Assembly: GCA_002695025.1 (NCBI GenBank)
Contig: NZNV01000041.1
Span: 1 to 64,000 of the forward strand
DNA length: 64,000 bases
Direction of reading: 5' to 3'
Source of the DNA: Owenweeksia sp.
GTDB lineage: Bacteria; Bacteroidota; Bacteroidia; Flavobacteriales; Schleiferiaceae
The notes under the pieces were generated by a model. The model saw nothing but the letters and a program-made list of their open reading frames with translations, was not told the origin of the DNA and ran no database searches. Below are positions 1-64,000 of this stretch, piece by piece. Position numbers and translations under genes: made by a program. The first letter of the stretch is position 1. Each line of letters starts with the position of its first letter.

Positions 1-276
1 TTTTCGAAAAACGCGGATTTCATCAACACTATCGAGGACAAAGAATACTTCGTTATGCAACAGGAAGACCTACTGGCTACGCAACCCCAAAAAGCCAACG
101 AGATTGAATCGGATTATGCAGAAATGCAATCGTCCGGCATTAAACCTATCCGGACATCAAGCCTTTTTAAAAGGCTCCAAGCTCTATTTGTGTGTTTGAT
201 AGCTCGATTCTGGAATTGGATATCATTCATACAGGAAGATAAAAGGGCTATTCAAATGGATACCAATGCCTTTTAA
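1..276 (+). CDS. Hypothetical protein, C-terminal fragment cut by the window edge
   Basis: The reading frame is open from base 1 with no stop before the ATG at 55, so this is more likely the tail of a longer gene than a complete 73-residue protein. The 91 visible residues are polar and acidic at first, then hold one hydrophobic stretch (around ALFVCLIARFWNWISF) that could be a membrane segment or a buried helix, and end in a polar tail. I do not recognise the family. It converges on the HTH regulator that follows and sits two genes from a tyrosine recombinase, so it may be cargo of a mobile element. That link is by position only. Confidence 0.5.
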   Translation, partial: FSKNADFINTIEDKEYFVMQQEDLLATQPQKANEIESDYAEMQSSGIKPIRTSSLFKRLQALFVCLIARFWNWISFIQEDKRAIQMDTNAF

Positions 277-315
277 AATGAAGGCTCAGCGACTTCGACT
301 ATCTATTACTCTGTC

Positions 316-843
316 CTATTCATGATCAATCTCCTTTCTCATAGCTTCTGTTTTCTTAATCAGCTCAGCTTTCTCCTGATTAAGCTTCATAAGCTTGGCT
401 ACTTGCTCTCTACATTCACCGAGCATAATATATTCCAGAGGCAAAGAAGTCATTTCATATATCGCCAGGACGGTTTCCAGGGTAACCTTCATTTGCCCGT
501 TCTCAATCTGTGAATAGGTAGAGCGGGGCTTATTTAGTTTTTTGGCCATTTCTGCCGCTGATAAGCCCATTGAAATTCGTATCTCCTTAATCCTTTTATT
601 GATGGTCTGAGTCTTTTCTTCTAAAAGCATTTCTTCTTCACCGGTTACCATCCAATTCGGGTTGCAATCCGGATAACTCTTCTGAATTGCAAAAGCAACA
701 GCCCAACTGATTTGATTACCCTCCAAGGCCTTTTTTAGATCATTCTTGGATACCGTTTGAACCTTAGTCAAAAACTCCTTCTGAGTAATCTTTTTAGCCT
801 CTAGGAATTGATGTAATCGCTTTGAACTTACCGTCTTCGTCAT
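316..843 (-). CDS. Double helix-turn-helix (XRE/phage repressor type) transcriptional regulator
   Basis: This 175-residue protein has two DNA-binding modules. Residues 1-75 resemble the N-terminal HTH of Bacteroidota phage-type repressors, ending in the typical 'NPNWMVTGEEEML' stretch. Residues 83-140 form a second XRE-type HTH, with 'LSAAEMAKKLNKPRSTYSQI' covering the turn and recognition helix. The last 30 residues are Lys/Glu-rich and probably form a coiled coil for dimerisation. No peptidase domain is present, so it is not a LexA/CI-type self-cleaving repressor. It lies next to the integrase on the same strand, and a TAnnTTTG box sits 42 bases upstream. It probably controls the element or its own promoter. 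The family is clear; the target is unknown. Confidence 0.85.
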   Translation of the reverse strand: MTKTVSSKRLHQFLEAKKITQKEFLTKVQTVSKNDLKKALEGNQISWAVAFAIQKSYPDCNPNWMVTGEEEMLLEEKTQTINKRIKEIRISMGLSAAEMAKKLNKPRSTYSQIENGQMKVTLETVLAIYEMTSLPLEYIMLGECREQVAKLMKLNQEKAELIKKTEAMRKEIDHE

Positions 844-885
844 TCTAATTTTAACGTTCTTGAATCATCTAGCTTTTTCGAGGCT

Positions 886-893
886 CAAATTTA
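886..893 (-). promoter_or_regulatory. Putative -7 box of the HTH regulator gene
   Basis: On the minus strand this reads TAAATTTG, matching the Bacteroidota -7 consensus TAnnTTTG. It is followed by about 40 bases of leader before the ATG at 843. I see no clear -33 element. Confidence 0.45.
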
Positions 894-953
894 CATAATG
901 CCTTCCACTGGGCCTGAGAACAATGACCAGGTGTAATCCTTGCCTGGATGGGA

Positions 954-981
954 ATAAAAAAAGGGAGTCAAACACTCCCTT
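954..981 (-). terminator. Intrinsic terminator of the integrase gene
   Basis: An 8-bp perfect stem (961-968 with 974-981) with a 5-base loop lies 21 bases past the integrase stop. Read on the minus strand it is followed by a run of T. It also separates the integrase transcript from the HTH gene downstream. Confidence 0.85.
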
Positions 982-1002
982 CTTATCAGTTAATGATTAT
1001 AG

Positions 1003-2505
1003 TTATGCAGCTCCTCTTTCGTCCCTAATGACCTTTAAAACGTCAGGAGCAGGTCTTTGCTCCACCAGGTTGCCTTGTGATAGCCTATCTATGTAGTTCT
1101 GAACGTTGCTCCTGAATGCACTGGGAACAAATCTCTTATACTTCTCATAGGATTTAGAGTTCTTGGTATGCCCTGACATTCGCTTTATATCGGCATCGGA
1201 CATTCCCATGATCTGCATATAGGTAATGCTGGTCCTTCGCATGGTATGGGTAGCGACCATTTCATATAGTGGCTTCTTAACGATAGTAAGCTCCCTGGTA
1301 TTGGAATCTCGTACTTCTTGCATATAGACCTCATGCATACAGTCAAACTGCCTGAAGAAAGACTTAAGGGTCCCGGCCATATTGGAGACATAGGATTGTC
1401 GGGTGGTATTTTCTCGTCCCAATGGGTAAAAAGCATCCCCGTAACGTTCAATATTCCGGTTCATCAAATCAACTACTACTGGATACAGATAGGAGTTGAC
1501 CTTAGAATTGGTTTTACGGGTTAGTTTCTGAAATTCCAGTTCTCCATTGGTTTCACGGATATGATCCGCTGTAGTCTCATATATATCACTGGCACGGCAG
1601 GTAGTAGACAACGCAAACATGATGTAGTTATAGGCTCGTTCATGGGGGCTGGGGAGTTCAAATGGGTTGATCTCATCACTGGCAAAGAGTATTTCCATCA
1701 TTTCCACAGGTAACACAATAGTGTCGGAGTCTTCTTCGGGAATCGAAAACTTAAGTTTGGGCTGTACGTAACAATACTCATCAAAACGGTTGGTCAGGCC
1801 AGTCTTGACTTTGTTGATAATGGCTGCAATGGAGTTCACGGCTAATCCTGTATCGGAGGGGTCCAGCCTTCTTTTCAGGTCCCGGTCTTTAAGATGCTCA
1901 TAAAACCCTTCAAACAGATCATTGTACCTGTCTCTGATTTCAACTTTCTCTGCCGATAATTGTGTACTGGACAAGTCGAAATTACAGATCGGTTGGTCTT
2001 TACCGGTTTCTTCCAGGTAATCCAGGAAGTTTTGAATCTTCAGGGTGTAACTTCTTACGGTATCTTCCGCAAACCGGGTCATTTTGCGGGTTTTGATCTT
2101 CCCGTTTGAGATACCTTTAAGATAATCTTCGAGGGCCTTCCTTAATGTAATCTGGTCTGGATCTGTTAGAGAGGATGCATCATAGTGAACAGGCTGAGCC
2201 AGTTTCTTATTCTTGAACTTTGCGGTAATTGCTTTTAGCTTTTCCTTGGTGGATATATCCTTCCCTCTTAGTTCACTTTCAATCTTACTTCTTAGACCCT
2301 TACACTTTCCTGCTACTTGCCTGGCTTCCGAAAATCGGCTATCTGTACAAGAATCATGATTTAATTCTGCACCTTCCGGTAATTTCAGGTTGGTACTGAT
2401 ACGATCAAAAACCTCCCTCTTACCCGTATTCACTCGGATAATAATGACACGGCTTTCCCTGCTCCTCAACCCAAAGGTTAGAGTGGCATTAACATTGTAA
2501 TCCAT
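1003..2505 (-). CDS. Tyrosine recombinase / phage-type integrase
   Basis: This 500-residue protein catalyses site-specific DNA strand exchange, typically integrating and excising mobile elements. The C-terminal catalytic domain has the conserved residues in order: Arg304 in 'STTCRASDIYET', His420 and Arg423 in 'HTMRR', His446 in 'MSGHTKNS', and a tyrosine nucleophile that is Tyr456 or Tyr453. A SAM-like core-binding domain precedes it (about 130-250). The N-terminal 100 residues resemble the arm-binding region of Bacteroidota integrases. It is longer than the usual 380-420 residues, but all key residues are present, so it is probably active. A terminator follows its stop; upstream lie a 12-bp tandem repeat and a leader with its own terminator. 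Confidence 0.93.
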   Translation of the reverse strand: MDYNVNATLTFGLRSRESRVIIIRVNTGKREVFDRISTNLKLPEGAELNHDSCTDSRFSEARQVAGKCKGLRSKIESELRGKDISTKEKLKAITAKFKNKKLAQPVHYDASSLTDPDQITLRKALEDYLKGISNGKIKTRKMTRFAEDTVRSYTLKIQNFLDYLEETGKDQPICNFDLSSTQLSAEKVEIRDRYNDLFEGFYEHLKDRDLKRRLDPSDTGLAVNSIAAIINKVKTGLTNRFDEYCYVQPKLKFSIPEEDSDTIVLPVEMMEILFASDEINPFELPSPHERAYNYIMFALSTTCRASDIYETTADHIRETNGELEFQKLTRKTNSKVNSYLYPVVVDLMNRNIERYGDAFYPLGRENTTRQSYVSNMAGTLKSFFRQFDCMHEVYMQEVRDSNTRELTIVKKPLYEMVATHTMRRTSITYMQIMGMSDADIKRMSGHTKNSKSYEKYKRFVPSAFRSNVQNYIDRLSQGNLVEQRPAPDVLKVIRDERGAA

Positions 2506-2542
2506 ACTTTTGAATTTGTGTAGATAGTAGAATGCGGGAGCA

Positions 2543-2566
2543 AGCTACACACCGAGCTACACACCA
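2543..2566. repeat. Tandem 12-bp direct repeat upstream of the integrase
   Basis: The 11-mer AGCTACACACC occurs at 2543-2553 and again at 2555-2565, giving a 12-base period, just outside the integrase start. Short iterated sites in this position are often integrase arm sites, accessory-protein sites or part of an attachment site. With two copies this is suggestive only. Confidence 0.45.
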
Positions 2567-2603
2567 CTGCAAAAAAACAGGGGTGTCAGTTGGGGAAAGC
2601 CCA

Positions 2604-2630
2604 TAAAAAAAGCCCCACCGAAGTGGGGCT
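2604..2630 (-). terminator. Intrinsic terminator with UUCG tetraloop
   Basis: A perfect 8-bp stem (2611-2618 with 2623-2630). On the minus strand the loop reads UUCG closed by a C-G pair, the extra-stable tetraloop, followed by seven T. No minus-strand protein gene lies immediately upstream, so it must serve a short RNA or attenuate the integrase transcript. Confidence 0.75.
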
Positions 2631-2680
2631 TGATTAACCTAAAAGGTCAAGTCATGAAACATTTGAAAACTCTACTCTGT
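2604..2680 (-). ncRNA. Candidate small RNA or attenuated leader upstream of the integrase
   Basis: A strong promoter (2684-2716, minus strand) would start a transcript near 2678. After about 50 bases it meets an intrinsic terminator (2611-2630 plus a T run), well before the integrase ATG at 2505. The predicted RNA is about 70 nt: an unstructured 5' part, a small ACCU/AGGU hairpin, then a GC-rich hairpin capped by UUCG. It may be a stand-alone small RNA or a leader whose readthrough controls integrase expression. I do not recognise a known RNA family. Confidence 0.45.
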
Positions 2681-2683
2681 TGA

Positions 2684-2716
2684 CAAATATAAAGCTTATT
2701 GGAGTAATTTTCCAAA
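2684..2716 (-). promoter_or_regulatory. Consensus Bacteroidota promoter pointing toward the integrase
   Basis: On the minus strand, TTTG (2716-2713), a 21-base spacer, then TATATTTG (2691-2684) match the Bacteroidota -33/-7 pattern with its usual spacing. It is the best two-element promoter I see in the window. The start site would be near 2678. Confidence 0.6.
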
Positions 2717-2796
2717 TATTTTTTAAAACTGAATATCAGCTACTTAAATTATTATACTAGTAAATTATTACAACTAAAACATCAAAAAACAGCTAA

Positions 2797-3396
2797 ATGA
2801 AACCCCTTACCCCACTTTTCATGATTTCAGGCCTCTTTATTTCCTCCCTTATGATGGGGCAAACTGAAGAGCTGAAACAGAAATTATCCGCCTTTGCGGC
2901 AGACCATGATGCCAGCTATGAGAAAAAGTACCTCAATATTGCCGACCGGGAAATAGGGTCTATTGACAACACCAGTTACTCCTGGAAAGATGAGTTCATG
3001 CTTAAAAGCAAAGAAAAGGCTATGAACAACCTTGGAAATAACAGCTATCAAAAATTTTACTTCTCCTTTTACGCCTATGAAACTGTTACGGATCGTAAAT
3101 ACGCCCTCAAGGACTGGATGGCAGACTTTATTGAAGGCAAATCCATCCGTGCCGGCCGGCCGGTCAGGAAGTATGATTATGCCACCCCAACCATCATCCT
3201 TATTAATGATACGGAAATCATGGTGTGCAATTATAAGTGCAGCGACTTTTCCGATGACAATTTCAAATACTGGCGCAAGACCTTACTGACGTATTTTGGA
3301 GAAGATAATACCATGGTTATTGAAATTGGATGTAACGGTCCCCTGGAATGGACTAAAAATGCTCCCGATCCTAAAAACCGCAGAGAAATGCCCTAA
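2797..3396 (+). CDS. Secreted protein of unknown function
   Basis: This 199-residue protein begins with a clear Sec signal peptide: a hydrophobic run after 'MKPLTPLFMI' with likely cleavage after 'SLMMGQ', a site type common in Bacteroidota. The mature part is polar and mixed in charge, with one cysteine pair region near the middle (VCNYKCS), and no motif I recognise. It has no lipobox and no T9SS sorting domain, so it is probably periplasmic. It lies between the mobile-element end and yifB, and its stop overlaps the yifB stop by four bases in a convergent arrangement. Its function is unknown. Confidence 0.75.
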   Translation: MKPLTPLFMISGLFISSLMMGQTEELKQKLSAFAADHDASYEKKYLNIADREIGSIDNTSYSWKDEFMLKSKEKAMNNLGNNSYQKFYFSFYAYETVTDRKYALKDWMADFIEGKSIRAGRPVRKYDYATPTIILINDTEIMVCNYKCSDFSDDNFKYWRKTLLTYFGEDNTMVIEIGCNGPLEWTKNAPDPKNRREMP

Positions 3397-4937
3397 CCCA
3401 TCCACCCCTCACGATCCAGGCTACGGTACTGTATAGCCTCAGCAATGTGATGAGTTTCTATTTGGTTACTACCCTCCAGATCAGCTATGGTCCTTCCTAC
3501 TTTTAGAATACGATCATAGGCCCGCCCGGAAAGGTTTAGCTTATCAATGGCATTACGCAATAATTCCTGCCCGGCCTTGTCGATCCGGCAAACTTCTCTC
3601 AATTGACGTGTACTCATCTGTGCATTGCAGTACACACCCTCATTTTGCGCAAAACGTTTGTTTTGCACTGTCCTGGCGCTAACTACCCTGGTTCGTATGT
3701 CCCCACTTTTTTCAGCAGGTCTTTCTGATGACATCTCATCAAAAGTGACCGGGGTCACTTCCACATGCAGATCAATACGATCCAGCAAAGGACCGGATAT
3801 CTTATTCAGGTACTTTTGCACTACCCCCGGAGAGCATACACACTCACGGGTAGGGTGGTTGTAATATCCACAAGGGCACGGATTCATAGACGCTACCAGC
3901 ATAAAAGAGGTAGGATAGTCCACCGTAAACTTTGCTCTGCTGATGGTAACCTTACGATCTTCCATAGGCTGACGCATCACTTCCAGCACCGTCCGTTTGA
4001 ATTCCGGTAGTTCATCCAAAAAAAGTATACCGTTATGAGCCAGGGATATCTCTCCTGGTTGCGGAAATCCTCCGCCACCTACCAAAGCGACATCGGAGAT
4101 ACTATGATGAGGATTCCTGAAGGGACGTTGAGCAATAAGACTGCTATGATTACCCAACTTTCCAGCCACCGAATGTATTTTGGTGGTTTCTAAAGCCTCA
4201 TTCAAAGTCATAGGTGGAAGGATGGAAGGCATCCTTTTGGCCAACATGGTTTTTCCCGCTCCGGGAGGACCGATCAATATGACGTTGTGACCGCCTGCAG
4301 CCGCAATTTCCAAGGCTCGCTTTATATTCTCCTGCCCTTTTACCTGGTCAAAATCATGCTCAGGATTGCCCAGGTGCTGCTCAAACTCCTCCCTGGTATT
4401 TACCTTTACGGGCGCTGGCCTGGCTGAATGATCCAGCAGATCAATAACCTCACGCAGTGTCTTTACACCGTATACATCCAGATTATTCACAATGGCCGCC
4501 TCACGGGCATTCTGTTCGGGAAGGATAAACCCTTTAAAATCCTCTTTACGGCCTTGTATGGCAATCGGCAGCGCACCCTTTATAGGCTGCACGCCTCCAT
4601 CCAGGGAAAGTTCACCCATAATTACAAATTCGGCTACCTCCCCCGCATCTACATCTATCTGCCCGGAAGCCGCCAATATACCGATGGCAATGGGCAGATC
4701 ATAGGCAGAACCTTCCTTCCTGATATCAGCCGGTGCCATGTTTACCGTAATGCGCTTTCCCGGCCATTTGTAGCCGTTATTCTTTAATGCGGCCGTAATG
4801 CGGTGTTGACTTTCCTTTATGGCATTATCCGGCAAACCCACCAAATGGAAGTGTATGCCGGCATCGGTATTTACTTCAATGGTTATGGTAGTGGCATCCA
4901 CACCAAAAACAGCGCTTCCGAAGGTTTTAATGAGCAT
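3393..4937 (-). CDS. comM: YifB/ComM family AAA+ ATPase (magnesium chelatase-like)
   Basis: The family includes ComM, a hexameric helicase that promotes branch migration when incoming DNA is integrated during natural transformation. The 514-residue protein has the N-terminal ChlI/Lon-protease-like domain (about 20-140), then an AAA+ module with Walker A GPPGAGKT and Walker B 'ILFLDELPEF', a Cys cluster 'NPCPCGYYNHPTRECVC', and the C-terminal Mg-chelatase lid. The frame is open further upstream, but the ATG at 4937 ('MLIKTFGSAVFGVDA') gives the usual family start and length; the preceding 34 residues look like untranslated leader. Divergent from recA, which also acts in recombination. The function in this host is inferred from the family. 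Confidence 0.93.
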   Translation of the reverse strand: MLIKTFGSAVFGVDATTITIEVNTDAGIHFHLVGLPDNAIKESQHRITAALKNNGYKWPGKRITVNMAPADIRKEGSAYDLPIAIGILAASGQIDVDAGEVAEFVIMGELSLDGGVQPIKGALPIAIQGRKEDFKGFILPEQNAREAAIVNNLDVYGVKTLREVIDLLDHSARPAPVKVNTREEFEQHLGNPEHDFDQVKGQENIKRALEIAAAGGHNVILIGPPGAGKTMLAKRMPSILPPMTLNEALETTKIHSVAGKLGNHSSLIAQRPFRNPHHSISDVALVGGGGFPQPGEISLAHNGILFLDELPEFKRTVLEVMRQPMEDRKVTISRAKFTVDYPTSFMLVASMNPCPCGYYNHPTRECVCSPGVVQKYLNKISGPLLDRIDLHVEVTPVTFDEMSSERPAEKSGDIRTRVVSARTVQNKRFAQNEGVYCNAQMSTRQLREVCRIDKAGQELLRNAIDKLNLSGRAYDRILKVGRTIADLEGSNQIETHHIAEAIQYRSLDREGWMG

Positions 4938-5139
4938 CGAGTTGAGTTTTGAAAGGACAAAATAGTCAATTTCCAGCGGTGTTTCTCTGTAGATCTTAAC
5001 AATCCCACCAGAGAAAAATGCCGATATTCCAAATATCATTTCAATATTAATTCTTATTTATTTGGAATTCTATTTTTATTGACTTTATTTGCATTGGAAA
5101 TCTTCACAGGTTAAAATTTATTGTGCCTGGGTCATTCCC

Positions 5140-5147
5140 TATTTTTG
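5140..5147 (+). promoter_or_regulatory. Putative -7 box of recA
   Basis: TATTTTTG matches TAnnTTTG and leaves a leader of about 30 bases before the recA ATG. A TTG at 5121-5123 could be a -33 element, though the 16-base spacing is slightly short. I see no obvious LexA-type palindrome. Confidence 0.5.
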
Positions 5148-5183
5148 CAAATAATCAGAATTTAATTCCTTCAAGATAGTACT

Positions 5184-6179
5184 ATGAGTAACGATAAAGA
5201 TGCCAAGCTGAAAGCACTCAAACTCACCATGGACAAGCTCGACAAGACCTATGGTAAGGGTGCTGTGATGCGGATGGGTGATAATGCCGTGGAACAGGTA
5301 GAAGCCATCCCTTCGGGTTCTATCGGCCTGGATATAGCCCTCGGGATCGGAGGCTATCCCAAAGGTCGTGTGGTTGAGATCTACGGACCTGAATCTTCCG
5401 GTAAAACCACGCTTACCCTTCACGCCATTGCGGAGGTACAACGCAAAGGTGGTATTGCTGCTTTTGTGGATGCGGAACATGCTTTTGATCGTTTTTATGC
5501 TGAAAAACTGGGGGTCGACACCGAAGAACTTATCATTTCCCAGCCCGACAACGGAGAACAGGCCCTCGAAATAGCTGACAACCTCATCCGCTCTGGGGCT
5601 ATTGATATACTGATCATTGACTCCGTTGCCGCACTTACACCCAAAAGCGAAATTGAAGGTGAAATGGGCGACAGCAAAGTGGGATTACACGCCCGCCTGA
5701 TGTCCCAGGCCCTGCGAAAACTGACTTCCACCATCAGCAAAACCAAATGCTGCTGCATCTTCATCAACCAGCTACGTGAAAAGATTGGCATTATGTTCGG
5801 GAACCCTGAAACCACTACCGGGGGTAATGCTCTTAAATTCTACTCTTCTGTACGCTTGGATATCCGCAGGACCTCACAGATCAAAAATGGAGATGCAGTA
5901 ATGGGTAACCGTGCCCGTGTAAAAGTGGTGAAGAATAAGGTAGCTCCTCCTTTCCGCCAGGCAGAATTTGACATTATGTACGGTGAAGGTATTTCCAAGA
6001 TCGGGGAGATCATTGACATGGGCGTGGATTACGAAATTGTGAAAAAATCCGGTTCATGGTTCAGCTACGGAGACACCAAACTAGGCCAGGGGCGTGATGC
6101 TGTAAGACAATTACTGATCGATAATCCGGAACTGGCTGATGAAATTGAAAATAAGATCAGGGAAGCCATTTCGGCTTAA
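5184..6179 (+). CDS. recA: RecA recombinase
   Basis: RecA forms ATP-dependent filaments on single-stranded DNA, drives homologous pairing and strand exchange, and triggers SOS where LexA is present. The 331-residue sequence is canonical: Walker A GPESSGKT (about 66-73), Walker B '[12 protein letters not shown]', loop L1 '[14 protein letters not shown]', loop L2 '[16 protein letters not shown]', and the C-terminal domain. Compared with E. coli RecA (352 residues) the acidic C-terminal tail is shorter. One oddity is a run of three cysteines, '[11 protein letters not shown]', in the core strand. A terminator follows immediately, so it is probably transcribed alone. Confidence 0.98.
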
Positions 6180-6201
6180 TTCCTATACAACCTTATACAT
6201 T

Positions 6202-6228
6202 AAGCCCGGTCTTTAGATCGGGCTTTTT
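6202..6228 (+). terminator. Intrinsic terminator of recA
   Basis: A 10-bp stem with one G-U pair (6202-6211 with 6216-6225) and a 4-base loop, followed by five T (6224-6228). The last T is also the first base of the next gene's promoter box, so terminator and promoter abut. Confidence 0.85.
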
Positions 6229-6235
6229 ACTTTTG
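6228..6235 (+). promoter_or_regulatory. Near-leaderless -7 box of the TPR lipoprotein gene
   Basis: TACTTTTG ends six bases before the ATG at 6242. With transcription starting a few bases past the box, the mRNA would begin at or next to the start codon. The expected -33 position falls inside the recA terminator hairpin, and no TTTG is visible there. Confidence 0.55.
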
Positions 6236-6241
6236 CACCCT

Positions 6242-7312
6242 ATGAAGAAACTCTTGTTAGCACTTTTAGTCATTACCACTCTATTCTCAGCATGTAACAA
6301 TTCTGAAGGAACAGAAGCTGAAAATAATGAGTCCTCCACAAACCCCGAAACAGAAAGCGCCACCCCGCAAAGAACCGGAGACCTTGCTCAGATCGATTCA
6401 CTGGGAAGGGTCCTGAATGAGGATCCCAACAATCAAAAAGCTTTTTTAATGCGCGCCAACCTTCTTATGAAAAGAGGGGAAACCCGCAGGGCCGCCAATG
6501 ACATCTATAATGCGATGCAACTGGATTCCAGCGCTGCCGAGGCCCGACTGCTCAAGGGACAATTGCACTTCCTCCAGAACCGCACACGCCTTTCCAAGCA
6601 GGAATGGGAACGCTGCATAGAATTACACCCCAAAAACACCGAGTGCCGCCTGAAGTTGGCTGAACTCTATACCGTGGTTATGGAATTCAAGAATGCCCTG
6701 AAGCTTCTTGATGAAGTGATCAGCCTTGATAAGAACAATGCAGAGGCCTATTTTTTTAAGGGGATCGTAGTACGTGACATGAAACAGGATACTGCACTGG
6801 CGTTGCAATATTTCCAAAGAGCAATTGACCTGCAACAGGATTATGTGAACGCTCTGGACATGATGGGCGTGATGCTCTCTGCCCGACATGATACCCTGGC
6901 GAAATATTATTTTCAACGTATCCTGGAGATTAACCCCAACCGCGCAGATATCTATTTTAAGTTAGGTGTCTATTACATGCAGCAAGATCAACCCAATCGT
7001 GCCATGGAAAGCTACACCAAAGCCATCCAGTTGAACCCTAATGATGCGGATAGTTACTTCAATTTAGGCTTTATCCTTACTCAGGTACAGGAATATGAGC
7101 AGGCTCGTGATTATTTCACCAAAGCCATCAATACACGCGAAAAGAATTACAAAGCCTATTATGGCCGGGCTTACACTTATGAAATGAACGGGATGTACCA
7201 AGAAGCTAAGGCTGATTACCTCAAAGCTATTGAGAGCAACCCCGCCTACCTGCCTGCCGGAGACGGGTTGCAACGTGTTAATAAAGCTTTGGATGAGCTT
7301 GGGAAATCCTGA
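6242..7312 (+). CDS. TPR-repeat lipoprotein
   Basis: This 356-residue protein has a lipoprotein signal peptide with lipid-attachment cysteine Cys18 ('TLFSAC'), a short acidic Ser/Glu/Asn linker, then about eight tetratricopeptide repeats from residue 50 to the end. Repeat landmarks such as 'NPNRADIYFKLGVYYMQ' and 'NPNDADSYFNLGFILTQ' follow the usual W/L-G-Y-A-P spacing. TPR arrays are protein-binding scaffolds, so this is probably an envelope adaptor whose partner is not visible. A TTG nine bases upstream is in frame but lies inside the promoter box, so the ATG is chosen. Convergent with the glycerophosphodiesterase gene. Confidence 0.9.
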   Translation: MKKLLLALLVITTLFSACNNSEGTEAENNESSTNPETESATPQRTGDLAQIDSLGRVLNEDPNNQKAFLMRANLLMKRGETRRAANDIYNAMQLDSSAAEARLLKGQLHFLQNRTRLSKQEWERCIELHPKNTECRLKLAELYTVVMEFKNALKLLDEVISLDKNNAEAYFFKGIVVRDMKQDTALALQYFQRAIDLQQDYVNALDMMGVMLSARHDTLAKYYFQRILEINPNRADIYFKLGVYYMQQDQPNRAMESYTKAIQLNPNDADSYFNLGFILTQVQEYEQARDYFTKAINTREKNYKAYYGRAYTYEMNGMYQEAKADYLKAIESNPAYLPAGDGLQRVNKALDELGKS

Positions 7313-7320
7313 TCAAAAGG

Positions 7321-8208
7321 CTAGGGATAAAAAGCCTTACTGATCTCAGGGTAATCGGTAATAACACCATCCACGCCCATATCCACCAGCTTCTTAGCCT
7401 CCTCAACGGAATTCACTGTCCAGGGGATAAGAAGGATATTTTCATGGTGGCAGTATTCCACCAACCTTTTGTTTACCAGTGAAAATTCACAACTGTAGAT
7501 AGCCGGCTTAAAGCCCAACTCCTCCAATTCCTGCGTGTAGTTGGCGTTCCCTTCTACAAGCAAGGCCAGATTGAGGTCAGGGTAAACCGTGTGGGCATAT
7601 TTCAGGCATCTTTTATCAAAACTCTGCAAGGTGGTACGGGAAAAAATACCCGCCCTGCTGATCACGTTCACAACCTCATCGGTATAAAACTCCACGGAAG
7701 GATAATAAATACTATCCCGGTCAGGGCGGCTCTTTACTTCAATATTATAGTAAACCGGCTTTTCTCTTTTGAACGCTTCAGCCTGGGTTATGATCCCGGT
7801 GAGGAGTGGTTTACCCAGCTTTGACTTCTGCTGATTGGGAAAGCGCGGATGAGGCTTACTGCCACAATCGTATTGTTGCAGCTCCGCATAGGTCATCCGG
7901 TAAATGTTATACTGCTCTTCATCTTCCTGAGAAATGGGACCGCCTGAAGTATCCAGGCATATCTCATGGCTCAGAAAAGGTTCATGGGAAAGTACTACCT
8001 GTGTATCACCGGTCAGCACCACATCCATCTCAAGCGTATGCATGTCCTGCTCCAGCGCGTATTGAAAAGCCGGCCAGGTATTTTCCGGGAACACTCCACG
8101 TGCTCCACGGTGGCCCTGCCAATCTATAACCTTAGCAGGAACATCCTTTGTATGACAACCGGATATACCTCCCGCCAACGCCACCAATACCAGGACGTAT
8201 TTTTTCAT
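7321..8208 (-). CDS. Glycerophosphodiester phosphodiesterase, lipoprotein
   Basis: GDPD enzymes hydrolyse glycerophosphodiesters, the deacylated products of phospholipids, to glycerol-3-phosphate and an alcohol. The 295-residue protein has a lipoprotein signal with Cys18 in 'GGISGC', then a GDPD TIM barrel with the catalytic 'GHRGARGVFPENT' (His-Arg and metal-binding Glu), the metal ligands 'LEMDVVLTGD' and the second catalytic His in 'VVLSHEP'. The C-terminal 'GVDGVITDYPE' is typical of the family. It is lipid-anchored, so it acts in the envelope. The frame extends upstream, but the ATG at 8208 gives the signal peptide and lies two bases after the reductase stop, so the two genes form an operon. 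Confidence 0.92.
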   Translation of the reverse strand: MKKYVLVLVALAGGISGCHTKDVPAKVIDWQGHRGARGVFPENTWPAFQYALEQDMHTLEMDVVLTGDTQVVLSHEPFLSHEICLDTSGGPISQEDEEQYNIYRMTYAELQQYDCGSKPHPRFPNQQKSKLGKPLLTGIITQAEAFKREKPVYYNIEVKSRPDRDSIYYPSVEFYTDEVVNVISRAGIFSRTTLQSFDKRCLKYAHTVYPDLNLALLVEGNANYTQELEELGFKPAIYSCEFSLVNKRLVEYCHHENILLIPWTVNSVEEAKKLVDMGVDGVITDYPEISKAFYP

Positions 8209-8210
8209 GC

Positions 8211-9104
8211 TTATTCCTTGGATCCACGCGTGGCCTTTTCGATCCAGTCCCACATTTCAGAAGGAACCTCTTCCAGAAAATTCATTTGCCCAGCTCCCTG
8301 TAGCCATTCTCCACCGTCAATGATCACCACTTCGCCATTCATATAAACCGCAAAATCAGACACCAGGTAAGCAGCAAGATTGGCCAATTCCTGATGATCT
8401 CCGGCCCTGCGCAGCGGTACTTGTTGTTCTACATTCAGTTTCTCGGAAATATCGCCTGGCAATATACGGCTCCAGGCCCCCTTGGTAGGGAACGGGCCGG
8501 GAGCAATAGCATTGAATCGTATGCCATATTTGGCCCATTCCACCGCCAGAGAGCGTGTCATGGCCGTAACACCAGCCTTGGCCATAGCCGAGGGAACCAC
8601 AAAGGCAGAACCGGTTTCAGCATAAGTAGTTACAATGTTAAGTACCGTCTTATTATGCTGTTTTTCACTTATCCAGTGCTTACCGAAAGCCAGTGTGCAG
8701 TTTTTGGTTCCTTTCAATACTATATCAATTACCGCATCAAAAGCTCCGGGAGAAAGTCTTTCTGTAGGACTGATGAAATTGCCGGCCGCATTATTCAGAA
8801 GAACATCCACATGACCGTAATGCTCTAATATGCCGGACAAAAAAGCCTCTACCTCATTGTAATTACGCACATCGCAAGAAGCTGTAAATACTTCGCCTCC
8901 GCAACTTTCCTCCATTTCCTTTTTCGCCTCCAGGAGTTTTTCTTCCCTTCGACCGCAAATGGCCAGTTTAGCGCCTAATTTCAGGAAGTATTCACCCATG
9001 GACCGGCCAAGGCCTGTTCCACCTCCTGTTATGGCTATTACCTTTCCTTCCAGCGCATCTTCGCGCAACATGCCTTGCTGGTAACGTTCCTCCATGTTCA
9101 TCAC
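8211..9104 (-). CDS. 2,4-dienoyl-CoA reductase, short-chain dehydrogenase type
   Basis: This SDR enzyme reduces 2,4-dienoyl-CoA with NADPH during beta-oxidation of unsaturated fatty acids. It is a Rossmann protein of up to 297 residues: 'GGGTGLGRSM' binds the cofactor and 'NNAAGNFISPTERLS' follows. The active-site stretch 'YAETGSAFVVPSAMAKAGV' closely matches mitochondrial DECR1, in which the usual SDR YxxxK tyrosine is replaced. The segment 'PGPFPTKGAWSRI' also agrees with DECR rather than with FabG. Several Met codons lie near the 5' end; the one at 9071 ('MLREDALEGKV') is also possible. It is cotranscribed with the lipoprotein phosphodiesterase, perhaps for lipid turnover (inference). Confidence 0.88.
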   Translation of the reverse strand: MMNMEERYQQGMLREDALEGKVIAITGGGTGLGRSMGEYFLKLGAKLAICGRREEKLLEAKKEMEESCGGEVFTASCDVRNYNEVEAFLSGILEHYGHVDVLLNNAAGNFISPTERLSPGAFDAVIDIVLKGTKNCTLAFGKHWISEKQHNKTVLNIVTTYAETGSAFVVPSAMAKAGVTAMTRSLAVEWAKYGIRFNAIAPGPFPTKGAWSRILPGDISEKLNVEQQVPLRRAGDHQELANLAAYLVSDFAVYMNGEVVIIDGGEWLQGAGQMNFLEEVPSEMWDWIEKATRGSKE

Positions 9105-9152
9105 ATTTGGTCGCTTTCTGTTTTTACGGATTGGCTATTGAAATATGCTCTG

Positions 9153-9160
9153 TAGCTTTG
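9153..9160 (+). promoter_or_regulatory. Putative -7 box of the oligopeptidase B gene
   Basis: TAGCTTTG matches TAnnTTTG and lies 35 bases before the ATG at 9196. An upstream in-frame ATG at 9145 precedes this box, so it should not be the start. Confidence 0.5.
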
Positions 9161-9195
9161 CCCGCACAGATACGATTTTAATTTGCTGCCAAAAT

Positions 9196-11253
9196 ATGCA
9201 AAACCCCGCTACCAATATTCCTTTTGCTGAAAAGATTGCCAAAGAATTAAGTAAGCACAATGATATACGTCCGGATTATTATTACTGGCTTAACCAACGT
9301 GACAATCCTAAGGTTCTGGACTACCTGACAGCGGAAAACCATTACCGCGAAGCGGCCATGAAACATACGGAGCCGTTGCAGGAAAAGTTGTTCCATGAAA
9401 TTAAGAGCCGCATCAAGCAGGATGATTCCAGTGTTCCCTATTATAAAAATGGCTACTGGTACTACGTACGTTTTGAGCAGGATAAGGAACACCCGGTGTA
9501 TTGCCGCAAAAAAGGATCACTTGAAAATCCGGAAGAAATACTGCTGAACGTTAATGAGCTGGCTAGTACGTACGACTACTATAAAGCAGGTGGGCTAAAC
9601 GTTAGCCCGGACAACACCTGGCTGGCCTTTGGCGAAGACACCCTAAGCAGGCGCATCTATAACATCCGGTTTAAGAACCTGGAAAGCGGGCAAATACTGG
9701 AAACCCAACTGGAGTACACCACCGGTAGCATAGCCTGGGCGGCTGACAGCAAAACGGTTTTTTACACCATCAAGGACTCCAGCCTGCGGGCTTCCAAAGT
9801 ATTTCGCCACACACTGGGGTCAGACCCAAAAGAGGACACGGAGGTCTTTCATGAAACGGATACCACCTTCAACTGCACAGCTTATTCTACCAAGTCTGAG
9901 AGCTTTATCATGATCGCTTCGTTCAGCTCAGTATCCAATGAATTCCGCTTTCTGGATGCTACAAATCCCGAGGGGGAATTCAGGCTGATCCAGGAGCGCG
10001 AGAGGAGCCTGGAATATGCAGTGGCACATTTTGAGAACCACTGGTATATACGCACCAATAAGGATGATGCAACCAACTTTAAACTTATGCGAGCTCCATT
10101 GGAGCAGCCGGGTAAGGAGAACTGGACGGATGTGGTACCGCATCGCAAGGATGTATACCTGGAGGGACTGGAAATTTTCCGTGACTTTTTGGTGCTGGAG
10201 GAGCGCTCTAATGGCCTGAGCAAGATCAGGATCACCCGTTGGGACAATAGCGAAGATCATTACCTGCAATTCTCTGAAGAAACCTACACTGCGGGTATCG
10301 GCACCAACCCCGATTTTAACAGCACCACACTCCGTTATGGATACTCTTCATTAACCACGCCTGCCTCCGTATTTGATTACAATATGAACACCCGCACACA
10401 AACGCTGATGAAGCAGCAGGAAGTGGTGGGCGGCCATAATCCCGAAGACTACCAGGCAGAAAGGATATGGGCTAAAGCTACGGATGGAAAAAGAATTCCC
10501 GTTTCACTGGTATACAAAAAAAGTCTCCGGAACGTAAAGGGAAACCCCTTACTGTTGTATGGTTATGGATCCTATGGTATTACCGTTGATCCTGGCTTTT
10601 CATCTACAAGGTTAAGCCTGCTGGACCGTGGTTTTATATTCGCCATTGCGCATATCCGTGGCGGGCAATATCTGGGCAGAGAATGGTATGATGATGGTAA
10701 AATGCTGAAAAAGAAAAATACCTTCAGTGATTTTATTGCCTGTGCGGAGGAACTCATCGCTCAGAATTACACCAACCCGCAACATTTATACGCCATGGGC
10801 GGCAGCGCGGGTGGTTTGCTGATGGGCGCTGTGATCAATGACAGACCTGATCTTTTTAAGGGCATTATTGCTGCCGTGCCTTTTGTGGATGTGGTAACCA
10901 CCATGCTGGATGAGAGTATTCCGCTTACCACCGGTGAATACGATGAATGGGGGAATCCGAATGACGAGGAATATTATCACTACATAAAATCCTATTCTCC
11001 CTATGACAATGTGAAAGCACAGGATTACCCGGCCCTACTGGTCACCACCGGACTACACGATTCTCAGGTTCAATACTGGGAACCTGCCAAGTGGGTAGCC
11101 CGCCTGCGGGAAACCAAAACCGACCGCAACCCGCTCTATCTGTTTACCAATATGGAAACAGGCCACGGAGGTGCTGCTGGTCGTTTTGAAGCGTACAGGG
11201 AAACAGCAATGGAATATGCTTTTCTCCTAGACTTGGAAGGTATAACTGAATAA
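9196..11253 (+). CDS. ptrB: Oligopeptidase B (prolyl oligopeptidase family, S9A)
   Basis: S9A serine peptidases cut short peptides; oligopeptidase B prefers Lys/Arg sites. The 685-residue protein has an N-terminal seven-bladed propeller (about 70-400) that gates the active site, opened by the family start 'DIRPDYYYWLNQRDNPKVLDYL', and a C-terminal alpha/beta hydrolase. The catalytic triad is visible: Ser537 in 'GGSAGGLL', Asp622 in 'GLHDSQV' and His657 in 'ETGHGG'. There is no signal peptide, so it is probably cytoplasmic. The frame is open from 9145, but that ATG precedes the promoter box and adds 17 residues unlike the family. Convergent with the ArsC-like gene. Confidence 0.93.
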   Translation: MQNPATNIPFAEKIAKELSKHNDIRPDYYYWLNQRDNPKVLDYLTAENHYREAAMKHTEPLQEKLFHEIKSRIKQDDSSVPYYKNGYWYYVRFEQDKEHPVYCRKKGSLENPEEILLNVNELASTYDYYKAGGLNVSPDNTWLAFGEDTLSRRIYNIRFKNLESGQILETQLEYTTGSIAWAADSKTVFYTIKDSSLRASKVFRHTLGSDPKEDTEVFHETDTTFNCTAYSTKSESFIMIASFSSVSNEFRFLDATNPEGEFRLIQERERSLEYAVAHFENHWYIRTNKDDATNFKLMRAPLEQPGKENWTDVVPHRKDVYLEGLEIFRDFLVLEERSNGLSKIRITRWDNSEDHYLQFSEETYTAGIGTNPDFNSTTLRYGYSSLTTPASVFDYNMNTRTQTLMKQQEVVGGHNPEDYQAERIWAKATDGKRIPVSLVYKKSLRNVKGNPLLLYGYGSYGITVDPGFSSTRLSLLDRGFIFAIAHIRGGQYLGREWYDDGKMLKKKNTFSDFIACAEELIAQNYTNPQHLYAMGGSAGGLLMGAVINDRPDLFKGIIAAVPFVDVVTTMLDESIPLTTGEYDEWGNPNDEEYYHYIKSYSPYDNVKAQDYPALLVTTGLHDSQVQYWEPAKWVARLRETKTDRNPLYLFTNMETGHGGAAGRFEAYRETAMEYAFLLDLEGITE

Positions 11254-11254
11254 G

Positions 11255-11596
11255 TCAGATCAGGACTTCCAGTATCTTTTCCGGTGGACGTCCTACCACG
11301 GCTTTGTCTCCGTTTTCCAGGATGGGCCGTTCCATCAGTTGTGGATATTCGATCATGGCCAGGAGAACTTCTTCGTGGGTCAGTTCCTTATCCGCAAACT
11401 CTTCTTTCCAGATGTTTTCTTTGGTACGCACCAATTCTTCCGCCTGCATGTCCAGTTTGTCCAGCAATTCCTGGAGCTCGGTAGGCAACAGGGGTTCCTT
11501 CATATACAGGACCAATTGCGGCTCCAGGCCTTTATCCTGTAATATCTTAAGGGCCTCACGGCTTTTTTGGCAACGTGGATTGTGGTATAACTTCAT
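11255..11596 (-). CDS. ArsC/Spx-family thioredoxin-fold protein (arsenate reductase-like)
   Basis: This 113-residue protein has the ArsC fold: the redox cysteine Cys9 in 'HNPRCQKSREAL' and the 'ERPILENGDKAVVGRPPE' segment carrying the Arg residues that in ArsC help bind arsenate. It could reduce arsenate with glutaredoxin or thiols, but the family also includes YffB-type proteins of other function. No other arsenic-resistance gene (arsB, acr3, arsR) is nearby, so a resistance role is not supported by context. A TAnnTTTG box lies about 25 bases upstream. Confidence 0.88.
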   Translation of the reverse strand: MKLYHNPRCQKSREALKILQDKGLEPQLVLYMKEPLLPTELQELLDKLDMQAEELVRTKENIWKEEFADKELTHEEVLLAMIEYPQLMERPILENGDKAVVGRPPEKILEVLI

Positions 11597-11621
11597 GAGT
11601 AGTCTTGCTTAAAACAGCTCA

Positions 11622-11629
11622 CAAAATTA
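11622..11629 (-). promoter_or_regulatory. Putative -7 box of the ArsC-like gene
   Basis: On the minus strand this reads TAATTTTG, matching TAnnTTTG, 25 bases before the ATG at 11596. It lies between the start of this gene and the end of the large T9SS gene behind it. Confidence 0.45.
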
Positions 11630-11642
11630 ACGAAACTGCAAC

Positions 11643-14600
11643 TTACCTGAAAAGATGGAAGAAGCCCTTCAGCTCATGGGGAGTTCCGCATTCATCGCGA
11701 AACGATAACAGGTAGTAATATACCCCCTGGGGCACCTGGTTGCCATCAAAATTCCCATCCCAGCCATCCTTGTCACTTTGTGTCTGGAAAAGCTGCACTC
11801 CCCAACGATTGAATATCTTAAAATGGAACGCACTCACTTCCAAAGGATTTTTGGAAACTACAGAAAACCGGTCATTATCCCCATCTCCATTGGGTGTAAA
11901 CACATTGGGAACCCTATAGGGAGCGTCACCTCCTTTACTGAATACATCCAGTATTTCGGAATACGTATCTACCCTGTTACAAATGGTATCTTCACTCTCC
12001 AACCTGATCACATAACGGCCCTGTGCGGGGAATTTGAAATAGAACAGATTCCGTGAAGTGGAAACCACAAGACTGTCATTTACATACCAGTCCTTAACCT
12101 GGAAGCCCGAACCCTGGCCCCGGAAAGTAGCCTGCAACACATCCGTTTCGCAAGGTGTATACTCTACGGTAAACTCATTCTTATCCGTGAGGTCCCGGAT
12201 TACTATTTCCTTTTCAACAGTATCCCTGACACCACAAAGATCAGAAGTACCGAAAAGCTTCACGGTATAGGTTCCGGTAGTATTATAGGTATGCTGAGGA
12301 GCCTGTTCCTGGGAAAAGCCACCATCGCCAAAATCCCATACAAATTGAGCTGGATTAAGAGTGTTATTGTTAAACTGCACCACAGGATTAGATACGCAAC
12401 TATCAAAAACGGCATCAAAAGCAAGGTCCAGAGATCCTACTTCACCAAAAAAGTCATGCGTTGTGGTATCACTCAGTCCACAGGTAGTATCGATGGCTAT
12501 AAAGGTGAGGGTTTGATAGCCCGTGTTATTGATGGTAAGAGTAGCGTTTTTTAAGGTATCTGTAGATCCGTTTGGAGACTGGATGAGGACAATGTCTGAG
12601 TTATAGCTCAGATCCTGAATATTGGTGGTATAAGGTATACAACCACTGTCTTTGGCTACCCTTATATCCGCAATAGTAATGTCCGATTCAATAGCAAACT
12701 TAAACAGGGCCAGGTTACAATTATTGGAGCCGTTGGTTTCGGAATAACTCCCCGTAGTAGTGGGAAAACTGTCTGTAGACAAACAGCTGGCACAAACCGC
12801 CTGAAAAATGGTTCCATCCCTTTTAAAGCGACTGGTACCTCCATCCACATGATCACCCAGGCCTCCTTGTTCGCCAAAATAGGTGGCATAGTTTATTTTT
12901 TTCCAGGAAGCATCCAGCACCATAAAGTAAAAATCGCGAGTGTCTGTGTTTTTCTTAAAAGCGTTAGTGGTGACCGGCATTCCACTCAAAGGACCTCCAA
13001 ATTGAGCGTTGCTTCCGCCACCCCAGCCGGAGACATAGACATTATTGCAATCATCCACCATTAAGGCCGTGGGCGACAGGTTAGCTCTTACAATATTAGG
13101 ATTTCCGAAAACTGTAGATCTTTTACTCTGGCTAAGATCCGCGCTGAACATTTGTAAAAATTGGTGGGCACCGGTATCTGCATACACTTCATTGCCAATA
13201 ATTGGATAATCGCCAAGGCTTTGGCCAAATGCATAGATGTTTCCTTCAGCATCAAAGTCCAGCAAAAAATTCGCATCCCTAAGATTGGTGCCGTTATACG
13301 TTATGTACCGTACGGAACCGTCTGAATTATTAAGCCCCATTATCCAGCCATCGGACCTCCCTAAATTTTGTGTTTGATAACTGGCACTTCCCGGACTTAT
13401 AAGACTATCCGAGTGCGTGGCACCTGCCACATATATCATGGTATCATTGACCATCTTAAGGGACAAGAGGCCATCAGCATATTTTCCACCATAATAATGA
13501 CTCCAGTTAAGTTGGCTTAAATCCGTATTCAGGGAAAATACCACTCCATCCTGCACCCCCTGGTAAGCTGATGTTGAATTAGCGGTGGGAAAATCGCTTG
13601 ACCTGGTGTTGCTTACAGCATAGATATTACCCAAATCATCCTCGGCAATATCACCCCGGAAATCATCTCCATAATTATACCTGAAATTACTATTTACGCC
13701 ATCCGGGCCAGAACCTCCAAGGTAGGTGGAAGCCAGCAGACTACTTCCATCTGCACTGAACCTGGCTACAAAAATATCCACTCCATAATTATAGGTATAA
13801 CTGGAATTGGAGGGACTAACGTAAGTGAAGGCCGCCCCGGAATCAAGTTTGGGCTGAAAGGCATTGCCGCTAACAGGAAAATCCCTTGAACCGGTGTTTC
13901 CCAGCAGGATAAGTTCTCCATTTTTCCCCTCCAACAAACTATAAGGCATTTCCTTACCCTCTCCTCCGAAATAAGTACTGTAAATAAGTGCAGTACCATC
14001 AGGTGTAAATTTACTTATGGCAATGTCAATACCGGCCTGGGCACTGTTTCCGCTTTGAGACTGATAAGCCATTTTGGTTGGATACCCGGAAGAAAGACCA
14101 AAAACAATTCCCCCTCCGTAGCCGGAACCATCTGCACCGTAGGTGGCCGTATAACCCCAATTATCCTGTAAAGAACCGGTATAGGTACTGAAGATCAGGG
14201 TTGGGTCAATTATGAGTTCCTCATCCACATTGTAGTCACCCAATACAAAGCCCAGAGTATCACCCCACAGGCGGTAACTACAGGGCACCTCCACCTTTTT
14301 ACCGTTAATATTCTGGTAGGCATAGGGAGCTGACTCCATCACATCCTCCAAGCTGGTTTGCACCATGAGATTCCCATACACCAGCTTAAGTTGTTGCTGC
14401 CCTTCGTAATAGAGTTTTATCCTATCAGGCTCAGCTCCCGGCTTTAAGATCATGTCGTACTTCAGGTTTTGATCTGTAGAGAAATAGTAAAGCACATCTA
14501 TATTGGGGTACAAGCTTTTATACCGCACCTGTTCAAATAAGTGTACTTTACCCTTCCACCGTTCCGGGTCATTGCCCAAAATAAAGTTCAGGTACTCGCT

Positions 14601-14933
14601 TCGCTCCAGCCCGGCATTTGCTTTTATCTCAGTATTAGCCCCAAGAAAAGTCATGCGATAAGCGTAGGATTCCGACCCTGAATACATGGGTTGATGTGCG
14701 TGCCCCGATTGTTTGGATTTATCGGAAACCGGGCGCACCAGGTTAACCGTAACAGACGAGCTTTTCAGAAATACACCACCATAACCAACCGGGAGTTTAT
14801 AATCAAAGTCTTCTACCCACTGGCCCTTATTTTCAATGAATGCTGTTTTCTGGGCCAAAGCTTTATGAGCTCCTCCCCAAAAAATAACACACCAAAAAAC
14901 AAGTAAATATCTATTCAAAATCTGTGCTTGCAA
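11643..14933 (-). CDS. Large secreted T9SS type B (gliding motility-associated C-terminal domain) protein with PKD-like repeats
   Basis: This 1096-residue protein has a signal peptide ('...GGAHKALAQ'), then the N-terminal domain 'FIENKGQWVEDFDYKL' common in Bacteroidota secreted proteins. Next comes a long beta-rich region with SBBP-type repeats such as 'YSTYFGG', 'LASTYLGGSG' and 'NWSHYYGG' (about 250-700). PKD-like Ig domains follow ('FVWDFGDGGFSQEQAPQHTY'), and the T9SS type B sorting domain begins at 'VPNVFTPNGDGDNDRFSV'. It is exported by Sec, crosses the outer membrane by T9SS and is probably attached to the surface or released. The binding target is unknown. About 100 bases separate it from prfB upstream on the same strand. 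Confidence 0.92.
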   Translation of the reverse strand: MQAQILNRYLLVFWCVIFWGGAHKALAQKTAFIENKGQWVEDFDYKLPVGYGGVFLKSSSVTVNLVRPVSDKSKQSGHAHQPMYSGSESYAYRMTFLGANTEIKANAGLERSEYLNFILGNDPERWKGKVHLFEQVRYKSLYPNIDVLYYFSTDQNLKYDMILKPGAEPDRIKLYYEGQQQLKLVYGNLMVQTSLEDVMESAPYAYQNINGKKVEVPCSYRLWGDTLGFVLGDYNVDEELIIDPTLIFSTYTGSLQDNWGYTATYGADGSGYGGGIVFGLSSGYPTKMAYQSQSGNSAQAGIDIAISKFTPDGTALIYSTYFGGEGKEMPYSLLEGKNGELILLGNTGSRDFPVSGNAFQPKLDSGAAFTYVSPSNSSYTYNYGVDIFVARFSADGSSLLASTYLGGSGPDGVNSNFRYNYGDDFRGDIAEDDLGNIYAVSNTRSSDFPTANSTSAYQGVQDGVVFSLNTDLSQLNWSHYYGGKYADGLLSLKMVNDTMIYVAGATHSDSLISPGSASYQTQNLGRSDGWIMGLNNSDGSVRYITYNGTNLRDANFLLDFDAEGNIYAFGQSLGDYPIIGNEVYADTGAHQFLQMFSADLSQSKRSTVFGNPNIVRANLSPTALMVDDCNNVYVSGWGGGSNAQFGGPLSGMPVTTNAFKKNTDTRDFYFMVLDASWKKINYATYFGEQGGLGDHVDGGTSRFKRDGTIFQAVCASCLSTDSFPTTTGSYSETNGSNNCNLALFKFAIESDITIADIRVAKDSGCIPYTTNIQDLSYNSDIVLIQSPNGSTDTLKNATLTINNTGYQTLTFIAIDTTCGLSDTTTHDFFGEVGSLDLAFDAVFDSCVSNPVVQFNNNTLNPAQFVWDFGDGGFSQEQAPQHTYNTTGTYTVKLFGTSDLCGVRDTVEKEIVIRDLTDKNEFTVEYTPCETDVLQATFRGQGSGFQVKDWYVNDSLVVSTSRNLFYFKFPAQGRYVIRLESEDTICNRVDTYSEILDVFSKGGDAPYRVPNVFTPNGDGDNDRFSVVSKNPLEVSAFHFKIFNRWGVQLFQTQSDKDGWDGNFDGNQVPQGVYYYLLSFRDECGTPHELKGFFHLFR

Positions 14934-15033
14934 CCTGTAAATTTACGGAATAGGCCACAGCAAGTAAAACAACGGCCCTGGTATTAAGGCGGTTTTGAGT
15001 GATAGGGCTATTCTAATGAAAAAAGTCTGCCCT

Positions 15034-16144
15034 TTATTGAGTATTAGCAGCGTTTTGCCCTTGCCCTTCCTGCATCAGGTAAGCCTTTATAAAATCATCC
15101 AGGTAACCGTCCAGCACGTCATCCACGTTACTGGTTTCCTCTCCGGTACGTACGTCCTTGATCAGCTTATAAGGATGAAGAACGTAGTTACGGATCTGTG
15201 AGCCCCACTCAATCTTCTTCTTGCCGGCCTCAATCTCTGCCCGCTTCTGGTTTTTAGCTTCCAGCTCCATTTCATACAACTGCGATTTCAGCAACTGTAT
15301 GGCCTTTTCCTTATTCTGCAATTGAGAGCGTGACTCTGTATTTTCGATAATAATCCCAGAGGGTTTGTGCTTAAGACGTACACCAGTTTCAACCTTGTTT
15401 ACGTTTTGTCCTCCTGCTCCCCCTGAGCGGAAAGTATCCCACTCAATATCGGACATATTCACCTCTATCTCTATACTGTCGTCAACCAGCGGAAATACAT
15501 AAACCGAAGCAAAGGAGGTATGACGCTTGGCATTGCTGTCAAAGGGAGATATGCGCACCAGGCGATGGACCCCATTTTCTCCCTTCAGGTATCCAAATGC
15601 GTACTCGCCTTCTATTTCCAGGGTAACGGTTTTAATACCGGCTACGTCTCCATCCTGGTGGTTGATCTCACGGATTTTGAAGTTGTTCTGCTCTGCATAG
15701 CGCAAATACATACGCATGAGCATACTGGCCCAATCGCAACTTTCCGTACCTCCGGCACCGGCCGTAATCTGTAAAACAGCGCTGAGTTTATCTTCTTCAC
15801 CAGAGAGCATATTGCGAAACTCCAGCTCCTCCACCATCTTCTCCACCTTGCGGTATTGCGAATCCAGTTCCTCCTCCGTCAGCTCGCCCATATCATGGAA
15901 CTCAGCAGCAAGCTTCAGTTCTTCACCCTGAGCCTCTGCTTCTTCGTAGGTTTCCACCCAAAACTTGAGGCCGCGGATCATGCGCATCACCTTTTCAGCC
16001 TCATCAGGATCATTCCAAAAATCGGGAACAGCCGTTTTCTCTTCCTCGTTGCTTATCTGTATCTTCTTCTGATCGATGTCAAAGATACCCCCTTAGCGCT
16101 TCCAGGCGCCCGGCTAAATCTTTTATCTGCTCTTGTGTAGTCAT
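15034..16144 (-). CDS. prfB: Peptide chain release factor 2, expressed by programmed +1 frameshift
   Basis: RF2 releases finished proteins at UGA and UAA. The zero frame begins at the ATG 16144 and runs 21 codons to CTT, then TGA; the ribosome must skip one T (16081) and continue at GAC (16080), giving 369 residues. The site reads AGG GGG TAT CTT TGA C, identical in design to the classic RF2 autoregulatory site, with an SD-like AGGGGG before the slip codon. The second part carries the stop-recognition SPF ('[15 protein letters not shown]') and the catalytic GGQ ('[14 protein letters not shown]'). When RF2 is scarce the ribosome pauses at UGA and shifts, so RF2 controls its own level. Confidence 0.97.
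16081..16092 (-). promoter_or_regulatory. RF2 programmed frameshift site (slip codon and SD-like stimulator)
   Basis: Read on the minus strand, the SD-like AGGGGG is followed by TAT, the slip codon CTT, then TGA formed across the frame boundary (16081-16079). The skipped T is 16081. Translation resumes as Asp-Ile-Asp-Gln and joins the long open frame without further stops. Confidence 0.95.
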
Positions 16145-16152
16145 AGAGGTGG

Positions 16153-16160
16153 CAAAAGTA
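16153..16160 (-). promoter_or_regulatory. Near-leaderless -7 box of prfB
   Basis: On the minus strand this reads TACTTTTG and ends eight bases before the prfB ATG (16144). The mRNA would have almost no leader. Confidence 0.5.
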
Positions 16161-16263
16161 GCATTAAAACACCGGTTCTGAAACCGGCTGATTTATTCAG
16201 TGCCCTTATTTACAAATCAGAAAAGTCAATGCTTTTTCAGCCGCTCGGGTAAGCTTGCTTTAC

Positions 16264-16271
16264 TACATTTG
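16264..16271 (+). promoter_or_regulatory. Putative -7 box of lpd
   Basis: TACATTTG matches TAnnTTTG and lies 25 bases before the lpd ATG at 16297. It is divergent from the prfB promoter about 105 bases away. Confidence 0.5.
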
Positions 16272-16296
16272 CGAAAGAATTATAGTTTCACTTCCC

Positions 16297-17700
16297 ATGA
16301 CAAAATACGATGTAGCCATTATAGGCTCAGGCCCCGGAGGATATGTGGCCGCAATCCGTTGTGCCCAACTAGGTATGAAAACCGCCATTATTGAAAAATA
16401 CCCCACCCTGGGCGGAACCTGCCTCAACGTAGGGTGTATCCCTTCCAAAGCCCTGCTGGACTCATCGGAACATTATCATAATGCTCACAACAACTTTGAG
16501 GAGCACGGCATTAACCTTAAGGATCTTAAAGTTGATTTCAAACAGATGATCAACCGTAAGCAAAAGGTGGTGGATCAAACCTGTGACGGTGTAAAATATC
16601 TCATGGATAAAAATAAAATTGAGATATACCATGGTGTAGGTTCCTTTGAAGATGAGCATACCATCATCATTAAAGGTGAGGGAGATAAAAACGAAAAGAT
16701 TGAGGCCCAAAACATCATTATTGCCACGGGAAGTAAACCCACAGAATTACCTTTTGCCAAATTCGATAAAGAACGGATCATCAGCAGTACTGAAGCCCTT
16801 ACTTTAAAAGAAGTCCCCAAACAACTCATTGTTATTGGCGGAGGCGTTATCGGGCTGGAGCTGGGCAGCGTGTATGCACGCCTGGGCGCAGAGGTAACGG
16901 TGGTTGAGTACCTGGACAAGGTGATTCCCACCTTTGATGGAGCTATGGGCAAGGAGCTTATGAAGTCCCTGAAAAAGCTGGGCGTTAAGTTCAACCTCAG
17001 CCACAAGGTTACAGATGTAAGCCGTGACGGGGATAAGGTAACCGTAAAGGCTAAGGACAAAAAAGATAAAGAAGTAAGTTTTGAAGGTGACTACTGCCTG
17101 GTTTCTGTAGGCAGACGCCCTTATACCGAAGGATTGAACCTGGACAAAGCCGGGCTCAAAGCCAATGACAAAGGCCAGGTAGAAGTAAATGATCATCTGC
17201 AAACCGAAAAGTCACATATATACGCTATTGGTGATGTAGTACGCGGAGCTATGCTGGCACACAAAGCCGAAGAAGAAGGTGTAATGGTAGCCGAACTCAT
17301 AGCCGGCCAAAAACCCCATGTGGACTATAACCTTATTCCGGGAGTGGTGTACACATGGCCCGAAGTTGCCGGAGTTGGAAAGACCGAGGAGCAACTGAAA
17401 GAAGAAAAAGTTCCTTATAAATCAGGTCAGTTCCCCATGCGTGCGCTGGGCCGTTCAAGGGCCAGTATGGACACTGAGGGCTTGGTGAAGATCCTTTCCC
17501 ACCAGGAAACTGACGAGGTCCTGGGAGTGCACATCATTGCTGCCCGCGCTGCTGATCTTATAGCCGAAGCGGTAGTAGCCATGGAGTTCCGTGCATCAGC
17601 CGAAGATATAGCCCGTATCAGCCATGCTCACCCCACTTACAGTGAAGCCGTTAAGGAAGCCGCTCTAGCCGCCACTGACAATCGCTCTTTGCATGTTTAG
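16297..17700 (+). CDS. lpd: Dihydrolipoyl dehydrogenase (E3)
   Basis: E3 reoxidises dihydrolipoamide in the pyruvate and 2-oxoglutarate dehydrogenase complexes and in glycine cleavage, passing electrons by FAD to NAD. The 467-residue protein shows the FAD-binding 'IIGSGPGGYVAAIRCAQLG', the redox disulfide 'GGTCLNVGCIPSKAL', the NAD-binding 'VIGGGVIGLELGSVYARLG', the second FAD motif 'IYAIGDVVRGAMLAHKAEEEG', and the C-terminal catalytic His-Glu in 'SHAHPTYSEAVKEAAL'. The frame extends 14 residues upstream, but the ATG at 16297 gives the family start. It lies alone, and the P-protein of the glycine cleavage system, one possible user, is at 37182. Confidence 0.96.
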   Translation: MTKYDVAIIGSGPGGYVAAIRCAQLGMKTAIIEKYPTLGGTCLNVGCIPSKALLDSSEHYHNAHNNFEEHGINLKDLKVDFKQMINRKQKVVDQTCDGVKYLMDKNKIEIYHGVGSFEDEHTIIIKGEGDKNEKIEAQNIIIATGSKPTELPFAKFDKERIISSTEALTLKEVPKQLIVIGGGVIGLELGSVYARLGAEVTVVEYLDKVIPTFDGAMGKELMKSLKKLGVKFNLSHKVTDVSRDGDKVTVKAKDKKDKEVSFEGDYCLVSVGRRPYTEGLNLDKAGLKANDKGQVEVNDHLQTEKSHIYAIGDVVRGAMLAHKAEEEGVMVAELIAGQKPHVDYNLIPGVVYTWPEVAGVGKTEEQLKEEKVPYKSGQFPMRALGRSRASMDTEGLVKILSHQETDEVLGVHIIAARAADLIAEAVVAMEFRASAEDIARISHAHPTYSEAVKEAALAATDNRSLHV

Positions 17701-17737
17701 AATCAGATAATATGCCTATCTTTCCACACGCATTTAT

Positions 17738-20700
17738 TTGCAAGTAGAGAGTTTCGCTAATATTCTGACAGCCAGGCTGATTTTGAACGTTAAGAATCTA
17801 AGTGTACTTTTTTTTCTGTACCTGAGTATATCCGTAGGTATAGCCTTTGGCGTGTATTTCTTTGTCAAATACATGGAAGATAAGCAGTTGCTGGATGCAA
17901 AACGTATAAACGTTGCAGGACGCCAGCGCTCGCTTACCCAAAAGGTATCCAAGGGAAGTTTCATTATTGCCTTCAGCGACAATTCAAGGGAGATAAACAG
18001 GGCTTGTCAGTTCCTACCCCGTGACCTGAGCCGTATGAAGGATCAACTGCACCAACTCAAAAACGGCAATCTTTCCAAACCTCTTGACGGCAATTATCAG
18101 CAAGCTCTTGATATCAACTATCAAAAGATAGAAATCCAAATGCGTAACCTTCTCCAGGAGGTGAACGATATAATCAGTTATTGCGAGGGCGAAAACAATC
18201 AGGCTCAAATTCGTGTGCATGCGGAGAAAATACTGGAGATAGAACCCGTTCTCCTTGACCTCTTTGAGGCCAACGTGGGTATCTATGAGGCGGAAACCAG
18301 CTTCAAGCACAATCAAAGGGAATCCACTTACCTGATCATGCTGATCCTGGCCATATTCACATATGTGGCCTTTACCCTTCTGCTTGCCGTTCCCTCCATC
18401 CGTTCGTTCCGGAAAAATTATGCTATTCGTGAGGCAGCCCTAAAGGAACAACAGGAGCTGAACAATGAGTTGGCCGTGCGGGAAGAAGAACTTACTCAAA
18501 CTGTAGAACAACTTAACCTGGCCAATACCTACATTGAGGAAAGCAATGCCAATGTAGACGCCATCATGAATTTCAGCAGCCTGGAAATATGGTCCGTAAA
18601 CAGAGATGGGATCCTGGTTAAGGGAAACAGAGCCTTCCGCAAAACTTTCAGACAGATCACCGGAAGAGAGCCTATAGAAGGAAATACTAATATGTTGGAG
18701 ACCTTCCGGGATGTGGATGACTCCTGGCTGGTCTATTATCAAAAGGCCTTCCAAGGTGAGCAATCTACCTTCTCCGTGGCAAGGGAATATAATACCATGG
18801 AGGTTACCATTAATCCCATATATGACCGTAATGAGGAAATAGTAGGAGCCGCTGGATTTATTAAGAACATATCGGATCAGATAAAGACCCAGGAAGAGAT
18901 CAATATATCCAACGCCCGGCTGCGCATGGCCCTGGAGAATACCTTACAGGGATTATGGGACTGGAACCTGATCACCAATGAGGTGTTTTATAATGAAACT
19001 TTCATAAAGCTTCACGGCTATGAACCTCAAGATAAGCATGAAGCGGATTTTGAATTCTGGGAGAACCACATCCATCCTGATTACAAAAAGATCTTTGATG
19101 AGTATATTTCAGACGCCAAGAATCCGGATACTCCGGTTTCTGCTGCCTTTGACTATATGGGGCTCAAAAAGGACAGAAGCACTTTCTGGCTGAGACTACA
19201 GGGCAGGGTTGTGGAGTTTAACGAAGAACAGCAACCCAAAAGGATGATCGGCACTATTACCGATATCACCCAGCGAAAGGAAAACGAATTGCGTCTGCAA
19301 AAACTGTACGAGTCAGAGCAGGAACTTAACGAGGAACTTACGGTGCGGGAAGAAGAACTTACCGCCCGCGAAGAAGAACTGAGCCAGTACGTTAAGGAAT
19401 TGGAGGAAATAAGGGAACGCCTGGAGGCCAGTGAGAAACGCATGCGCATTGTAATTGAGAACCTGCCGGTAGGAGCTGTTCTGGTTCAGGATGATCAGTT
19501 GTACATCAACAAGCAAATGTCAGATATCATTGGCTATAAGCCGAATGAAATCAAAACAGTGCATCAATGGTTCCACACTCTATATCCCGAAGAGGATTAT
19601 GAGAATATCATGAAAATGTACAACGATGTGCTGAGTGCCGGGCATATTGATAATTTCCTGATCAATATTTTTACCAAAGAAGGAAAGCGAAGGATCATTG
19701 AAGTAGGCGGCTACGATTTTGGCACTGGTGTGGTCTGGACTATATCGGACGTTACTGAAAAGAGGCGCGCGGAAAAAATGCTGATCCGCAATGAAAGAGC
19801 CGTCCGCGATCTCCATCATATTTCTTCCAATACCGATATTCCTCTGGATGAAAAGATCAATCAGATCCTGGACCTGGGAATGGAGCGGTTTAAAATGGAC
19901 CTGGCCGTTTTCTCTAATGTGGATATCAAAAAGGACCTATACACTATTAAGAACGCAAGACCTCCCAGGGGAATATTAAAGCAAGGGGAAGTGCTTGAAC
20001 TCAAGGAAACCTACTGCGCACGTATTCTGGAAGATGAGCAAACCATAGCCATTGAAGATATTACTACTACCAACCGTTGTGATTTCCTGGCTTACCACAG
20101 GTTGAACCACCGCTCTTACATCGGTACAGCGGTATACGTAAATGATCAGTTGTGCGGAACTCTTCACTTCAGCGGTGCCCACCCAAAAACCTATCCCTTT
20201 ACCGAAAATGACAAGGATATGCTGAACCTTATGGCCCAGTGGTTGGGTTCAGAACTGGAGCGTGCCGGTACCGCCCAAAAGCTCATTGAAGCAAAAGATG
20301 TAGCTGAAGATGCGGCCAAGGCTAAAAGTGATTTCCTGGCCACCATGAGTCACGAGATCAGAACACCTATGAACGGTGTAATCGGTATGACGAGCCTCCT
20401 GCTGCAAACCCAGCTTTCCGAAGAACAACTGGATTATGTGAATACCATCCGCCTGAGCGGTGACGCCCTGCTGACTGTTATTAACGATATCCTGGACTTC
20501 AGCAAGATCGAGGCCGGTAATATGTCACTGGAAGAGTTCCCGTTTGAAATATCCCAGTGTGTTGAAGAGGCCGTTGAGCTTCTCTCCTCCAAAGTAACTG
20601 AAAAGGGAATTGACCTTTTCTATTTTATCGATCCCGATGTACCGGACATTGTTTCGGGTGATATTACACGTTTAAGGCAGGTACTGATCAACCTGATCGG

Positions 20701-21874
20701 GAACGCCATTAAATTTACGGATGAAGGGGAAATAGTCATCCGGGCAGAAGTACGGGATATTATTGAAGATGAAGTAGAAGTCTATTTCTCCGTGCGGGAT
20801 ACGGGTATCGGCATCAGCCAGGAGAAAATAAATACGCTCTTTACGGCCTTTACCCAGGCAGACTCCAGCACCACCCGTAAATATGGAGGCACGGGCCTTG
20901 GGCTTGCTATATGCAAAAAGCTGGTCAACCTCATGGGTGGTGAAATATGGATTGACAGTGAGCCCGGTGAAGGTTCCAACTTTCAGTTTACCATTCGGAA
21001 GAAGATCGTAAGGCAAAACAAAAGCACTTCTATGGAAGAGGATGGCATGCACACGTTGCAGGGCAAAAAAGTGCTGATTGTGGATGATTCCGAAACCAAC
21101 CTTAAAATATTGAAACGGCAGTTTGAAAAATGGGGGATAGAAGCAGAGCCCTGCAACAATTCGAAAACAGGCCTGGAAAAAGCCTTGCAAGGGCACTACG
21201 ACCTCATCATTATGGATTATGAAATGCCGGAAATGGACGGAATTCAGGTTACCAAAGCCATTCGCAGGCAATACTCCACACAACAGCTCCCGGTCATTTT
21301 ACTGAGCTCCGCATATCCTAACCTTACTGATAATCAAAAAAATAGACTATTCTCCGGTTACTACATGAAACCGTTCAAACATAGTCTGCTCCTTAAATCA
21401 ATAATTCGGATATTAAGCCCGGTAAAAATTACTGCTGAGGCTACAGAATCGGAAGGGGACCTTGTGGTAAAAGAGAAAGAAAGTATGCCAACCGAAACAC
21501 CATTAAATATACTTCTGGCTGAAGATAACCTGGTAAACCAGAAACTGGCGGTACTCACCATGAAAAACATGGGATACTCTATGGATGTGGTGGCCAACGG
21601 GCTAGAAGCCGTGGAGGCCGTAACCCGCCAAAAGTATGATGTGGTTTTTATGGATGTTCAGATGCCGGAAATGGACGGTGTGGAGGCTACCCATACCATC
21701 ATTCAAAAACTGGGCGATAACCGCCCGCTTATTGTAGCCATGACGGCCAATGCTATGGAAGGTGATCGGGAGAAATTCCTGAGCGAAGGAATGGATGATT
21801 ACGTTAGCAAGCCTATCAGCACGGAAGCTATAAAGCGAGTACTCAACTACGTTCTTAAGAACAAGCAGGAGTAA
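17738..21874 (+). CDS. Hybrid histidine kinase: two TM segments, three PAS, GAF, kinase core and two receivers
   Basis: Order over 1378 residues: TM1 (24-45), a periplasmic helical domain resembling the type IV pili/PilJ-NarX sensor ('[10 protein letters not shown]'), TM2 (about 197-217), coiled coil, PAS1 and PAS2 (275-510), coiled coil, PAS3 (565-680), GAF (690-845), HisKA with phospho-His872 ('[12 protein letters not shown]'), HATPase with N and G boxes ('[12 protein letters not shown]', 'DTGIGIS', '[10 protein letters not shown]'), REC1 (Asp1160) and REC2 (Asp1306). Both receivers keep their acidic pocket and Lys. No Hpt domain or separate response regulator is adjacent, so the output is unknown. 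The first ATG in frame lies after TM1, so the start must be a TTG: 17738, or the TTG encoding 'LNVKNLS'. pabB follows two bases after the stop. Confidence 0.93.
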
Positions 21875-21876
21875 GA

Positions 21877-23148
21877 GTGTTGAAACTCAAGTTTACCCGC
21901 AACCAATATCCCAAACTACGCGATAAGATCCTTTTTACTTCTCAAAGGGAAGATTTTTCCATACTGCTGGAGTCAAATGGCTTTAAGGATACTTACGGAA
22001 GATTTGACTGGATAGCCGCCCTGGGTGCCCGCCAGGTACTTGAACCTCAAAGGAACCACTTCCTTACTTTAAAGGAGTACCACCAAAGCCGGAACACCTG
22101 GCTTTTTGGGCATCTCAACTACAATCTCAAGAACGAACTGGAAAACCTGCAAACCAGTTCACAGGATGAACTCGAATTTCCCCTGATGTTGTTCTTTGAA
22201 CCTGAAATAGTGATCTATGCAAAGGGCCATTATATCTTTGTAGAAAGCGAAACTCTTACGGATAAAAATGACTTTGACCGCTGGGTGGCGGACCTTGCAC
22301 CTGCCAGCACCCCTACGACAACACCTTTAAAGCTCCTGGACAAAACCTCCAGGGCCCAATACCTGGAAAATGTTGAAAGCCTTAAAGACCACCTCCAGTA
22401 CGGCAACATTTACGAAGCCAACTACTGCATTGAATTTCAGGGATACGCATCACTGCACGCACCTTCGGTATATGAGAAGCTGAGCCAGCTCTCCCCCGCT
22501 CCCTTCGCAGCTTATTATAAATGCCGGGATCAACATCTTATGTGTGCCTCACCAGAAAGGTACATGTACAAGGCCGGGGATCAACTGGTATCCCAACCTA
22601 TAAAGGGTACCGCTGCCCGCGCAGGCAATAAAGCGGAAGATGAACTTCTGAAGAAGAAACTGGCGGAAAGTGAAAAAGAGCGCTCTGAGAACGTAATGAT
22701 CGTGGATCTGGTGCGCAATGATCTGAGCCGAACAGCTTCACCCGGATCGGTTGAAGTGCGTGAGTTGTTTGGGATATACAGCTACCCGGCTGTACATCAA
22801 ATGGTTTCCACGATAAGCAGCAAGCTCAGCCCATCCTTCCACTTTAGCGATGCCCTGCGGTACTCTTTCCCTATGGGCAGCATGACCGGGGCACCTAAGA
22901 TCAAAGCCATGCAGTTGATTGATGAGCATGAGAATTTTTCCCGCTCCCTCTACTCCGGTTCAGTGGGTTATATTACCCCTGAAGGGGATCTTGATTTCAA
23001 CGTGGTCATCCGTAGTCTCTTCTACAACGCCCGTACCTGTCTCGTATCAGCCCGGGTAGGGAGTGCTATCACCATCCACTGCGATGCCGAAAAGGAATAT
23101 GAAGAATGTCTTTTAAAAGCCGATAAGCTTTTGAAAGCATTGAGCTAG
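21877..23148 (+). CDS. pabB: Aminodeoxychorismate synthase component I (PabB-like)
   Basis: PabB turns chorismate into 4-amino-4-deoxychorismate on the way to p-aminobenzoate and folate, using ammonia from PabA. This 423-residue protein has the chorismate-binding core in its C-terminal 260 residues: 'YGNIYEANYCIEF', 'SPERYM', 'QPIKGTAARAG', 'ENVMIVDLVRNDLSR' and 'GSMTGAPKIKAM'. The sequence fits PabB better than TrpE: PabB has the PIKGT form of the lysine motif, and no trp genes are nearby. No ATG start exists; GTG at 21877 or TTG at 21880 must be used, two to five bases after the kinase stop, suggesting translational coupling. PabA and PabC are not in the window. Confidence 0.88.
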   Translation: MLKLKFTRNQYPKLRDKILFTSQREDFSILLESNGFKDTYGRFDWIAALGARQVLEPQRNHFLTLKEYHQSRNTWLFGHLNYNLKNELENLQTSSQDELEFPLMLFFEPEIVIYAKGHYIFVESETLTDKNDFDRWVADLAPASTPTTTPLKLLDKTSRAQYLENVESLKDHLQYGNIYEANYCIEFQGYASLHAPSVYEKLSQLSPAPFAAYYKCRDQHLMCASPERYMYKAGDQLVSQPIKGTAARAGNKAEDELLKKKLAESEKERSENVMIVDLVRNDLSRTASPGSVEVRELFGIYSYPAVHQMVSTISSKLSPSFHFSDALRYSFPMGSMTGAPKIKAMQLIDEHENFSRSLYSGSVGYITPEGDLDFNVVIRSLFYNARTCLVSARVGSAITIHCDAEKEYEECLLKADKLLKALS

Positions 23149-23170
23149 GGTAAATACCAAACGCCCTTCT

Positions 23171-23178
23171 TATTTTTG
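23171..23178 (+). promoter_or_regulatory. Near-leaderless -7 box of tilS
   Basis: TATTTTTG ends six bases before the ATG at 23185, the same spacing as at 6228-6242. An in-frame TTG upstream lies inside the box and cannot be the start. Confidence 0.5.
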
Positions 23179-23184
23179 ACGCCT

Positions 23185-24501
23185 ATGGATTGCCAGCAAA
23201 GTGTTTCCGATTTTTTAAAAAATGAGGGGCTCAATTCGAACAGCTCTTTTCTTTTGGCTTGCAGCGGAGGCCTGGATTCGGTAACCCTTCTTCACATCCT
23301 TGTTCACCTTGGCCATAAACCGGCCCTGGCACATTGCAATTTTCAACTCCGGGGTGATGAATCAGACGGTGATGAGGCCCTTGTAAAGAAACTAGCTGAA
23401 AAGCATCACCTTCCTTTACATACCAAACGTTTTGATACGCAGGACTTCGCCACAGGAAAAGGCATCTCCATTCAAATGGCAGCCCGAGAACTACGGTATG
23501 CTTTTTTCCGCGAGCTGATGCAACTACATGCCTACCAACACCTTCTTACTGCTCACCACCAGGACGATAGCCTGGAAACCCTACTCATAAACCTCGGACG
23601 CGGCACGGGAATTTCAGGATTGGGAATATCCGGCAAGAATGGAACTGTACTACGCCCCATGTTACGATTGGGACGGATGGACCTGCAGTCCTATGCACAA
23701 CGCCACCAGCTGCAGTGGCGCGAGGATAGTTCCAATAAAAAAGTGGATTACCAGCGAAATTTTATCCGTCATAAGGTGGTTCCAGCCTTTCGACAGGCCT
23801 TCTCCAGTGTGGATAGTGGATTGCGCACCAGTTTTGAAAACCTTGAGAGCGATATCCGTTTCTTTAAATATGCCCTGAGCCAACAACTTGGCGAGCTTAT
23901 AGAGAAAAAGAAAGATGAAGAGCGAATGCCAATGAAGCCCTTAGTAGAAAAAGATTTTGCCAAAACACTACTTAACGCCTGGCTAAGCCCGATGGGATTT
24001 ACGGATCTGGAAGCCATTGTTCAATCGCTGCAACAGGAGAGCGGGGCTGTTTTTCATTCCCAAAGCCACGTTTTACTACGGGACCGCGAGTATCTGATCC
24101 TCAAAAAAAGAGTGAAACCCGATCAGGAAGTATTCATGATCCAAAAAACTGATCAGCGTATAGATCATCCCTTGCGGATGAAATTTTCCATCCGGCTAAA
24201 TCATACTTTTGAGATTCCGGTTTCACCTCACCAGGCTGGACTTGATCTGGACCTGCTGGAGTTTCCTTTGGTACTTCGGCACTGGAAGGCTGGTGACAGC
24301 TTCCGGCCTTTGGGAATGAAAGGCTTTAAAAAGCTGAGCAATTTTTTTACCGACATTAAGTTAAATCGTTTTGAAAAAGAAGACGTCTGGCTGTTGTGTT
24401 CCGGTGAAAATATTGTTTGGGTGGTAGGCCACAGGATTGATGACCGGTTTAAGGTATCCGGTAAAACAAAAACTGTTTACTTTGTTGACCTTTTGAATTA
24501 A
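23185..24501 (+). CDS. tilS: tRNA(Ile)-lysidine synthase
   Basis: TilS attaches lysine to C34 of the CAU-anticodon isoleucine tRNA so that it reads AUA and not AUG; it is essential in most bacteria. The 438-residue protein has the PP-loop ATP site 'LACSGGLDSVTLLHIL' (SGGxDS), the family motifs 'ALAHCNFQLRGDESDGDE' and 'LTAHHQDDSLETLLINLGRG', and the C-terminal TilS domain near 'LRHWKAGDSFRPLGMKGFKKLSN'. It is followed five bases later by dsbD on the same strand, so the two are probably cotranscribed although unrelated in function. Confidence 0.96.
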   Translation: MDCQQSVSDFLKNEGLNSNSSFLLACSGGLDSVTLLHILVHLGHKPALAHCNFQLRGDESDGDEALVKKLAEKHHLPLHTKRFDTQDFATGKGISIQMAARELRYAFFRELMQLHAYQHLLTAHHQDDSLETLLINLGRGTGISGLGISGKNGTVLRPMLRLGRMDLQSYAQRHQLQWREDSSNKKVDYQRNFIRHKVVPAFRQAFSSVDSGLRTSFENLESDIRFFKYALSQQLGELIEKKKDEERMPMKPLVEKDFAKTLLNAWLSPMGFTDLEAIVQSLQQESGAVFHSQSHVLLRDREYLILKKRVKPDQEVFMIQKTDQRIDHPLRMKFSIRLNHTFEIPVSPHQAGLDLDLLEFPLVLRHWKAGDSFRPLGMKGFKKLSNFFTDIKLNRFEKEDVWLLCSGENIVWVVGHRIDDRFKVSGKTKTVYFVDLLN

Positions 24502-24506
24502 ATGCT

Positions 24507-26516
24507 ATGCGATTCTTTCAAACCATTGCCGCACTCTTATGCTTTGGGTTTTCCCTGTCCGCTCAGATCCTGGATCCTGTTGACTGGACCTTTTCGGTAA
24601 ACCGTCTTTCGGATACCGAAGCCGAACTATTAATGACCGCCACTATTGATGAGGGCTGGCATATTTATTCGTACGACCTGGACACCAATTCTTCCGTTAT
24701 TCCCACGGATGTGGTCTGGACCGATTCCGAAGATTTTACCCTTAACGGTGATGTTATTGAACCACAACCTGTTGAGGAATACGACAAAAGCTTCCAGGAA
24801 ACCCTCCGATACCACGAAGGAAAGGTTTCGCTGCGCCAAAAGATACTCATCCACTCTTCTGCAGATTTTAAGGTGACCGGAGAACTCACCTATATGACCT
24901 GTAATGATGAAGGATGCCTGCCCCCGGATTACATTGACCTGGAGTTTGAGGTAAAAGGAGCCGAAAACCCGGTTACCAAAGAATCTCTGGAAATTGATTA
25001 CGCCAATCCGGACACAGCCAAGGATACAGATACTACTGACGATCCAGGTGAAGTGAGTACTTCCTCCGGAGACAAGAATTCAAGATCCTTGCTAAGCATT
25101 TTTATCACCAGCTTCCTCTTCGGTTTTGCCGCGCTGCTTACTCCTTGTGTGTTCCCCATGATCCCCCTCACCGTTAGCTTTTTCACCAAGCAAAGTAAAT
25201 CCCGGGCCAAGGGTATTTCCAATGCAGTGATATATGGGGTGTCCATCATCGTACTTTATACCGGAATGGGCTACCTGATCACCGCTTTCTTCGGTGCCGA
25301 TGCTATGAACGCCTTTTCAACCAATCCTTACGTTAATATTGCCTTTTTCATACTCCTGGTAGTTTTTGCCATCAGCTTTTTCGGCGCATTTGAAATTACG
25401 CTTCCATCGTCATGGGTAAATCGCACGGATAAGGCATCTGATAAAGGAGGAATAATAGGCATATTCTTCATGGCCTTTACGCTGGCCCTGGTTTCCTTCT
25501 CCTGCACAGGGCCTATCATTGGTACGCTTTTGTTTGAAGCCTCCAGTGGAGGTATACGTGGACCATTGGTAGGGATGTTCGGTTTTTCACTGGCCCTGGC
25601 TCTGCCCTTTGCACTTTTTGCCGCCTTCCCCGGCTGGCTCAATTCTTTACCTAAAAGTGGCGGCTGGCTGAACTCTGTAAAAGTGGTGCTCGGATTTATC
25701 GAACTGGCTTTTGCCTTTAAGTTTTTGAGTAATGCCGACCTGGTTTGGGGAGCGCACCTTTTATTGAGGGAGCACTTTATTGCTATATGGATTGCGATTT
25801 TCCTGCTTATCACTTTTTACTTGCTGGGCATGTTCCGTATGCCTCACGACAGCCCTCTTGAGAAGATCTCTGTGTTCAGGTTGATACTGGCCACTTTTAC
25901 TTTATGTTTTGTTATATACCTGTTGCCTGGCATGTGGGGAGCACCCCTAAAGGTGATCAGTGGCTTTCCTCCTCCCGAATTTTATGCAGAATCACCCGGA
26001 GGCTTTGGTAGTGGGGGCCCGGCAGCTACCTCCAGTGGAGAGATCCCCGAAGGTGCTGATCCCGAGCATTGCCCAAAAATGCTGAACTGTTTTCATGATT
26101 TTGAAACCGGGCTGGCCTATGCGAAAGAAATGAACAAGCCAATTATGCTGGATTTTACCGGCTGGGCTTGTGTAAACTGCCGTAAGATGGAAGAACAGGT
26201 TTGGAGTGACCCTAGGGTCCTCGAAATCCTCAGGAATGATATAGTATTGATTTCCCTGTACGTAGACGAAAGGACCAAACTACCGGAAGACCAGCAATAC
26301 GTTTCACCGGTTACCGGCAAGAAGATTCGCACTGTGGGCAATAAATGGAGTGAATTCCAGGTGATACATTACCAGAACAACTCCCAGCCGCAATACGTCC
26401 TGCTGGATCATGACAGCATGGAACCTCTTAACGGGACTACAGCATATGACCCGGATATAGAGCTCTATGTAAAATGGCTGGAAGAAGGGATCAACCGTTT
26501 TGAGGCCCAACAGTAA
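24507..26516 (+). CDS. dsbD: Thiol:disulfide interchange protein DsbD (reductive electron transfer across the inner membrane)
   Basis: DsbD carries electrons from cytoplasmic thioredoxin to periplasmic thiol proteins. Over 669 residues: a signal peptide ('LLCFGFSLSAQ'), an N-terminal periplasmic domain (about 25-150) with Cys pair 'MTCNDEGC', eight or so membrane helices (about 195-480) with the two redox cysteines in 'LLTPCVFPMIPLT' and 'FSCTGPIIG', and a C-terminal thioredoxin domain with CxxC in 'GWACVNCRKMEEQVW'. All three redox modules are intact, so it is probably functional. It sits five bases after tilS. The envelope location fits the many secreted proteins in this region. Confidence 0.95.
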   Translation: MRFFQTIAALLCFGFSLSAQILDPVDWTFSVNRLSDTEAELLMTATIDEGWHIYSYDLDTNSSVIPTDVVWTDSEDFTLNGDVIEPQPVEEYDKSFQETLRYHEGKVSLRQKILIHSSADFKVTGELTYMTCNDEGCLPPDYIDLEFEVKGAENPVTKESLEIDYANPDTAKDTDTTDDPGEVSTSSGDKNSRSLLSIFITSFLFGFAALLTPCVFPMIPLTVSFFTKQSKSRAKGISNAVIYGVSIIVLYTGMGYLITAFFGADAMNAFSTNPYVNIAFFILLVVFAISFFGAFEITLPSSWVNRTDKASDKGGIIGIFFMAFTLALVSFSCTGPIIGTLLFEASSGGIRGPLVGMFGFSLALALPFALFAAFPGWLNSLPKSGGWLNSVKVVLGFIELAFAFKFLSNADLVWGAHLLLREHFIAIWIAIFLLITFYLLGMFRMPHDSPLEKISVFRLILATFTLCFVIYLLPGMWGAPLKVISGFPPPEFYAESPGGFGSGGPAATSSGEIPEGADPEHCPKMLNCFHDFETGLAYAKEMNKPIMLDFTGWACVNCRKMEEQVWSDPRVLEILRNDIVLISLYVDERTKLPEDQQYVSPVTGKKIRTVGNKWSEFQVIHYQNNSQPQYVLLDHDSMEPLNGTTAYDPDIELYVKWLEEGINRFEAQQ

Positions 26517-26548
26517 AACCAACTGGCCCGCATCCGGTTTATTAGTGT

Positions 26549-26965
26549 ATGGGAGATTTTGATGAATCCCGGTACCGTCTTCGCAAAGGAGAAAAGATTG
26601 TGGGTTATATGCGTAAGGTATCTACCGACATGATCCTCTATTCCCGCGATTCTTTTTGGTGGAACGGGAAAAAACTCATTTACGAGGAAATAGACGAATG
26701 GACAGGCCTTCGCGATAAGAATGGTCGTACCATTTACGAATGGGACATTCTGTATTACAAGATAGACCCGGATGAAGCAGACCAGCAAGGTGTTGTGCTA
26801 TGGGAAGAAAACCGCCAGGTTTTCGGCATTTGCAACATTAACACCCAGGTGTTTATCCCTCTTTTTATAGATGGCTTACAAATGTTCAATGAAAGGCAAC
26901 TGAAAGTTTTCAGCTATCTCTTCCTGAACCCTGACCTCAAAGAGAAACTCAATATCCGCGACTAG
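26549..26965 (+). CDS. YopX-family protein
   Basis: This 138-residue protein has the core of the YopX family: 'EWTGLRDKNGRTIYEWDILYYK' matches the 'TGLKDKNGKEIYEGDI' pattern known from phage and prophage YopX proteins, here with Gly replaced by Trp. The N-terminal 45 residues and C-terminal 50 residues are not recognised. The role of YopX domains is not known. Most homologs lie in phages or plasmids, but here the gene sits between housekeeping genes, 32 bases after dsbD and with its stop three bases from the convergent bcp stop. No phage gene is nearby, so it may be a domesticated remnant or a host branch of the family. Confidence 0.8.
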   Translation: MGDFDESRYRLRKGEKIVGYMRKVSTDMILYSRDSFWWNGKKLIYEEIDEWTGLRDKNGRTIYEWDILYYKIDPDEADQQGVVLWEENRQVFGICNINTQVFIPLFIDGLQMFNERQLKVFSYLFLNPDLKEKLNIRD

Positions 26966-26968
26966 GCA

Positions 26969-27430
26969 TCAGGAATAAGCTTCCAGGATCTGCTCGGTAG
27001 CCTCCTGGGTCTTCACCTTGGTAAATACCTTCTCGATCATGCCTTTATCATCAATAACAAAAGTTTCACGGTGTATGCCATCATATTCACGGCCCATGAA
27101 TTTTTTCTTTCCCCAAACACCGTAAGCCTCTATCACTCTTTTATCGGTATCTGCAATCAGGGTAAACGGGAGGTCGTACTTATCTACAAAGTTCTGATGT
27201 TTCCTGGCGGTATCAGCACTCACCCCTACCACGGCAAAGCCTTTATCCTGCAGTTCCTTGTAGTTATCACGAAAATTGCAGGCTTCCTTGGTACAACCAG
27301 GGGTATCGTCTTTAGGATAAAAGTAGAGTACTATTTTTTTGCCCTTGAAATCGGCCAGTGAAACTTCCTCCCCTTTTTGGTTGATCCCTTTAAAATCCGG
27401 GGCCTTGTCGCCTTCTTTAAGGTGTGTCAT
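26969..27430 (-). CDS. bcp: Thioredoxin-dependent thiol peroxidase (Bcp/PrxQ peroxiredoxin)
   Basis: This cytoplasmic enzyme reduces peroxides using thioredoxin. The 153-residue protein has the peroxidatic Cys46 and the resolving Cys51 in 'DDTPGCTKEACNFRD', the atypical two-cysteine PrxQ arrangement within one helix. The 'KVKTQEATEQIL' tail is also typical of the family. Length and motifs are normal. It is a single gene on the minus strand, convergent with the YopX-family gene. I see no clear TAnnTTTG box upstream. Confidence 0.95.
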   Translation of the reverse strand: MTHLKEGDKAPDFKGINQKGEEVSLADFKGKKIVLYFYPKDDTPGCTKEACNFRDNYKELQDKGFAVVGVSADTARKHQNFVDKYDLPFTLIADTDKRVIEAYGVWGKKKFMGREYDGIHRETFVIDDKGMIEKVFTKVKTQEATEQILEAYS

Positions 27431-27518
27431 AGTCTATTGTGATTTCTGTATGGCGAATATAACAGGCCTTTATCAATACGGTTCAGCCAACACCGGGAAG
27501 TTCCTTTTTTGATTTACC

Positions 27519-27526
27519 TAGCTTTG
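27519..27526 (+). promoter_or_regulatory. Putative -7 box of nth
   Basis: TAGCTTTG lies 20 bases before the nth ATG. It is the only TAnnTTTG match in the bcp-nth divergent gap on this strand. Confidence 0.45.
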
Positions 27527-27546
27527 CGACCGGAAAACACCCATTC

Positions 27547-28230
27547 ATGACCAAGGCTGAAAAAGTAGAATTCGTATTAAGTAAACTGGAAGAATTATAC
27601 CCGGAAGTTCCTATTCCACTGGATCATAAGGACCCCTACACCTTATTGATAGCCGTTCTTCTCTCGGCCCAATGTACGGATGCCCGGGTGAATAAGGTAA
27701 CCCCTTCTCTATTTACGGTTGCAGACAATCCTTACGATATGGCCAGGTTGAGTGTGGCAGATATAGCTGATATCATTCGTCCCTGTGGGCTAACCCCCAT
27801 GAAATCCAAAGGCATTCACCGTCTTTCAGAGATTATTATTGAAGAACATAACGGCCAGGTACCACAAAGTTTTACGGCCCTGGAAGCCCTTCCGGCCGTA
27901 GGTCATAAAACCGCCTCCGTAGTAATGAGCCAGGCTTTTGGCTTCCCAGCCTTTCCGGTGGATACGCACATCCATCGTATGCTATACCGTTGGGGATTGA
28001 GTAACGGCAAATCAGTGGAACAAACGGAAAAGGATGCCAAGCGGCTCTTTCCCAAAGAGCTGTGGAATAAATTACACCTACAGATCATTTACTATGCACG
28101 GGAATACTCTCCGGCCCGGGGCTGGAACCTGTATAATGACGTTATAACCGCCACTATAGGAAGAAAAAGTGTGATCAGGGAAGCCTCTAAAAATCCGTCC
28201 CCAGTGAAAAATAGAAGATCCGGGGCTTAA
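27547..28230 (+). CDS. nth: Endonuclease III, without the iron-sulfur cysteines
   Basis: Endonuclease III removes oxidised pyrimidines and nicks abasic DNA. The 227-residue protein has the HhH-GPD fold: 'LLSAQCTDARVNKV', the HhH 'LEALPAVGHKTASVV' with catalytic Lys, and catalytic Asp in 'FPVDTHIHRML'. In E. coli a C-x6-C-x2-C-x5-C cluster binds 4Fe-4S at the C-terminus; here that region ('YAREYSPARGWNLYNDVITATIG') has no cysteine, so the cluster is absent. The usual Bacteroidota form I recall has one Cys, changed to Ser here. The last 44 bases overlap the next, convergent gene. Catalytic residues are intact, so it is probably active. Confidence 0.93.
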   Translation: MTKAEKVEFVLSKLEELYPEVPIPLDHKDPYTLLIAVLLSAQCTDARVNKVTPSLFTVADNPYDMARLSVADIADIIRPCGLTPMKSKGIHRLSEIIIEEHNGQVPQSFTALEALPAVGHKTASVVMSQAFGFPAFPVDTHIHRMLYRWGLSNGKSVEQTEKDAKRLFPKELWNKLHLQIIYYAREYSPARGWNLYNDVITATIGRKSVIREASKNPSPVKNRRSGA

Positions 28231-31200
28231 CCAGTCCATCCTCTATACCCCAGGCTACATCAAACCTGACGAAGTAGCCAAACAAACGGGTTCTCAATCC
28301 ACCTCCTACACCCGCCACGATGGGTTCTTTTTGGCTATCCAGCACTATTTTGCCGCTACCAAAAGGAATTTCCTTACTGTTAATCACGTTTTCCGGTGAA
28401 TACGGAGTAAGTCCGTTCCACGCGGTACCCACATCTCCGAAAGCAATCAACTGCAGGTTTTTGAAGAAATCACTGCGCAGAGGCCGCCTGAAGAAATAAC
28501 TGAGGAAGGGCCAGCGTAGCTCACTGTTGATCACTGCAAACTTGTCTCCGTTACGGATATTCTGGAAAGATCCCCGCATATTGGTGACCAAGGTCTGGAA
28601 TACGTAATTGTTATCCTGCGCAATAGGAGTATTGGGTTCAAATTGGGTGGAAAAGGAATTATCCACCCCACCCATGATGTAAATTAATTTTTCGGGACCG
28701 AAAGATACACCGGATGCAAAACGGTTAGCCCAGATAAGATTACGATGAATAACGGTATAGTGGCGGGCATCTATCCCAGCCGTATGTAACCCGGTAGGAC
28801 TGGTTTTAAGATTACGGTAGTATTCCGTAAAAATCTTATAACGCAAACCGGCATACAGGTTAAGGCCTAATTTCCGGGTATTATCATATACATAGGAAAG
28901 CCTTGCCACCAGGTAGTCCCGATACAGGTCATTGGTACTAAGGGATGCTGGTTCGCGGCTTAAAGTAACGTTCTTATCAATCCGGTAGCCAATACCTCCC
29001 CGTATGGATGCCACCGGGTTAAAGGGGAAAATAAACTTGGGGAATACCTCGTGGGTAATAATACGCTGGTAAGTGTTAAAATCCTGCACCAACAGCTGGC
29101 TCCTGCGTGAAAAAGTATATTGCTTATCCCAACGGTCTTTATAATCCAGCAGGGCTACGTAAAACTCAGCATTGGGTGTAAGCGATGTTCCGGAGAGGGG
29201 TTGGAAAGTAGTACGCACGGCCCCGATCACACTGTAGTCATGCATGAGATCGGTAACCCCCACCTTGACATTGGCATTAAAGCCAAAGTTGAGCAGATCC
29301 GGGGTAACAAAACCCGTAAAACGTTGGTACTGTGGATTGGAAAAAACGTTATCAAAGCCCACGTTAAGGTCATCCTGGTAAAAGGAGAGAAAATAATTGC
29401 GCTGGGGTGGTATTTCGAGTTCCTCTTCTTTCTCACCGGGATTGGTTGCCAGCTCCGGCAGAGGGAGGATATTTACACGTTTGGCCTGGGGTTTTTCCTT
29501 GCGGGGAGTTTCCTCCGGTTCTGAGTTGTCAAACTCATAATCTTCTATATTGACCTCAAAGTCCTCCATCTTAACTCCTGGATAATACATGGCTGAACTG
29601 GTTTCCGACCATTCTGCCTGCTGCGCTTCTTCCTTACCGGTGGTTGCTCCATTTTCCTCCTCAACGATGCCTGGGGAACGTACCGGTTGCAACTGTAGAT
29701 CTGCAGGGCTTTCATAAGGCGTATTAAAAATGCGATAACGGTTATCCCTCAGTATGAGATCAAAGGTCTTGCCCCGTTCCGGGTCAAAATCCTGGGCCAG
29801 GATGTTACGGTTGTAATCAGTCACCTGGAATTCCTTAAAACTATAATCATAGTGCGTGGTGGTATCCACATAGGATATGGCGCTGTCTATTTGGATAAGA
29901 TGGCGATTAACCGTTCCTGAGCGGTTACTGACAAAGGCCAGGTAACCCGGGGCATATTCATCCGGTTTACGCTCATTGATACGATCACTGTTCGTCATCC
30001 GCCAGATGACCGTAGTATCTTCCGGCACCTCTGCTTCCATGGCAAAGATGTCATAAGTTTCCTTAGGAAAATCAAAGGATTCCTCGCCTTGTTTCAAAGT
30101 ATCGGTAATCCGGTTGGAAGTAAAGGCTACCCGTTTGTCATTATCAAAGAAGGTAGGCTCCAGGTCATCGTATGAATCTTTGGTAAGCTGCTCTATTTTA
30201 GTGTTCAGTATGGTATAGATAAAGATGTCGGACTGGCCATCCTTAGTAGCGGACAGCAGGAATTTTTTGCCATCGCGTGAATAGCTGAAAGATAAGATTT
30301 TATCAAACTTAAAAAACTGTTTCTTCTCCAGTTCCTTTTCTTCCAGGTTGTAGAAATTGAGGTAGACAAAGCCTTTTTCCTCGGTAAACATGGCCAGGAT
30401 AGAGTTATTGGGATGCCAGGCCAGCAGCGGAAAAGAGTAATCCGTATTCTGTGCGATCTTATAACCTCCCTTTAAGATCCGCTTTCGTTTCTCCTTCTCA
30501 AAATCATAGATGTATACCTTATATTCTCCAAACTTCTGATAAACATAGGCGAGGTAACGCCCGTTCTCACTGGCCGTCAACCTTGTTACCACCCGCCACT
30601 TGGGTGCTTTCAGGAATGGCTTCCCCTTTAATACATCCTCATTCTGCGCATCCTTGTAGAGGTTCATGTAGAAGTTTCTCCATCCCTCAGTGATCGCATC
30701 CAGATCCTTTCCCAGGATGTAGTTGAAGCCACTTTCAATATTCCGGTTAATAATGGCCATATACACTATATTCTTAACCACCTTTGCTCCGTAGGTTTGC
30801 GCAATATAATGCCACATGGAGTGTCCTGCGTAGCGAGCCTCCTCTCCCGTTAAAGAGTTGATACGCTTGTAACGACCGCTTAAAAAACCATCTTTCACCC
30901 GATTATCCACCTCCGAATTCCAGTTATCCCCCACAAAACTGATCAGTCCTTCAGTATACCATTCCGGGAGATTGAGCAAGGTCGAGTTCTTGATGGACTC
31001 GGTAAAGCTTCCATAGACCAGGTTACTCAATACCACTTCTGCCAGGCCGGATCGGAGATTATTCTCCAACTCCTCGTAACTACCGTTAAAATACAGGAAC
31101 AACCTGCGGCCGGAAATACGGGTTACCCCGGAGGTGTTGTAATCCTCTTCGGTACTGGAATTTACATTGCTCTGCTTAAGATCCGATAAATTATTGAAAA

Positions 31201-31492
31201 CCAGTATCTGTACCCGCTCGTCCAGGGGTGCATCCAGAAAATTCTCTACCCGCACCAGGTGCTTGTCAGTAAGGCGCGCTACCTGCTCGGCAAGATCCTC
31301 GTTTCCACGGTAGAAGTATACATCATAGCGCTCAAAACGATAGAAAACCCAATCAAACTCATTATATTGAACACGGTTTTTACCATACTCCTGGCGAAGA
31401 CCATAGAAAAATTGTGCCTTAAGCTGGGCACCTAACCCCATTAAGACCAGAAGAATAAGCCAGCTAAAAGTGGAACCGTAATGTTTCTTCAA
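28187..31492 (-). CDS. Outer-membrane protein: degenerate gluzincin peptidase, TolB-like propeller and Omp85-type barrel
   Basis: Over 1101 residues: a signal peptide (1-27), then a region (about 30-260) resembling the peptidase MA gluzincin fold, with the downstream 'LPEWYTEGLISFV' (Glu181) matching 'PxWLxEGLAEY'. The HExxH helix position reads 'SGLAEVVLS' (about 148-156), so the zinc-binding histidines are lost. A TolB-like WD40 propeller follows (about 290-600, e.g. 'FAMEAEVPEDTTVIWRMTNSDR'), then a linker with acidic repeats, and a C-terminal beta-barrel (about 720-1101) of Omp85/BamA-like type ending in Phe. I do not recognise a characterised member. It may be an assembly or export factor; that is a guess from architecture. 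The 3' end overlaps nth by 44 bases. Confidence 0.85.
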   Translation of the reverse strand: MKKHYGSTFSWLILLVLMGLGAQLKAQFFYGLRQEYGKNRVQYNEFDWVFYRFERYDVYFYRGNEDLAEQVARLTDKHLVRVENFLDAPLDERVQILVFNNLSDLKQSNVNSSTEEDYNTSGVTRISGRRLFLYFNGSYEELENNLRSGLAEVVLSNLVYGSFTESIKNSTLLNLPEWYTEGLISFVGDNWNSEVDNRVKDGFLSGRYKRINSLTGEEARYAGHSMWHYIAQTYGAKVVKNIVYMAIINRNIESGFNYILGKDLDAITEGWRNFYMNLYKDAQNEDVLKGKPFLKAPKWRVVTRLTASENGRYLAYVYQKFGEYKVYIYDFEKEKRKRILKGGYKIAQNTDYSFPLLAWHPNNSILAMFTEEKGFVYLNFYNLEEKELEKKQFFKFDKILSFSYSRDGKKFLLSATKDGQSDIFIYTILNTKIEQLTKDSYDDLEPTFFDNDKRVAFTSNRITDTLKQGEESFDFPKETYDIFAMEAEVPEDTTVIWRMTNSDRINERKPDEYAPGYLAFVSNRSGTVNRHLIQIDSAISYVDTTTHYDYSFKEFQVTDYNRNILAQDFDPERGKTFDLILRDNRYRIFNTPYESPADLQLQPVRSPGIVEEENGATTGKEEAQQAEWSETSSAMYYPGVKMEDFEVNIEDYEFDNSEPEETPRKEKPQAKRVNILPLPELATNPGEKEEELEIPPQRNYFLSFYQDDLNVGFDNVFSNPQYQRFTGFVTPDLLNFGFNANVKVGVTDLMHDYSVIGAVRTTFQPLSGTSLTPNAEFYVALLDYKDRWDKQYTFSRRSQLLVQDFNTYQRIITHEVFPKFIFPFNPVASIRGGIGYRIDKNVTLSREPASLSTNDLYRDYLVARLSYVYDNTRKLGLNLYAGLRYKIFTEYYRNLKTSPTGLHTAGIDARHYTVIHRNLIWANRFASGVSFGPEKLIYIMGGVDNSFSTQFEPNTPIAQDNNYVFQTLVTNMRGSFQNIRNGDKFAVINSELRWPFLSYFFRRPLRSDFFKNLQLIAFGDVGTAWNGLTPYSPENVINSKEIPFGSGKIVLDSQKEPIVAGVGGGLRTRLFGYFVRFDVAWGIEDGLVKPRIFYFSLGTDF

Positions 31493-31609
31493 AACTGCAA
31501 GTAGTAAGCTATAAAACTAAGGAATAACATGTAAAATCCTATATCGTTTAACTCACTCGTTTGAGCTTTAGTATAATTACGATATTTGTGTAGGACGAAA
31601 ATCAAAAGC

Positions 31610-33556
31610 ATGAAGCAATTTCTATCCCTTACCCTCTTTTTATCTTTTTATATCAACTGCTTTTCCCAGGATTTCACCTACACCCGTCATACCCTTAATG
31701 ATGCGGTACTGTTGGGTGATTTTGTTCCCGATAAAGTTCAGCGAACCTTCGGACCGGTATTGCATACTGGTGAGGCGCCCAAACCAGGGACGGGAATGAG
31801 CAAGGAAAAGTTGCGCGAGCTCAAACAACAGATACAGCCACTACCTTATAAATCAAAAAAGGCGAAAGTCAACTTTGGCACGTATACTTCTCCCACGGTA
31901 CTGGAAAAATTTGAAGGAAACAGCTACAGCGGGAATGTTCCCAATGACAATTCTTTTGCTATAAACCGCAACGGCCAGCTACTTTCCGTTATCAATACCA
32001 ACATCTTTGCCTACGACCTGAATAAGGATAGCCTGCTTTTTGAAACTAGCCTGAACGTATTTACCATTTTAGAAGGCCTCAGGACTATAAACCAGGTGAA
32101 ATATGATCCCCGTGTGGTTTACGATCCGGATGCAGACCGCTTTATCATTGTTTTCCTGAATGCCACTATACACGAAAAAAGTAAGGTTATGGTGGCTTTT
32201 TCCAAAACGGCCAATCCTTCAGACGGATTCTATATGTATGCCCTGGAGGGTAATCCGCTGAATAATGATACCTGGAGTGATTATCCGCATGTTATAGTAA
32301 GCAAGCAGGATCTGTTTATTACGGTCAATACGTTTTACAACGGCTCTACCAATAACAGCGGGTATGTGGAATCTACCATCCGTCAGGTAAATAAACAGGA
32401 TGGTTACGATAGCCTGGTAACGCTGCGACAAGCGTATTACAGCGATATCAAAGTAGGAGGAAAGGCACTTTTTAATTTTACCGGTATGGCCGGAGGGTCT
32501 GCTCCTTATGATCCACCTATTTACTTTATGTCCAACCGTAACCTTGACCTGAATAACGACAGTCTTTTTGTGGTGAGTATCAGCGACAGTGTGGCGGCCA
32601 GCACCCCTCCTGCCCTGCAACTGGATATTTTCCAGGCTGAAACAGATTACGGCTTACCTCCGGATGCACGCCAGCGCGACAATAACCGTTTTGACTGCAA
32701 CGACAGTCGTATTCAAGGTGGTTTTTACGAGAACGGTATCCTTCAATTTGTTGGAAACACGGTAACCAGCAAGGGGTTTTCAGGATTTTACCATGCTATG
32801 CTAGACCCAAAGGCCTCCACTTCCACACCGGTCTATTTTAATATCCTGGAAATGGATAGCCTGGATTTTGGCTACCCCAATATATGTTACACCGGGAAAT
32901 CCGAACTGGAAAATGAAGGTATCATCATATTTAACCATTCCGGGCCTAATTTCAATGCCGGATCCTCCTCGGTTTTCTTTTCCAATGACTCTTCCTATTC
33001 CGCTTTAACCGTAGTGGATAGCGGCCTGGGTTATATCAATGTACTTACGCCCGCGGGAGATCCCGGTTACGAACGCTGGGGCGATTATACCGGTGCCCAA
33101 CCCGCCTATGGGGATACCGGTGTGGTCTGGATGTCCGGCTACACTTCCACCAATGTGAATCGCCCGGGTACCATACTGGCAAAATTGCGAAGCCCGGATT
33201 ACAACCTGGATCCTATCCAACCCAAACCGGTGGATACTACGGATAACCCTGTTGATACGGTGATCAATCCCCTGGACACCCTGCCTCCATTTACGGATGT
33301 ACGGATATTGCCAAACCCTACTTTTGATAATTACACCATCGAATTCCAACTGGATACCCCGGATATGCTCACCTTTCAGTTGATTTCCATGAACGGAAGT
33401 GGTACGGATGAACAATTTCTGGTGAAAGAGGCAGCCATGAAAGGTAACAATCGTTTTACCTTCCATACGCGCCACCTGCGAAATGGGGTATATTACCTGA
33501 TCATATTTAATTCACAGGGGAAAATACTGAAAGAGGAAAAAGTGGTTAAGCTGTAA
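31610..33556 (+). CDS. Secreted protein with T9SS type A C-terminal sorting domain
   Basis: This 648-residue protein begins at the ATG 31610 ('MKQFLSLTLFLSFYINCFSQ'), a signal peptide; the frame is open 24 bases further up but without ATG. The middle is beta-rich, with features of calcium/Asp-rich folds such as 'YDPRVVYDPDADRFIIVF'. A Pro/Asp linker ('DPIQPKPVDTTDNPVDTVINP') precedes the type A sorting domain 'DVRILPNPTFDNYTIEFQLD' and the final 'NGVYYLIIFNSQGK'. It is a T9SS cargo protein, probably displayed on the surface. No catalytic motif is recognised. Its stop overlaps the kmo stop by eleven bases in a convergent arrangement. Confidence 0.9.
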   Translation: MKQFLSLTLFLSFYINCFSQDFTYTRHTLNDAVLLGDFVPDKVQRTFGPVLHTGEAPKPGTGMSKEKLRELKQQIQPLPYKSKKAKVNFGTYTSPTVLEKFEGNSYSGNVPNDNSFAINRNGQLLSVINTNIFAYDLNKDSLLFETSLNVFTILEGLRTINQVKYDPRVVYDPDADRFIIVFLNATIHEKSKVMVAFSKTANPSDGFYMYALEGNPLNNDTWSDYPHVIVSKQDLFITVNTFYNGSTNNSGYVESTIRQVNKQDGYDSLVTLRQAYYSDIKVGGKALFNFTGMAGGSAPYDPPIYFMSNRNLDLNNDSLFVVSISDSVAASTPPALQLDIFQAETDYGLPPDARQRDNNRFDCNDSRIQGGFYENGILQFVGNTVTSKGFSGFYHAMLDPKASTSTPVYFNILEMDSLDFGYPNICYTGKSELENEGIIIFNHSGPNFNAGSSSVFFSNDSSYSALTVVDSGLGYINVLTPAGDPGYERWGDYTGAQPAYGDTGVVWMSGYTSTNVNRPGTILAKLRSPDYNLDPIQPKPVDTTDNPVDTVINPLDTLPPFTDVRILPNPTFDNYTIEFQLDTPDMLTFQLISMNGSGTDEQFLVKEAAMKGNNRFTFHTRHLRNGVYYLIIFNSQGKILKEEKVVKL

Positions 33557-34907
33557 CCCTGTTTTCGGTGAGCTTCAGCATAAGTTGCTCCACTTCATCA
33601 CTATCCCATTTGCCTTCAATTCCGGGAAGTGCCATTACCCTTTCCATAATGGCATCCTGGCGTTTCCCTTCCCTCAAAGCCACGGAATAACGTATGTGTG
33701 TAAAGGTGACCATGGAGTATAAGGGTATCCACCGGTCGGGATATTTTTCGTAAAACCGTTTCTCTATTTTCTTCTGCAGAAGGAAGGCAGGATCACCTGT
33801 AAGGTCACGCATTTCCACAAAGTTGCGCATGGCCAGGTCGGCAATGGCATCAGCATCCGGTTTACGATTTTTCTGAAACTCATCCAATAACAAGCCCCAG
33901 TTATCACCATGTTCCGCGATGAGGTCATTGAGTACTGTGCAATCCTCAAAACCGCTGTTCATACCTTGTCCATAGAAAGGTACAATGGCATGCGAAGCAT
34001 CACCTAATATGGCCACTCTTCCTGATTCACTCACCCAGGGATAACAGCGGATAATAACCAATGACGAGGTAGGATTACCCTCCCATTCCTGGTCAAAATC
34101 CGGCATTAGCTTGAGGGCATCTGCAAAATCCTGTTCAAAAAACACCCTTGCTTTTGCCACAGAGTCCAGGGTGGAAAAGCTTGGGTCTCCTTCAAAAGGG
34201 AAAAACAACGTACAGGTAAAACTACCATCCGGATTTGGCAAGGCTATAAGCATATAATTTCCACGTGGCCAAATGTGCAGCGCTTCACGCTCCATCCTGT
34301 GCCTTCCATCCGCATCCGGAGGAATGGATAGTTCCTTATAACCGTGTTCTATGTATTGCTGGGAATAATTGAAGCGGTCGGTCTTTTGCATCACGGCACG
34401 CACTGCACTGAAGGCTCCGTCAGCACCAAAAACAAGATCCGCCTGGCTCCGTGTATTTTCCCCGGACAGGTAGTTCTCGAAAACAGCAACCGCCTGATCC
34501 AGGTCTACATCCACGCATCTTTCATCAAAATGAATATTCACGTTGCCGGTTTCTTCTGCCAATTGCATAAGACGGGCGTTAAGTCCGCCACGGGAAACTG
34601 AATAAATAGCCTCTCCCTCTTTTCCATAAGGTTGATAATTCAACTTACCTTCCCGATCATGTATGACTCTGCGGTACATGGGAATGGACATTTTACGGAT
34701 ATTCTCACCCACGCCCACTGCTTCCAGGGCTTTCCATCCACGATTGCTAAGGGCTAGGTTTATAGAACGACCTCCGTCTATTGTGGTTTGCCGCATATCC
34801 GGCCTGCGCTCAAATACGTTTACCCGGTGACCTTTTTTTCCAAGGTATATAGCAAGTAAGGAACCTACCAGGCCGGCTCCGCAAATGGTAATGTCTTTTG
34901 TTGTCAT
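33546..34907 (-). CDS. kmo: Kynurenine 3-monooxygenase
   Basis: This FAD enzyme hydroxylates kynurenine to 3-hydroxykynurenine with NADPH and oxygen, in the tryptophan-to-NAD pathway. The 453-residue protein has the FAD-binding 'ICGAGLVGSLLAIYLGKKGHRVNVFERRPD', the substrate-loop stretch 'GRSINLALSNRGWKAL', the DG motif region 'LVFGADGAFSAVR', and 'VAILGDASHAIVPFYGQGMNSGFED', all typical of KMO rather than of other flavin hydroxylases. The C-terminal part has one likely membrane or amphipathic helix. It overlaps kynU by four bases (ATGA), so the two are translationally coupled. The enzyme after kynU (3-hydroxyanthranilate dioxygenase) is not in the window. Confidence 0.95.
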   Translation of the reverse strand: MTTKDITICGAGLVGSLLAIYLGKKGHRVNVFERRPDMRQTTIDGGRSINLALSNRGWKALEAVGVGENIRKMSIPMYRRVIHDREGKLNYQPYGKEGEAIYSVSRGGLNARLMQLAEETGNVNIHFDERCVDVDLDQAVAVFENYLSGENTRSQADLVFGADGAFSAVRAVMQKTDRFNYSQQYIEHGYKELSIPPDADGRHRMEREALHIWPRGNYMLIALPNPDGSFTCTLFFPFEGDPSFSTLDSVAKARVFFEQDFADALKLMPDFDQEWEGNPTSSLVIIRCYPWVSESGRVAILGDASHAIVPFYGQGMNSGFEDCTVLNDLIAEHGDNWGLLLDEFQKNRKPDADAIADLAMRNFVEMRDLTGDPAFLLQKKIEKRFYEKYPDRWIPLYSMVTFTHIRYSVALREGKRQDAIMERVMALPGIEGKWDSDEVEQLMLKLTENRVTA

Positions 34908-36178
34908 GCTGATAAAGCTTCTTCTAATATTCGGCCAAAATCATAAATATCCCGGAAGGAATTGTATAGGGGAACCGGGGCCATGCGGATCACATCCGGC
35001 TCACGCCAGTCCGCTATCACCCCCTTTGCACTGATTTGTTCAAACACTTTTTTACCTCCCTTAGGAACTACCAGGGAAAGTTGGCACCCCCGTTTTGAAA
35101 CGTCCTTTGGAGTAAGTATCCTGAGGCCGGCCCCGGTATTACGGGATACCTCATGGATCACAAACTCCAGGTAAGCTGTAAGCCTGTCCCCTTTTTCACG
35201 TAATGCTGGCATGCCTACCTGCTCAAAAAGCTCCAGGCTCGCCAACAGTGGTGTCATGGCAAAAACAGGAGCATTACTCAACTGCCAGGCCTCTGCCGTT
35301 GGGATAGGTTCAAACCGATCCGGCATGGTAAAACGGGAGGATTTATCATGCCCCCACCACCCCTCAAAGCGAGGAATATCTTTTTGCCCGTGGTGCCGTT
35401 CATGGATAAAAACACCGGACACACCACCCGGACCACTGTTCAGGTATTTATAGCCGCACCAGGCAGCAAAATCAACATTCCAGTCATGCAGTTGCAGAAG
35501 CACGTTACCAGCCGCATGGGCCAGATCCCAACCTGCTATCGCTCCGGCATCCTGCACCGCCTTGGTGATACCCGGAATATCAAAATACTGACCCGTATAA
35601 TAATTTACACCGCCCATCATTAAAAGAGCCAATTCATCACGATTGGCTTCTATAGCATTGTAGATTTTTGCTTCATCGATCAGCTCTGTTTCCGGATCGG
35701 GCTGTATTTCAATTAAATGTTCATCCGGATCAAGGCCATGGAACCGCAGTTGGCTGCGCAGTGCATATTGATCCGATGGGAAGGCCTTGGCTTCACAGAT
35801 GATTTTAGTACGCTTTCCGCGAGGTCTGAAAAAACTAACCATCAAAAGGTGGAGATTGGTGGTAAGACCATTCATGGCCACCACTTCGGTTTGCCTAGCC
35901 CCTACAATGGCTGCCAGGGATTTTGAGAAAAACTCATGATACGGCAACCAGGGCATACGGGCCTGGGTATGGCCTTCTACCCCGTAACGGGCCCAGTCCT
36001 CAAATTCCTTCAACATATATTCTTTGGCCTTTACCGGCTGCAACCCCAGGGAATTCCCGGTAAAATACAAGGCCGGGCGACCCTCTGTAACCGGAAAGAT
36101 AAACTGATCGCGAAAGGAGCTCAGGGAATCATTACGATCTTGCTCTGAAGCATACTCTTCCGTAAACTGATGCGACAT
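34904..36178 (-). CDS. kynU: Kynureninase
   Basis: Kynureninase is a PLP enzyme that splits 3-hydroxykynurenine into 3-hydroxyanthranilate and alanine. The 424-residue protein has PLP-binding Lys244 in 'AAWCGYKYLNSGPGGVSG', 'GWDLAHAAGN' (Asp that pairs with the PLP ring nitrogen), and the N-terminal 'YFTGNSLGLQPVKA'. The frame is open 28 residues upstream, but the ATG at 36178 gives the normal family start. It lies 46 bases after the UbiA-like gene and overlaps kmo by four bases, so the three genes are probably an operon. The alanine released could feed alanine dehydrogenase (56941), an inference. Confidence 0.96.
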   Translation of the reverse strand: MSHQFTEEYASEQDRNDSLSSFRDQFIFPVTEGRPALYFTGNSLGLQPVKAKEYMLKEFEDWARYGVEGHTQARMPWLPYHEFFSKSLAAIVGARQTEVVAMNGLTTNLHLLMVSFFRPRGKRTKIICEAKAFPSDQYALRSQLRFHGLDPDEHLIEIQPDPETELIDEAKIYNAIEANRDELALLMMGGVNYYTGQYFDIPGITKAVQDAGAIAGWDLAHAAGNVLLQLHDWNVDFAAWCGYKYLNSGPGGVSGVFIHERHHGQKDIPRFEGWWGHDKSSRFTMPDRFEPIPTAEAWQLSNAPVFAMTPLLASLELFEQVGMPALREKGDRLTAYLEFVIHEVSRNTGAGLRILTPKDVSKRGCQLSLVVPKGGKKVFEQISAKGVIADWREPDVIRMAPVPLYNSFRDIYDFGRILEEALSA

Positions 36179-36224
36179 CTGAAATTTGATTTTGCCCCAA
36201 AGGTAAACAAGATAGCCACAAATC

Positions 36225-37070
36225 TCAGCCCAGTAAATGAATGAGTAACAGCAGCGCCACAAGGATAGGCGTTCCTTCTATCCAAAAGCCACAATAAAGT
36301 TCCGAACGTTTTTGATCCATCCGGGCAATGAGAAAGCCGGAATACACAATTCCACATAACCAGGCAATGCCTTCGGGCACATCCATAAAACCGAACCCTA
36401 TCAGGAAGATCTTCCACAAACCATAAAGGCTCACAAGACCCAGCGCCAGCAACCTACCCCTCCGCTCCCCTATTATTTGCGGAATAGTTCGCATATTATG
36501 ATCATCCATCTGCATATCCCTGATGTCAAAAGGTATGATCAGGGCTATTATAAAAAGGCTTCGCATACCAAACTCCATCCAATCCGTAAAAAAAGGTATA
36601 TCGTGGTAAATTACCGGAACCAGATAAGTAACATACGCCCAGGATCCGGCAATAAGCAAAACCTTTAAACCGGGCACCGTTCTTAGGGAAGTGAACGAAC
36701 GCATGGGGTTTTGAAAACTCAAGGGGTAAAACAGTGACACGAGGGCGGGAACAGCCGTAAGCGCCAGCAGTTTCCAGCTAAAAAGATCCAGGTAAAACCA
36801 GGCGCCCAGTATGGAAAAGACCACCGTGAAAAAGCTCGCTTGCAGGAAATGCTGCTTTAACCAGAATTTCTGGTTCTGGCCATACTCAGCAGAATAGGAC
36901 CTTACCTGTACCAGGCGCATGTAATTATAAGTAGCCACCGTGAAGAAAAAAGTAAAGAGCAGATACGAAAAATCCTTTTGCCCCAGCTCGTATAGACTAA
37001 GCCAGGTAAAGGCCGCAACAGCAAGCCCTACCCATACGTTGGAGTATACGATAAACCTGAGCAATTTCAT
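36225..37070 (-). CDS. UbiA-like membrane protein with only one Asp motif
   Basis: This 281-residue protein has about eight hydrophobic helices. Near residue 190 it reads 'PFDIRDMQMDDHNMRTIPQ', which matches the second Asp-rich motif (DxxxD) of the UbiA prenyltransferase superfamily. The first motif (NDxxDxxxD) is expected in the second helix, but that region reads 'VATYNYMRLVQVRS' and lacks the aspartates. It may therefore be a non-prenyl-transferring relative, or a very divergent member. It precedes kynU by 46 bases and is probably in the same operon, yet no link to the kynurenine pathway is known to me. Confidence 0.75.
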   Translation of the reverse strand: MKLLRFIVYSNVWVGLAVAAFTWLSLYELGQKDFSYLLFTFFFTVATYNYMRLVQVRSYSAEYGQNQKFWLKQHFLQASFFTVVFSILGAWFYLDLFSWKLLALTAVPALVSLFYPLSFQNPMRSFTSLRTVPGLKVLLIAGSWAYVTYLVPVIYHDIPFFTDWMEFGMRSLFIIALIIPFDIRDMQMDDHNMRTIPQIIGERRGRLLALGLVSLYGLWKIFLIGFGFMDVPEGIAWLCGIVYSGFLIARMDQKRSELYCGFWIEGTPILVALLLLIHLLG

Positions 37071-37140
37071 AAGTTAATTCATTGATCAAAGGCACTTTAT
37101 AATGAGCAAGCAAATCCTTACAACCAAACTCAATATTGGT

Positions 37141-37148
37141 TACTTTTG
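37141..37148 (+). promoter_or_regulatory. Putative -7 box of gcvP
   Basis: TACTTTTG lies 33 bases before the ATG at 37182. I see no glycine-riboswitch-like structure in the 111-base gap, though I cannot fold it. Confidence 0.5.
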
Positions 37149-37181
37149 TGCCCCTAAATTCATAAAAAATTCACAAGTAGA

Positions 37182-40052
37182 ATGACCACTGATTCTTTCG
37201 CCTATCGCCATATCGGACCCCGCCCACATGAGGTAAAGGAAATGCTGGATACTATCGGTGTATCGAGCCTGGATGAGCTGATTGACCAAACCATACCCAA
37301 AGGTATACGGCTCAAAAAGCCTTTACAGCTTTCGGACCCCATGGGCGAGAACGAATTCATAAACCGTATCCGCGACCTGGGCAGAAAGAATAAAGTGTTT
37401 AAAACCTACATTGGTTTAGGCTACCATCCTACCATCATGCCAGGTGTTATTCAGAGGAACATTCTCGAAAACCCGGGTTGGTATACAGCCTATACGCCCT
37501 ACCAGGCCGAAATAGCCCAGGGAAGACTGGAAGCTTTGTTGAACTTCCAGACTATGATATCTGACCTTACCGGCCTTCCCATTGCCAACGCAAGTCTGTT
37601 GGACGAAAGTACAGCTGCTGCGGAGGCCATGTCCATGTTCTATGCCTCGCGAAGTCGTGAAAAGCAAAAGGCCGGAGCCAATAAATTCTTTGTTTCTATT
37701 CACTGCCTGCACCAGAATATTGACCTGTTAAAAACCCGCTCAGAACCGCTCGGTATTGAGTTGGTTATTGGTGATCACCGTGAATTTCAGCTTAGTGACG
37801 ATTACTTTGGTGCTTTGTTGCAATACCCTGCTGCGGATGGTGAGATATTCGACTATAGGGATTGGGTTGAAGGTGCCAGGCAAAATGGTGTTCAAACGGT
37901 GGTGGCAGCCGATATTATGTCGTTGGTATTATTAACGCCTCCGGGAGAATGGGGAGTTGATGCCGTGGTAGGCACCACACAGCGATTTGGCATCCCGCTC
38001 GGTTTCGGGGGACCCCATGCCGCTTATTTTGCCACTACTGAAGACTACAAACGTCACATCCCCGGCCGCATCATCGGAAGGACTATTGATAAAGATGGTA
38101 ACAGTGCCCTGCGCATGGCCCTGCAAACCCGCGAACAGCACATTAAACGCGAACGCGCTACCTCCAACATCTGCACAGCCCAGGTTCTTTTGGCGGTAAT
38201 GGCCGGCATGTATGGCGTGTACCACGGCCCAGAAGGATTAAAGAATATTGCCCAACGGATACACCGTTCTGCCGTTACGGTTGCAGAAGGCCTGCGCAAA
38301 CTGGGTTATGAGCAACGCAATGAAAGCTTTTTTGATACCCTCCGCATAGAGACTGGTGAGATCGGCTCGGTGACAATACGTTCCCTTGCTGAAAAACGTG
38401 AGGTCAATTTCCGTTATATCAATAATCACGAAGTGGGCATCAGCCTTAGTGAGGTGACTAACCTGGAGGCCATACGCGAAATCCTTAGTGTTTTTGCGGA
38501 AGCCAAAAAGGAAGAGGCCCCCGAGGTAGAGGCCCTTCTACAGATCGATATTATACCCGGATCCGTAAAACGCCAGAGCTCCTTCCTCCAGAATGAGATC
38601 TTCAGGCGCTACCACAGTGAAACGGAAATGATGCGTTACCTCAAAAAGCTGGAGCGAAAAGACCTTTCCCTCAACCACAGTATGATACCGCTAGGCAGTT
38701 GTACAATGAAACTGAATGCGGCTACAGAAATGCTTCCACTGAGCTGGCCCTTATTTGCTAATATCCATCCTTTTGCACCTGAAGACCAAACCTTGGGCTA
38801 CCGTGAAATGATCAGTGAACTGGAACGCGACCTTGCAGAAATAACCGGCTTTCACGCCATGTCCATGCAGCCCAACTCCGGTGCACAAGGCGAATACGCA
38901 GGTCTTATGGTTATCCGCGCCTACCACCATTCCCGTGGAGAGGGACACCGCAATGTGACCCTCATACCCAGTTCCGCACATGGCACCAATCCTGCCTCCG
39001 CCATTATGGCCGGCATGAAAGTGGTGGTGGTTAAGTGTGATGACAACGGAAATATTGATGTAGAAGATCTTAAGGCTAAAGCCGAAAAATACAAGGATGA
39101 CCTTTCCAGCCTGATGATAACCTACCCTTCAACCCACGGAGTGTTTGAAGAGTCTGTAAGAGAGATAACCTCAATTATTCACCAGTACGGTGGCCAGGTA
39201 TACATGGACGGTGCCAATATGAATGCCCAGGTAGGTTTAACCAGCCCCGGAAACATAGGCGCTGATGTTTGCCACCTCAACCTTCATAAAACCTTTGCCA
39301 TTCCACACGGTGGAGGCGGACCCGGCATGGGGCCCATTGGAGTGGCTGAGCACCTCGCCTCATTCCTGCCTTCACACAGATTGGTGAAAACAGGAGGTAA
39401 AAATGGCATCTCTGCCGTTTCTGCTGCACCATTCGGTAGCGGTTTGATCCTCATCATAAGTTATGGCTACATAAAAATGCTGGGAGCACCGGGTCTGCAA
39501 AAGGCCACCGAATTTGCCATTCTCAATGCTAATTACCTGAAGGCCAAACTTGAAGATAAATTCCAGGTACTATATACCAATGAAAAGGGACGTGTGGCGC
39601 ATGAAATGATCCTGGATTGCCGTCCTTTTAAAAAGAACAGCGGTGTAGAGGTAGTAGACATAGCCAAGCGCCTCATGGATTACGGATATCACGCACCTAC
39701 GGTATCATTCCCGGTAGCCGGAACTGTAATGATAGAGCCTACGGAAAGCGAAAGCAAGGATGAACTGGACCGCTTCAGCAGGGCCATGCTCGCCATACAC
39801 AAAGAGATTGAGGATGTAGCCTCCGGCCAAAGTGACATAACGAATAATGTATTGAAGAACGCACCCCATACGCTGGAACTACTGACCTCTGAAGAATGGA
39901 AAATGCCCTATTCCAGGCAGGATGCCGCTTTTCCTTTACCTTATATTATGGAGAATAAATTCTGGCCCTCTGTAAGAAGGGTGGATGATGCCTATGGCGA
40001 TCGGAACTTGATCTGTACTTGCGAACCGATGGAAAGTTACGCTGAGGCCTGA
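37182..40052 (+). CDS. gcvP: Glycine dehydrogenase (decarboxylating), P-protein of the glycine cleavage system
   Basis: The PLP-dependent P-protein decarboxylates glycine and passes the methylamine to lipoylated GcvH. The 956-residue chain carries both halves of the fused enzyme, as in most proteobacteria: the N-terminal half starts '[20 protein letters not shown]', and the C-terminal half has the PLP lysine Lys703 in '[19 protein letters not shown]'. Length is normal (about 950-960). GcvT and GcvH are not in the window; lpd at 16297 could supply the L-protein. The gene stands alone between the kynurenine operon and a T9SS cargo gene. Confidence 0.97.
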
Positions 40053-40138
40053 AACATTAACAAAATCTTTACACAAAAACACTTGTTTATTCGAAAATAA
40101 TGAACCCGCACGCCATATAGCGGTTGTAATTGGGTTAT

Positions 40139-40146
40139 TATTTTTG
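40139..40146 (+). promoter_or_regulatory. Putative -7 box of the T9SS type A protein gene
   Basis: TATTTTTG lies 38 bases before the ATG at 40185, in a very AT-rich leader (40136-40184). Confidence 0.45.
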
Positions 40147-40184
40147 TAATTTTACATTTTTGGAAACTAAATTAATTTAATGTG

Positions 40185-42194
40185 ATGAAAGAACATCTAC
40201 GCTTTAAAAGCATGTCATTACTGTGTGCAGGTGTTGTTTTGAGCCTTTCTTTGGGCGCTCAAAATCAGCCTGATCACGAAATAGTTGGACGTCCTTACGT
40301 TCAGGATCCGGAGTCCCTTCAAAAAACGGCTCCCAACCACAGTACTTTAAATAAAGGAAAATCGTCTGCTGTTATATGGTCTGAGGACTTCGCTAATGGC
40401 ATTCCTTCTACCTGGGTAAACCAAGGTTATACTTCTGGTGGAGCACCTCTTGCCAATGCCCTTTGGGAGTACCGCGGACCTGCTACAACACCTAATATTA
40501 CCACAGGTTCCCGTGGTCAGTATGCCGCAGCTAATGATCCCATTATCTCTCCTTCTCAGAGCAATGGCTTCATTATCTTCGATTCCAATTATCTGGATGA
40601 TGGCGGTATAGCCGGAAATGACGGAAATGGTCCCGCGCCTGCTCCGCACATGGGTACACTCACTACCAACACTATTGACCTTACCGGTCACCCTTACGTA
40701 GAACTGCTTTTCAGCAGTTACCTGAGGCAGTATCAGAGTAAATTCCAGGTTGCTATCAGTACTGACGGTGGTCTTACTTTCCCTGATAGTGTGAACTTCC
40801 ATACGGATGTTCCTCAAAACGGTTCCAGTGCAAATGGTGACATCGTTTCTGCCAACATTTCACAATATGCAGGTAACCAGGCTAACGTAAAACTTCAGAT
40901 TGTATTTGACGGTCTGGAAGTAAACTCTTTGGGTTTGGCCGGTTATTATTACTGGATGATTGACGACATGGTGGTTCGCGACCTTGGTCCTAATCTTTTC
41001 CGTTTCGTAGAATCCGGAGGTGCTCCTAAAAATGACATCATTTTTGGTGCCAGCGGAGGCAGCAAAACCGGTATTACTGCAAAAGATCACGTAGTACCCA
41101 TTTCTTTTGACTCCAATATCCTTAACTATGGTTATCAGGATCAAACTGATGTGGTTCTTAACGTAGAAGTAATTCAAAATTCTACCGGTAACACCGTAGC
41201 AACTCTTACTTCACCTACTAAGGCTCTACTGGCCAGTGACCAGGTTGCTGATTTCAACGATTTCACAACTACCGGAGCCTGGACTCCTACAACCGTTGGA
41301 ACTTATCACATGGTTTACTATGTAACTTCTGACAGCGTTTCTGCTTCTGACCTTGGTTCTGCTCGTGATACCATGTATACTATTTTTGTAACTGATAGCA
41401 TCCACTCTCTGGATTACAACAATTTCGATAACAGTATAGGTACCAATGCTCTGGGAACTGATGGTTGCGCTATAGCTTCCAGCTTGTTCTTCCCCAATGG
41501 TGGCGGTGGCGGTGGTTCCTTCACCATGAAGGGTATTGATCTTCGCTTATCCTCTCTTACCGTTCCCGGTGGAGATATTGAAGTACATATTTACGATACT
41601 ACAGGTTTTGATTATGTAGCTGGTTTCGGTAGTGGAGCTCTTTACACAGAAACTTATACTATTGCAGCTGGTATGGAAGGTACGTTGGCCCGTTTCAACT
41701 TCTCTTCTCCTCAAACCCTGAATGCCGGTACCTACTTTGTGGTTGTTTATATGTTCTCCAACAATGGAAACAATACTATCCGTGTTGCCAACGACCAGTC
41801 TGTATCTCAACCAGGAGCTTCTTCCATCATGTTTAACGCTGATGATGGTCGTTGGTATTCCGGTTACTCTAATTCACGTACTTTCAGCTCACCCTGGATC
41901 AGAGCGGTTGTTGTTCCAAACATTGGTGTAGATGAGCAAGTTTCAACCGGAGGATTTTCAGTATATCCTAATCCTACTCAGGGACGTAACGTAAAAGTTG
42001 CTATTGAGCAAGGTGGAACTTATACTGTAGAACTTATGACCCTTACCGGTAAAACCGTTATGAGTCGTGAAATTACTGTAAGTGGAAATGAAGCTTACGA
42101 TCTTAACATTCCTTCTCATGTAGCTAATGGAACTTACATGGTGAACATTAAGAGTGACAAGGAAGTAAAAGTTTCTAAGTTGACCATCAACTAA
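40185..42194 (+). CDS. Abundant-type secreted protein with T9SS type A sorting domain
   Basis: This 669-residue protein starts at the ATG 40185 (a GTG directly before it is possible) with a signal peptide ending 'LSLSLGAQ'. An N-terminal beta-sandwich of the MAM/cleaved-adhesin type follows ('VIWSEDFANGIPSTWVNQG' to 'GYYYWMIDDMVVRDL'), then Ig-like beta-rich domains, and a type A sorting domain at the end ('FSVYPNPTQGRNVKVAIEQG', 'NGTYMVNIKSDKEVKVSKLTIN'). Its codons favour GGT, GCT, ACT, CTT and AAC more than the neighbours do, a sign of high expression. A strong terminator follows. It is probably an adhesin-like or structural surface protein; the ligand is unknown. Confidence 0.9.
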   Translation: MKEHLRFKSMSLLCAGVVLSLSLGAQNQPDHEIVGRPYVQDPESLQKTAPNHSTLNKGKSSAVIWSEDFANGIPSTWVNQGYTSGGAPLANALWEYRGPATTPNITTGSRGQYAAANDPIISPSQSNGFIIFDSNYLDDGGIAGNDGNGPAPAPHMGTLTTNTIDLTGHPYVELLFSSYLRQYQSKFQVAISTDGGLTFPDSVNFHTDVPQNGSSANGDIVSANISQYAGNQANVKLQIVFDGLEVNSLGLAGYYYWMIDDMVVRDLGPNLFRFVESGGAPKNDIIFGASGGSKTGITAKDHVVPISFDSNILNYGYQDQTDVVLNVEVIQNSTGNTVATLTSPTKALLASDQVADFNDFTTTGAWTPTTVGTYHMVYYVTSDSVSASDLGSARDTMYTIFVTDSIHSLDYNNFDNSIGTNALGTDGCAIASSLFFPNGGGGGGSFTMKGIDLRLSSLTVPGGDIEVHIYDTTGFDYVAGFGSGALYTETYTIAAGMEGTLARFNFSSPQTLNAGTYFVVVYMFSNNGNNTIRVANDQSVSQPGASSIMFNADDGRWYSGYSNSRTFSSPWIRAVVVPNIGVDEQVSTGGFSVYPNPTQGRNVKVAIEQGGTYTVELMTLTGKTVMSREITVSGNEAYDLNIPSHVANGTYMVNIKSDKEVKVSKLTIN

Positions 42195-42217
42195 GAAATC
42201 TGGTTCTTAAAAACTGT

Positions 42218-42246
42218 AAAGCCCGGGCAATGCCCGGGCTTTTTAT
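42218..42246 (+). terminator. Strong intrinsic terminator of the T9SS type A protein gene
   Basis: A 10-bp or longer GC-rich stem (42218-42227 with 42233-42242, sequence AAAGCCCGGG and its complement) and a T run. It lies 23 bases after the stop codon. Confidence 0.9.
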
Positions 42247-42312
42247 TTTGAATCAATCAGTGAGTTATAGGAGGAGATGGTGGTTCCGTTCTAGCCTTGA
42301 AAGTAGTTCAAA

Positions 42313-43065
42313 CTAGAGTTTAGTTTTTATCTTACGGAATAACTCTGAGCTATATACAAAGTCATTGATGCTTTCATTATCGGTGTTCAGGATATCTTCG
42401 CTGGTCCCTTCCCACTCCTTTATTCCGTATTTAATATAGATAATATGGTCTCCGATTTCCATTACGGAATTCATATCATGGGTATTAATAACCGTGGTGA
42501 TATCGAACTCTTGGGTAATTTCCCGTATAAGGTTATCAATAACAATGGCCGTCTTAGGATCCAAGCCGGAATTAGGTTCATCGCAGAACAAGTATTTAGG
42601 TTTAAAGGCAATAGCCCTGGCCAGGGCCACACGCTTTTGCATGCCACCACTCAGTTCCGCAGGAAATTTTTTATTTACGTTTTCAAGATTAACCCTTTTC
42701 AAACAAAAATTAGCGCGATCCAACATTTCCTCCTTCGTCATACCCGAGAACATGCTCAGGGCAAAAACCACATTTTCCTCAATGGTTAGAGAATCGAACA
42801 AGGCGTTACCCTGAAATACCATTCCCATTTCCGTACGTAGCGCCTTGCGTTCATCATCGTCCATTTCACCCAATCTTCGTCCATCGTAGTAGATTTCGCC
42901 CTGATCGATCTGATGAAGCCCCACGAGGCTTTTCAGGAAAACCGTTTTCCCGGAACCACTCTGGCCAATAATGAGGTTGGTCTTTCCATTCTTGAACTGG
43001 GTGGAAATACCCTTAAGTACCGGCTCACCACCAAACCCTTTATGCAGATTCTTTACTTCAATCAT
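42313..43065 (-). CDS. mlaF: ABC transporter ATP-binding protein, Mla/MCE type
   Basis: This 250-residue ATPase powers a lipid transporter of the Mla type, which moves phospholipids between inner and outer membranes. It has Walker A GQSGSGKT (34-41), the signature 'LSGGMQKRVALARA', Walker B 'KYLFCDEPNSGLD' and the switch His in 'INTHDMNSV'. The 'PNSGLD' D-loop form and 'GGMQKR' signature are typical of MlaF proteins. Its start shares one base with the permease stop (TAATG), so they are coupled. No MCE substrate-binding gene (mlaD) is nearby on this side, and the name follows the family, not experiments. Confidence 0.92.
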   Translation of the reverse strand: MIEVKNLHKGFGGEPVLKGISTQFKNGKTNLIIGQSGSGKTVFLKSLVGLHQIDQGEIYYDGRRLGEMDDDERKALRTEMGMVFQGNALFDSLTIEENVVFALSMFSGMTKEEMLDRANFCLKRVNLENVNKKFPAELSGGMQKRVALARAIAFKPKYLFCDEPNSGLDPKTAIVIDNLIREITQEFDITTVINTHDMNSVMEIGDHIIYIKYGIKEWEGTSEDILNTDNESINDFVYSSELFRKIKTKL

Positions 43066-43814
43066 TAAACCAACAGGATTTGAGTAAGGATATAATTAGC
43101 CACAATGATAGCTATGCTACTGCTTACAACCGCTTTGGTAGCATTGATACCTACCTCGATGGCTCCGCCCTTTACATAAAAACCATAGTAGGCCGATACT
43201 GTAACTATGATAAAAGAGAATACCACAGTTTTAATAAGAGCATAGGTTATAAAGAATGGATTGAATGAACTTTGAATACCTTGTAAATAATCCACTGGGG
43301 CCAATACGCCTGCAAATTCAGCCGCAAAATACCCTCCCAGGATTCCCAGGAACATACTAATGGTAATCAGCAGGGGGTTAAAAAATACCATGGCGATGAT
43401 CTTAGGCATGATAAGGTAAGCAGCCGGGTTTACGCCCATTACCTCCAAAGCATCAATTTGCTCAGAAACCCGCATACTACCTAGTGTGGAAGCAATATTA
43501 GAGCCGACTTTACCGGATAATATGAGGCAAATGATAGTGGGGGAAAATTCGAGGATAATGGATTCACGGGTGGCTATACCTATGTAATAATCCGGTACGA
43601 GGGGATCATCCAGGTTATAGGCTGTTTGGATGGTTACCACTGCTCCTACAAACAGAGAGATGATAGACACAATGCCAATGCTGTTCAAACCCAGCCGTTC
43701 AAGATCCCTGGCCAAAGCCTTTCTATACTCCTTCCAGTTTTCTGGCTTGCGAAAAGTCTTACCCAGCAGGATGAAATACTTACCAAACGACTTAATACCC
43801 TCCGTCAAAAACAT
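43065..43814 (-). CDS. mlaE: MlaE-family ABC transporter permease
   Basis: This 249-residue protein is the membrane subunit for the ATPase that follows. It has five to six membrane segments and the family signature 'SGKVGSNIASTLGSMRVSEQIDALEVMGVNP', including the conserved 'ELGSMRVxEQIDAL' pattern in slightly changed form. The frame is open to 43862 with a TTG, but the ATG at 43814 ('MFLTEGIKSFGKYF') is preferred because it is the first ATG and the extra 16 residues do not look like the family. It is divergent from the small lipoprotein-like ORF and sprT. Mla systems keep the outer membrane asymmetric; here that is inferred from the family. Confidence 0.92.
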   Translation of the reverse strand: MFLTEGIKSFGKYFILLGKTFRKPENWKEYRKALARDLERLGLNSIGIVSIISLFVGAVVTIQTAYNLDDPLVPDYYIGIATRESIILEFSPTIICLILSGKVGSNIASTLGSMRVSEQIDALEVMGVNPAAYLIMPKIIAMVFFNPLLITISMFLGILGGYFAAEFAGVLAPVDYLQGIQSSFNPFFITYALIKTVVFSFIIVTVSAYYGFYVKGGAIEVGINATKAVVSSSIAIIVANYILTQILLV

Positions 43815-43830
43815 ATCGCTAAAATAAGAG

Positions 43831-43838
43831 TAATTTTG
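43831..43838 (+). promoter_or_regulatory. Near-leaderless -7 box upstream of the small ORF and sprT
   Basis: TAATTTTG ends eight bases before the ATG at 43847. It would drive the small ORF, sprT, purK and purE as one transcript. Confidence 0.5.
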
Positions 43839-43846
43839 TATCGTAA

Positions 43847-43990
43847 ATGAGGAAAGTGCCAAAGCATATCAAAACCATTACTTGTATTATTTGGGTGGTG
43901 ATTCTCGCAGAGGGATGCCGTTCCCTGGAGAAATGTAATTGTCCTCATTCGTATTATAATTCGCACCGGAATATTGACCAGCAAGTCTGA
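43847..43990 (+). CDS. Small membrane or lipoprotein-like ORF, 47 residues
   Basis: Just after a TAnnTTTG box, the ATG at 43847 opens a 47-codon frame: a basic N-terminus (MRKVPKHIK), a hydrophobic stretch (TCIIWVVILA), then Cys in 'AEGCRSLEKCNC' and a short polar tail with Tyr and His. The layout resembles a short lipoprotein, though the lipobox (AEGC) is weak. Its end overlaps the sprT start by 17 bases, so the two could be coupled. No homolog is recognised; the evidence is position, promoter and signal-like sequence. Confidence 0.45.
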   Translation: MRKVPKHIKTITCIIWVVILAEGCRSLEKCNCPHSYYNSHRNIDQQV

Positions 43991-44606
43991 AAATACTTTA
44001 AGTAAATACCTGCCGGAAGGTTCACTGGACTTAACGATGCAGCTTTTGCGCACCGCACCGGTGGAACTGAAGATCAAGCAACCCAGAAAGACCAAGTTCG
44101 GAGATTACCGCTTTCCAAAAAAGAACGAGAGGCACCGCATCAGCATTAATGGCAACCTTAATGTATATGCCTTCCTGATAACCCTGGTGCATGAAATGGC
44201 TCATCTTAAAGCCTTTGAATCCTTCGGAAACGGGATTAAACCACACGGTGAGGAATGGCAAGTTACTTTCCGCCAACTGATGACTCCCTACCTGGAACAA
44301 AATATATTTCCCAAAAACCTGCGGTCTGCATTGATAAAAAGCCTGAACCGGGGAAGTGCCAGCAGTTGTACCGACCTTGAACTTTTCCGAGTGTTGCAGG
44401 CTTTTGATAAAAAGCCGGCTTTGGTGGTGGAAGAACTCGAAACCGGGACGTGTTTTTCGCTGGGTAATGATATGATATTCAAAAAAGGACCCAGAGCACG
44501 CAAACGTTACCGCTGCCTGAACCTGAGTAACGGCAGGGAGTATATGGTACACCCTCTGGCCGAAGTAAAACGAATTGAACCTAAAAACAACATTAAAAGT
44601 GCCTGA
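43974..44606 (+). CDS. SprT-like zinc metalloprotease-fold protein
   Basis: This 210-residue protein has the zincin motif 'TLVHEMAHLKAFESFG' (HEMAH) and a following His/Glu ('GIKPHGEEWQ') as in SprT-like domains, related to eukaryotic SPRTN, which cleaves DNA-protein crosslinks. The N-terminal helix 'SENTLSKYLPEGSLDL' matches Flavobacteriales relatives I recall, so the TTG at 43974 is the likely start; no ATG is available before the conserved part. The C-terminal 'RARKRYRCLNLSNGREYMV' segment is also typical. Function in bacteria is unproven. It overlaps the small ORF upstream and purK downstream. Confidence 0.82.
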   Translation: MTSKSENTLSKYLPEGSLDLTMQLLRTAPVELKIKQPRKTKFGDYRFPKKNERHRISINGNLNVYAFLITLVHEMAHLKAFESFGNGIKPHGEEWQVTFRQLMTPYLEQNIFPKNLRSALIKSLNRGSASSCTDLELFRVLQAFDKKPALVVEELETGTCFSLGNDMIFKKGPRARKRYRCLNLSNGREYMVHPLAEVKRIEPKNNIKSA

Positions 44607-45768
44607 TACTAAAAGTTACTTTTCCTCTGATTTTAAGCTGGGGATTCTAGGAGGCGGACAATTGGGGAAAATGCTCCTTACCGTTACCCGTCAATATGAT
44701 ATTGCCACCAAAGTTATGGATCCTTCTGCCGAAGCACCCGGACGCCTTGCCAGCAACGAGTTTGTGCAAGGTGATCTTATGGACGAAGAAGCGGTTTACC
44801 GTTTCGGACAGGATTGCGACCTTATCACCATTGAAATTGAAGGCGTTAACATTAACGCACTGAAACGTCTGGAAAAGGAAGGGAAAAAAGTTTTTCCCCG
44901 GCCGGCAGCCCTGGAAACCATCAAAAATAAATGCGTTCAAAAGGACTTTTACCGCGCCCATAAAATCCCCACCGCCTCCTTTCATACTTGCAAGGATAAA
45001 AGTGAGATGCTTCATCTTTTGGAACACAACCAGATCGGTTATCCTTTTGTATGGAAGGCCGCTACCGGGGGTTATGATGGCAGGGGTGTTGAAGTGGTGA
45101 AAGGCCCCGAGGCCCTTGAAAACATTCCGGATACCGAATGCCTTTGTGAAGAACTGGTGTCTTTTGAGAAGGAGCTGGCCGTAATAGTAGCGCGTTCTGA
45201 GAGTGGAAAAACCCAGTGTTTCCCGGTGGTAGAGATGGATTTCCATCCTACGGCCAACCTGGTGGAGTACGTATTCAGCCCTTCCACACTGGAGCAAAGG
45301 ATCCAGAATAAAGCAACCAGCCTGGCCGTGCGTCTCGCAAATGAACTGGATCATGTAGGGCTGCTGGCGGTTGAAATGTTCCTTTCCGATAATGAGAACA
45401 TACTTGTAAATGAAATTGCACCCCGTGTGCATAATAGCGGGCATCTCACTATTGAAGGGAATGTTACTTCGCAATTTGAACAGCACATTCGCTCCATACT
45501 GGATCTACCGCTGGGAGATACCAGCGTTATAAGACCCGCAGTAATGATCAATTTAACCGGTGAAGAGAAGTATGAGGGTCCGGTGTTTTATGAAGGAATT
45601 GAGGAAATTATGTCCATGCCCGCCACTTATGTACATTTATACGGCAAAGCTGATACCAGGCCTTACCGGAAGATGGGACACGTAACGGTAACGGCTGAAA
45701 GGCTGGACGAAGCACGTGCAAAAGCGAAGGACGTTAAAAACGCAATCAAAGTAATAAGCAGATCATGA
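44599..45768 (+). CDS. purK: N5-carboxyaminoimidazole ribonucleotide synthetase
   Basis: PurK makes N5-CAIR from AIR, bicarbonate and ATP in purine synthesis. The 389-residue ATP-grasp protein starts after 'FKLGILGGGQLGKMLL' and has the ATP-grasp motifs 'FVWKAATGGYDGRGVEV' and 'LLAVEMFLSDNENILVNEIAPRVHNSGH'. The start is taken as GTG at 44599, which overlaps the sprT stop by eight bases; an upstream TTG at 44575 is possible but lies deeper in sprT. It overlaps purE by four bases (ATGA), the classic purK-purE pairing, with purK first here. Confidence 0.95.
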   Translation: MPDTKSYFSSDFKLGILGGGQLGKMLLTVTRQYDIATKVMDPSAEAPGRLASNEFVQGDLMDEEAVYRFGQDCDLITIEIEGVNINALKRLEKEGKKVFPRPAALETIKNKCVQKDFYRAHKIPTASFHTCKDKSEMLHLLEHNQIGYPFVWKAATGGYDGRGVEVVKGPEALENIPDTECLCEELVSFEKELAVIVARSESGKTQCFPVVEMDFHPTANLVEYVFSPSTLEQRIQNKATSLAVRLANELDHVGLLAVEMFLSDNENILVNEIAPRVHNSGHLTIEGNVTSQFEQHIRSILDLPLGDTSVIRPAVMINLTGEEKYEGPVFYEGIEEIMSMPATYVHLYGKADTRPYRKMGHVTVTAERLDEARAKAKDVKNAIKVISRS

Positions 45769-46253
45769 GCAAGCAGGCACAAATCGGAATTATAATGGGC
45801 AGCAAATCCGACCTGCCGGTGATGCAGGAAGCTGCAGATGTTTTAAAGGAGCTGGGGGTAGAATATGAGATCAATATTGTTTCAGCACACCGAACTCCGG
45901 ATTTGATGTACGATTATGCCAAAAATGCACACAGCCGTGGTTTGAAAGCCATAATTGCCGGTGCCGGAGGGGCTGCACATCTTCCCGGTATGGTGGCCTC
46001 ACTCACTCCATTGCCTGTAATTGGAGTGCCGGTTAAATCCAGAAACTCCATTGACGGTTGGGATTCGGTACTTTCTATTTTACAGATGCCCGGAGGAGTA
46101 CCGGTGGCCACAGTAGCCCTGGATGGAGCTAAAAATGCGGGAATACTGGCGGCTCAGATCATAGGCTCAGCCAACCCTGAGGTCCTTCAAAATCTTATTC
46201 AATTCAAGAATGGGTTGAGGGATAAAGTATTGGAATCAGCCAAAAGCCTTTAA
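45765..46253 (+). CDS. purE: N5-CAIR mutase (PurE class I)
   Basis: PurE moves the carboxyl group of N5-CAIR to give CAIR in purine synthesis. The 162-residue protein has the class I signature 'IIMGSKSDLPVMQEAADVL', the active-site His in 'VSAHRTPDLMYDYA', and 'AGAGGAAHLPGMVASLTPLPVIGVPV'. It overlaps purK by four bases, so the two enzymes are coupled. Length is normal for class I. Convergent with the LytTR regulator gene; a hairpin lies in the gap. Confidence 0.97.
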   Translation: MSKQAQIGIIMGSKSDLPVMQEAADVLKELGVEYEINIVSAHRTPDLMYDYAKNAHSRGLKAIIAGAGGAAHLPGMVASLTPLPVIGVPVKSRNSIDGWDSVLSILQMPGGVPVATVALDGAKNAGILAAQIIGSANPEVLQNLIQFKNGLRDKVLESAKSL

Positions 46254-46282
46254 AAAGAAAATCCCGCAGCGGTACTGCGGGA
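46250..46282 (-). terminator. Intrinsic terminator after the LytTR regulator
   Basis: An 8-bp stem (46262-46269 with 46275-46282) with a 5-base loop. On the minus strand it is followed by a T-rich run, so it would end the sensor/regulator operon about 125 bases past the stop. On the plus strand no T run follows, so it serves purE less well. Confidence 0.65.
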
Positions 46283-46405
46283 AATAAGGGAAAACGAAAC
46301 CAAAACAGATAGGACTGTTTTTGAGTATCTAAAGATCCTGAGAAATAGTGTCTTTTTAAGGCACCAATGATTTAAAGATGCCTTCCGATTTGCTTCCGCA
46401 CTAAA

Positions 46406-47164
46406 TTATAAGTTCTTCAGCGTGCTTAGTAATTGCTCTTTCTTGCGATTGGCAACAGGTATCTTAGAACCGTCTTCCAGTATAAGGTAACCCCCGTCCG
46501 TTTGAACGTATCTTTTCAGGAAATTCATATTTACAAGGTGCGACTTGTGCACCCGGTTGAAATTATAACCGGTAAGCATGGTATCAAACTCCTTAAGGGT
46601 TTTAGAAGCCAATAGCGATTTATCGTTCTTCAGGTGAAAAGTAGTGTAGTTACTACTGGACTCCAGGCGAATAATATCTGCCAGCTTGATAACGTGCATG
46701 CCATCTGAAGTGGGCACCACTATTTTTTTAGGAGAATCCGAAGCCTGGCGGATATTTTCCACGAGCACATTGAGATTGGCGGCATGGGGAGGCAAGCCTT
46801 TTTGATCCTCCACCTTCCGAATGGCCCTCACCAGTTCCTCCGGATCAATGGGTTTCAAAAGATAATCGAGCGCACTGAATTTGATGGCTTTAATAGCAAA
46901 CTCATCATGAGCTGTAATAAAAATGATCTTGGGCTGTACCTCACTGTTCTTGGCTACTTCATCAAGAATATCAAAACCACTCTCTCCGGCCAGTTTAATG
47001 TCCAGGAAAACTGCATCGGGCTTACTATTGGTAATAGCCGCAATACCGTCCTTTACATTTCCTGCTTCCGCAGCAATTTCCACTTCGGGACAAAACAGAT
47101 CCAGCTTACCTTTTAAGGAATCCCTGGAGTTCTCTTCATCATCAATGATTACAACCTGTATCAT
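46406..47164 (-). CDS. LytTR-family response regulator
   Basis: This 252-residue regulator has a receiver domain (1-120) with phospho-acceptor Asp55 ('AVFLDIKLAGE'), an acidic pocket 'IIDDEEN' and Lys in 'DYLLKPIDPEE', followed by a LytTR DNA-binding domain (about 150-250) with 'VPTSDGMHVIKLADIIRLES' and 'NFNRVHKSHLVNMNFLKRY'. Such proteins bind direct repeats upstream of target promoters. The start is taken as ATG 47164 ('MIQVVIIDDEE'); an earlier in-frame ATG (47194) overlaps the upstream gene. The partner kinase ends 26 bases upstream, so this is a complete two-component pair. Confidence 0.94.
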   Translation of the reverse strand: MIQVVIIDDEENSRDSLKGKLDLFCPEVEIAAEAGNVKDGIAAITNSKPDAVFLDIKLAGESGFDILDEVAKNSEVQPKIIFITAHDEFAIKAIKFSALDYLLKPIDPEELVRAIRKVEDQKGLPPHAANLNVLVENIRQASDSPKKIVVPTSDGMHVIKLADIIRLESSSNYTTFHLKNDKSLLASKTLKEFDTMLTGYNFNRVHKSHLVNMNFLKRYVQTDGGYLILEDGSKIPVANRKKEQLLSTLKNL

Positions 47165-47190
47165 ATTAATCTTTTTGTAAAAATAAACAT

Positions 47191-50103
47191 TCAAATACTC
47201 TCGGCCGGTAATTTGATTACCACTTTTGTTCCGGCAGCCGTGCCGTCACTATTTAGCTTATCCTCTATGGTGATATCTACTTTTTCACTCATAGATACCC
47301 TAAGAAGCCTCAATCGGTCACGGTTTATCTGGGTAGCCATAGAGCGGTGATCTTTCCGTTTGTTCAACTCCCGGGCTCTTTTCCGCCCTATTCCGTTATC
47401 CTCTACCTCCACGATCAGCAGGTCATCCTCCAGTATAAAACGGATATCCAATTTACCGGAATGCTCTAATGGTTTCAGACCATGAAGGATAGCGTTTTCC
47501 ACATGCGGTTGAATGAGCATGGGTGGAATCCCCACATCATAATCCATTTCATCATCTACCTCAATGTGATACTCGAATTTTCCCTGGAACCGTAGTTTTT
47601 CAAGTTCAAGATAGTTTTTTAGTATGGATACTTCCGTTTCTACCGGGTGAAGGTGTTCCATTGATGATTCAAGGGTCAGTCTCATCAATTTTGCGAAATT
47701 ATTGAGATACCGCACCGCTTTCTCAGGATCCTTTTTGAAGATAAAACTGCTGATAGAATCGAGGGCGTTGAAAATAAAATGGGGGTTCATTTGAAGGCGA
47801 AGAGCTTTCCGCTCCATTTCAAGCAAGGCATTCTCAAGCCTTAAACGGTGATTAACCCTTTTCACGCGGTCCATGATGAAAGCTAAGGTGAGTCCACCCA
47901 ACAGCAGAACTGTAAAGGTTATGAACCACCACCTCATCCATACCGGGCGCAGTATCCTGAATTGATATTCCACCTGCACCGGGCTCCAGGCTTCTCCCAG
48001 CCGCGATACCTGAGCCTGAAAAGTATATTCTCCTGGCTTTATATTGGGGAAAACTGCTTCCCGCCTGCTTCCCGCCACAGTCCACTCATCCGACTGGCCC
48101 CGGAGGCGGTAACGATACTGAAGGTTTTCTTTTTGGTATTCCGTTAAGCCTGAGAAGTTGAAACTGAGAAAGTTCAGATCATGGGGAAGCCTTACTTCAG
48201 CGGGCAGCAGCGTAAACCGCAGGGAATCATCGGCATACTCCGGCAGGCTATTGTTCTGCCCAAGGAACAATTTAATATCGGTCAGTATCAATTCCGGCTC
48301 AGGCTTTTTCGATTGGAAACCATCGAGATCCAGCACCTGTAAGCCTTCCGTGGTACCCACCAACAGTTTATCCCGGTTTGCAGCAATGGATTGGGGAGTA
48401 CAGCTTTGACCGTTCTGGCCGGCCACATAAGGAAGCTTTATGATATGGGCCGGATTCCCATTGCGGATCTCATAAATCCCTTTGTTCGTTCCCATCCAAA
48501 CGGACCCATTCCCTGAAATGGCCATGGACTGTATTTCGGCAAAACCAAATTTTTCAACCGGTATACGGCTTACCCCGGAGCTACTGAAATGAAAAACTCC
48601 TTCGGTGAGGCTACCCGCCCATAATTCATTCTTATTCTTTGCGGCAAAACAACTAAAGCGCAAACTATCCAGGCGAATACCGTTCATCTCCGTCAACACC
48701 TGCCATTCACCATCCGCATAGCGAAAAAATCCCTGGGTATACGTACCACACCAAAGCGAACCATCCTGACCTTCTGAAATACTGAAAATGGTAGCCGGGG
48801 GAAGATCATTTTTCTGAGAAACATTCTCTATGCGGCCATTACTATAACTGAACAATCCCGCACCCATACCCAGCCAAAGCCGATTGGAACTGTTTTTCAT
48901 GGAAAAAACAAAATCGCCACCGCCCGGAGTTCTTACTTCTTGAAAGCCACGCTCACTCTTACGGATAAGCCCATTCTCGGTACCCAGCCATATATCTCCT
49001 TCAAAGGCTGCAATAGAAAGAGTTAAACCGTAAGGAAAGCCGTTGGCGCGGTCATACACCTTAGCGGCACCATTTTGCACATGGGCAAAACCCGATACCA
49101 AACCGGTGTAAATACTATTTTCCTTATCCTGGCAAATGCCAAAAACCTGTGAGGAGGCTGAACCTAGATCTGTGTAGGTACGCCAGTCCAGGCTCTCCAG
49201 CTTCACCAGGCCTTTGTTGGAAAAGAGCCAGATCACACCGTTGTCATCGGCATAACAACCTTTGTAGTCCTGCTGCGGAAGGCCATTTTCATCGCTTAAC
49301 TTAATAAGCTTCCCCGCCTGCTTACGGATGGTAAGTTCACCATTCGCCAGCGCCAGGCCATAATCTTCCGAAAGAAAAATGTCTTTCCATGGAGCAACGC
49401 GGGTACGCAAGTGCTGCCCGGAATAATCATACACTCTAAGTTCACCCCGGAATAAGGCATACAATTCCTTTTCTCCTGCCACCAGCTTCAGCACTTCTCC
49501 GCTATCTACAAGGTGAATGGCATTATCCCGTAAAACCTTCAGTCCTTTTTTAGCCGCTATCCAAACCTTTTGGTCTTTAACCTGCAGGTGATTGACCATT
49601 CCTGCGCTCTGAGCCACCAGGCTATCCCATTGTCCGTTTTGATCCACCAGCCACATGGCACCGGCCTGGTCTGCCACTACTAAATGTAAACTATCGTAAA
49701 GAGCGGCACTCCTTAAGCGGGAGTTGGAGCCAGGTACTGTGTATTCGTATTGATGATGGCCATCAAATTTGAGCACCCCCTGCTCCAGGGTTACCCATAT
49801 ATTCCCGTGAGCATCTTCCATAAGGCTGGTCATAAAAAGACGGGAGCCCTGAGATGGTGAAGTATAGGTTTTAAAATCGTAGCCATCGTACCGCAGCAAA
49901 CCGTTACCTTCCGTAGCTATCCAGTAGATACCTCTTGAATCCCGCAGCATATCATTAACGCGGCTATTTGGCATTCCCTGTTCCAGGCCTATGAGATCGA
50001 AATCATACACCTGTGCATGGCCCAACTGTATACACAGCAATAAATCCAGGATCACACAGCAAAAAACCGTGCGAAGTGTATGGATGTGAGTGTTGCTGAG
50101 CAT
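47191..50103 (-). CDS. LytS-like sensor histidine kinase with a periplasmic two-component propeller
   Basis: This 970-residue protein has a signal-type N-terminus, then about 650 residues of two-component-regulator propeller repeats (motifs such as 'DSRGIYWIATEGNGLLRYDGYD', 'GDIWLGTENGLI' and 'GSVWMGTNKGIYEI'), a Y_Y_Y Ig-like domain ('LNFLSFNFSGLTEYQKENLQYRYRL'), one membrane helix (about 725-745), and a cytoplasmic His_kinase domain with phospho-His775 in 'LQMNPHFIFNALDS' and an HATPase with 'DNGIGRKRARELN'. In Bacteroides such propellers sense carbohydrates, usually beside glycan-uptake genes; none is here, so the ligand is unknown. Paired with the LytTR regulator that follows. Confidence 0.93.
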   Translation of the reverse strand: MLSNTHIHTLRTVFCCVILDLLLCIQLGHAQVYDFDLIGLEQGMPNSRVNDMLRDSRGIYWIATEGNGLLRYDGYDFKTYTSPSQGSRLFMTSLMEDAHGNIWVTLEQGVLKFDGHHQYEYTVPGSNSRLRSAALYDSLHLVVADQAGAMWLVDQNGQWDSLVAQSAGMVNHLQVKDQKVWIAAKKGLKVLRDNAIHLVDSGEVLKLVAGEKELYALFRGELRVYDYSGQHLRTRVAPWKDIFLSEDYGLALANGELTIRKQAGKLIKLSDENGLPQQDYKGCYADDNGVIWLFSNKGLVKLESLDWRTYTDLGSASSQVFGICQDKENSIYTGLVSGFAHVQNGAAKVYDRANGFPYGLTLSIAAFEGDIWLGTENGLIRKSERGFQEVRTPGGGDFVFSMKNSSNRLWLGMGAGLFSYSNGRIENVSQKNDLPPATIFSISEGQDGSLWCGTYTQGFFRYADGEWQVLTEMNGIRLDSLRFSCFAAKNKNELWAGSLTEGVFHFSSSGVSRIPVEKFGFAEIQSMAISGNGSVWMGTNKGIYEIRNGNPAHIIKLPYVAGQNGQSCTPQSIAANRDKLLVGTTEGLQVLDLDGFQSKKPEPELILTDIKLFLGQNNSLPEYADDSLRFTLLPAEVRLPHDLNFLSFNFSGLTEYQKENLQYRYRLRGQSDEWTVAGSRREAVFPNIKPGEYTFQAQVSRLGEAWSPVQVEYQFRILRPVWMRWWFITFTVLLLGGLTLAFIMDRVKRVNHRLRLENALLEMERKALRLQMNPHFIFNALDSISSFIFKKDPEKAVRYLNNFAKLMRLTLESSMEHLHPVETEVSILKNYLELEKLRFQGKFEYHIEVDDEMDYDVGIPPMLIQPHVENAILHGLKPLEHSGKLDIRFILEDDLLIVEVEDNGIGRKRARELNKRKDHRSMATQINRDRLRLLRVSMSEKVDITIEDKLNSDGTAAGTKVVIKLPAESI

Positions 50104-50148
50104 GAGCCTAAATATTCATAATAAATACAGTATTTTCAAAGTCTGGTT

Positions 50149-50952
50149 ATGAAAAGGATTTGGATACTGCTGCTGTTTCCCTGTTGGGTCTCGGCTCAAA
50201 ATTACGGTAATCTGTCCGGAGGACGCTCAGCAGCCATGGCTCACAGCAGCGTGGCCATTGAGGATGTTTGGGCAGCTCACCATAACCAGGCTGCCCTGGC
50301 CTGGCTGAAAAAGCCCGAAATGGGCTTGAGTTACGAGAACCGGTATTTTCTAAAAGATCTAGCCATCGGTAATTCAGCATTCGTCTATCCTACGGAATGG
50401 GGTACACTGGGACTTAGCATGTCCTATTTCGGTTTTGAGCTTTACAATCAATCCAAATTTGGACTTAACTACAGCCGGGCTTTTGGCCGATTCTTCAGCT
50501 TTGGCCTGCAGGTTAATTATGAGAATTTCTACGTAAGTGAAGGAACCACAACCTCAGGAGCCGTTACTTATGAAGCCGGCATCATCGGGAAGCCCTTGCC
50601 CGGCTTAAACATCGGTTTCCACATTTACAACCCCACCAGCCAGCTCAAGAATACCCTTACAGAAGAAACCCTTCCCTACATTGGCCGGCTTGGCGTTCGT
50701 TATGAATTCAGTAAAGATGCTGCTCTTCATGCTGAAGTACGGAAGCAACAAGAACTGCCCGAACGCTATGCATTGGGATTTGAATACCGCCTGATTGAGA
50801 TTTTATCTCTCCGAACGGGAGCGGCCCTACAACCCCTGACCAATACTTTCGGGCTGGGTCTGAAATTTGCTTCATTTCGCACCGATCTTGCTTATGAGTA
50901 CGCGCAGGTATTGGGCAGTAACGCCACCATTAGCCTTCAATACGAGTTTTGA
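50149..50952 (+). CDS. PorV/PorQ-like outer-membrane beta-barrel protein
   Basis: This 267-residue protein has a signal peptide ('LLLFPCWVSAQ') and a beta-barrel of the FadL/PorV type: the N-terminal 'GGRSAAMAHSSVAIEDVWAAHHNQAALAWL' is the family hallmark, and the rest alternates polar and hydrophobic residues down to a terminal Phe ('SLQYEF'). PorV and PorQ shuttle or anchor T9SS cargo, but this is a divergent, short member, so a T9SS role is not established. Its stop overlaps the next gene's TTG start (TTGA), so the two are coupled. Divergent from the sensor kinase with a 45-base gap. Confidence 0.8.
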   Translation: MKRIWILLLFPCWVSAQNYGNLSGGRSAAMAHSSVAIEDVWAAHHNQAALAWLKKPEMGLSYENRYFLKDLAIGNSAFVYPTEWGTLGLSMSYFGFELYNQSKFGLNYSRAFGRFFSFGLQVNYENFYVSEGTTTSGAVTYEAGIIGKPLPGLNIGFHIYNPTSQLKNTLTEETLPYIGRLGVRYEFSKDAALHAEVRKQQELPERYALGFEYRLIEILSLRTGAALQPLTNTFGLGLKFASFRTDLAYEYAQVLGSNATISLQYEF

Positions 50953-52979
50953 GAAGGCTATTCCTGATATCGGTTTTCTTCTATGCTGCCACTCCCCTCT
51001 TTTTGCAGGCACAGACCCCTTCCCGGTCGCTGGAATATGAGATCGAATCACTGGCGGAGGGCAATGAAGAGAACGAAACGGATTTTGTACAGCTGGCCGA
51101 ACAGCTGGAGTTACTGCGAGAAAACCCCATACCGGTAAATTTTGCCGAAGCCGAAGACTTCCAGAAGCTCCCCTATCTCAACATCTTCCAGGTGCACAAC
51201 CTTATGGAATACCGGAGGCAGACTGGCTTCCTGTACACTCCCTATGAATTGGCCGTTATTAAAGGCTTTGACCGGGAAACAATTGAAAAGATCCTGCCTT
51301 TCCTCAGTTTTACCACGCAACAGTTGGTACCCTCCATAGAGGCCAAAAAAGTATGGCTCTACAGTAACCACAACCTGATCTATCGCACCGCTATTCCCTT
51401 TCAGCAAAGAGATGGCTATACTGATGCGGATGGCTACAAAGGCAGCCCTCAATCGCACTACCTGAGGTGGCGGAGCACCTACCGCGATATCCTGTCTTTT
51501 AATATCACAGCCCAGCAGGATGCCGGGGAGCCTTTTGGAGGCAGCACGGGTGTTGATTTTCTTTCCGGTCATCTAGCTATCCAGAATTATGGCCGTCTTA
51601 AGAGTCTGATTGTAGGGGATTACCAGGTAGAATTTGGACAGGGTTTGGCACTTTGGAGCGGCCTTACGTTCGGAAAATCTGCAGAACCCGTTGAAATAAA
51701 GCGTTATGCGCGGGGGCTCCGACCATTTTCAGGGGCCGAGGAAAACCGATTTCTGCGGGGAGCCGCTGCCACCTATCGCATTCTGCCCGGAACCGATGTA
51801 AGCTTGTTCTATTCCTCCAACCGGGTAGATGCCAATATCAGTGCTGTAGATACACTCACCGGAAATGCCATGATCAGCTCACTTCAAACCACGGGTTTGC
51901 ATCGCACAAGCAACGAGATTGCGGATAAGAACAGTAACCTTTTGCAAATCACAGGTGGCAATATCAATTACCGGGGCAACCGTTTCTCCATAGGTAGCAC
52001 CCTAAGCAACTACCAGCTAAAGTACCCGCTGGAGCGAAGCGACCAGCTTTACCAGCAATTCCGCTTTCAGGGCACCCGGCTCACCCAGTATTCACTCGAT
52101 TTTAATTATCTCTTTCGCGACCTTAATGTTTTTGGGGAAGGTGCACTTTCCGACAACGGGGGAAAAGCAGGAACCATTGGATTGCAAAGCCACCCGGCCG
52201 AAGCCCTGTACTTAACAATACTGTATCGGCATTTTGAGAATAGGTACCAGTTTCTTTATAATGCGCCTTTTGCAGAAAGCGGGAACTATGGTGAGCAAGG
52301 TACTTATCTTGGTTTTCAGTGGTTGATGGGTCCCGTATTCAAATTACGGTCCTACCTGGACATCTACCGCTTTAACTGGCTCCGCTTTCGGGTAAATGCC
52401 CCCTCATCAGGACGGGATGTACTGGGTCAGTTGGATGCCTCTTTTAACCGCAGATTCAGTATGTATTTCCGGTTTAAAAATGAACGCCAGCAAGTGAATA
52501 GCAGACTGGAATCCACAGGCCCTCAGTTAAGCTATCAGCAAAGGAGCACTGCACGATTACATGCCAGCTACCAGGTGTACTACAACCTGCGCATGGCTTC
52601 CAGGTTGGAACTTTCCTTTTATGAATTGGAAGGAGAACGCGAAAAGGGAAATGTGATTTTCCAGGATATACAATATGCATTCCGGAAGACCCCTTTGCGG
52701 TTTACGCTCCGCTATGCCCTGATAGACACCAAAAGCTTTAATACCAGGATCTACGCCTACGAGAATGACCTTACCTACGCCTTCAGTATTCCACCTTATT
52801 ACGGTAGCAGTACCCGCTTTTACCTGCTGGTTGATTATACGGTACTGGAAAACCTCAGCCTGGAGGCCAGGTATGAGATTACCCGCTTTTCCGACCGGGA
52901 TGAAATAAGCAGTGGGCTGAACCGTATTGCAGGGAATATCCAAAGTGGATTATCGCTACAGGCTATCTGGAAACTTTAG
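50949..52979 (+). CDS. Outer-membrane beta-barrel protein with a ComEA-like helix-hairpin-helix domain
   Basis: This 676-residue protein starts at a TTG that overlaps the preceding stop. A signal peptide (1-22) is followed by an acidic helical stretch and then, at 63-121, a segment that lines up with the ComEA HhH domain: 'FAEAEDFQKLPYLNIFQVHNLMEYRR', with the second hairpin 'VIKGFDRETIEKILPFL'. The glycines of both hairpins are partly changed (LPGIG to LPYLN, GIG to GFD), so DNA binding may be altered. From about residue 130 to the end the chain is barrel-like, with alternating polar and aromatic residues. I recognise no characterised homolog. It could bind DNA at the outer membrane; that is a hypothesis. 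Confidence 0.8.
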   Translation: MRRLFLISVFFYAATPLFLQAQTPSRSLEYEIESLAEGNEENETDFVQLAEQLELLRENPIPVNFAEAEDFQKLPYLNIFQVHNLMEYRRQTGFLYTPYELAVIKGFDRETIEKILPFLSFTTQQLVPSIEAKKVWLYSNHNLIYRTAIPFQQRDGYTDADGYKGSPQSHYLRWRSTYRDILSFNITAQQDAGEPFGGSTGVDFLSGHLAIQNYGRLKSLIVGDYQVEFGQGLALWSGLTFGKSAEPVEIKRYARGLRPFSGAEENRFLRGAAATYRILPGTDVSLFYSSNRVDANISAVDTLTGNAMISSLQTTGLHRTSNEIADKNSNLLQITGGNINYRGNRFSIGSTLSNYQLKYPLERSDQLYQQFRFQGTRLTQYSLDFNYLFRDLNVFGEGALSDNGGKAGTIGLQSHPAEALYLTILYRHFENRYQFLYNAPFAESGNYGEQGTYLGFQWLMGPVFKLRSYLDIYRFNWLRFRVNAPSSGRDVLGQLDASFNRRFSMYFRFKNERQQVNSRLESTGPQLSYQQRSTARLHASYQVYYNLRMASRLELSFYELEGEREKGNVIFQDIQYAFRKTPLRFTLRYALIDTKSFNTRIYAYENDLTYAFSIPPYYGSSTRFYLLVDYTVLENLSLEARYEITRFSDRDEISSGLNRIAGNIQSGLSLQAIWKL

Positions 52980-54208
52980 TTGTAACGGAGCTTAAAACCC
53001 ACCCGTTCCAGGTCTTTCCAGAAACTGGTATAGCTTTTATTCACCACCCCAGGGTCTTCAATACCAATAGGATGCATCAGGGCTAAGGGTGCAAAGGACA
53101 TCGCCATACGATGATCACCCCAGGTTTTAAAGACCACACCTTGCAGGTGCTGGATCCCTTTATGGATCTGCAGGTAATCATCTCCAATTTCTATTTCGGC
53201 ACCCGTTTTTTGCAATTCCGTCTGCAAAGCCAGCAAGCGGTCGGTTTCCTTGATACGCAGGGTCTGCAAACCCTTGATCCTTACCCCTATATTGAGTGCA
53301 GCAAAAGCCACCGCCAGGGTCTGTGCCAGGTCCGGGTTATGGATCAGACTTATTTCGAAAAAATCCCGCGTGTCCCTTTCCCCTTTTTTAAGGCGAAAGC
53401 CGGATCCTATATAGTGTGAAACAAGGCCCAGTGGCTGGAATAGCCCACTTACAAAGGCGTCACCCTGCAGGCTATAATCCCTGAAACCGGGAAGGTATAT
53501 TTCAGTCTTTTGGGCAAGTAAGCCGATCAAAAACCAATAGGAAGCGGAGCTCCAATCCGGTTCCACCTGGAAACGCAAAGGTCTTTGAGGCACATACGCG
53601 TTAATGCGAATGCGCTCTCCGTCAATGGAAACCTGAAAACCCAACCTCCGCATAAGATTTGCGGTCAGGTAGATATAGGGCGCTGAAACAGAAAAACCGG
53701 TCATGTGAAGGACCAGGCCTTTATGCAAAGCAGGACCTATCATCATCAGAGCCGAAATAAACTGGCTACTGACACCACTGTTCAGCTGCACTTCTCCACC
53801 CATTAGTTTTTCACCCTTTATACGGAGTGGCGGATACCCGCTCTCCCCGAGATAATGGATCTCCGCTCCTAAACTGGCAAGAGCATCCACCAGTACCCCA
53901 ATAGGCCGTTCGTGCATACGCGCAGTACCGCTCAAGGTAATTTCTTCACCTTCTTGTAAGGCATAATAGGCGGTCAGGAACCGCATGGCGGTTCCGGCAT
54001 CCCCCACATTCACATTTGGCCCCTCTTCCTGAAATGCGCCTTGAAGGTATTGGGTATCCTTACTATTGGACAACCCCACAATCTCCAGGTCCGGAAAATA
54101 GAGGTGCTTCAGGATCAGCAGGCGATTGGACTCACTCTTGCTCCCTGGGATATCCACCTTGCCGATCACCCGACCGTTGGGATGACTTATATGAAGAACA
54201 TCTACCAA
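52976..54208 (-). CDS. aroA: 3-Phosphoshikimate 1-carboxyvinyltransferase (EPSP synthase)
   Basis: AroA adds the enolpyruvyl group of PEP to shikimate-3-phosphate in aromatic amino-acid synthesis. The 410-residue protein has 'VDIPGSKSESNRLLIL' (PEP/shikimate site), 'NVGDAGTAMRFLTAYYAL' and 'RIKETDRLLALQTEL', which together identify the family, and 'DHRMAMSFAPLAL' near the end. It is on the short side but complete. It overlaps aroB by seven bases, so the pair is coupled, and its stop overlaps the HhH gene's stop by four bases in a convergent arrangement. Confidence 0.96.
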   Translation of the reverse strand: MVDVLHISHPNGRVIGKVDIPGSKSESNRLLILKHLYFPDLEIVGLSNSKDTQYLQGAFQEEGPNVNVGDAGTAMRFLTAYYALQEGEEITLSGTARMHERPIGVLVDALASLGAEIHYLGESGYPPLRIKGEKLMGGEVQLNSGVSSQFISALMMIGPALHKGLVLHMTGFSVSAPYIYLTANLMRRLGFQVSIDGERIRINAYVPQRPLRFQVEPDWSSASYWFLIGLLAQKTEIYLPGFRDYSLQGDAFVSGLFQPLGLVSHYIGSGFRLKKGERDTRDFFEISLIHNPDLAQTLAVAFAALNIGVRIKGLQTLRIKETDRLLALQTELQKTGAEIEIGDDYLQIHKGIQHLQGVVFKTWGDHRMAMSFAPLALMHPIGIEDPGVVNKSYTSFWKDLERVGFKLRYN

Positions 54209-55245
54209 GCCTGTAATCTCATTATAACATTGAAAATGGCGCTTTCAGGCACCACTATATCCTGCTTCACCATACCTGGGTCCGAAAGCAGGGTAAAGAA
54301 TATTTCGCCTTTCCGATTTTTTTTATCCTGCTTTACCACTTCCAGGATCCGTTCCGGATCACCAGTCACCTCCACATCATGAAAATGATCACCAATGCGG
54401 TGAGCCGCCTCTTCAGCAACCTCCTTATCCATACCCGCAAACTCCGCTGAGAGCAGAAGCTCACCCATCATACCCAGGGCAACAGCCTCTCCGTGTAAAA
54501 GTGGTTCGCCTTCTTCATGCGATACCGTTTCCAGTGCATGTCCCAGGGTGTGTCCGAAATTCAGGATCTTCCGCAAACCTGATTCCCTGAAATCCTTTTC
54601 AACCACCTTGGATTTGATCTCTATAGACTTGCGGATCATGATGGTATCCGGCAGTGCTTCTTTAATGTTGAGCTGCAAAAGTTGTTTCCAATACTCCCTG
54701 TCAGCTATCAGTCCGTGTTTCAACATTTCAGCATAACCGGAACGTCTTTCTTCAAAAGGTAACGTTTCCAGAAAACGATTCAGGACGTACACCCTCTCCG
54801 GGTTCAGGAATAAACCCACCCGGTTTTTGAGATGATCCAGGTTAATTCCCGTTTTACCTCCCACGGAGGCATCAACCTGCGAGAGTACGGTAGTCGGAAA
54901 ATTGACAAACGGTATCCCCCTCATGTAAGTACCCGCCAGCATACCTCCCAGGTCACTTACCACACCTCCCCCCAGATTCACCAGCAGGGAGTATCGGTCC
55001 GCACGAAGATCGGATAGGGCCATCCAAAGCTGCACCAATACTTCCGGTGATTTACTGGCTTCTCCCGGTTCAATCTCCAGCACCTCCATTTCACCCAGCT
55101 CCCCCAGCTCCTGGAGAAGTGGCACGAGACAATGCTCATGGGTATTCTCATCTACCAGAAAAAAAACTTTTGAAAATCCAGATTGATTAAGGTAATCCTG
55201 GAAATCCTGAATTGCTTCTTCATCAAAGAGTATAGGGTGAGACAT
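54202..55245 (-). CDS. aroB: 3-Dehydroquinate synthase
   Basis: AroB closes DAHP to 3-dehydroquinate using NAD and a divalent metal, the second step of the shikimate pathway. The 347-residue protein has 'NLGGGVVSDLGGMLAGTYMRGIPFVNFPTTVLSQVDASVGGKTGIN', the family core, plus metal ligands in 'GYAEMLKHGLI' (Glu) and 'LNFGHTLGHALE' (His). Upstream of the aroA start it overlaps by seven bases. The two catalyse non-adjacent steps of the same pathway; other aro genes are not in the window. Confidence 0.96.
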   Translation of the reverse strand: MSHPILFDEEAIQDFQDYLNQSGFSKVFFLVDENTHEHCLVPLLQELGELGEMEVLEIEPGEASKSPEVLVQLWMALSDLRADRYSLLVNLGGGVVSDLGGMLAGTYMRGIPFVNFPTTVLSQVDASVGGKTGINLDHLKNRVGLFLNPERVYVLNRFLETLPFEERRSGYAEMLKHGLIADREYWKQLLQLNIKEALPDTIMIRKSIEIKSKVVEKDFRESGLRKILNFGHTLGHALETVSHEEGEPLLHGEAVALGMMGELLLSAEFAGMDKEVAEEAAHRIGDHFHDVEVTGDPERILEVVKQDKKNRKGEIFFTLLSDPGMVKQDIVVPESAIFNVIMRLQAW

Positions 55246-55316
55246 TATGAAGGTGTTAGTTTGGTTTTTTTAGGCTTTGAAAGTACTAAAACCTCAGCGC
55301 TTTAATACTGTTCTAT

Positions 55317-55324
55317 TACTTTTG
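55317..55324 (+). promoter_or_regulatory. Putative -7 box of the proline dehydrogenase gene
   Basis: TACTTTTG lies 17 bases before the ATG at 55342, in the divergent gap with aroB. Confidence 0.5.
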
Positions 55325-55341
55325 AAAACTTTTTTACGAGT

Positions 55342-56508
55342 ATGGTGAATTTTGACGATACAGCTACGGCTTTCATTACCAAGAGCAACGCTCAATTGCG
55401 TAAGGCTTACTATATGTTTAAGATGGTGGGAAACACCACTTTGGTATCACTGGGTAAAAGGGCTACATCCCTCTCCATGGCCCTGAGGCTTCCCATTAAA
55501 GGACTGGTGAAAAAAACTGTATATGACCAGTTTGTGGGTGGTGAGACCATGCAGGAATGTGAAAAAATCATAGATCTCCTGGATCGCTATAATGTGAAAT
55601 CCTTATTGGATTATTCTATAGAAGGAAAGGAAACCGAAGAAGATTTTGAGCATACCAAGAACTGCCTGCTGGATACCATACGCTTTGGCGGAAAACACAA
55701 AGCGGTTCCTTTTGCGGTGTTCAAAGTAACCGGAATGGCGCGTTTTGCCCTCCTGGAAAAGGTGAGTAACGGTGAACTTCTTTCTGAAAAGGAAAGCAAG
55801 GAATGGTTAAAGGCCAAGGAAAGAGTGAAGGAAATTTGCCAGGCCGCCCATGATCATAAGCTGGCTGTTTTGGTGGATGCCGAGGAAAGCTGGATACAGC
55901 CGGCCATAGATGAACTGGCAGAGGAGATGATCCACCACTATAACCGCGAAAGGGTTATTGTTTTCAATACCCTGCAGATGTACCGTGTAGACCGGCTGGA
56001 GTACCTCCGCAAGCTGGTGAACCTGGCCAATAAAGAGAATTTTTACCTGGGCGTAAAGCTGGTACGCGGAGCCTATATGGAAAAGGAGCGCGACCGTGCG
56101 GCTAAAATGGGATACCCTTCGCCTATACAACCAGACAAAGCTGCCAGCGATCGCGATTACGACCAAGGCGTGGAATACGTGGTGGAGAACCTTGAAAAAG
56201 GACGCCTGGTAGCTGGAAGCCATAATGAGGAAAGTTGCCGCAAACTAGCCAACCTGATGGTGGAAAAAGGCCTTGCCAAGGATGACCATCGGATATGGTT
56301 CAGCCAGTTGTACGGCATGAGTGACCACCTATCTTTCAACTTGGCCAAGGCCGGTTACAATGTGGTCAAATACCTTCCATTTGGCCCGGTTAAAGAAACC
56401 CTCCCCTACCTCATCCGCAGGGCAGAAGAAAATTCATCCGCCTCCGGACAGACCAGCCGTGAGCTCATGCTCATTCAGAAAGAAATGCGAAGAAGGGGTA
56501 TCGACTAA
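55342..56508 (+). CDS. Proline dehydrogenase
   Basis: This flavoenzyme oxidises proline to pyrroline-5-carboxylate, giving electrons to quinone. The 388-residue protein is a stand-alone PRODH, not fused to P5C dehydrogenase as in PutA. The TIM-barrel motifs include 'FAVFKVTGMARFALLEKVS', 'VLVDAEESWIQPAIDELA', 'NLANKENFYLGVKLVRGAYMEKER', 'RLVAGSHNEESCRKLAN' and 'WFSQLYGMSDHLSFNLAKAGYNVVKYLPFGPVKETLPYL', matching the FAD and substrate sites. The P5C dehydrogenase gene is not in the window. Convergent with the DUF4258-type gene, whose stop is two bases past this one. Confidence 0.94.
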   Translation: MVNFDDTATAFITKSNAQLRKAYYMFKMVGNTTLVSLGKRATSLSMALRLPIKGLVKKTVYDQFVGGETMQECEKIIDLLDRYNVKSLLDYSIEGKETEEDFEHTKNCLLDTIRFGGKHKAVPFAVFKVTGMARFALLEKVSNGELLSEKESKEWLKAKERVKEICQAAHDHKLAVLVDAEESWIQPAIDELAEEMIHHYNRERVIVFNTLQMYRVDRLEYLRKLVNLANKENFYLGVKLVRGAYMEKERDRAAKMGYPSPIQPDKAASDRDYDQGVEYVVENLEKGRLVAGSHNEESCRKLANLMVEKGLAKDDHRIWFSQLYGMSDHLSFNLAKAGYNVVKYLPFGPVKETLPYLIRRAEENSSASGQTSRELMLIQKEMRRRGID

Positions 56509-56510
56509 CT

Positions 56511-56885
56511 TTATTGGAAATTGATATTCAGTACGGTAGCTACACTATCGCAGTTACGCACTTCTGCTGAAAAAGGTCTTTTGTGTTCTTTATCGGAATC
56601 TATCCAGTAAATGTGACAGGAATCGCCCTTGGTCTTACTTTTTTCAAAGTCCACATTACCACTGGTGAGAAGCATGCTGATATCACTGGTATCCATCCCT
56701 TCACCGCTTAGCTGTGCCAGAACCTCATCCGTAACCACACGATCCTTTTTACGCAGATCATACAATACCCGGTCATTGGGAAAATAACTGCATTCTATTT
56801 TACGGCCTCCAAATAAAAAGCTGACCATAAAAATGCCTAAACCAACGCCAATGAGGTAGTACAGTATCTTTTTCCAAACGGGCAT
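56511..56885 (-). CDS. Small membrane-anchored protein, DUF4258-like
   Basis: This 124-residue protein has one N-terminal membrane helix (about 7-27) and a soluble part with 'IECSYFPNDRVLYDLRKKDRVVTDEVLAQL', 'DISMLLTSGNVDFEKSKTKGDSCHIYWI' and a Cys near 'EVRNCDSVATVLNI'. This pattern agrees with Flavobacteriales proteins annotated as DUF4258. Function is unknown. The soluble part likely faces the periplasm, with three cysteines that could form a disulfide. It follows ald on the same strand with a 55-base gap and has its own TAnnTTTG box. Confidence 0.75.
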   Translation of the reverse strand: MPVWKKILYYLIGVGLGIFMVSFLFGGRKIECSYFPNDRVLYDLRKKDRVVTDEVLAQLSGEGMDTSDISMLLTSGNVDFEKSKTKGDSCHIYWIDSDKEHKRPFSAEVRNCDSVATVLNINFQ

Positions 56886-56905
56886 AGCTGTTATTTTTCA
56901 GGCGG

Positions 56906-56913
56906 CAAAGGTA
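56906..56913 (-). promoter_or_regulatory. Putative -7 box of the DUF4258-like gene
   Basis: On the minus strand this reads TACCTTTG, matching TAnnTTTG, 20 bases before the ATG at 56885. Confidence 0.45.
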
Positions 56914-56940
56914 ACAAGCACCGCTTAAAGCTTTACCGTA

Positions 56941-58149
56941 TCAGAATAAAAGATGCGCCTCGGTATAAGGAAGATCAAACCAGTCACCAATAGCACTGTT
57001 CACCAGGGTACCTTTACAAACGTACAAGCCTTTACGTACGGCCTTGTTCTTGGCCAGGATTTCCTCCACTCCACCCTGATCACCAATGGAGAGGATGATA
57101 GGAGCCATAATGTTGCTCAGGGAAAAGGATGCCGTACGGCTTACCCGGGAAGCTATGTTGGGAACACAATAGTGAATTACATCGTATTTTTTAAAGGTAG
57201 GCTTATCGTGATTGGTAAGTTCCGAGGTTTCAAAACAACCGCCCTGGTCAATACTCACATCCACGATAACACTGCCAGGCTTCATTTTGGAAACCATATC
57301 ATCCGTTACCACACAGGGTGTGGGCCCTATGTCTGCACGTACAGCACCAATAGCCACATCACAACGCATCAATGATTTTTCCAGGATCTTGGGCTGCATC
57401 ACACAAGTGTATATAGGCATGTTGTTGATCATATTCTGCAGCCTGCGCAAGCGGGACAGTGACTTGTCAAACACTTTTACATTAGCGCCCAGGCCCAGAG
57501 CAGTGCGGGCGGCAAAGACCCCAACCGTACCTGCGCCTATGATCACCACCTCCGTGGGCGGCACACCGGACACTCCACCCAGCATAAAACCTTTGCCGTC
57601 ATTGGCGTTGGACAGGTACTCTGCAGCTACCAATACCGAAGTGTTTCCGGCAATTTCGCTCATGCTGCGCACCACCGGCACTATGCCGTCCTCATCTTCT
57701 ATATTCTCAAAACTCAAAGCCGTGATCTTCTTATCCATCAGCTTACGGAAGTAGGCTTTCTTTTGTGTTTTAAGCTGTAAGGCCGAGATAAGCGTTTGCT
57801 TGGACTTCATCATATCGATCTCCTCCAGGCTGGGTGGTTCTATCTTAAGGATAATATTGCATTCGTAAACATCCTTTGGAGAATAGACGATGCGCGCACC
57901 GGCTTCACTAAAATCCTGATCGGAGTAATTAGCCCCTTCACCAGCCCCGGTCTCTATAACCACCTGGTGGCCATTGCTCACCAACACATGCACCGCATCG
58001 GGTGTAAGCCCAACACGCTTTTCCTGCATGAAAATTTCTTTGGGGATGCCAATCTGAAGCTCGCTTTTTGGAGTTTTAACTTCCAGAACTTCTTCCTGGG
58101 GGAGTAGCTCCGATTTAGAAAAGGATAAAAATCCTGAAGAACTGCTCAT
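56941..58149 (-). CDS. ald: Alanine dehydrogenase
   Basis: Ald interconverts alanine and pyruvate plus ammonia with NAD. The 402-residue protein starts with a 30-residue extension before 'IGIPKEIFMQEKRVGLTPDAV' (Lys and Arg contact pyruvate). It has the Rossmann 'VVIIGAGTVGVFAARTALGLGANV' and 'SVIVDVSIDQGGCFETS', typical of the family, though 'YCVPNIASRVSRTAS' is a slightly changed form of the usual 'HYCVANMPGAVPRTST'. It overlaps tsaE by four bases, so it is cotranscribed with porX-tsaE. Its alanine substrate could come from kynureninase (inference). Confidence 0.93.
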   Translation of the reverse strand: MSSSSGFLSFSKSELLPQEEVLEVKTPKSELQIGIPKEIFMQEKRVGLTPDAVHVLVSNGHQVVIETGAGEGANYSDQDFSEAGARIVYSPKDVYECNIILKIEPPSLEEIDMMKSKQTLISALQLKTQKKAYFRKLMDKKITALSFENIEDEDGIVPVVRSMSEIAGNTSVLVAAEYLSNANDGKGFMLGGVSGVPPTEVVIIGAGTVGVFAARTALGLGANVKVFDKSLSRLRRLQNMINNMPIYTCVMQPKILEKSLMRCDVAIGAVRADIGPTPCVVTDDMVSKMKPGSVIVDVSIDQGGCFETSELTNHDKPTFKKYDVIHYCVPNIASRVSRTASFSLSNIMAPIILSIGDQGGVEEILAKNKAVRKGLYVCKGTLVNSAIGDWFDLPYTEAHLLF

Positions 58150-58568
58150 TCGGTAATGTTTAACTCAAAAATACGGATTCCCTGTTTCACACTTATGCGA
58201 AGACGATCATAAGTGTCAGGCAGTAAGTTACTAATTTTTTCGGCCCATTCCATAAAGCAGTAGTTACCTGAATAGAGATAATCCTCTACACCCATATCCA
58301 GCGCCTCATTTTCATCTTCCAGGCGGTAAAAGTCAAAGTGGTATAAAGAACCGTAGCTGGGAGAATAATATTCATTCACCAACGAAAACGTAGGGCTGCT
58401 CACTTTGTCTTCCACACCCATTTCTCTACAAAGGCTTTGTATAAAGGTGGTTTTTCCAGCACCCATCTCTCCTTCAATGGCCAGCACCTGGCCCTTCCAG
58501 TTTTGCAGAAGCCAGCGCGCAGCATCCGGTAGTTCACCGGTATTTTTCACTTCACGGCTTATAACCAT
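58146..58568 (-). CDS. tsaE: tRNA threonylcarbamoyladenosine biosynthesis ATPase TsaE
   Basis: TsaE is the ATPase partner of TsaB/TsaD in making t6A on ANN-reading tRNAs. The 140-residue protein has Walker A 'GEMGAGKTTF' (33-42), 'VSSPTFSLVNEYY' and 'YHFDFYRLEDENEALDMGVEDYL', followed by 'FMEWAEKI', all typical of TsaE. Length is normal. It lies 20 bases after porX and overlaps ald by four. A TAnnTTTG box four bases before its ATG could also start it independently. Confidence 0.95.
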   Translation of the reverse strand: MVISREVKNTGELPDAARWLLQNWKGQVLAIEGEMGAGKTTFIQSLCREMGVEDKVSSPTFSLVNEYYSPSYGSLYHFDFYRLEDENEALDMGVEDYLYSGNYCFMEWAEKISNLLPDTYDRLRISVKQGIRIFELNITE

Positions 58569-58572
58569 AATG

Positions 58573-58580
58573 CAAAAATA
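58573..58580 (-). promoter_or_regulatory. Near-leaderless -7 box of tsaE
   Basis: On the minus strand this reads TATTTTTG and ends four bases before the tsaE ATG at 58568. It lies between the porX stop and tsaE, so it would be a second, internal promoter for tsaE and ald. Confidence 0.45.
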
Positions 58581-58588
58581 GTCCGAAT

Positions 58589-60142
58589 TTATCTCGGACT
58601 CATTACTACAAAGGGAACGATCATCTCCTCCAGTGATACTCCTCCATGCTGGTATGTATTGCGATAGTATTTTACGTAGTGATTAAAATTATTGGGGTAA
58701 GCAAAAAAGAGGTTCTCCTTGGCAAAGACAAAGGCCGAGTTGATATTGGGCTTGGGCAGGTAAATATCCTCAGGGTTCTTAACCTCGTATACATCCTTAT
58801 TCTGGTAGGACATATTGCGCCCTACCTTGTAGCGGAGATTGGTACTAAGATCCTTAGGGCCTACCAGCTTAGTGGGGTCGCCTACGTTAATGGTACCGTG
58901 ATCCGTGGTGATGATCACCTTCAGATTTTTATCGCGTAAGGCCCGGATCATTTCCAGGAGCGGAGAATTCTGGAACCAACTCAAGGTAAGGGAACGATAG
59001 GCCTTGTCATTATCCGCCAGCTCACGGATCACTTTCATATCCGTTTTGGCGTGCGATAGCATATCCACAAAATTGTAAACCACCACGTTTAACTGATTAC
59101 CGGAAAGGTTGGCGATGTTCTCCGCCAGTTTTTTACCCTGGCCGTGGTTGGTTATTTTATTGTAGGAAAACTTCATATCTCCCAGACCAAGCCGCTGTAA
59201 CTGATCCCGCAGAAAGTCTTCCTCGTACTGGTTCTTTCCTTCTTCATCGGTATCACCTATCCACTTATCCTTAAAACGTTTCTGGATTTCCAGAGGCATC
59301 AGTCCGGAAAAAAGCGCATTCCGTGCATACTGTGTAGCCGTGGGTAAAATACTGTAAAAGCTCTTTTCCTCTTCGGTGATGTAATACTCCTCCAGAATGG
59401 GCTGTATAATCTTCCACTGATCATGCCGGAGGTTATCAATGACTACCCAAAAAACATTCTCATCCTGACGGATACGGGGATAAACCCATTTTTGAAATAG
59501 TGTGTGCGACATGACGGGGGCATCCTCATCACCGTGCAGCCAGTCTTCATAGTTGCGTTCAATAAATTTGAAAAACTGGCTATTGGCCTCTTTTTTCTGG
59601 GTCAGCAATATCTCGTTCAGGCTTTCGTCCTCCAGTTTATCCAGTTCCAGTTCCCAGTACACCAGGCGCTTGTATAGGTCGGACCAGCCTTCAGTATCAT
59701 TCACCTGGGCCAGGTCCATGCCAATCTGCCGGAACTCCTGTTGGTAATTGCTGGTGGTCTTCTGGCTTACCAGACGCTTGGTATCCAGGTTCTTCTTTAT
59801 GGTGAGTAATATCTGCTTGGGATTTACCGGTTTTATCAGGTAGTCCGATATCTGCGAGCCAATGGCATCATCCATAATGCTTTCTTCCTCGCTCTTGGTG
59901 ATCATAACCACCGGAAGGCCAGACTGTAGCGTTTTTACACGCTGCAAGGTTTCCAGTCCACTGAGACCCGGCATATTCTCATCCAGGAATACGAGATCAT
60001 AATGTTTTTCCTCCACCATTTCCAGGGCTTCACTACCATTGTTTATGGTGTCTACTTTATAGCCTTTTTCCTCCAGGAAAATGATGTGGGGTTTGAGCAG
60101 ATCTATCTCGTCATCTACCCAGAGTATTTGAATATTGTCCAT
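58589..60142 (-). CDS. porX: PorX: response regulator fused to a PglZ/alkaline phosphatase-type domain, T9SS regulator
   Basis: PorX, with the kinase PorY and the sigma factor SigP, controls T9SS genes in Porphyromonas; its effector domain is a phosphodiesterase of the alkaline phosphatase superfamily. The 517-residue protein has a receiver (1-120) with Asp54 ('LVFLDENMPG'), 'ILWVDDEIDLL' and Lys in 'DYLIKPVNPK', a helical linker, and a PglZ domain with 'NVFWVVIDNLRHDQWKII' (metal Asp and Thr-like position), 'NVVVYNFVDMLSHAKTD', 'VIITTDHGTINVGDPTKL'. It fits PorX in length and order. It leads the porX-tsaE-ald operon. A PorY kinase is not in the window. Confidence 0.93.
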   Translation of the reverse strand: MDNIQILWVDDEIDLLKPHIIFLEEKGYKVDTINNGSEALEMVEEKHYDLVFLDENMPGLSGLETLQRVKTLQSGLPVVMITKSEEESIMDDAIGSQISDYLIKPVNPKQILLTIKKNLDTKRLVSQKTTSNYQQEFRQIGMDLAQVNDTEGWSDLYKRLVYWELELDKLEDESLNEILLTQKKEANSQFFKFIERNYEDWLHGDEDAPVMSHTLFQKWVYPRIRQDENVFWVVIDNLRHDQWKIIQPILEEYYITEEEKSFYSILPTATQYARNALFSGLMPLEIQKRFKDKWIGDTDEEGKNQYEEDFLRDQLQRLGLGDMKFSYNKITNHGQGKKLAENIANLSGNQLNVVVYNFVDMLSHAKTDMKVIRELADNDKAYRSLTLSWFQNSPLLEMIRALRDKNLKVIITTDHGTINVGDPTKLVGPKDLSTNLRYKVGRNMSYQNKDVYEVKNPEDIYLPKPNINSAFVFAKENLFFAYPNNFNHYVKYYRNTYQHGGVSLEEMIVPFVVMSPR

Positions 60143-60149
60143 ACTTTTG
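60142..60149 (+). promoter_or_regulatory. Putative -7 box of the HD phosphohydrolase gene
   Basis: TACTTTTG overlaps the porX start codon region on the other strand and lies 46 bases before the TTG at 60196. The divergent pair thus shares a 53-base gap. Confidence 0.45.
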
Positions 60150-60195
60150 TTTTGTCAGGTGTTACGCATTAAGAAACAATTATACTACAAAAGGT

Positions 60196-61422
60196 TTGAG
60201 CCATCGGAATAAACTCAAGATACTAAACGACCCCATCTACGGTTTCATTACCATCCCTGACGCTTTAATTTTTGATCTGATCGAGCATCCCTATTTTCAG
60301 CGTCTGCGAAGGATCACTCAACTGGGGCTTACTTACCTGGTTTACCCTGGGGCCTACCATACTCGTTTTCACCATGCTTTGGGTGCTATGCACCTGATGG
60401 GAAAAGCGGTGCGCCTTCTGCGTTCCAAAGGTCATGAAATAACCCCAGAAGAAGAACAGGCGGTAAACATTGCCATACTTCTGCACGATATCGGGCACGG
60501 CCCCTTTTCACATGCCCTGGAAAACTCCATTGTGCCCGGCATCAACCATGAGAAGTTATCGCGGGAATTCATGAAGGTACTCAACGATGAATTTAAAGGA
60601 GAGCTGGAGCTGGCCATACAGATATTCACCAACACCTATCACAAGAAGTTCCTGCACCAACTTATCAGTAGCCAGCTGGACATGGATCGCCTGGACTACC
60701 TGCGCAGGGACTGCTTTTATACCGGGGTTAGCGAAGGCCAGGTAAACTCCGAACGGCTGATTACGATGCTCAACGTGGCGGATGACCAACTGGTGGTAGA
60801 CAGTAAGGGGATTTACTCCGTAGAGAAATTCATCGTGGCCCGCAGGCTGATGTACTGGCAGGTATATTTACATAAAACCGTTCTGTCCGCAGAGTTCCTG
60901 CTCATCAAGATTTTGATGCGGGCGCGTGAGGTGTATTCCGAAGACATGGTTATGCCCTCTATGCTCAGGCGTTTCATCAAGGAAAATCTTCCGGCTGACT
61001 ACGAGGATCTGTTGCCACGCTATGCACAGCTGGATGATTACGATATTATGACCGCTATTAAGGAATGGCAGAACCATCCTGATAAGGTATTATCCATCCT
61101 GAGCAGGAAATTACTGGAACGAAAACTACTGGGTGCCCGCGTCTCCGAAGAAACCGAAAAGGACGCAAAGGTAGAAAAGATGAAGGCCTGTGCGGCTTCT
61201 AAATACGGCATCTCCAAGGAAGAAGCCCGTTACTTTGTTTTCAGCGAAACTCTCACCAACAACGCCTACGATCCCAGTCGTCACCGTATAAACCTCTTGT
61301 ATAAAGACGGGACTTTACAGGATATTGCCTCGGCTTCGGATCAATTGAATATATCCGCCCTCACCACACCTGTAACCAAGAACTTTTTGTTCTTTCCCAA
61401 GGACTGCCGCGACAGGCGCTAA
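60196..61422 (+). CDS. HD-domain phosphohydrolase (dGTPase-like)
   Basis: This 408-residue protein has an HD domain with the metal ligands 'YHTRFHHALGAMHLMGKA' (His59/60), 'AILLHDIGHGPFSHALE' (His97-Asp98) and a later Asp in 'QLDMDRLDYLRRDC', the order seen in SAMHD1- and dGTPase-related proteins. The opening 'KILNDPIYGFITIPD' is typical of the family. Members hydrolyse dNTPs or other phosphate esters; the substrate here is not known. The start is a TTG at 60196 with a good AAAAGG ribosome site before it; no ATG is available before the conserved start. lpxD follows 29 bases later with its own box. Confidence 0.9.
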   Translation: MSHRNKLKILNDPIYGFITIPDALIFDLIEHPYFQRLRRITQLGLTYLVYPGAYHTRFHHALGAMHLMGKAVRLLRSKGHEITPEEEQAVNIAILLHDIGHGPFSHALENSIVPGINHEKLSREFMKVLNDEFKGELELAIQIFTNTYHKKFLHQLISSQLDMDRLDYLRRDCFYTGVSEGQVNSERLITMLNVADDQLVVDSKGIYSVEKFIVARRLMYWQVYLHKTVLSAEFLLIKILMRAREVYSEDMVMPSMLRRFIKENLPADYEDLLPRYAQLDDYDIMTAIKEWQNHPDKVLSILSRKLLERKLLGARVSEETEKDAKVEKMKACAASKYGISKEEARYFVFSETLTNNAYDPSRHRINLLYKDGTLQDIASASDQLNISALTTPVTKNFLFFPKDCRDRR

Positions 61423-61438
61423 GCACTTAAAAATTTTC

Positions 61439-61446
61439 TACTTTTG
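61439..61446 (+). promoter_or_regulatory. Near-leaderless -7 box of lpxD
   Basis: TACTTTTG ends five bases before the lpxD ATG at 61452. The lpxD operon would thus have almost no leader. Confidence 0.5.
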
Positions 61447-61451
61447 ACCGA

Positions 61452-62477
61452 ATGGAATTCTCCGCGCAGCAAATAGCCGATCTCATTGGTGGGAAGGTGG
61501 ATGGCGACCCTGGTATCAAGGTAAGCAGTCTCAGCAAAATAGAAGACGGACAGGCAGGAAGCCTGAGCTTTTTGGCCAACCCCCAGTACACCCCCTATAT
61601 TTATAAAACCAGCGCCAGCATTGTTATTGTTAACGATGATTTTGCACCGGAAGAAAATATTTCGAGTACTTTAATACGGGTACCCAATGCTTACCAGGCT
61701 TTTGCCAAACTGCTGGAAGTTTACAACCAGCTTAAACATGACAAAAGCGGTATTGAAAGCCAGGCTTTTGTAGCAGAAAGTGCCCAAATTGGAGCAAACT
61801 GCTATATCGGGGCTTTCACTTATATCGGTGAGAATGTGGTTATTGGTGATAACACCAAAGTATACCCGGGCTGTTATATTGGTGATAATGCCAAAATAGG
61901 GGCCGATGGACTGTTATTTAGTGGAGTTAAAATTTACCCGGACTGTGTGGTTGGTAATTCCGTTTCGCTGCACAGCGGAGTTATTGTAGGAGGTGATGGC
62001 TTTGGCTTTGCACCCAATAATGAATCGTACGATAAGGTAGCCCAGATTGGGAATGTGATCATTGAAGATCATGTTGAAGTGGGCGCCAACACTACTATAG
62101 ACCGGGCCACCCTTGGCTCTACCATCATACGCAAAGGCGTGAAACTGGACAACCTGATACAGATTGCCCATAACGTAGAAATTGGTGAAAACACCGTTAT
62201 TGCCTCACAAAGTGGCGTGGCCGGGTCCACAAGGATCGGCAAAAACTGTATGATAGGCGGACAGGTAGGCATCATTGGCCACCTAACCATCGGTAATAAC
62301 GTGAAAATAGCCGCGCAAAGCGGTATAGGGAATAATCTCGAAGACGGAGAAATTGTACAAGGTTCTCCGGCCTTCAGTGTAAGGGAGTACAAAAAGTCCT
62401 ACGTATATTTCAGGAAACTGGCCCGCATGGCCGATGACATAGACAATCTCAAGAAACAGATGCAATCGCTACAGTAA
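61452..62477 (+). CDS. lpxD: UDP-3-O-(3-hydroxyacyl)glucosamine N-acyltransferase
   Basis: LpxD adds the N-linked acyl chain in lipid A synthesis. The 341-residue protein has the N-terminal uridine-binding domain ('[24 protein letters not shown]') and a left-handed beta-helix of hexapeptide repeats (about 100-290), with the catalytic His in '[15 protein letters not shown]' and '[27 protein letters not shown]', then a C-terminal helix ('[21 protein letters not shown]'). Its stop shares one base with the next start (TAATG), so it is coupled to lpxC/fabZ. It begins the lpxD-lpxC/fabZ-lpxA operon. Confidence 0.97.
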
Positions 62478-63874
62478 TGATTACAAAGCAGACAACTATC
62501 AGGGACACCATACAGGTAGAAGGAAGAGGCTTGCATACAGGTTCCATGGTAACCTTAAGCTTTCACCCCGCTGAAGCCGATACCGGTTATGTTTTTAAAA
62601 GAACGGATATAGACGGGCAACCGGAGATCCCTGCTCTCGCCAATTACGTGATCAGTACAGACCGTGGCACCACCATCGGTAAAAATGATGCCGTGGTAAA
62701 CACCGTTGAGCATGTATTGGCGGCACTGGTAGGCCTGGGCATTGATAACTGCCTGATGGAAATTGACGGCCCCGAGACCCCTATTATGGACGGCAGCTCC
62801 CGCTTTTTTGTGGAGGCCCTGGAAAAGGCAGGGACCAGAGAACTGGATGCCGAACGCAACTATTTTGAGATCAAGGAACCGCTTCGCCTGGAGCTGCCCG
62901 AGGAGGGTGTGGAACTAATGGCTGTACCAGCCGATGAATACCAGCTTTCGGTAATGGTGGATTACGGCACCAAGGTACTGGGAAGCCAGAATGCTACCTT
63001 GAACCACATTACGGATTTCAAAAAGGATATTGCTGACTGTCGCACCTTCAGCTTCTTGCATGAGCTGGAGCTATTGCTTCAGCACGGGCTGATCAAAGGT
63101 GGTGACCTCAATAATGCCATTGTATATGTAGATAAAGAGGTTTCCCCGGAAACCCTGGAACGCCTGAAGAAGGCCTTTAATAAAGAGAATGTATCGGTTA
63201 AGCCTAACGGCATACTGGATAACCTGGACCTGCATTACCCCAATGAAGCGGCCCGCCATAAGCTGCTTGATGTAATTGGTGACCTGGCGCTGGCAGGGCG
63301 CCCCATTAAAGGACGCATCTTTGCCACCAAGCCCGGCCATAAGGGCAATACTCAGTTTGCAAAACTCCTACTGGACAAGATCCGTGAAGAAGAGAAAAAA
63401 CCGCAAATACCGGAGTATGACCCGAACGCCAAACCCTTTTATGACACTGTAGAGATCATGCAACGTCTTCCCCACCGCCCTCCTTTTTTACTGGTGGATA
63501 AGATCATTGAGCTTACCGAGGACTGTGTGGTAGGCGTGAAGAATGTAACCATGAACGAGTCCTTCTTCCAGGGACATTTCCCCGGAGCGCCCGTTATGCC
63601 CGGTGTACTGCAGGTAGAAGCCATGGCACAGGTGGGTGGTATCCTCGCATTGAGCACCGTGCCTGATCCTGAGAATTACCTTACCTACTTCCTGAAAATG
63701 GACAGCGTAAAATTCAAGCAAAAGGTAGTTCCCGGAGACACCCTCGTTTTTAAACTGGTATTGAGCGAACCCATACGCAGAGGGATCGTGCAAATGCATG
63801 GTGAAGCCTATGTAGGCACCAAACTGGTTAGTGAGGCCAGCCTGATGGCACAAATTGTTAAAGAAAGAAATTAA
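62477..63874 (+). CDS. lpxC/fabZ: LpxC-FabZ fusion: UDP-3-O-acyl-GlcNAc deacetylase and 3-hydroxyacyl-ACP dehydratase
   Basis: This 465-residue protein joins two enzymes. Residues 1-300 are LpxC, the zinc deacetylase committing to lipid A: 'VEGRGLHTGSMVTLSFHPAEADTGYVFKR', 'NTVEHVLAALVGLGIDNCLMEIDGPETPIMDGSS', and 'NEAARHKLLDVIGDLALAGRPIKG' with the zinc His and Asp. Residues 320-465 are FabZ, the hotdog-fold dehydratase of fatty-acid synthesis: 'RLPHRPPFLLVDKI', 'ESFFQGHFPGAPVMPGVLQVEAMAQ' (catalytic His and Glu). Both sets of key residues are intact. This fusion is known in Bacteroidota. It may balance lipid A against fatty-acid elongation, since both use 3-hydroxyacyl-ACP. Confidence 0.97.
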   Translation: MITKQTTIRDTIQVEGRGLHTGSMVTLSFHPAEADTGYVFKRTDIDGQPEIPALANYVISTDRGTTIGKNDAVVNTVEHVLAALVGLGIDNCLMEIDGPETPIMDGSSRFFVEALEKAGTRELDAERNYFEIKEPLRLELPEEGVELMAVPADEYQLSVMVDYGTKVLGSQNATLNHITDFKKDIADCRTFSFLHELELLLQHGLIKGGDLNNAIVYVDKEVSPETLERLKKAFNKENVSVKPNGILDNLDLHYPNEAARHKLLDVIGDLALAGRPIKGRIFATKPGHKGNTQFAKLLLDKIREEEKKPQIPEYDPNAKPFYDTVEIMQRLPHRPPFLLVDKIIELTEDCVVGVKNVTMNESFFQGHFPGAPVMPGVLQVEAMAQVGGILALSTVPDPENYLTYFLKMDSVKFKQKVVPGDTLVFKLVLSEPIRRGIVQMHGEAYVGTKLVSEASLMAQIVKERN

Positions 63875-63877
63875 GCT

Positions 63878-64000
63878 ATGAATCAACCCCTGGCATACGT
63901 TCACCCCTCCGCTAAAATTGCCAATACCGTGGTAATTGAACCTTTTACCACTATTCACAAGAACGTGGAGATCGGTGAGGGAACCTGGATCGGTTCCAAC
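63878..64000 (+). CDS. lpxA: Acyl-ACP--UDP-N-acetylglucosamine O-acyltransferase, 5' part only
   Basis: LpxA makes the first acyl transfer in lipid A synthesis. Only the first 41 codons are in the window: 'YVHPSAKIANTVVIEPFTTI' and then hexapeptide repeats 'VEIGEGTWIGSN', matching the start of LpxA's beta-helix. It begins three bases after the lpxC/fabZ stop, completing the expected lpxD-lpxC/fabZ-lpxA order. The rest lies beyond the window edge. Confidence 0.93.
   Translation, partial: MNQPLAYVHPSAKIANTVVIEPFTTIHKNVEIGEGTWIGSN

Follow-up and report, generated by a model that had tools for sequence, protein, structure and literature searches.

A pair of overlapping genes in the 64-kb window, the whole stretch of DNA analysed here, encodes a small PorV-like outer-membrane protein and a larger protein that joins a ComEA-type helix-hairpin-helix (HhH) domain to a predicted 24-strand barrel. 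In one family of Bacteroidota (f17), the counterpart of the barrel gene forms an operon with comEC. We propose that the pair constitutes an outer-membrane DNA-uptake complex serving ComEC, with a probability of roughly 0.5. This reading is favored because the junction with comEC is tight, old and specifically kept, and because the wide outer-membrane barrel would carry a ComEA-type domain in the periplasm. Confidence stays near one half: a single event may account for the linkage, and losses of the barrel elsewhere do not track comEC. The means by which DNA passes the outer membrane is not established in Bacteroidota, and the pair provides a named candidate for this step. If the proposal holds, a protein family widespread among the sampled genomes would gain a role: in a literature search we recognised no description of the barrel protein, of its pairing with the partner, or of an operon with comEC, and found no report of a pair mutant losing transformation.

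The first gene (50149..50952, plus strand) encodes the partner, which has 267 residues and a hydrophobic N-terminus. The ORF call, NCBIfam, profile searches and a structural model together describe it as a PorV/FadL-like outer-membrane protein with 14 predicted strands. The TTG start of the second gene is superimposed on its TGA stop in a TTGA overlap, read directly from the sequence (50949..50952, plus strand). The coupling to a PorV-like barrel protein described in the initial annotation is thereby upheld, by this overlap as well as by the PorV profile and fold. The second gene (50949..52979, plus strand) encodes a 676-residue protein with a signal peptide. Its HhH domain occupies residues 60-119 (51126..51305, plus strand), and the putative beta barrel covers residues 140-676 (51366..52976, plus strand), as delineated by the AlphaFold2 model, loop conservation and a lumen estimate. 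The initial annotation had also pointed to ComM and recA in the same window. Both are present, namely a YifB/ComM family ATPase at 3393-5039 on the minus strand (TIGR00368, 643.5 bits against a cut-off of 362.4) and recA at 5184-6179 on the plus strand (TIGR02012, 567.4 bits against 325.3), but both are located near the opposite end of the window from the pair. At 45 kb the distance is too great, and we discarded them as linkage evidence.

Pfam HHH_3 matches residues 60-119 with an E-value of 5.8e-8 and 33.2 bits, above the 27-bit cut-off, and is the sole Pfam match of the protein at E up to 1. The comE model of NCBIfam (TIGR01259) also matches this region, below threshold (13.3 versus 152.35 bits). 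A family profile built from 19 relatives of the barrel protein retrieves, across the HhH, EEPD1 (9yi2, E 6e-11), solved ComEA (8dss, 1e-7; 8dfk, 2.9e-6) and Tex (0.0016). A profile of the HhH itself finds the HhH domains of periplasmic HhH proteins of about 300 residues in f17. Twenty of these were picked from the f17 search matches and describe properties rather than frequencies. Most have about 300 residues and three HhH matches. In 18 of these proteins (exceptions L272 and L274), the HhH profile scores the last domain highest, with E-values from 1e-8 to 1e-18. Hairpin 1 of this last domain reads P-Y-L/I in 18, and its net charge is positive or neutral in all 20. The genome of the window encodes a four-HhH protein on another contig, whose third domain, with a GIG hairpin, outscores the last. 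Judging from these profile matches, the HhH of the barrel protein belongs among the kin of ComEA-type and periplasmic HhH proteins.

The hairpin motif of ComEA is GIG. The family of 167 proteins does not display GxG in both hairpins together with a basic domain. In place of GxG, hairpin 1 has YLN in the window protein and F/L-L-N/S in most of the family; hairpin 2 reads GFD in the window protein and mostly G-F-D in the family. The mean net charge of the domain is -3.0 across the 167 proteins, of which 135 are negative, 15 positive and 17 neutral. The altered hairpin glycines remarked upon in the initial annotation recur in most of the family, at the first GxG. Contact of the HhH segment with DNA, put forward in the same annotation, fares less well: since the domain is acidic and hairpin 1 lacks GxG, it is doubtful that the HhH grips DNA directly, a doubt that the annotation had partly raised itself.

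The AlphaFold2 model of the barrel protein has a mean pLDDT of 83.9 and places helices up to residue 138, followed by barrel strands. Structure prediction thus agrees with the ComEA-like HhH and barrel first proposed for this protein. The number of strands counted in the model is 24. Ushers likewise have 24 strands, and the predicted barrel is large enough for comparison with them. Searches of Pfam, NCBIfam, profiles and folds found no known family for the barrel itself, and the sole profile match over the barrel region was a cyclophilin-like protein (E 0.41). In VIA-align, OmpM1, AlgE and Wzi score at Z of about 15, OprD-type porins at about 14, and FimD/PapC at 13.0-14.3. Because many barrels score equally, the protein is assigned to no fold family.

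Conservation was mapped onto the predicted model, with the sidedness of loops and strands taken from strand alternation. Mean information amounts to 1.97 in predicted extracellular loops, 1.80 in strands, 1.82 in the HhH and 1.17 in predicted periplasmic turns. The predicted extracellular loops would thus be conserved as much as the strands or more, which suggests a gate, a ligand or contact with a partner. A crude estimate made without coordinates puts the barrel lumen at +10.5 net charge on average; the value is positive in 166 of the 167 proteins but only +3 in the window protein itself, and the same estimate for the partner is +1.9 (positive in 10 of 16). The predicted outer loops of the barrel are net negative, with a mean of -8.9. 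Such a lumen charge is compatible with DNA passage, although only suggestive of it.

For the partner, the PorV/PorQ family model of NCBIfam (NF033709) gives an E-value of 2.3e-17 and 63.6 bits, below its 90-bit cut-off, and the equivalog model for PorV of type IX secretion (NF033710) reaches 22 bits against a cut-off of 250. The partner-family profile matches solved PorV with an E-value of 2.5e-9. The structural model (pLDDT 88.8) shows 14 strands together with N-terminal helices, as in the PorV/FadL fold. Foldseek ranks 8gl6_F, a chain from a type IX complex (TMq 0.77), as its best match, followed by FadL entries, and 8gl6 also appears under PorV in the partner profile search.

Of 187 Bacteroidia genomes, 156 have a barrel match at E below 1e-40, as do 135 of 178 genomes across the phylum, where eight more fall between 1e-17 and 1e-36; these profile searches score part of the first-look candidates, and weak relatives may escape. 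Tallies in the phylum and class samples (barrel, comEC, dprA, SprA and DUF5689) were made by eye, while those in f17 were recomputed from coordinates. Within the sampled genomes, the sequence matches indicate an ancient and widespread barrel family. In the phylum sample, the 17 genomes of family f3 and the two of f6 gave a weak HhH-type match or none. The f6 genomes G005 and G019 gave only a weak HhH-type match in the profile search. From gene content and context, we take f17, f3 and f6 to be perhaps Sphingobacteriaceae, Flavobacteriaceae and Weeksellaceae. Riemerella, which transforms, would presumably fall in f6, and the weak matches in G005 and G019 therefore speak against a role in DNA uptake.

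The pairing of the two genes was followed in 81 loci, made up of 80 named loci and the window, by clustering neighbors within 8 kb. The closest of the 80 is an Owenweeksia MAG at 59% identity. The partner's cluster occurs within 8 kb in 74 of the 81 loci and directly upstream of the barrel in 69, with gaps from -137 to +220 bp (median 2). At least three of the 12 loci without an upstream partner start too near a contig end to show one. The pairing is well beyond chance, and the co-occurrence with a PorV-like neighbor that had been proposed as a check is evident. The next most frequent neighbor, a purE cluster, is found within 8 kb in 23 of the 81 loci, and further clusters in 14 or fewer. Among 60 loci of diverse families, the partner profile marks one of the three upstream ORFs in 43, and the purE and porD clusters occur in 12 and nine, respectively. 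Outside f17, the conserved neighbor clusters shown include no competence gene among the neighbors that were identified. The nearest dprA noticed by eye, which is separated from the barrel of one genome (G088) by about 5 kb, was taken as chance.

Linkage to a core competence gene is found in f17. The first clue came from four f17 genomes of the phylum sample, in which barrel and comEC stand side by side. In a dedicated set of 71 f17 genomes, 61 have the barrel at E below 1e-50, in a few cases as fragments, and all 61 also carry comEC. The Competence domain of comEC lies on the same strand, 680-1279 bp 3' of the barrel match, in 57 of these 61. The four exceptions all belong to genus g222, with separations of 1.9 kb (G426), 16 kb (G412) and 40 kb (G448) or with the two genes on separate contigs (G438). 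In tblastn searches of two further sets of f17 loci, each made up of the best-scoring ones, comEC lies on the barrel strand and downstream of it in every locus (30 of 30 and 21 of 21). A single partner query found its target in 28 of the 30 and 12 of the 21, and detection of the partner in f17 is incomplete.

The junction was resolved in 23 f17 loci of 20 genera, all taken from genomes in which the linkage had been observed beforehand, 20 of the regions having been chosen one per genus; they measure properties of the junction, not frequencies. In 22 of the 23 loci, comEC is the next ORF, with a gap of -74 to +44 bp, and the remaining locus (L314) stops at a contig edge. Clustering places the partner at position -1 in 18 of the 23. 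Beyond the operon, the best-shared clusters reach only six of 22 loci at position -2 and eight of 22 at position +2. Barrels in 29 other f17 loci share about 41-50% identity with the barrel of genome G173. Given this divergence, the junction between barrel and comEC is old and has been retained amid rearranged surroundings. No other adjacency of barrel and comEC occurs among the matches listed for the phylum and class samples. As the linkage was seen in f17 only, it may trace to a single event.

Absences within f17 also bear on this linkage. The four genomes without a comEC match (G395, G413, G414 and G416) all lack the barrel, and the three genera to which they belong also contain genomes with both genes. 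Adjacency allows one deletion to take both genes, so this joint absence, which could reflect single operon deletions, is supportive but not independent evidence. In one of the four, G413, none of the 16 candidates scored out of 23 gave an HhH-type match. Genus g53 has lost the pair yet retains comEC in five of five genomes; in two of them (G150 and G387), comEC occupies a comparable place beside a MerR-like gene.

Across the class, presence and absence discriminate poorly, because the genes concerned are near-universal: among the 187 Bacteroidia genomes, comEC occurs in 183, dprA in 182 and SprA in 181. A genome was counted as barrel-less when its best E-value in this class set exceeded 1e-17, with one genome at 2.3e-18 (G333) included. 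comEC is kept in 30 of the 31 barrel-less genomes, in one of them (G277) as two weak pieces. Conversely, barrel-bearing genomes without a match number three for comEC (G280, G281 and G352) and four for dprA (G255, G291, G303 and G352). Barrel presence therefore does not track comEC among the 187 genomes. The initial annotation had named presence in species devoid of all other competence genes as evidence against its proposal. No clear instance emerged, as G280 and G281 still carry dprA, and G352, which lacks matches to both genes, is a draft of about 360 contigs at 95% completeness.

We also considered that barrel-less lineages use a protein of the Riemerella RA0C_RS04915/RS04920 type instead, with DUF5689 as a stand-in for RS04920 and E below 1e-30 counted as strong. 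Strong DUF5689 matches occur in 41 of the 187 genomes; 13 of these are among the 31 without the barrel and 28 among the remaining 156. The idea of replacement was dropped, since presence in both groups implies that the barrel and the RS04920 type are not mutually exclusive, and the association between DUF5689 and the barrel is confounded by descent. The DUF5689 gene itself has a neighbor from one shared cluster in 26 of 30 fetched loci. A TonB-like barrel identity for this neighbor was discarded, because its partial frames gave no match in either NCBIfam (one frame) or Pfam (three frames).

The main rival to DNA uptake, which we rate as unlikely, makes the pair an accessory outer-membrane complex of protein export with kinship to type IX secretion. 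Partner and barrel would then act as a small translocon or shuttle site, and the HhH would serve as a protein-docking domain. The partner is indeed a relative of PorV by sequence and fold, the HhH is acidic, and a porD cluster adjoins the other side of the pair or barrel in divergent orientation in nine of 16 loci outside Bacteroidia. One member of this cluster was identified by NF052317 (E 3.8e-83) and DUF4835. However, the porD cluster was seen in none of the 44 Bacteroidia loci. Nor does the barrel follow the secretion gene SprA among the 187 Bacteroidia genomes: five of six SprA-less genomes retain the barrel, one of them (G061) with an adjoining comEC, and 30 of the 31 barrel-less genomes carry SprA. 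Protein export would, moreover, leave the comEC operon without explanation.

A further rival takes the barrel for a general transporter or porin of the outer membrane that handles some other polymer, such as a polysaccharide or oligosaccharide, and the adjacency to comEC for a fixed accident. The tie between OmpM1, AlgE, Wzi, OprD-type porins and FimD/PapC in VIA-align is consistent with this idea, as is a near-universal barrel whose losses track neither comEC, dprA nor sprA. Yet the junction with comEC persists in 57 of 61 f17 genomes while other neighbors shuffle, and the HhH is of ComEA type, so that we consider such a transporter rather improbable. Least credible, and in our view very unlikely, is an envelope-spanning tether in which the HhH keeps the barrel near ComEC or a ComEA-like protein while another outer-membrane protein provides the DNA path. 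An HhH without DNA-binding hallmarks would suit a tether, and other path candidates exist, for example RA0C_RS04915 and RS04920 of Riemerella (PMC8459023). The conserved predicted extracellular loops argue against it by suggesting that the barrel has a ligand or gate of its own.

In the DNA-uptake reading, the large barrel would act as a wide gated channel for DNA at the outer membrane. The HhH in the periplasm might pass incoming DNA on to a ComEA-like protein and ComEC, or might instead dock the channel to them. PorV seals or gates SprA in type IX secretion, and the small PorV-like protein could seal or gate the large barrel in a similar manner. More tentatively, the pair may represent an outer-membrane DNA translocon of Bacteroidota that is free of pilus and secretin, has a ComEA-like domain of its own, is gated by the PorV-like protein, and is coupled directly to ComEC. 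The DNA-contacting uptake complex of the initial annotation is partly supported by the comEC operon among 71 f17 genomes, while the acidic HhH and the unlinked recA and comM count against it. For its other suggestion, a role in DNA release, no support was found.

One study (PMC8459023) reports that Riemerella transforms and that a screen recovered ComEC, DprA, ComF and RecA, together with four proteins described there as without relatives in well-known machinery. The outer-membrane DNA step is presented there as a speculative model. One protein from this work, RA0C_RS02645, has three HhH domains, and transformation was undetected upon its disruption (PMC8459023). The f17 periplasmic HhH proteins match it in size and layout and are its likely counterparts, and it is their last HhH that best fits the barrel HhH profile in 18 of 20. 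Proteins of this type differ in having no barrel and in carrying a net positive or neutral last HhH. In B. thetaiotaomicron, the HhH-domain protein BT3167 is listed among iron-responsive genes in another report (PMC10434189).

Similarities to other known systems are likewise partial. With ComEA, the barrel protein shares an HHH_3 domain aligned over its length and a profile match to 8dss (E 1e-7), although its HhH is fused to an outer-membrane barrel, is acidic and lacks GIG in hairpin 1. The FimD/PapC ushers also have a large barrel, aligned at Z 13.0-14.3 with an rmsd of 3.3-5.3 across 343-381 residues. AlgE, Wzi, OmpM1 and porins score as well, and the barrel protein differs from ushers in its N-terminal HhH and in giving no Pfam Usher match at E 1. 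Compared with PorV and PorQ of type IX secretion, the partner shares PorV profile matches and a FadL-like 14-strand model. It nevertheless falls below the curated cut-offs, has 267 residues against models of 326-367 positions, and is distinguished from both by its pairing with an HhH barrel.

Two sets of genes lie upstream of the pair that encodes the PorV/FadL-like partner and the HhH-barrel protein. The gene purE occupies positions 45765-46253 on the forward strand, and a propeller/Y_Y_Y sensor histidine kinase and a LytTR response regulator span positions 46406-50103 on the reverse strand, divergent from the pair. Across 81 barrel loci (80 from named relatives and that of the window), purE occurs within 8 kb of the barrel gene in 23 and is thus a recurrent neighbour of the pair, though probably one with a housekeeping role. 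Within the same distance, the sensor histidine kinase cluster appears in 7 of the 81 loci and the LytTR regulator cluster in 14. Elsewhere in the window (3393-6179), recA on the forward strand adjoins a YifB/ComM family ATPase gene on the reverse strand, in divergent orientation.

Among 16 loci sampled outside Bacteroidia, 9 (L215, L216, L218, L219, L221, L223, L226, L227, and L228) have a member of the porD cluster (DUF4835) of type IX secretion next to the pair or the barrel gene, in divergent orientation. In f17, a Bacteroidota family, some genomes carry barrel genes in pieces or with in-frame stops (G434:C5, G444:C1, G494:C1, and G519:C3).

Comparison with Riemerella proteins from a transformation screen involved DUF5689 as a stand-in for RS04920. 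Of 30 loci that encode a strong DUF5689 protein and represent many families (L316-L345), 26 have beside it a member of a single unclassified cluster; the two may correspond to the Riemerella RS04915/RS04920 pair. Separate from the pair, the window's own genome encodes a four-HhH ComEA-like protein (G000:C4:66052-67134, equivalent to L147:6053-7135), which is a possible counterpart of the Riemerella protein RA0C_RS02645.
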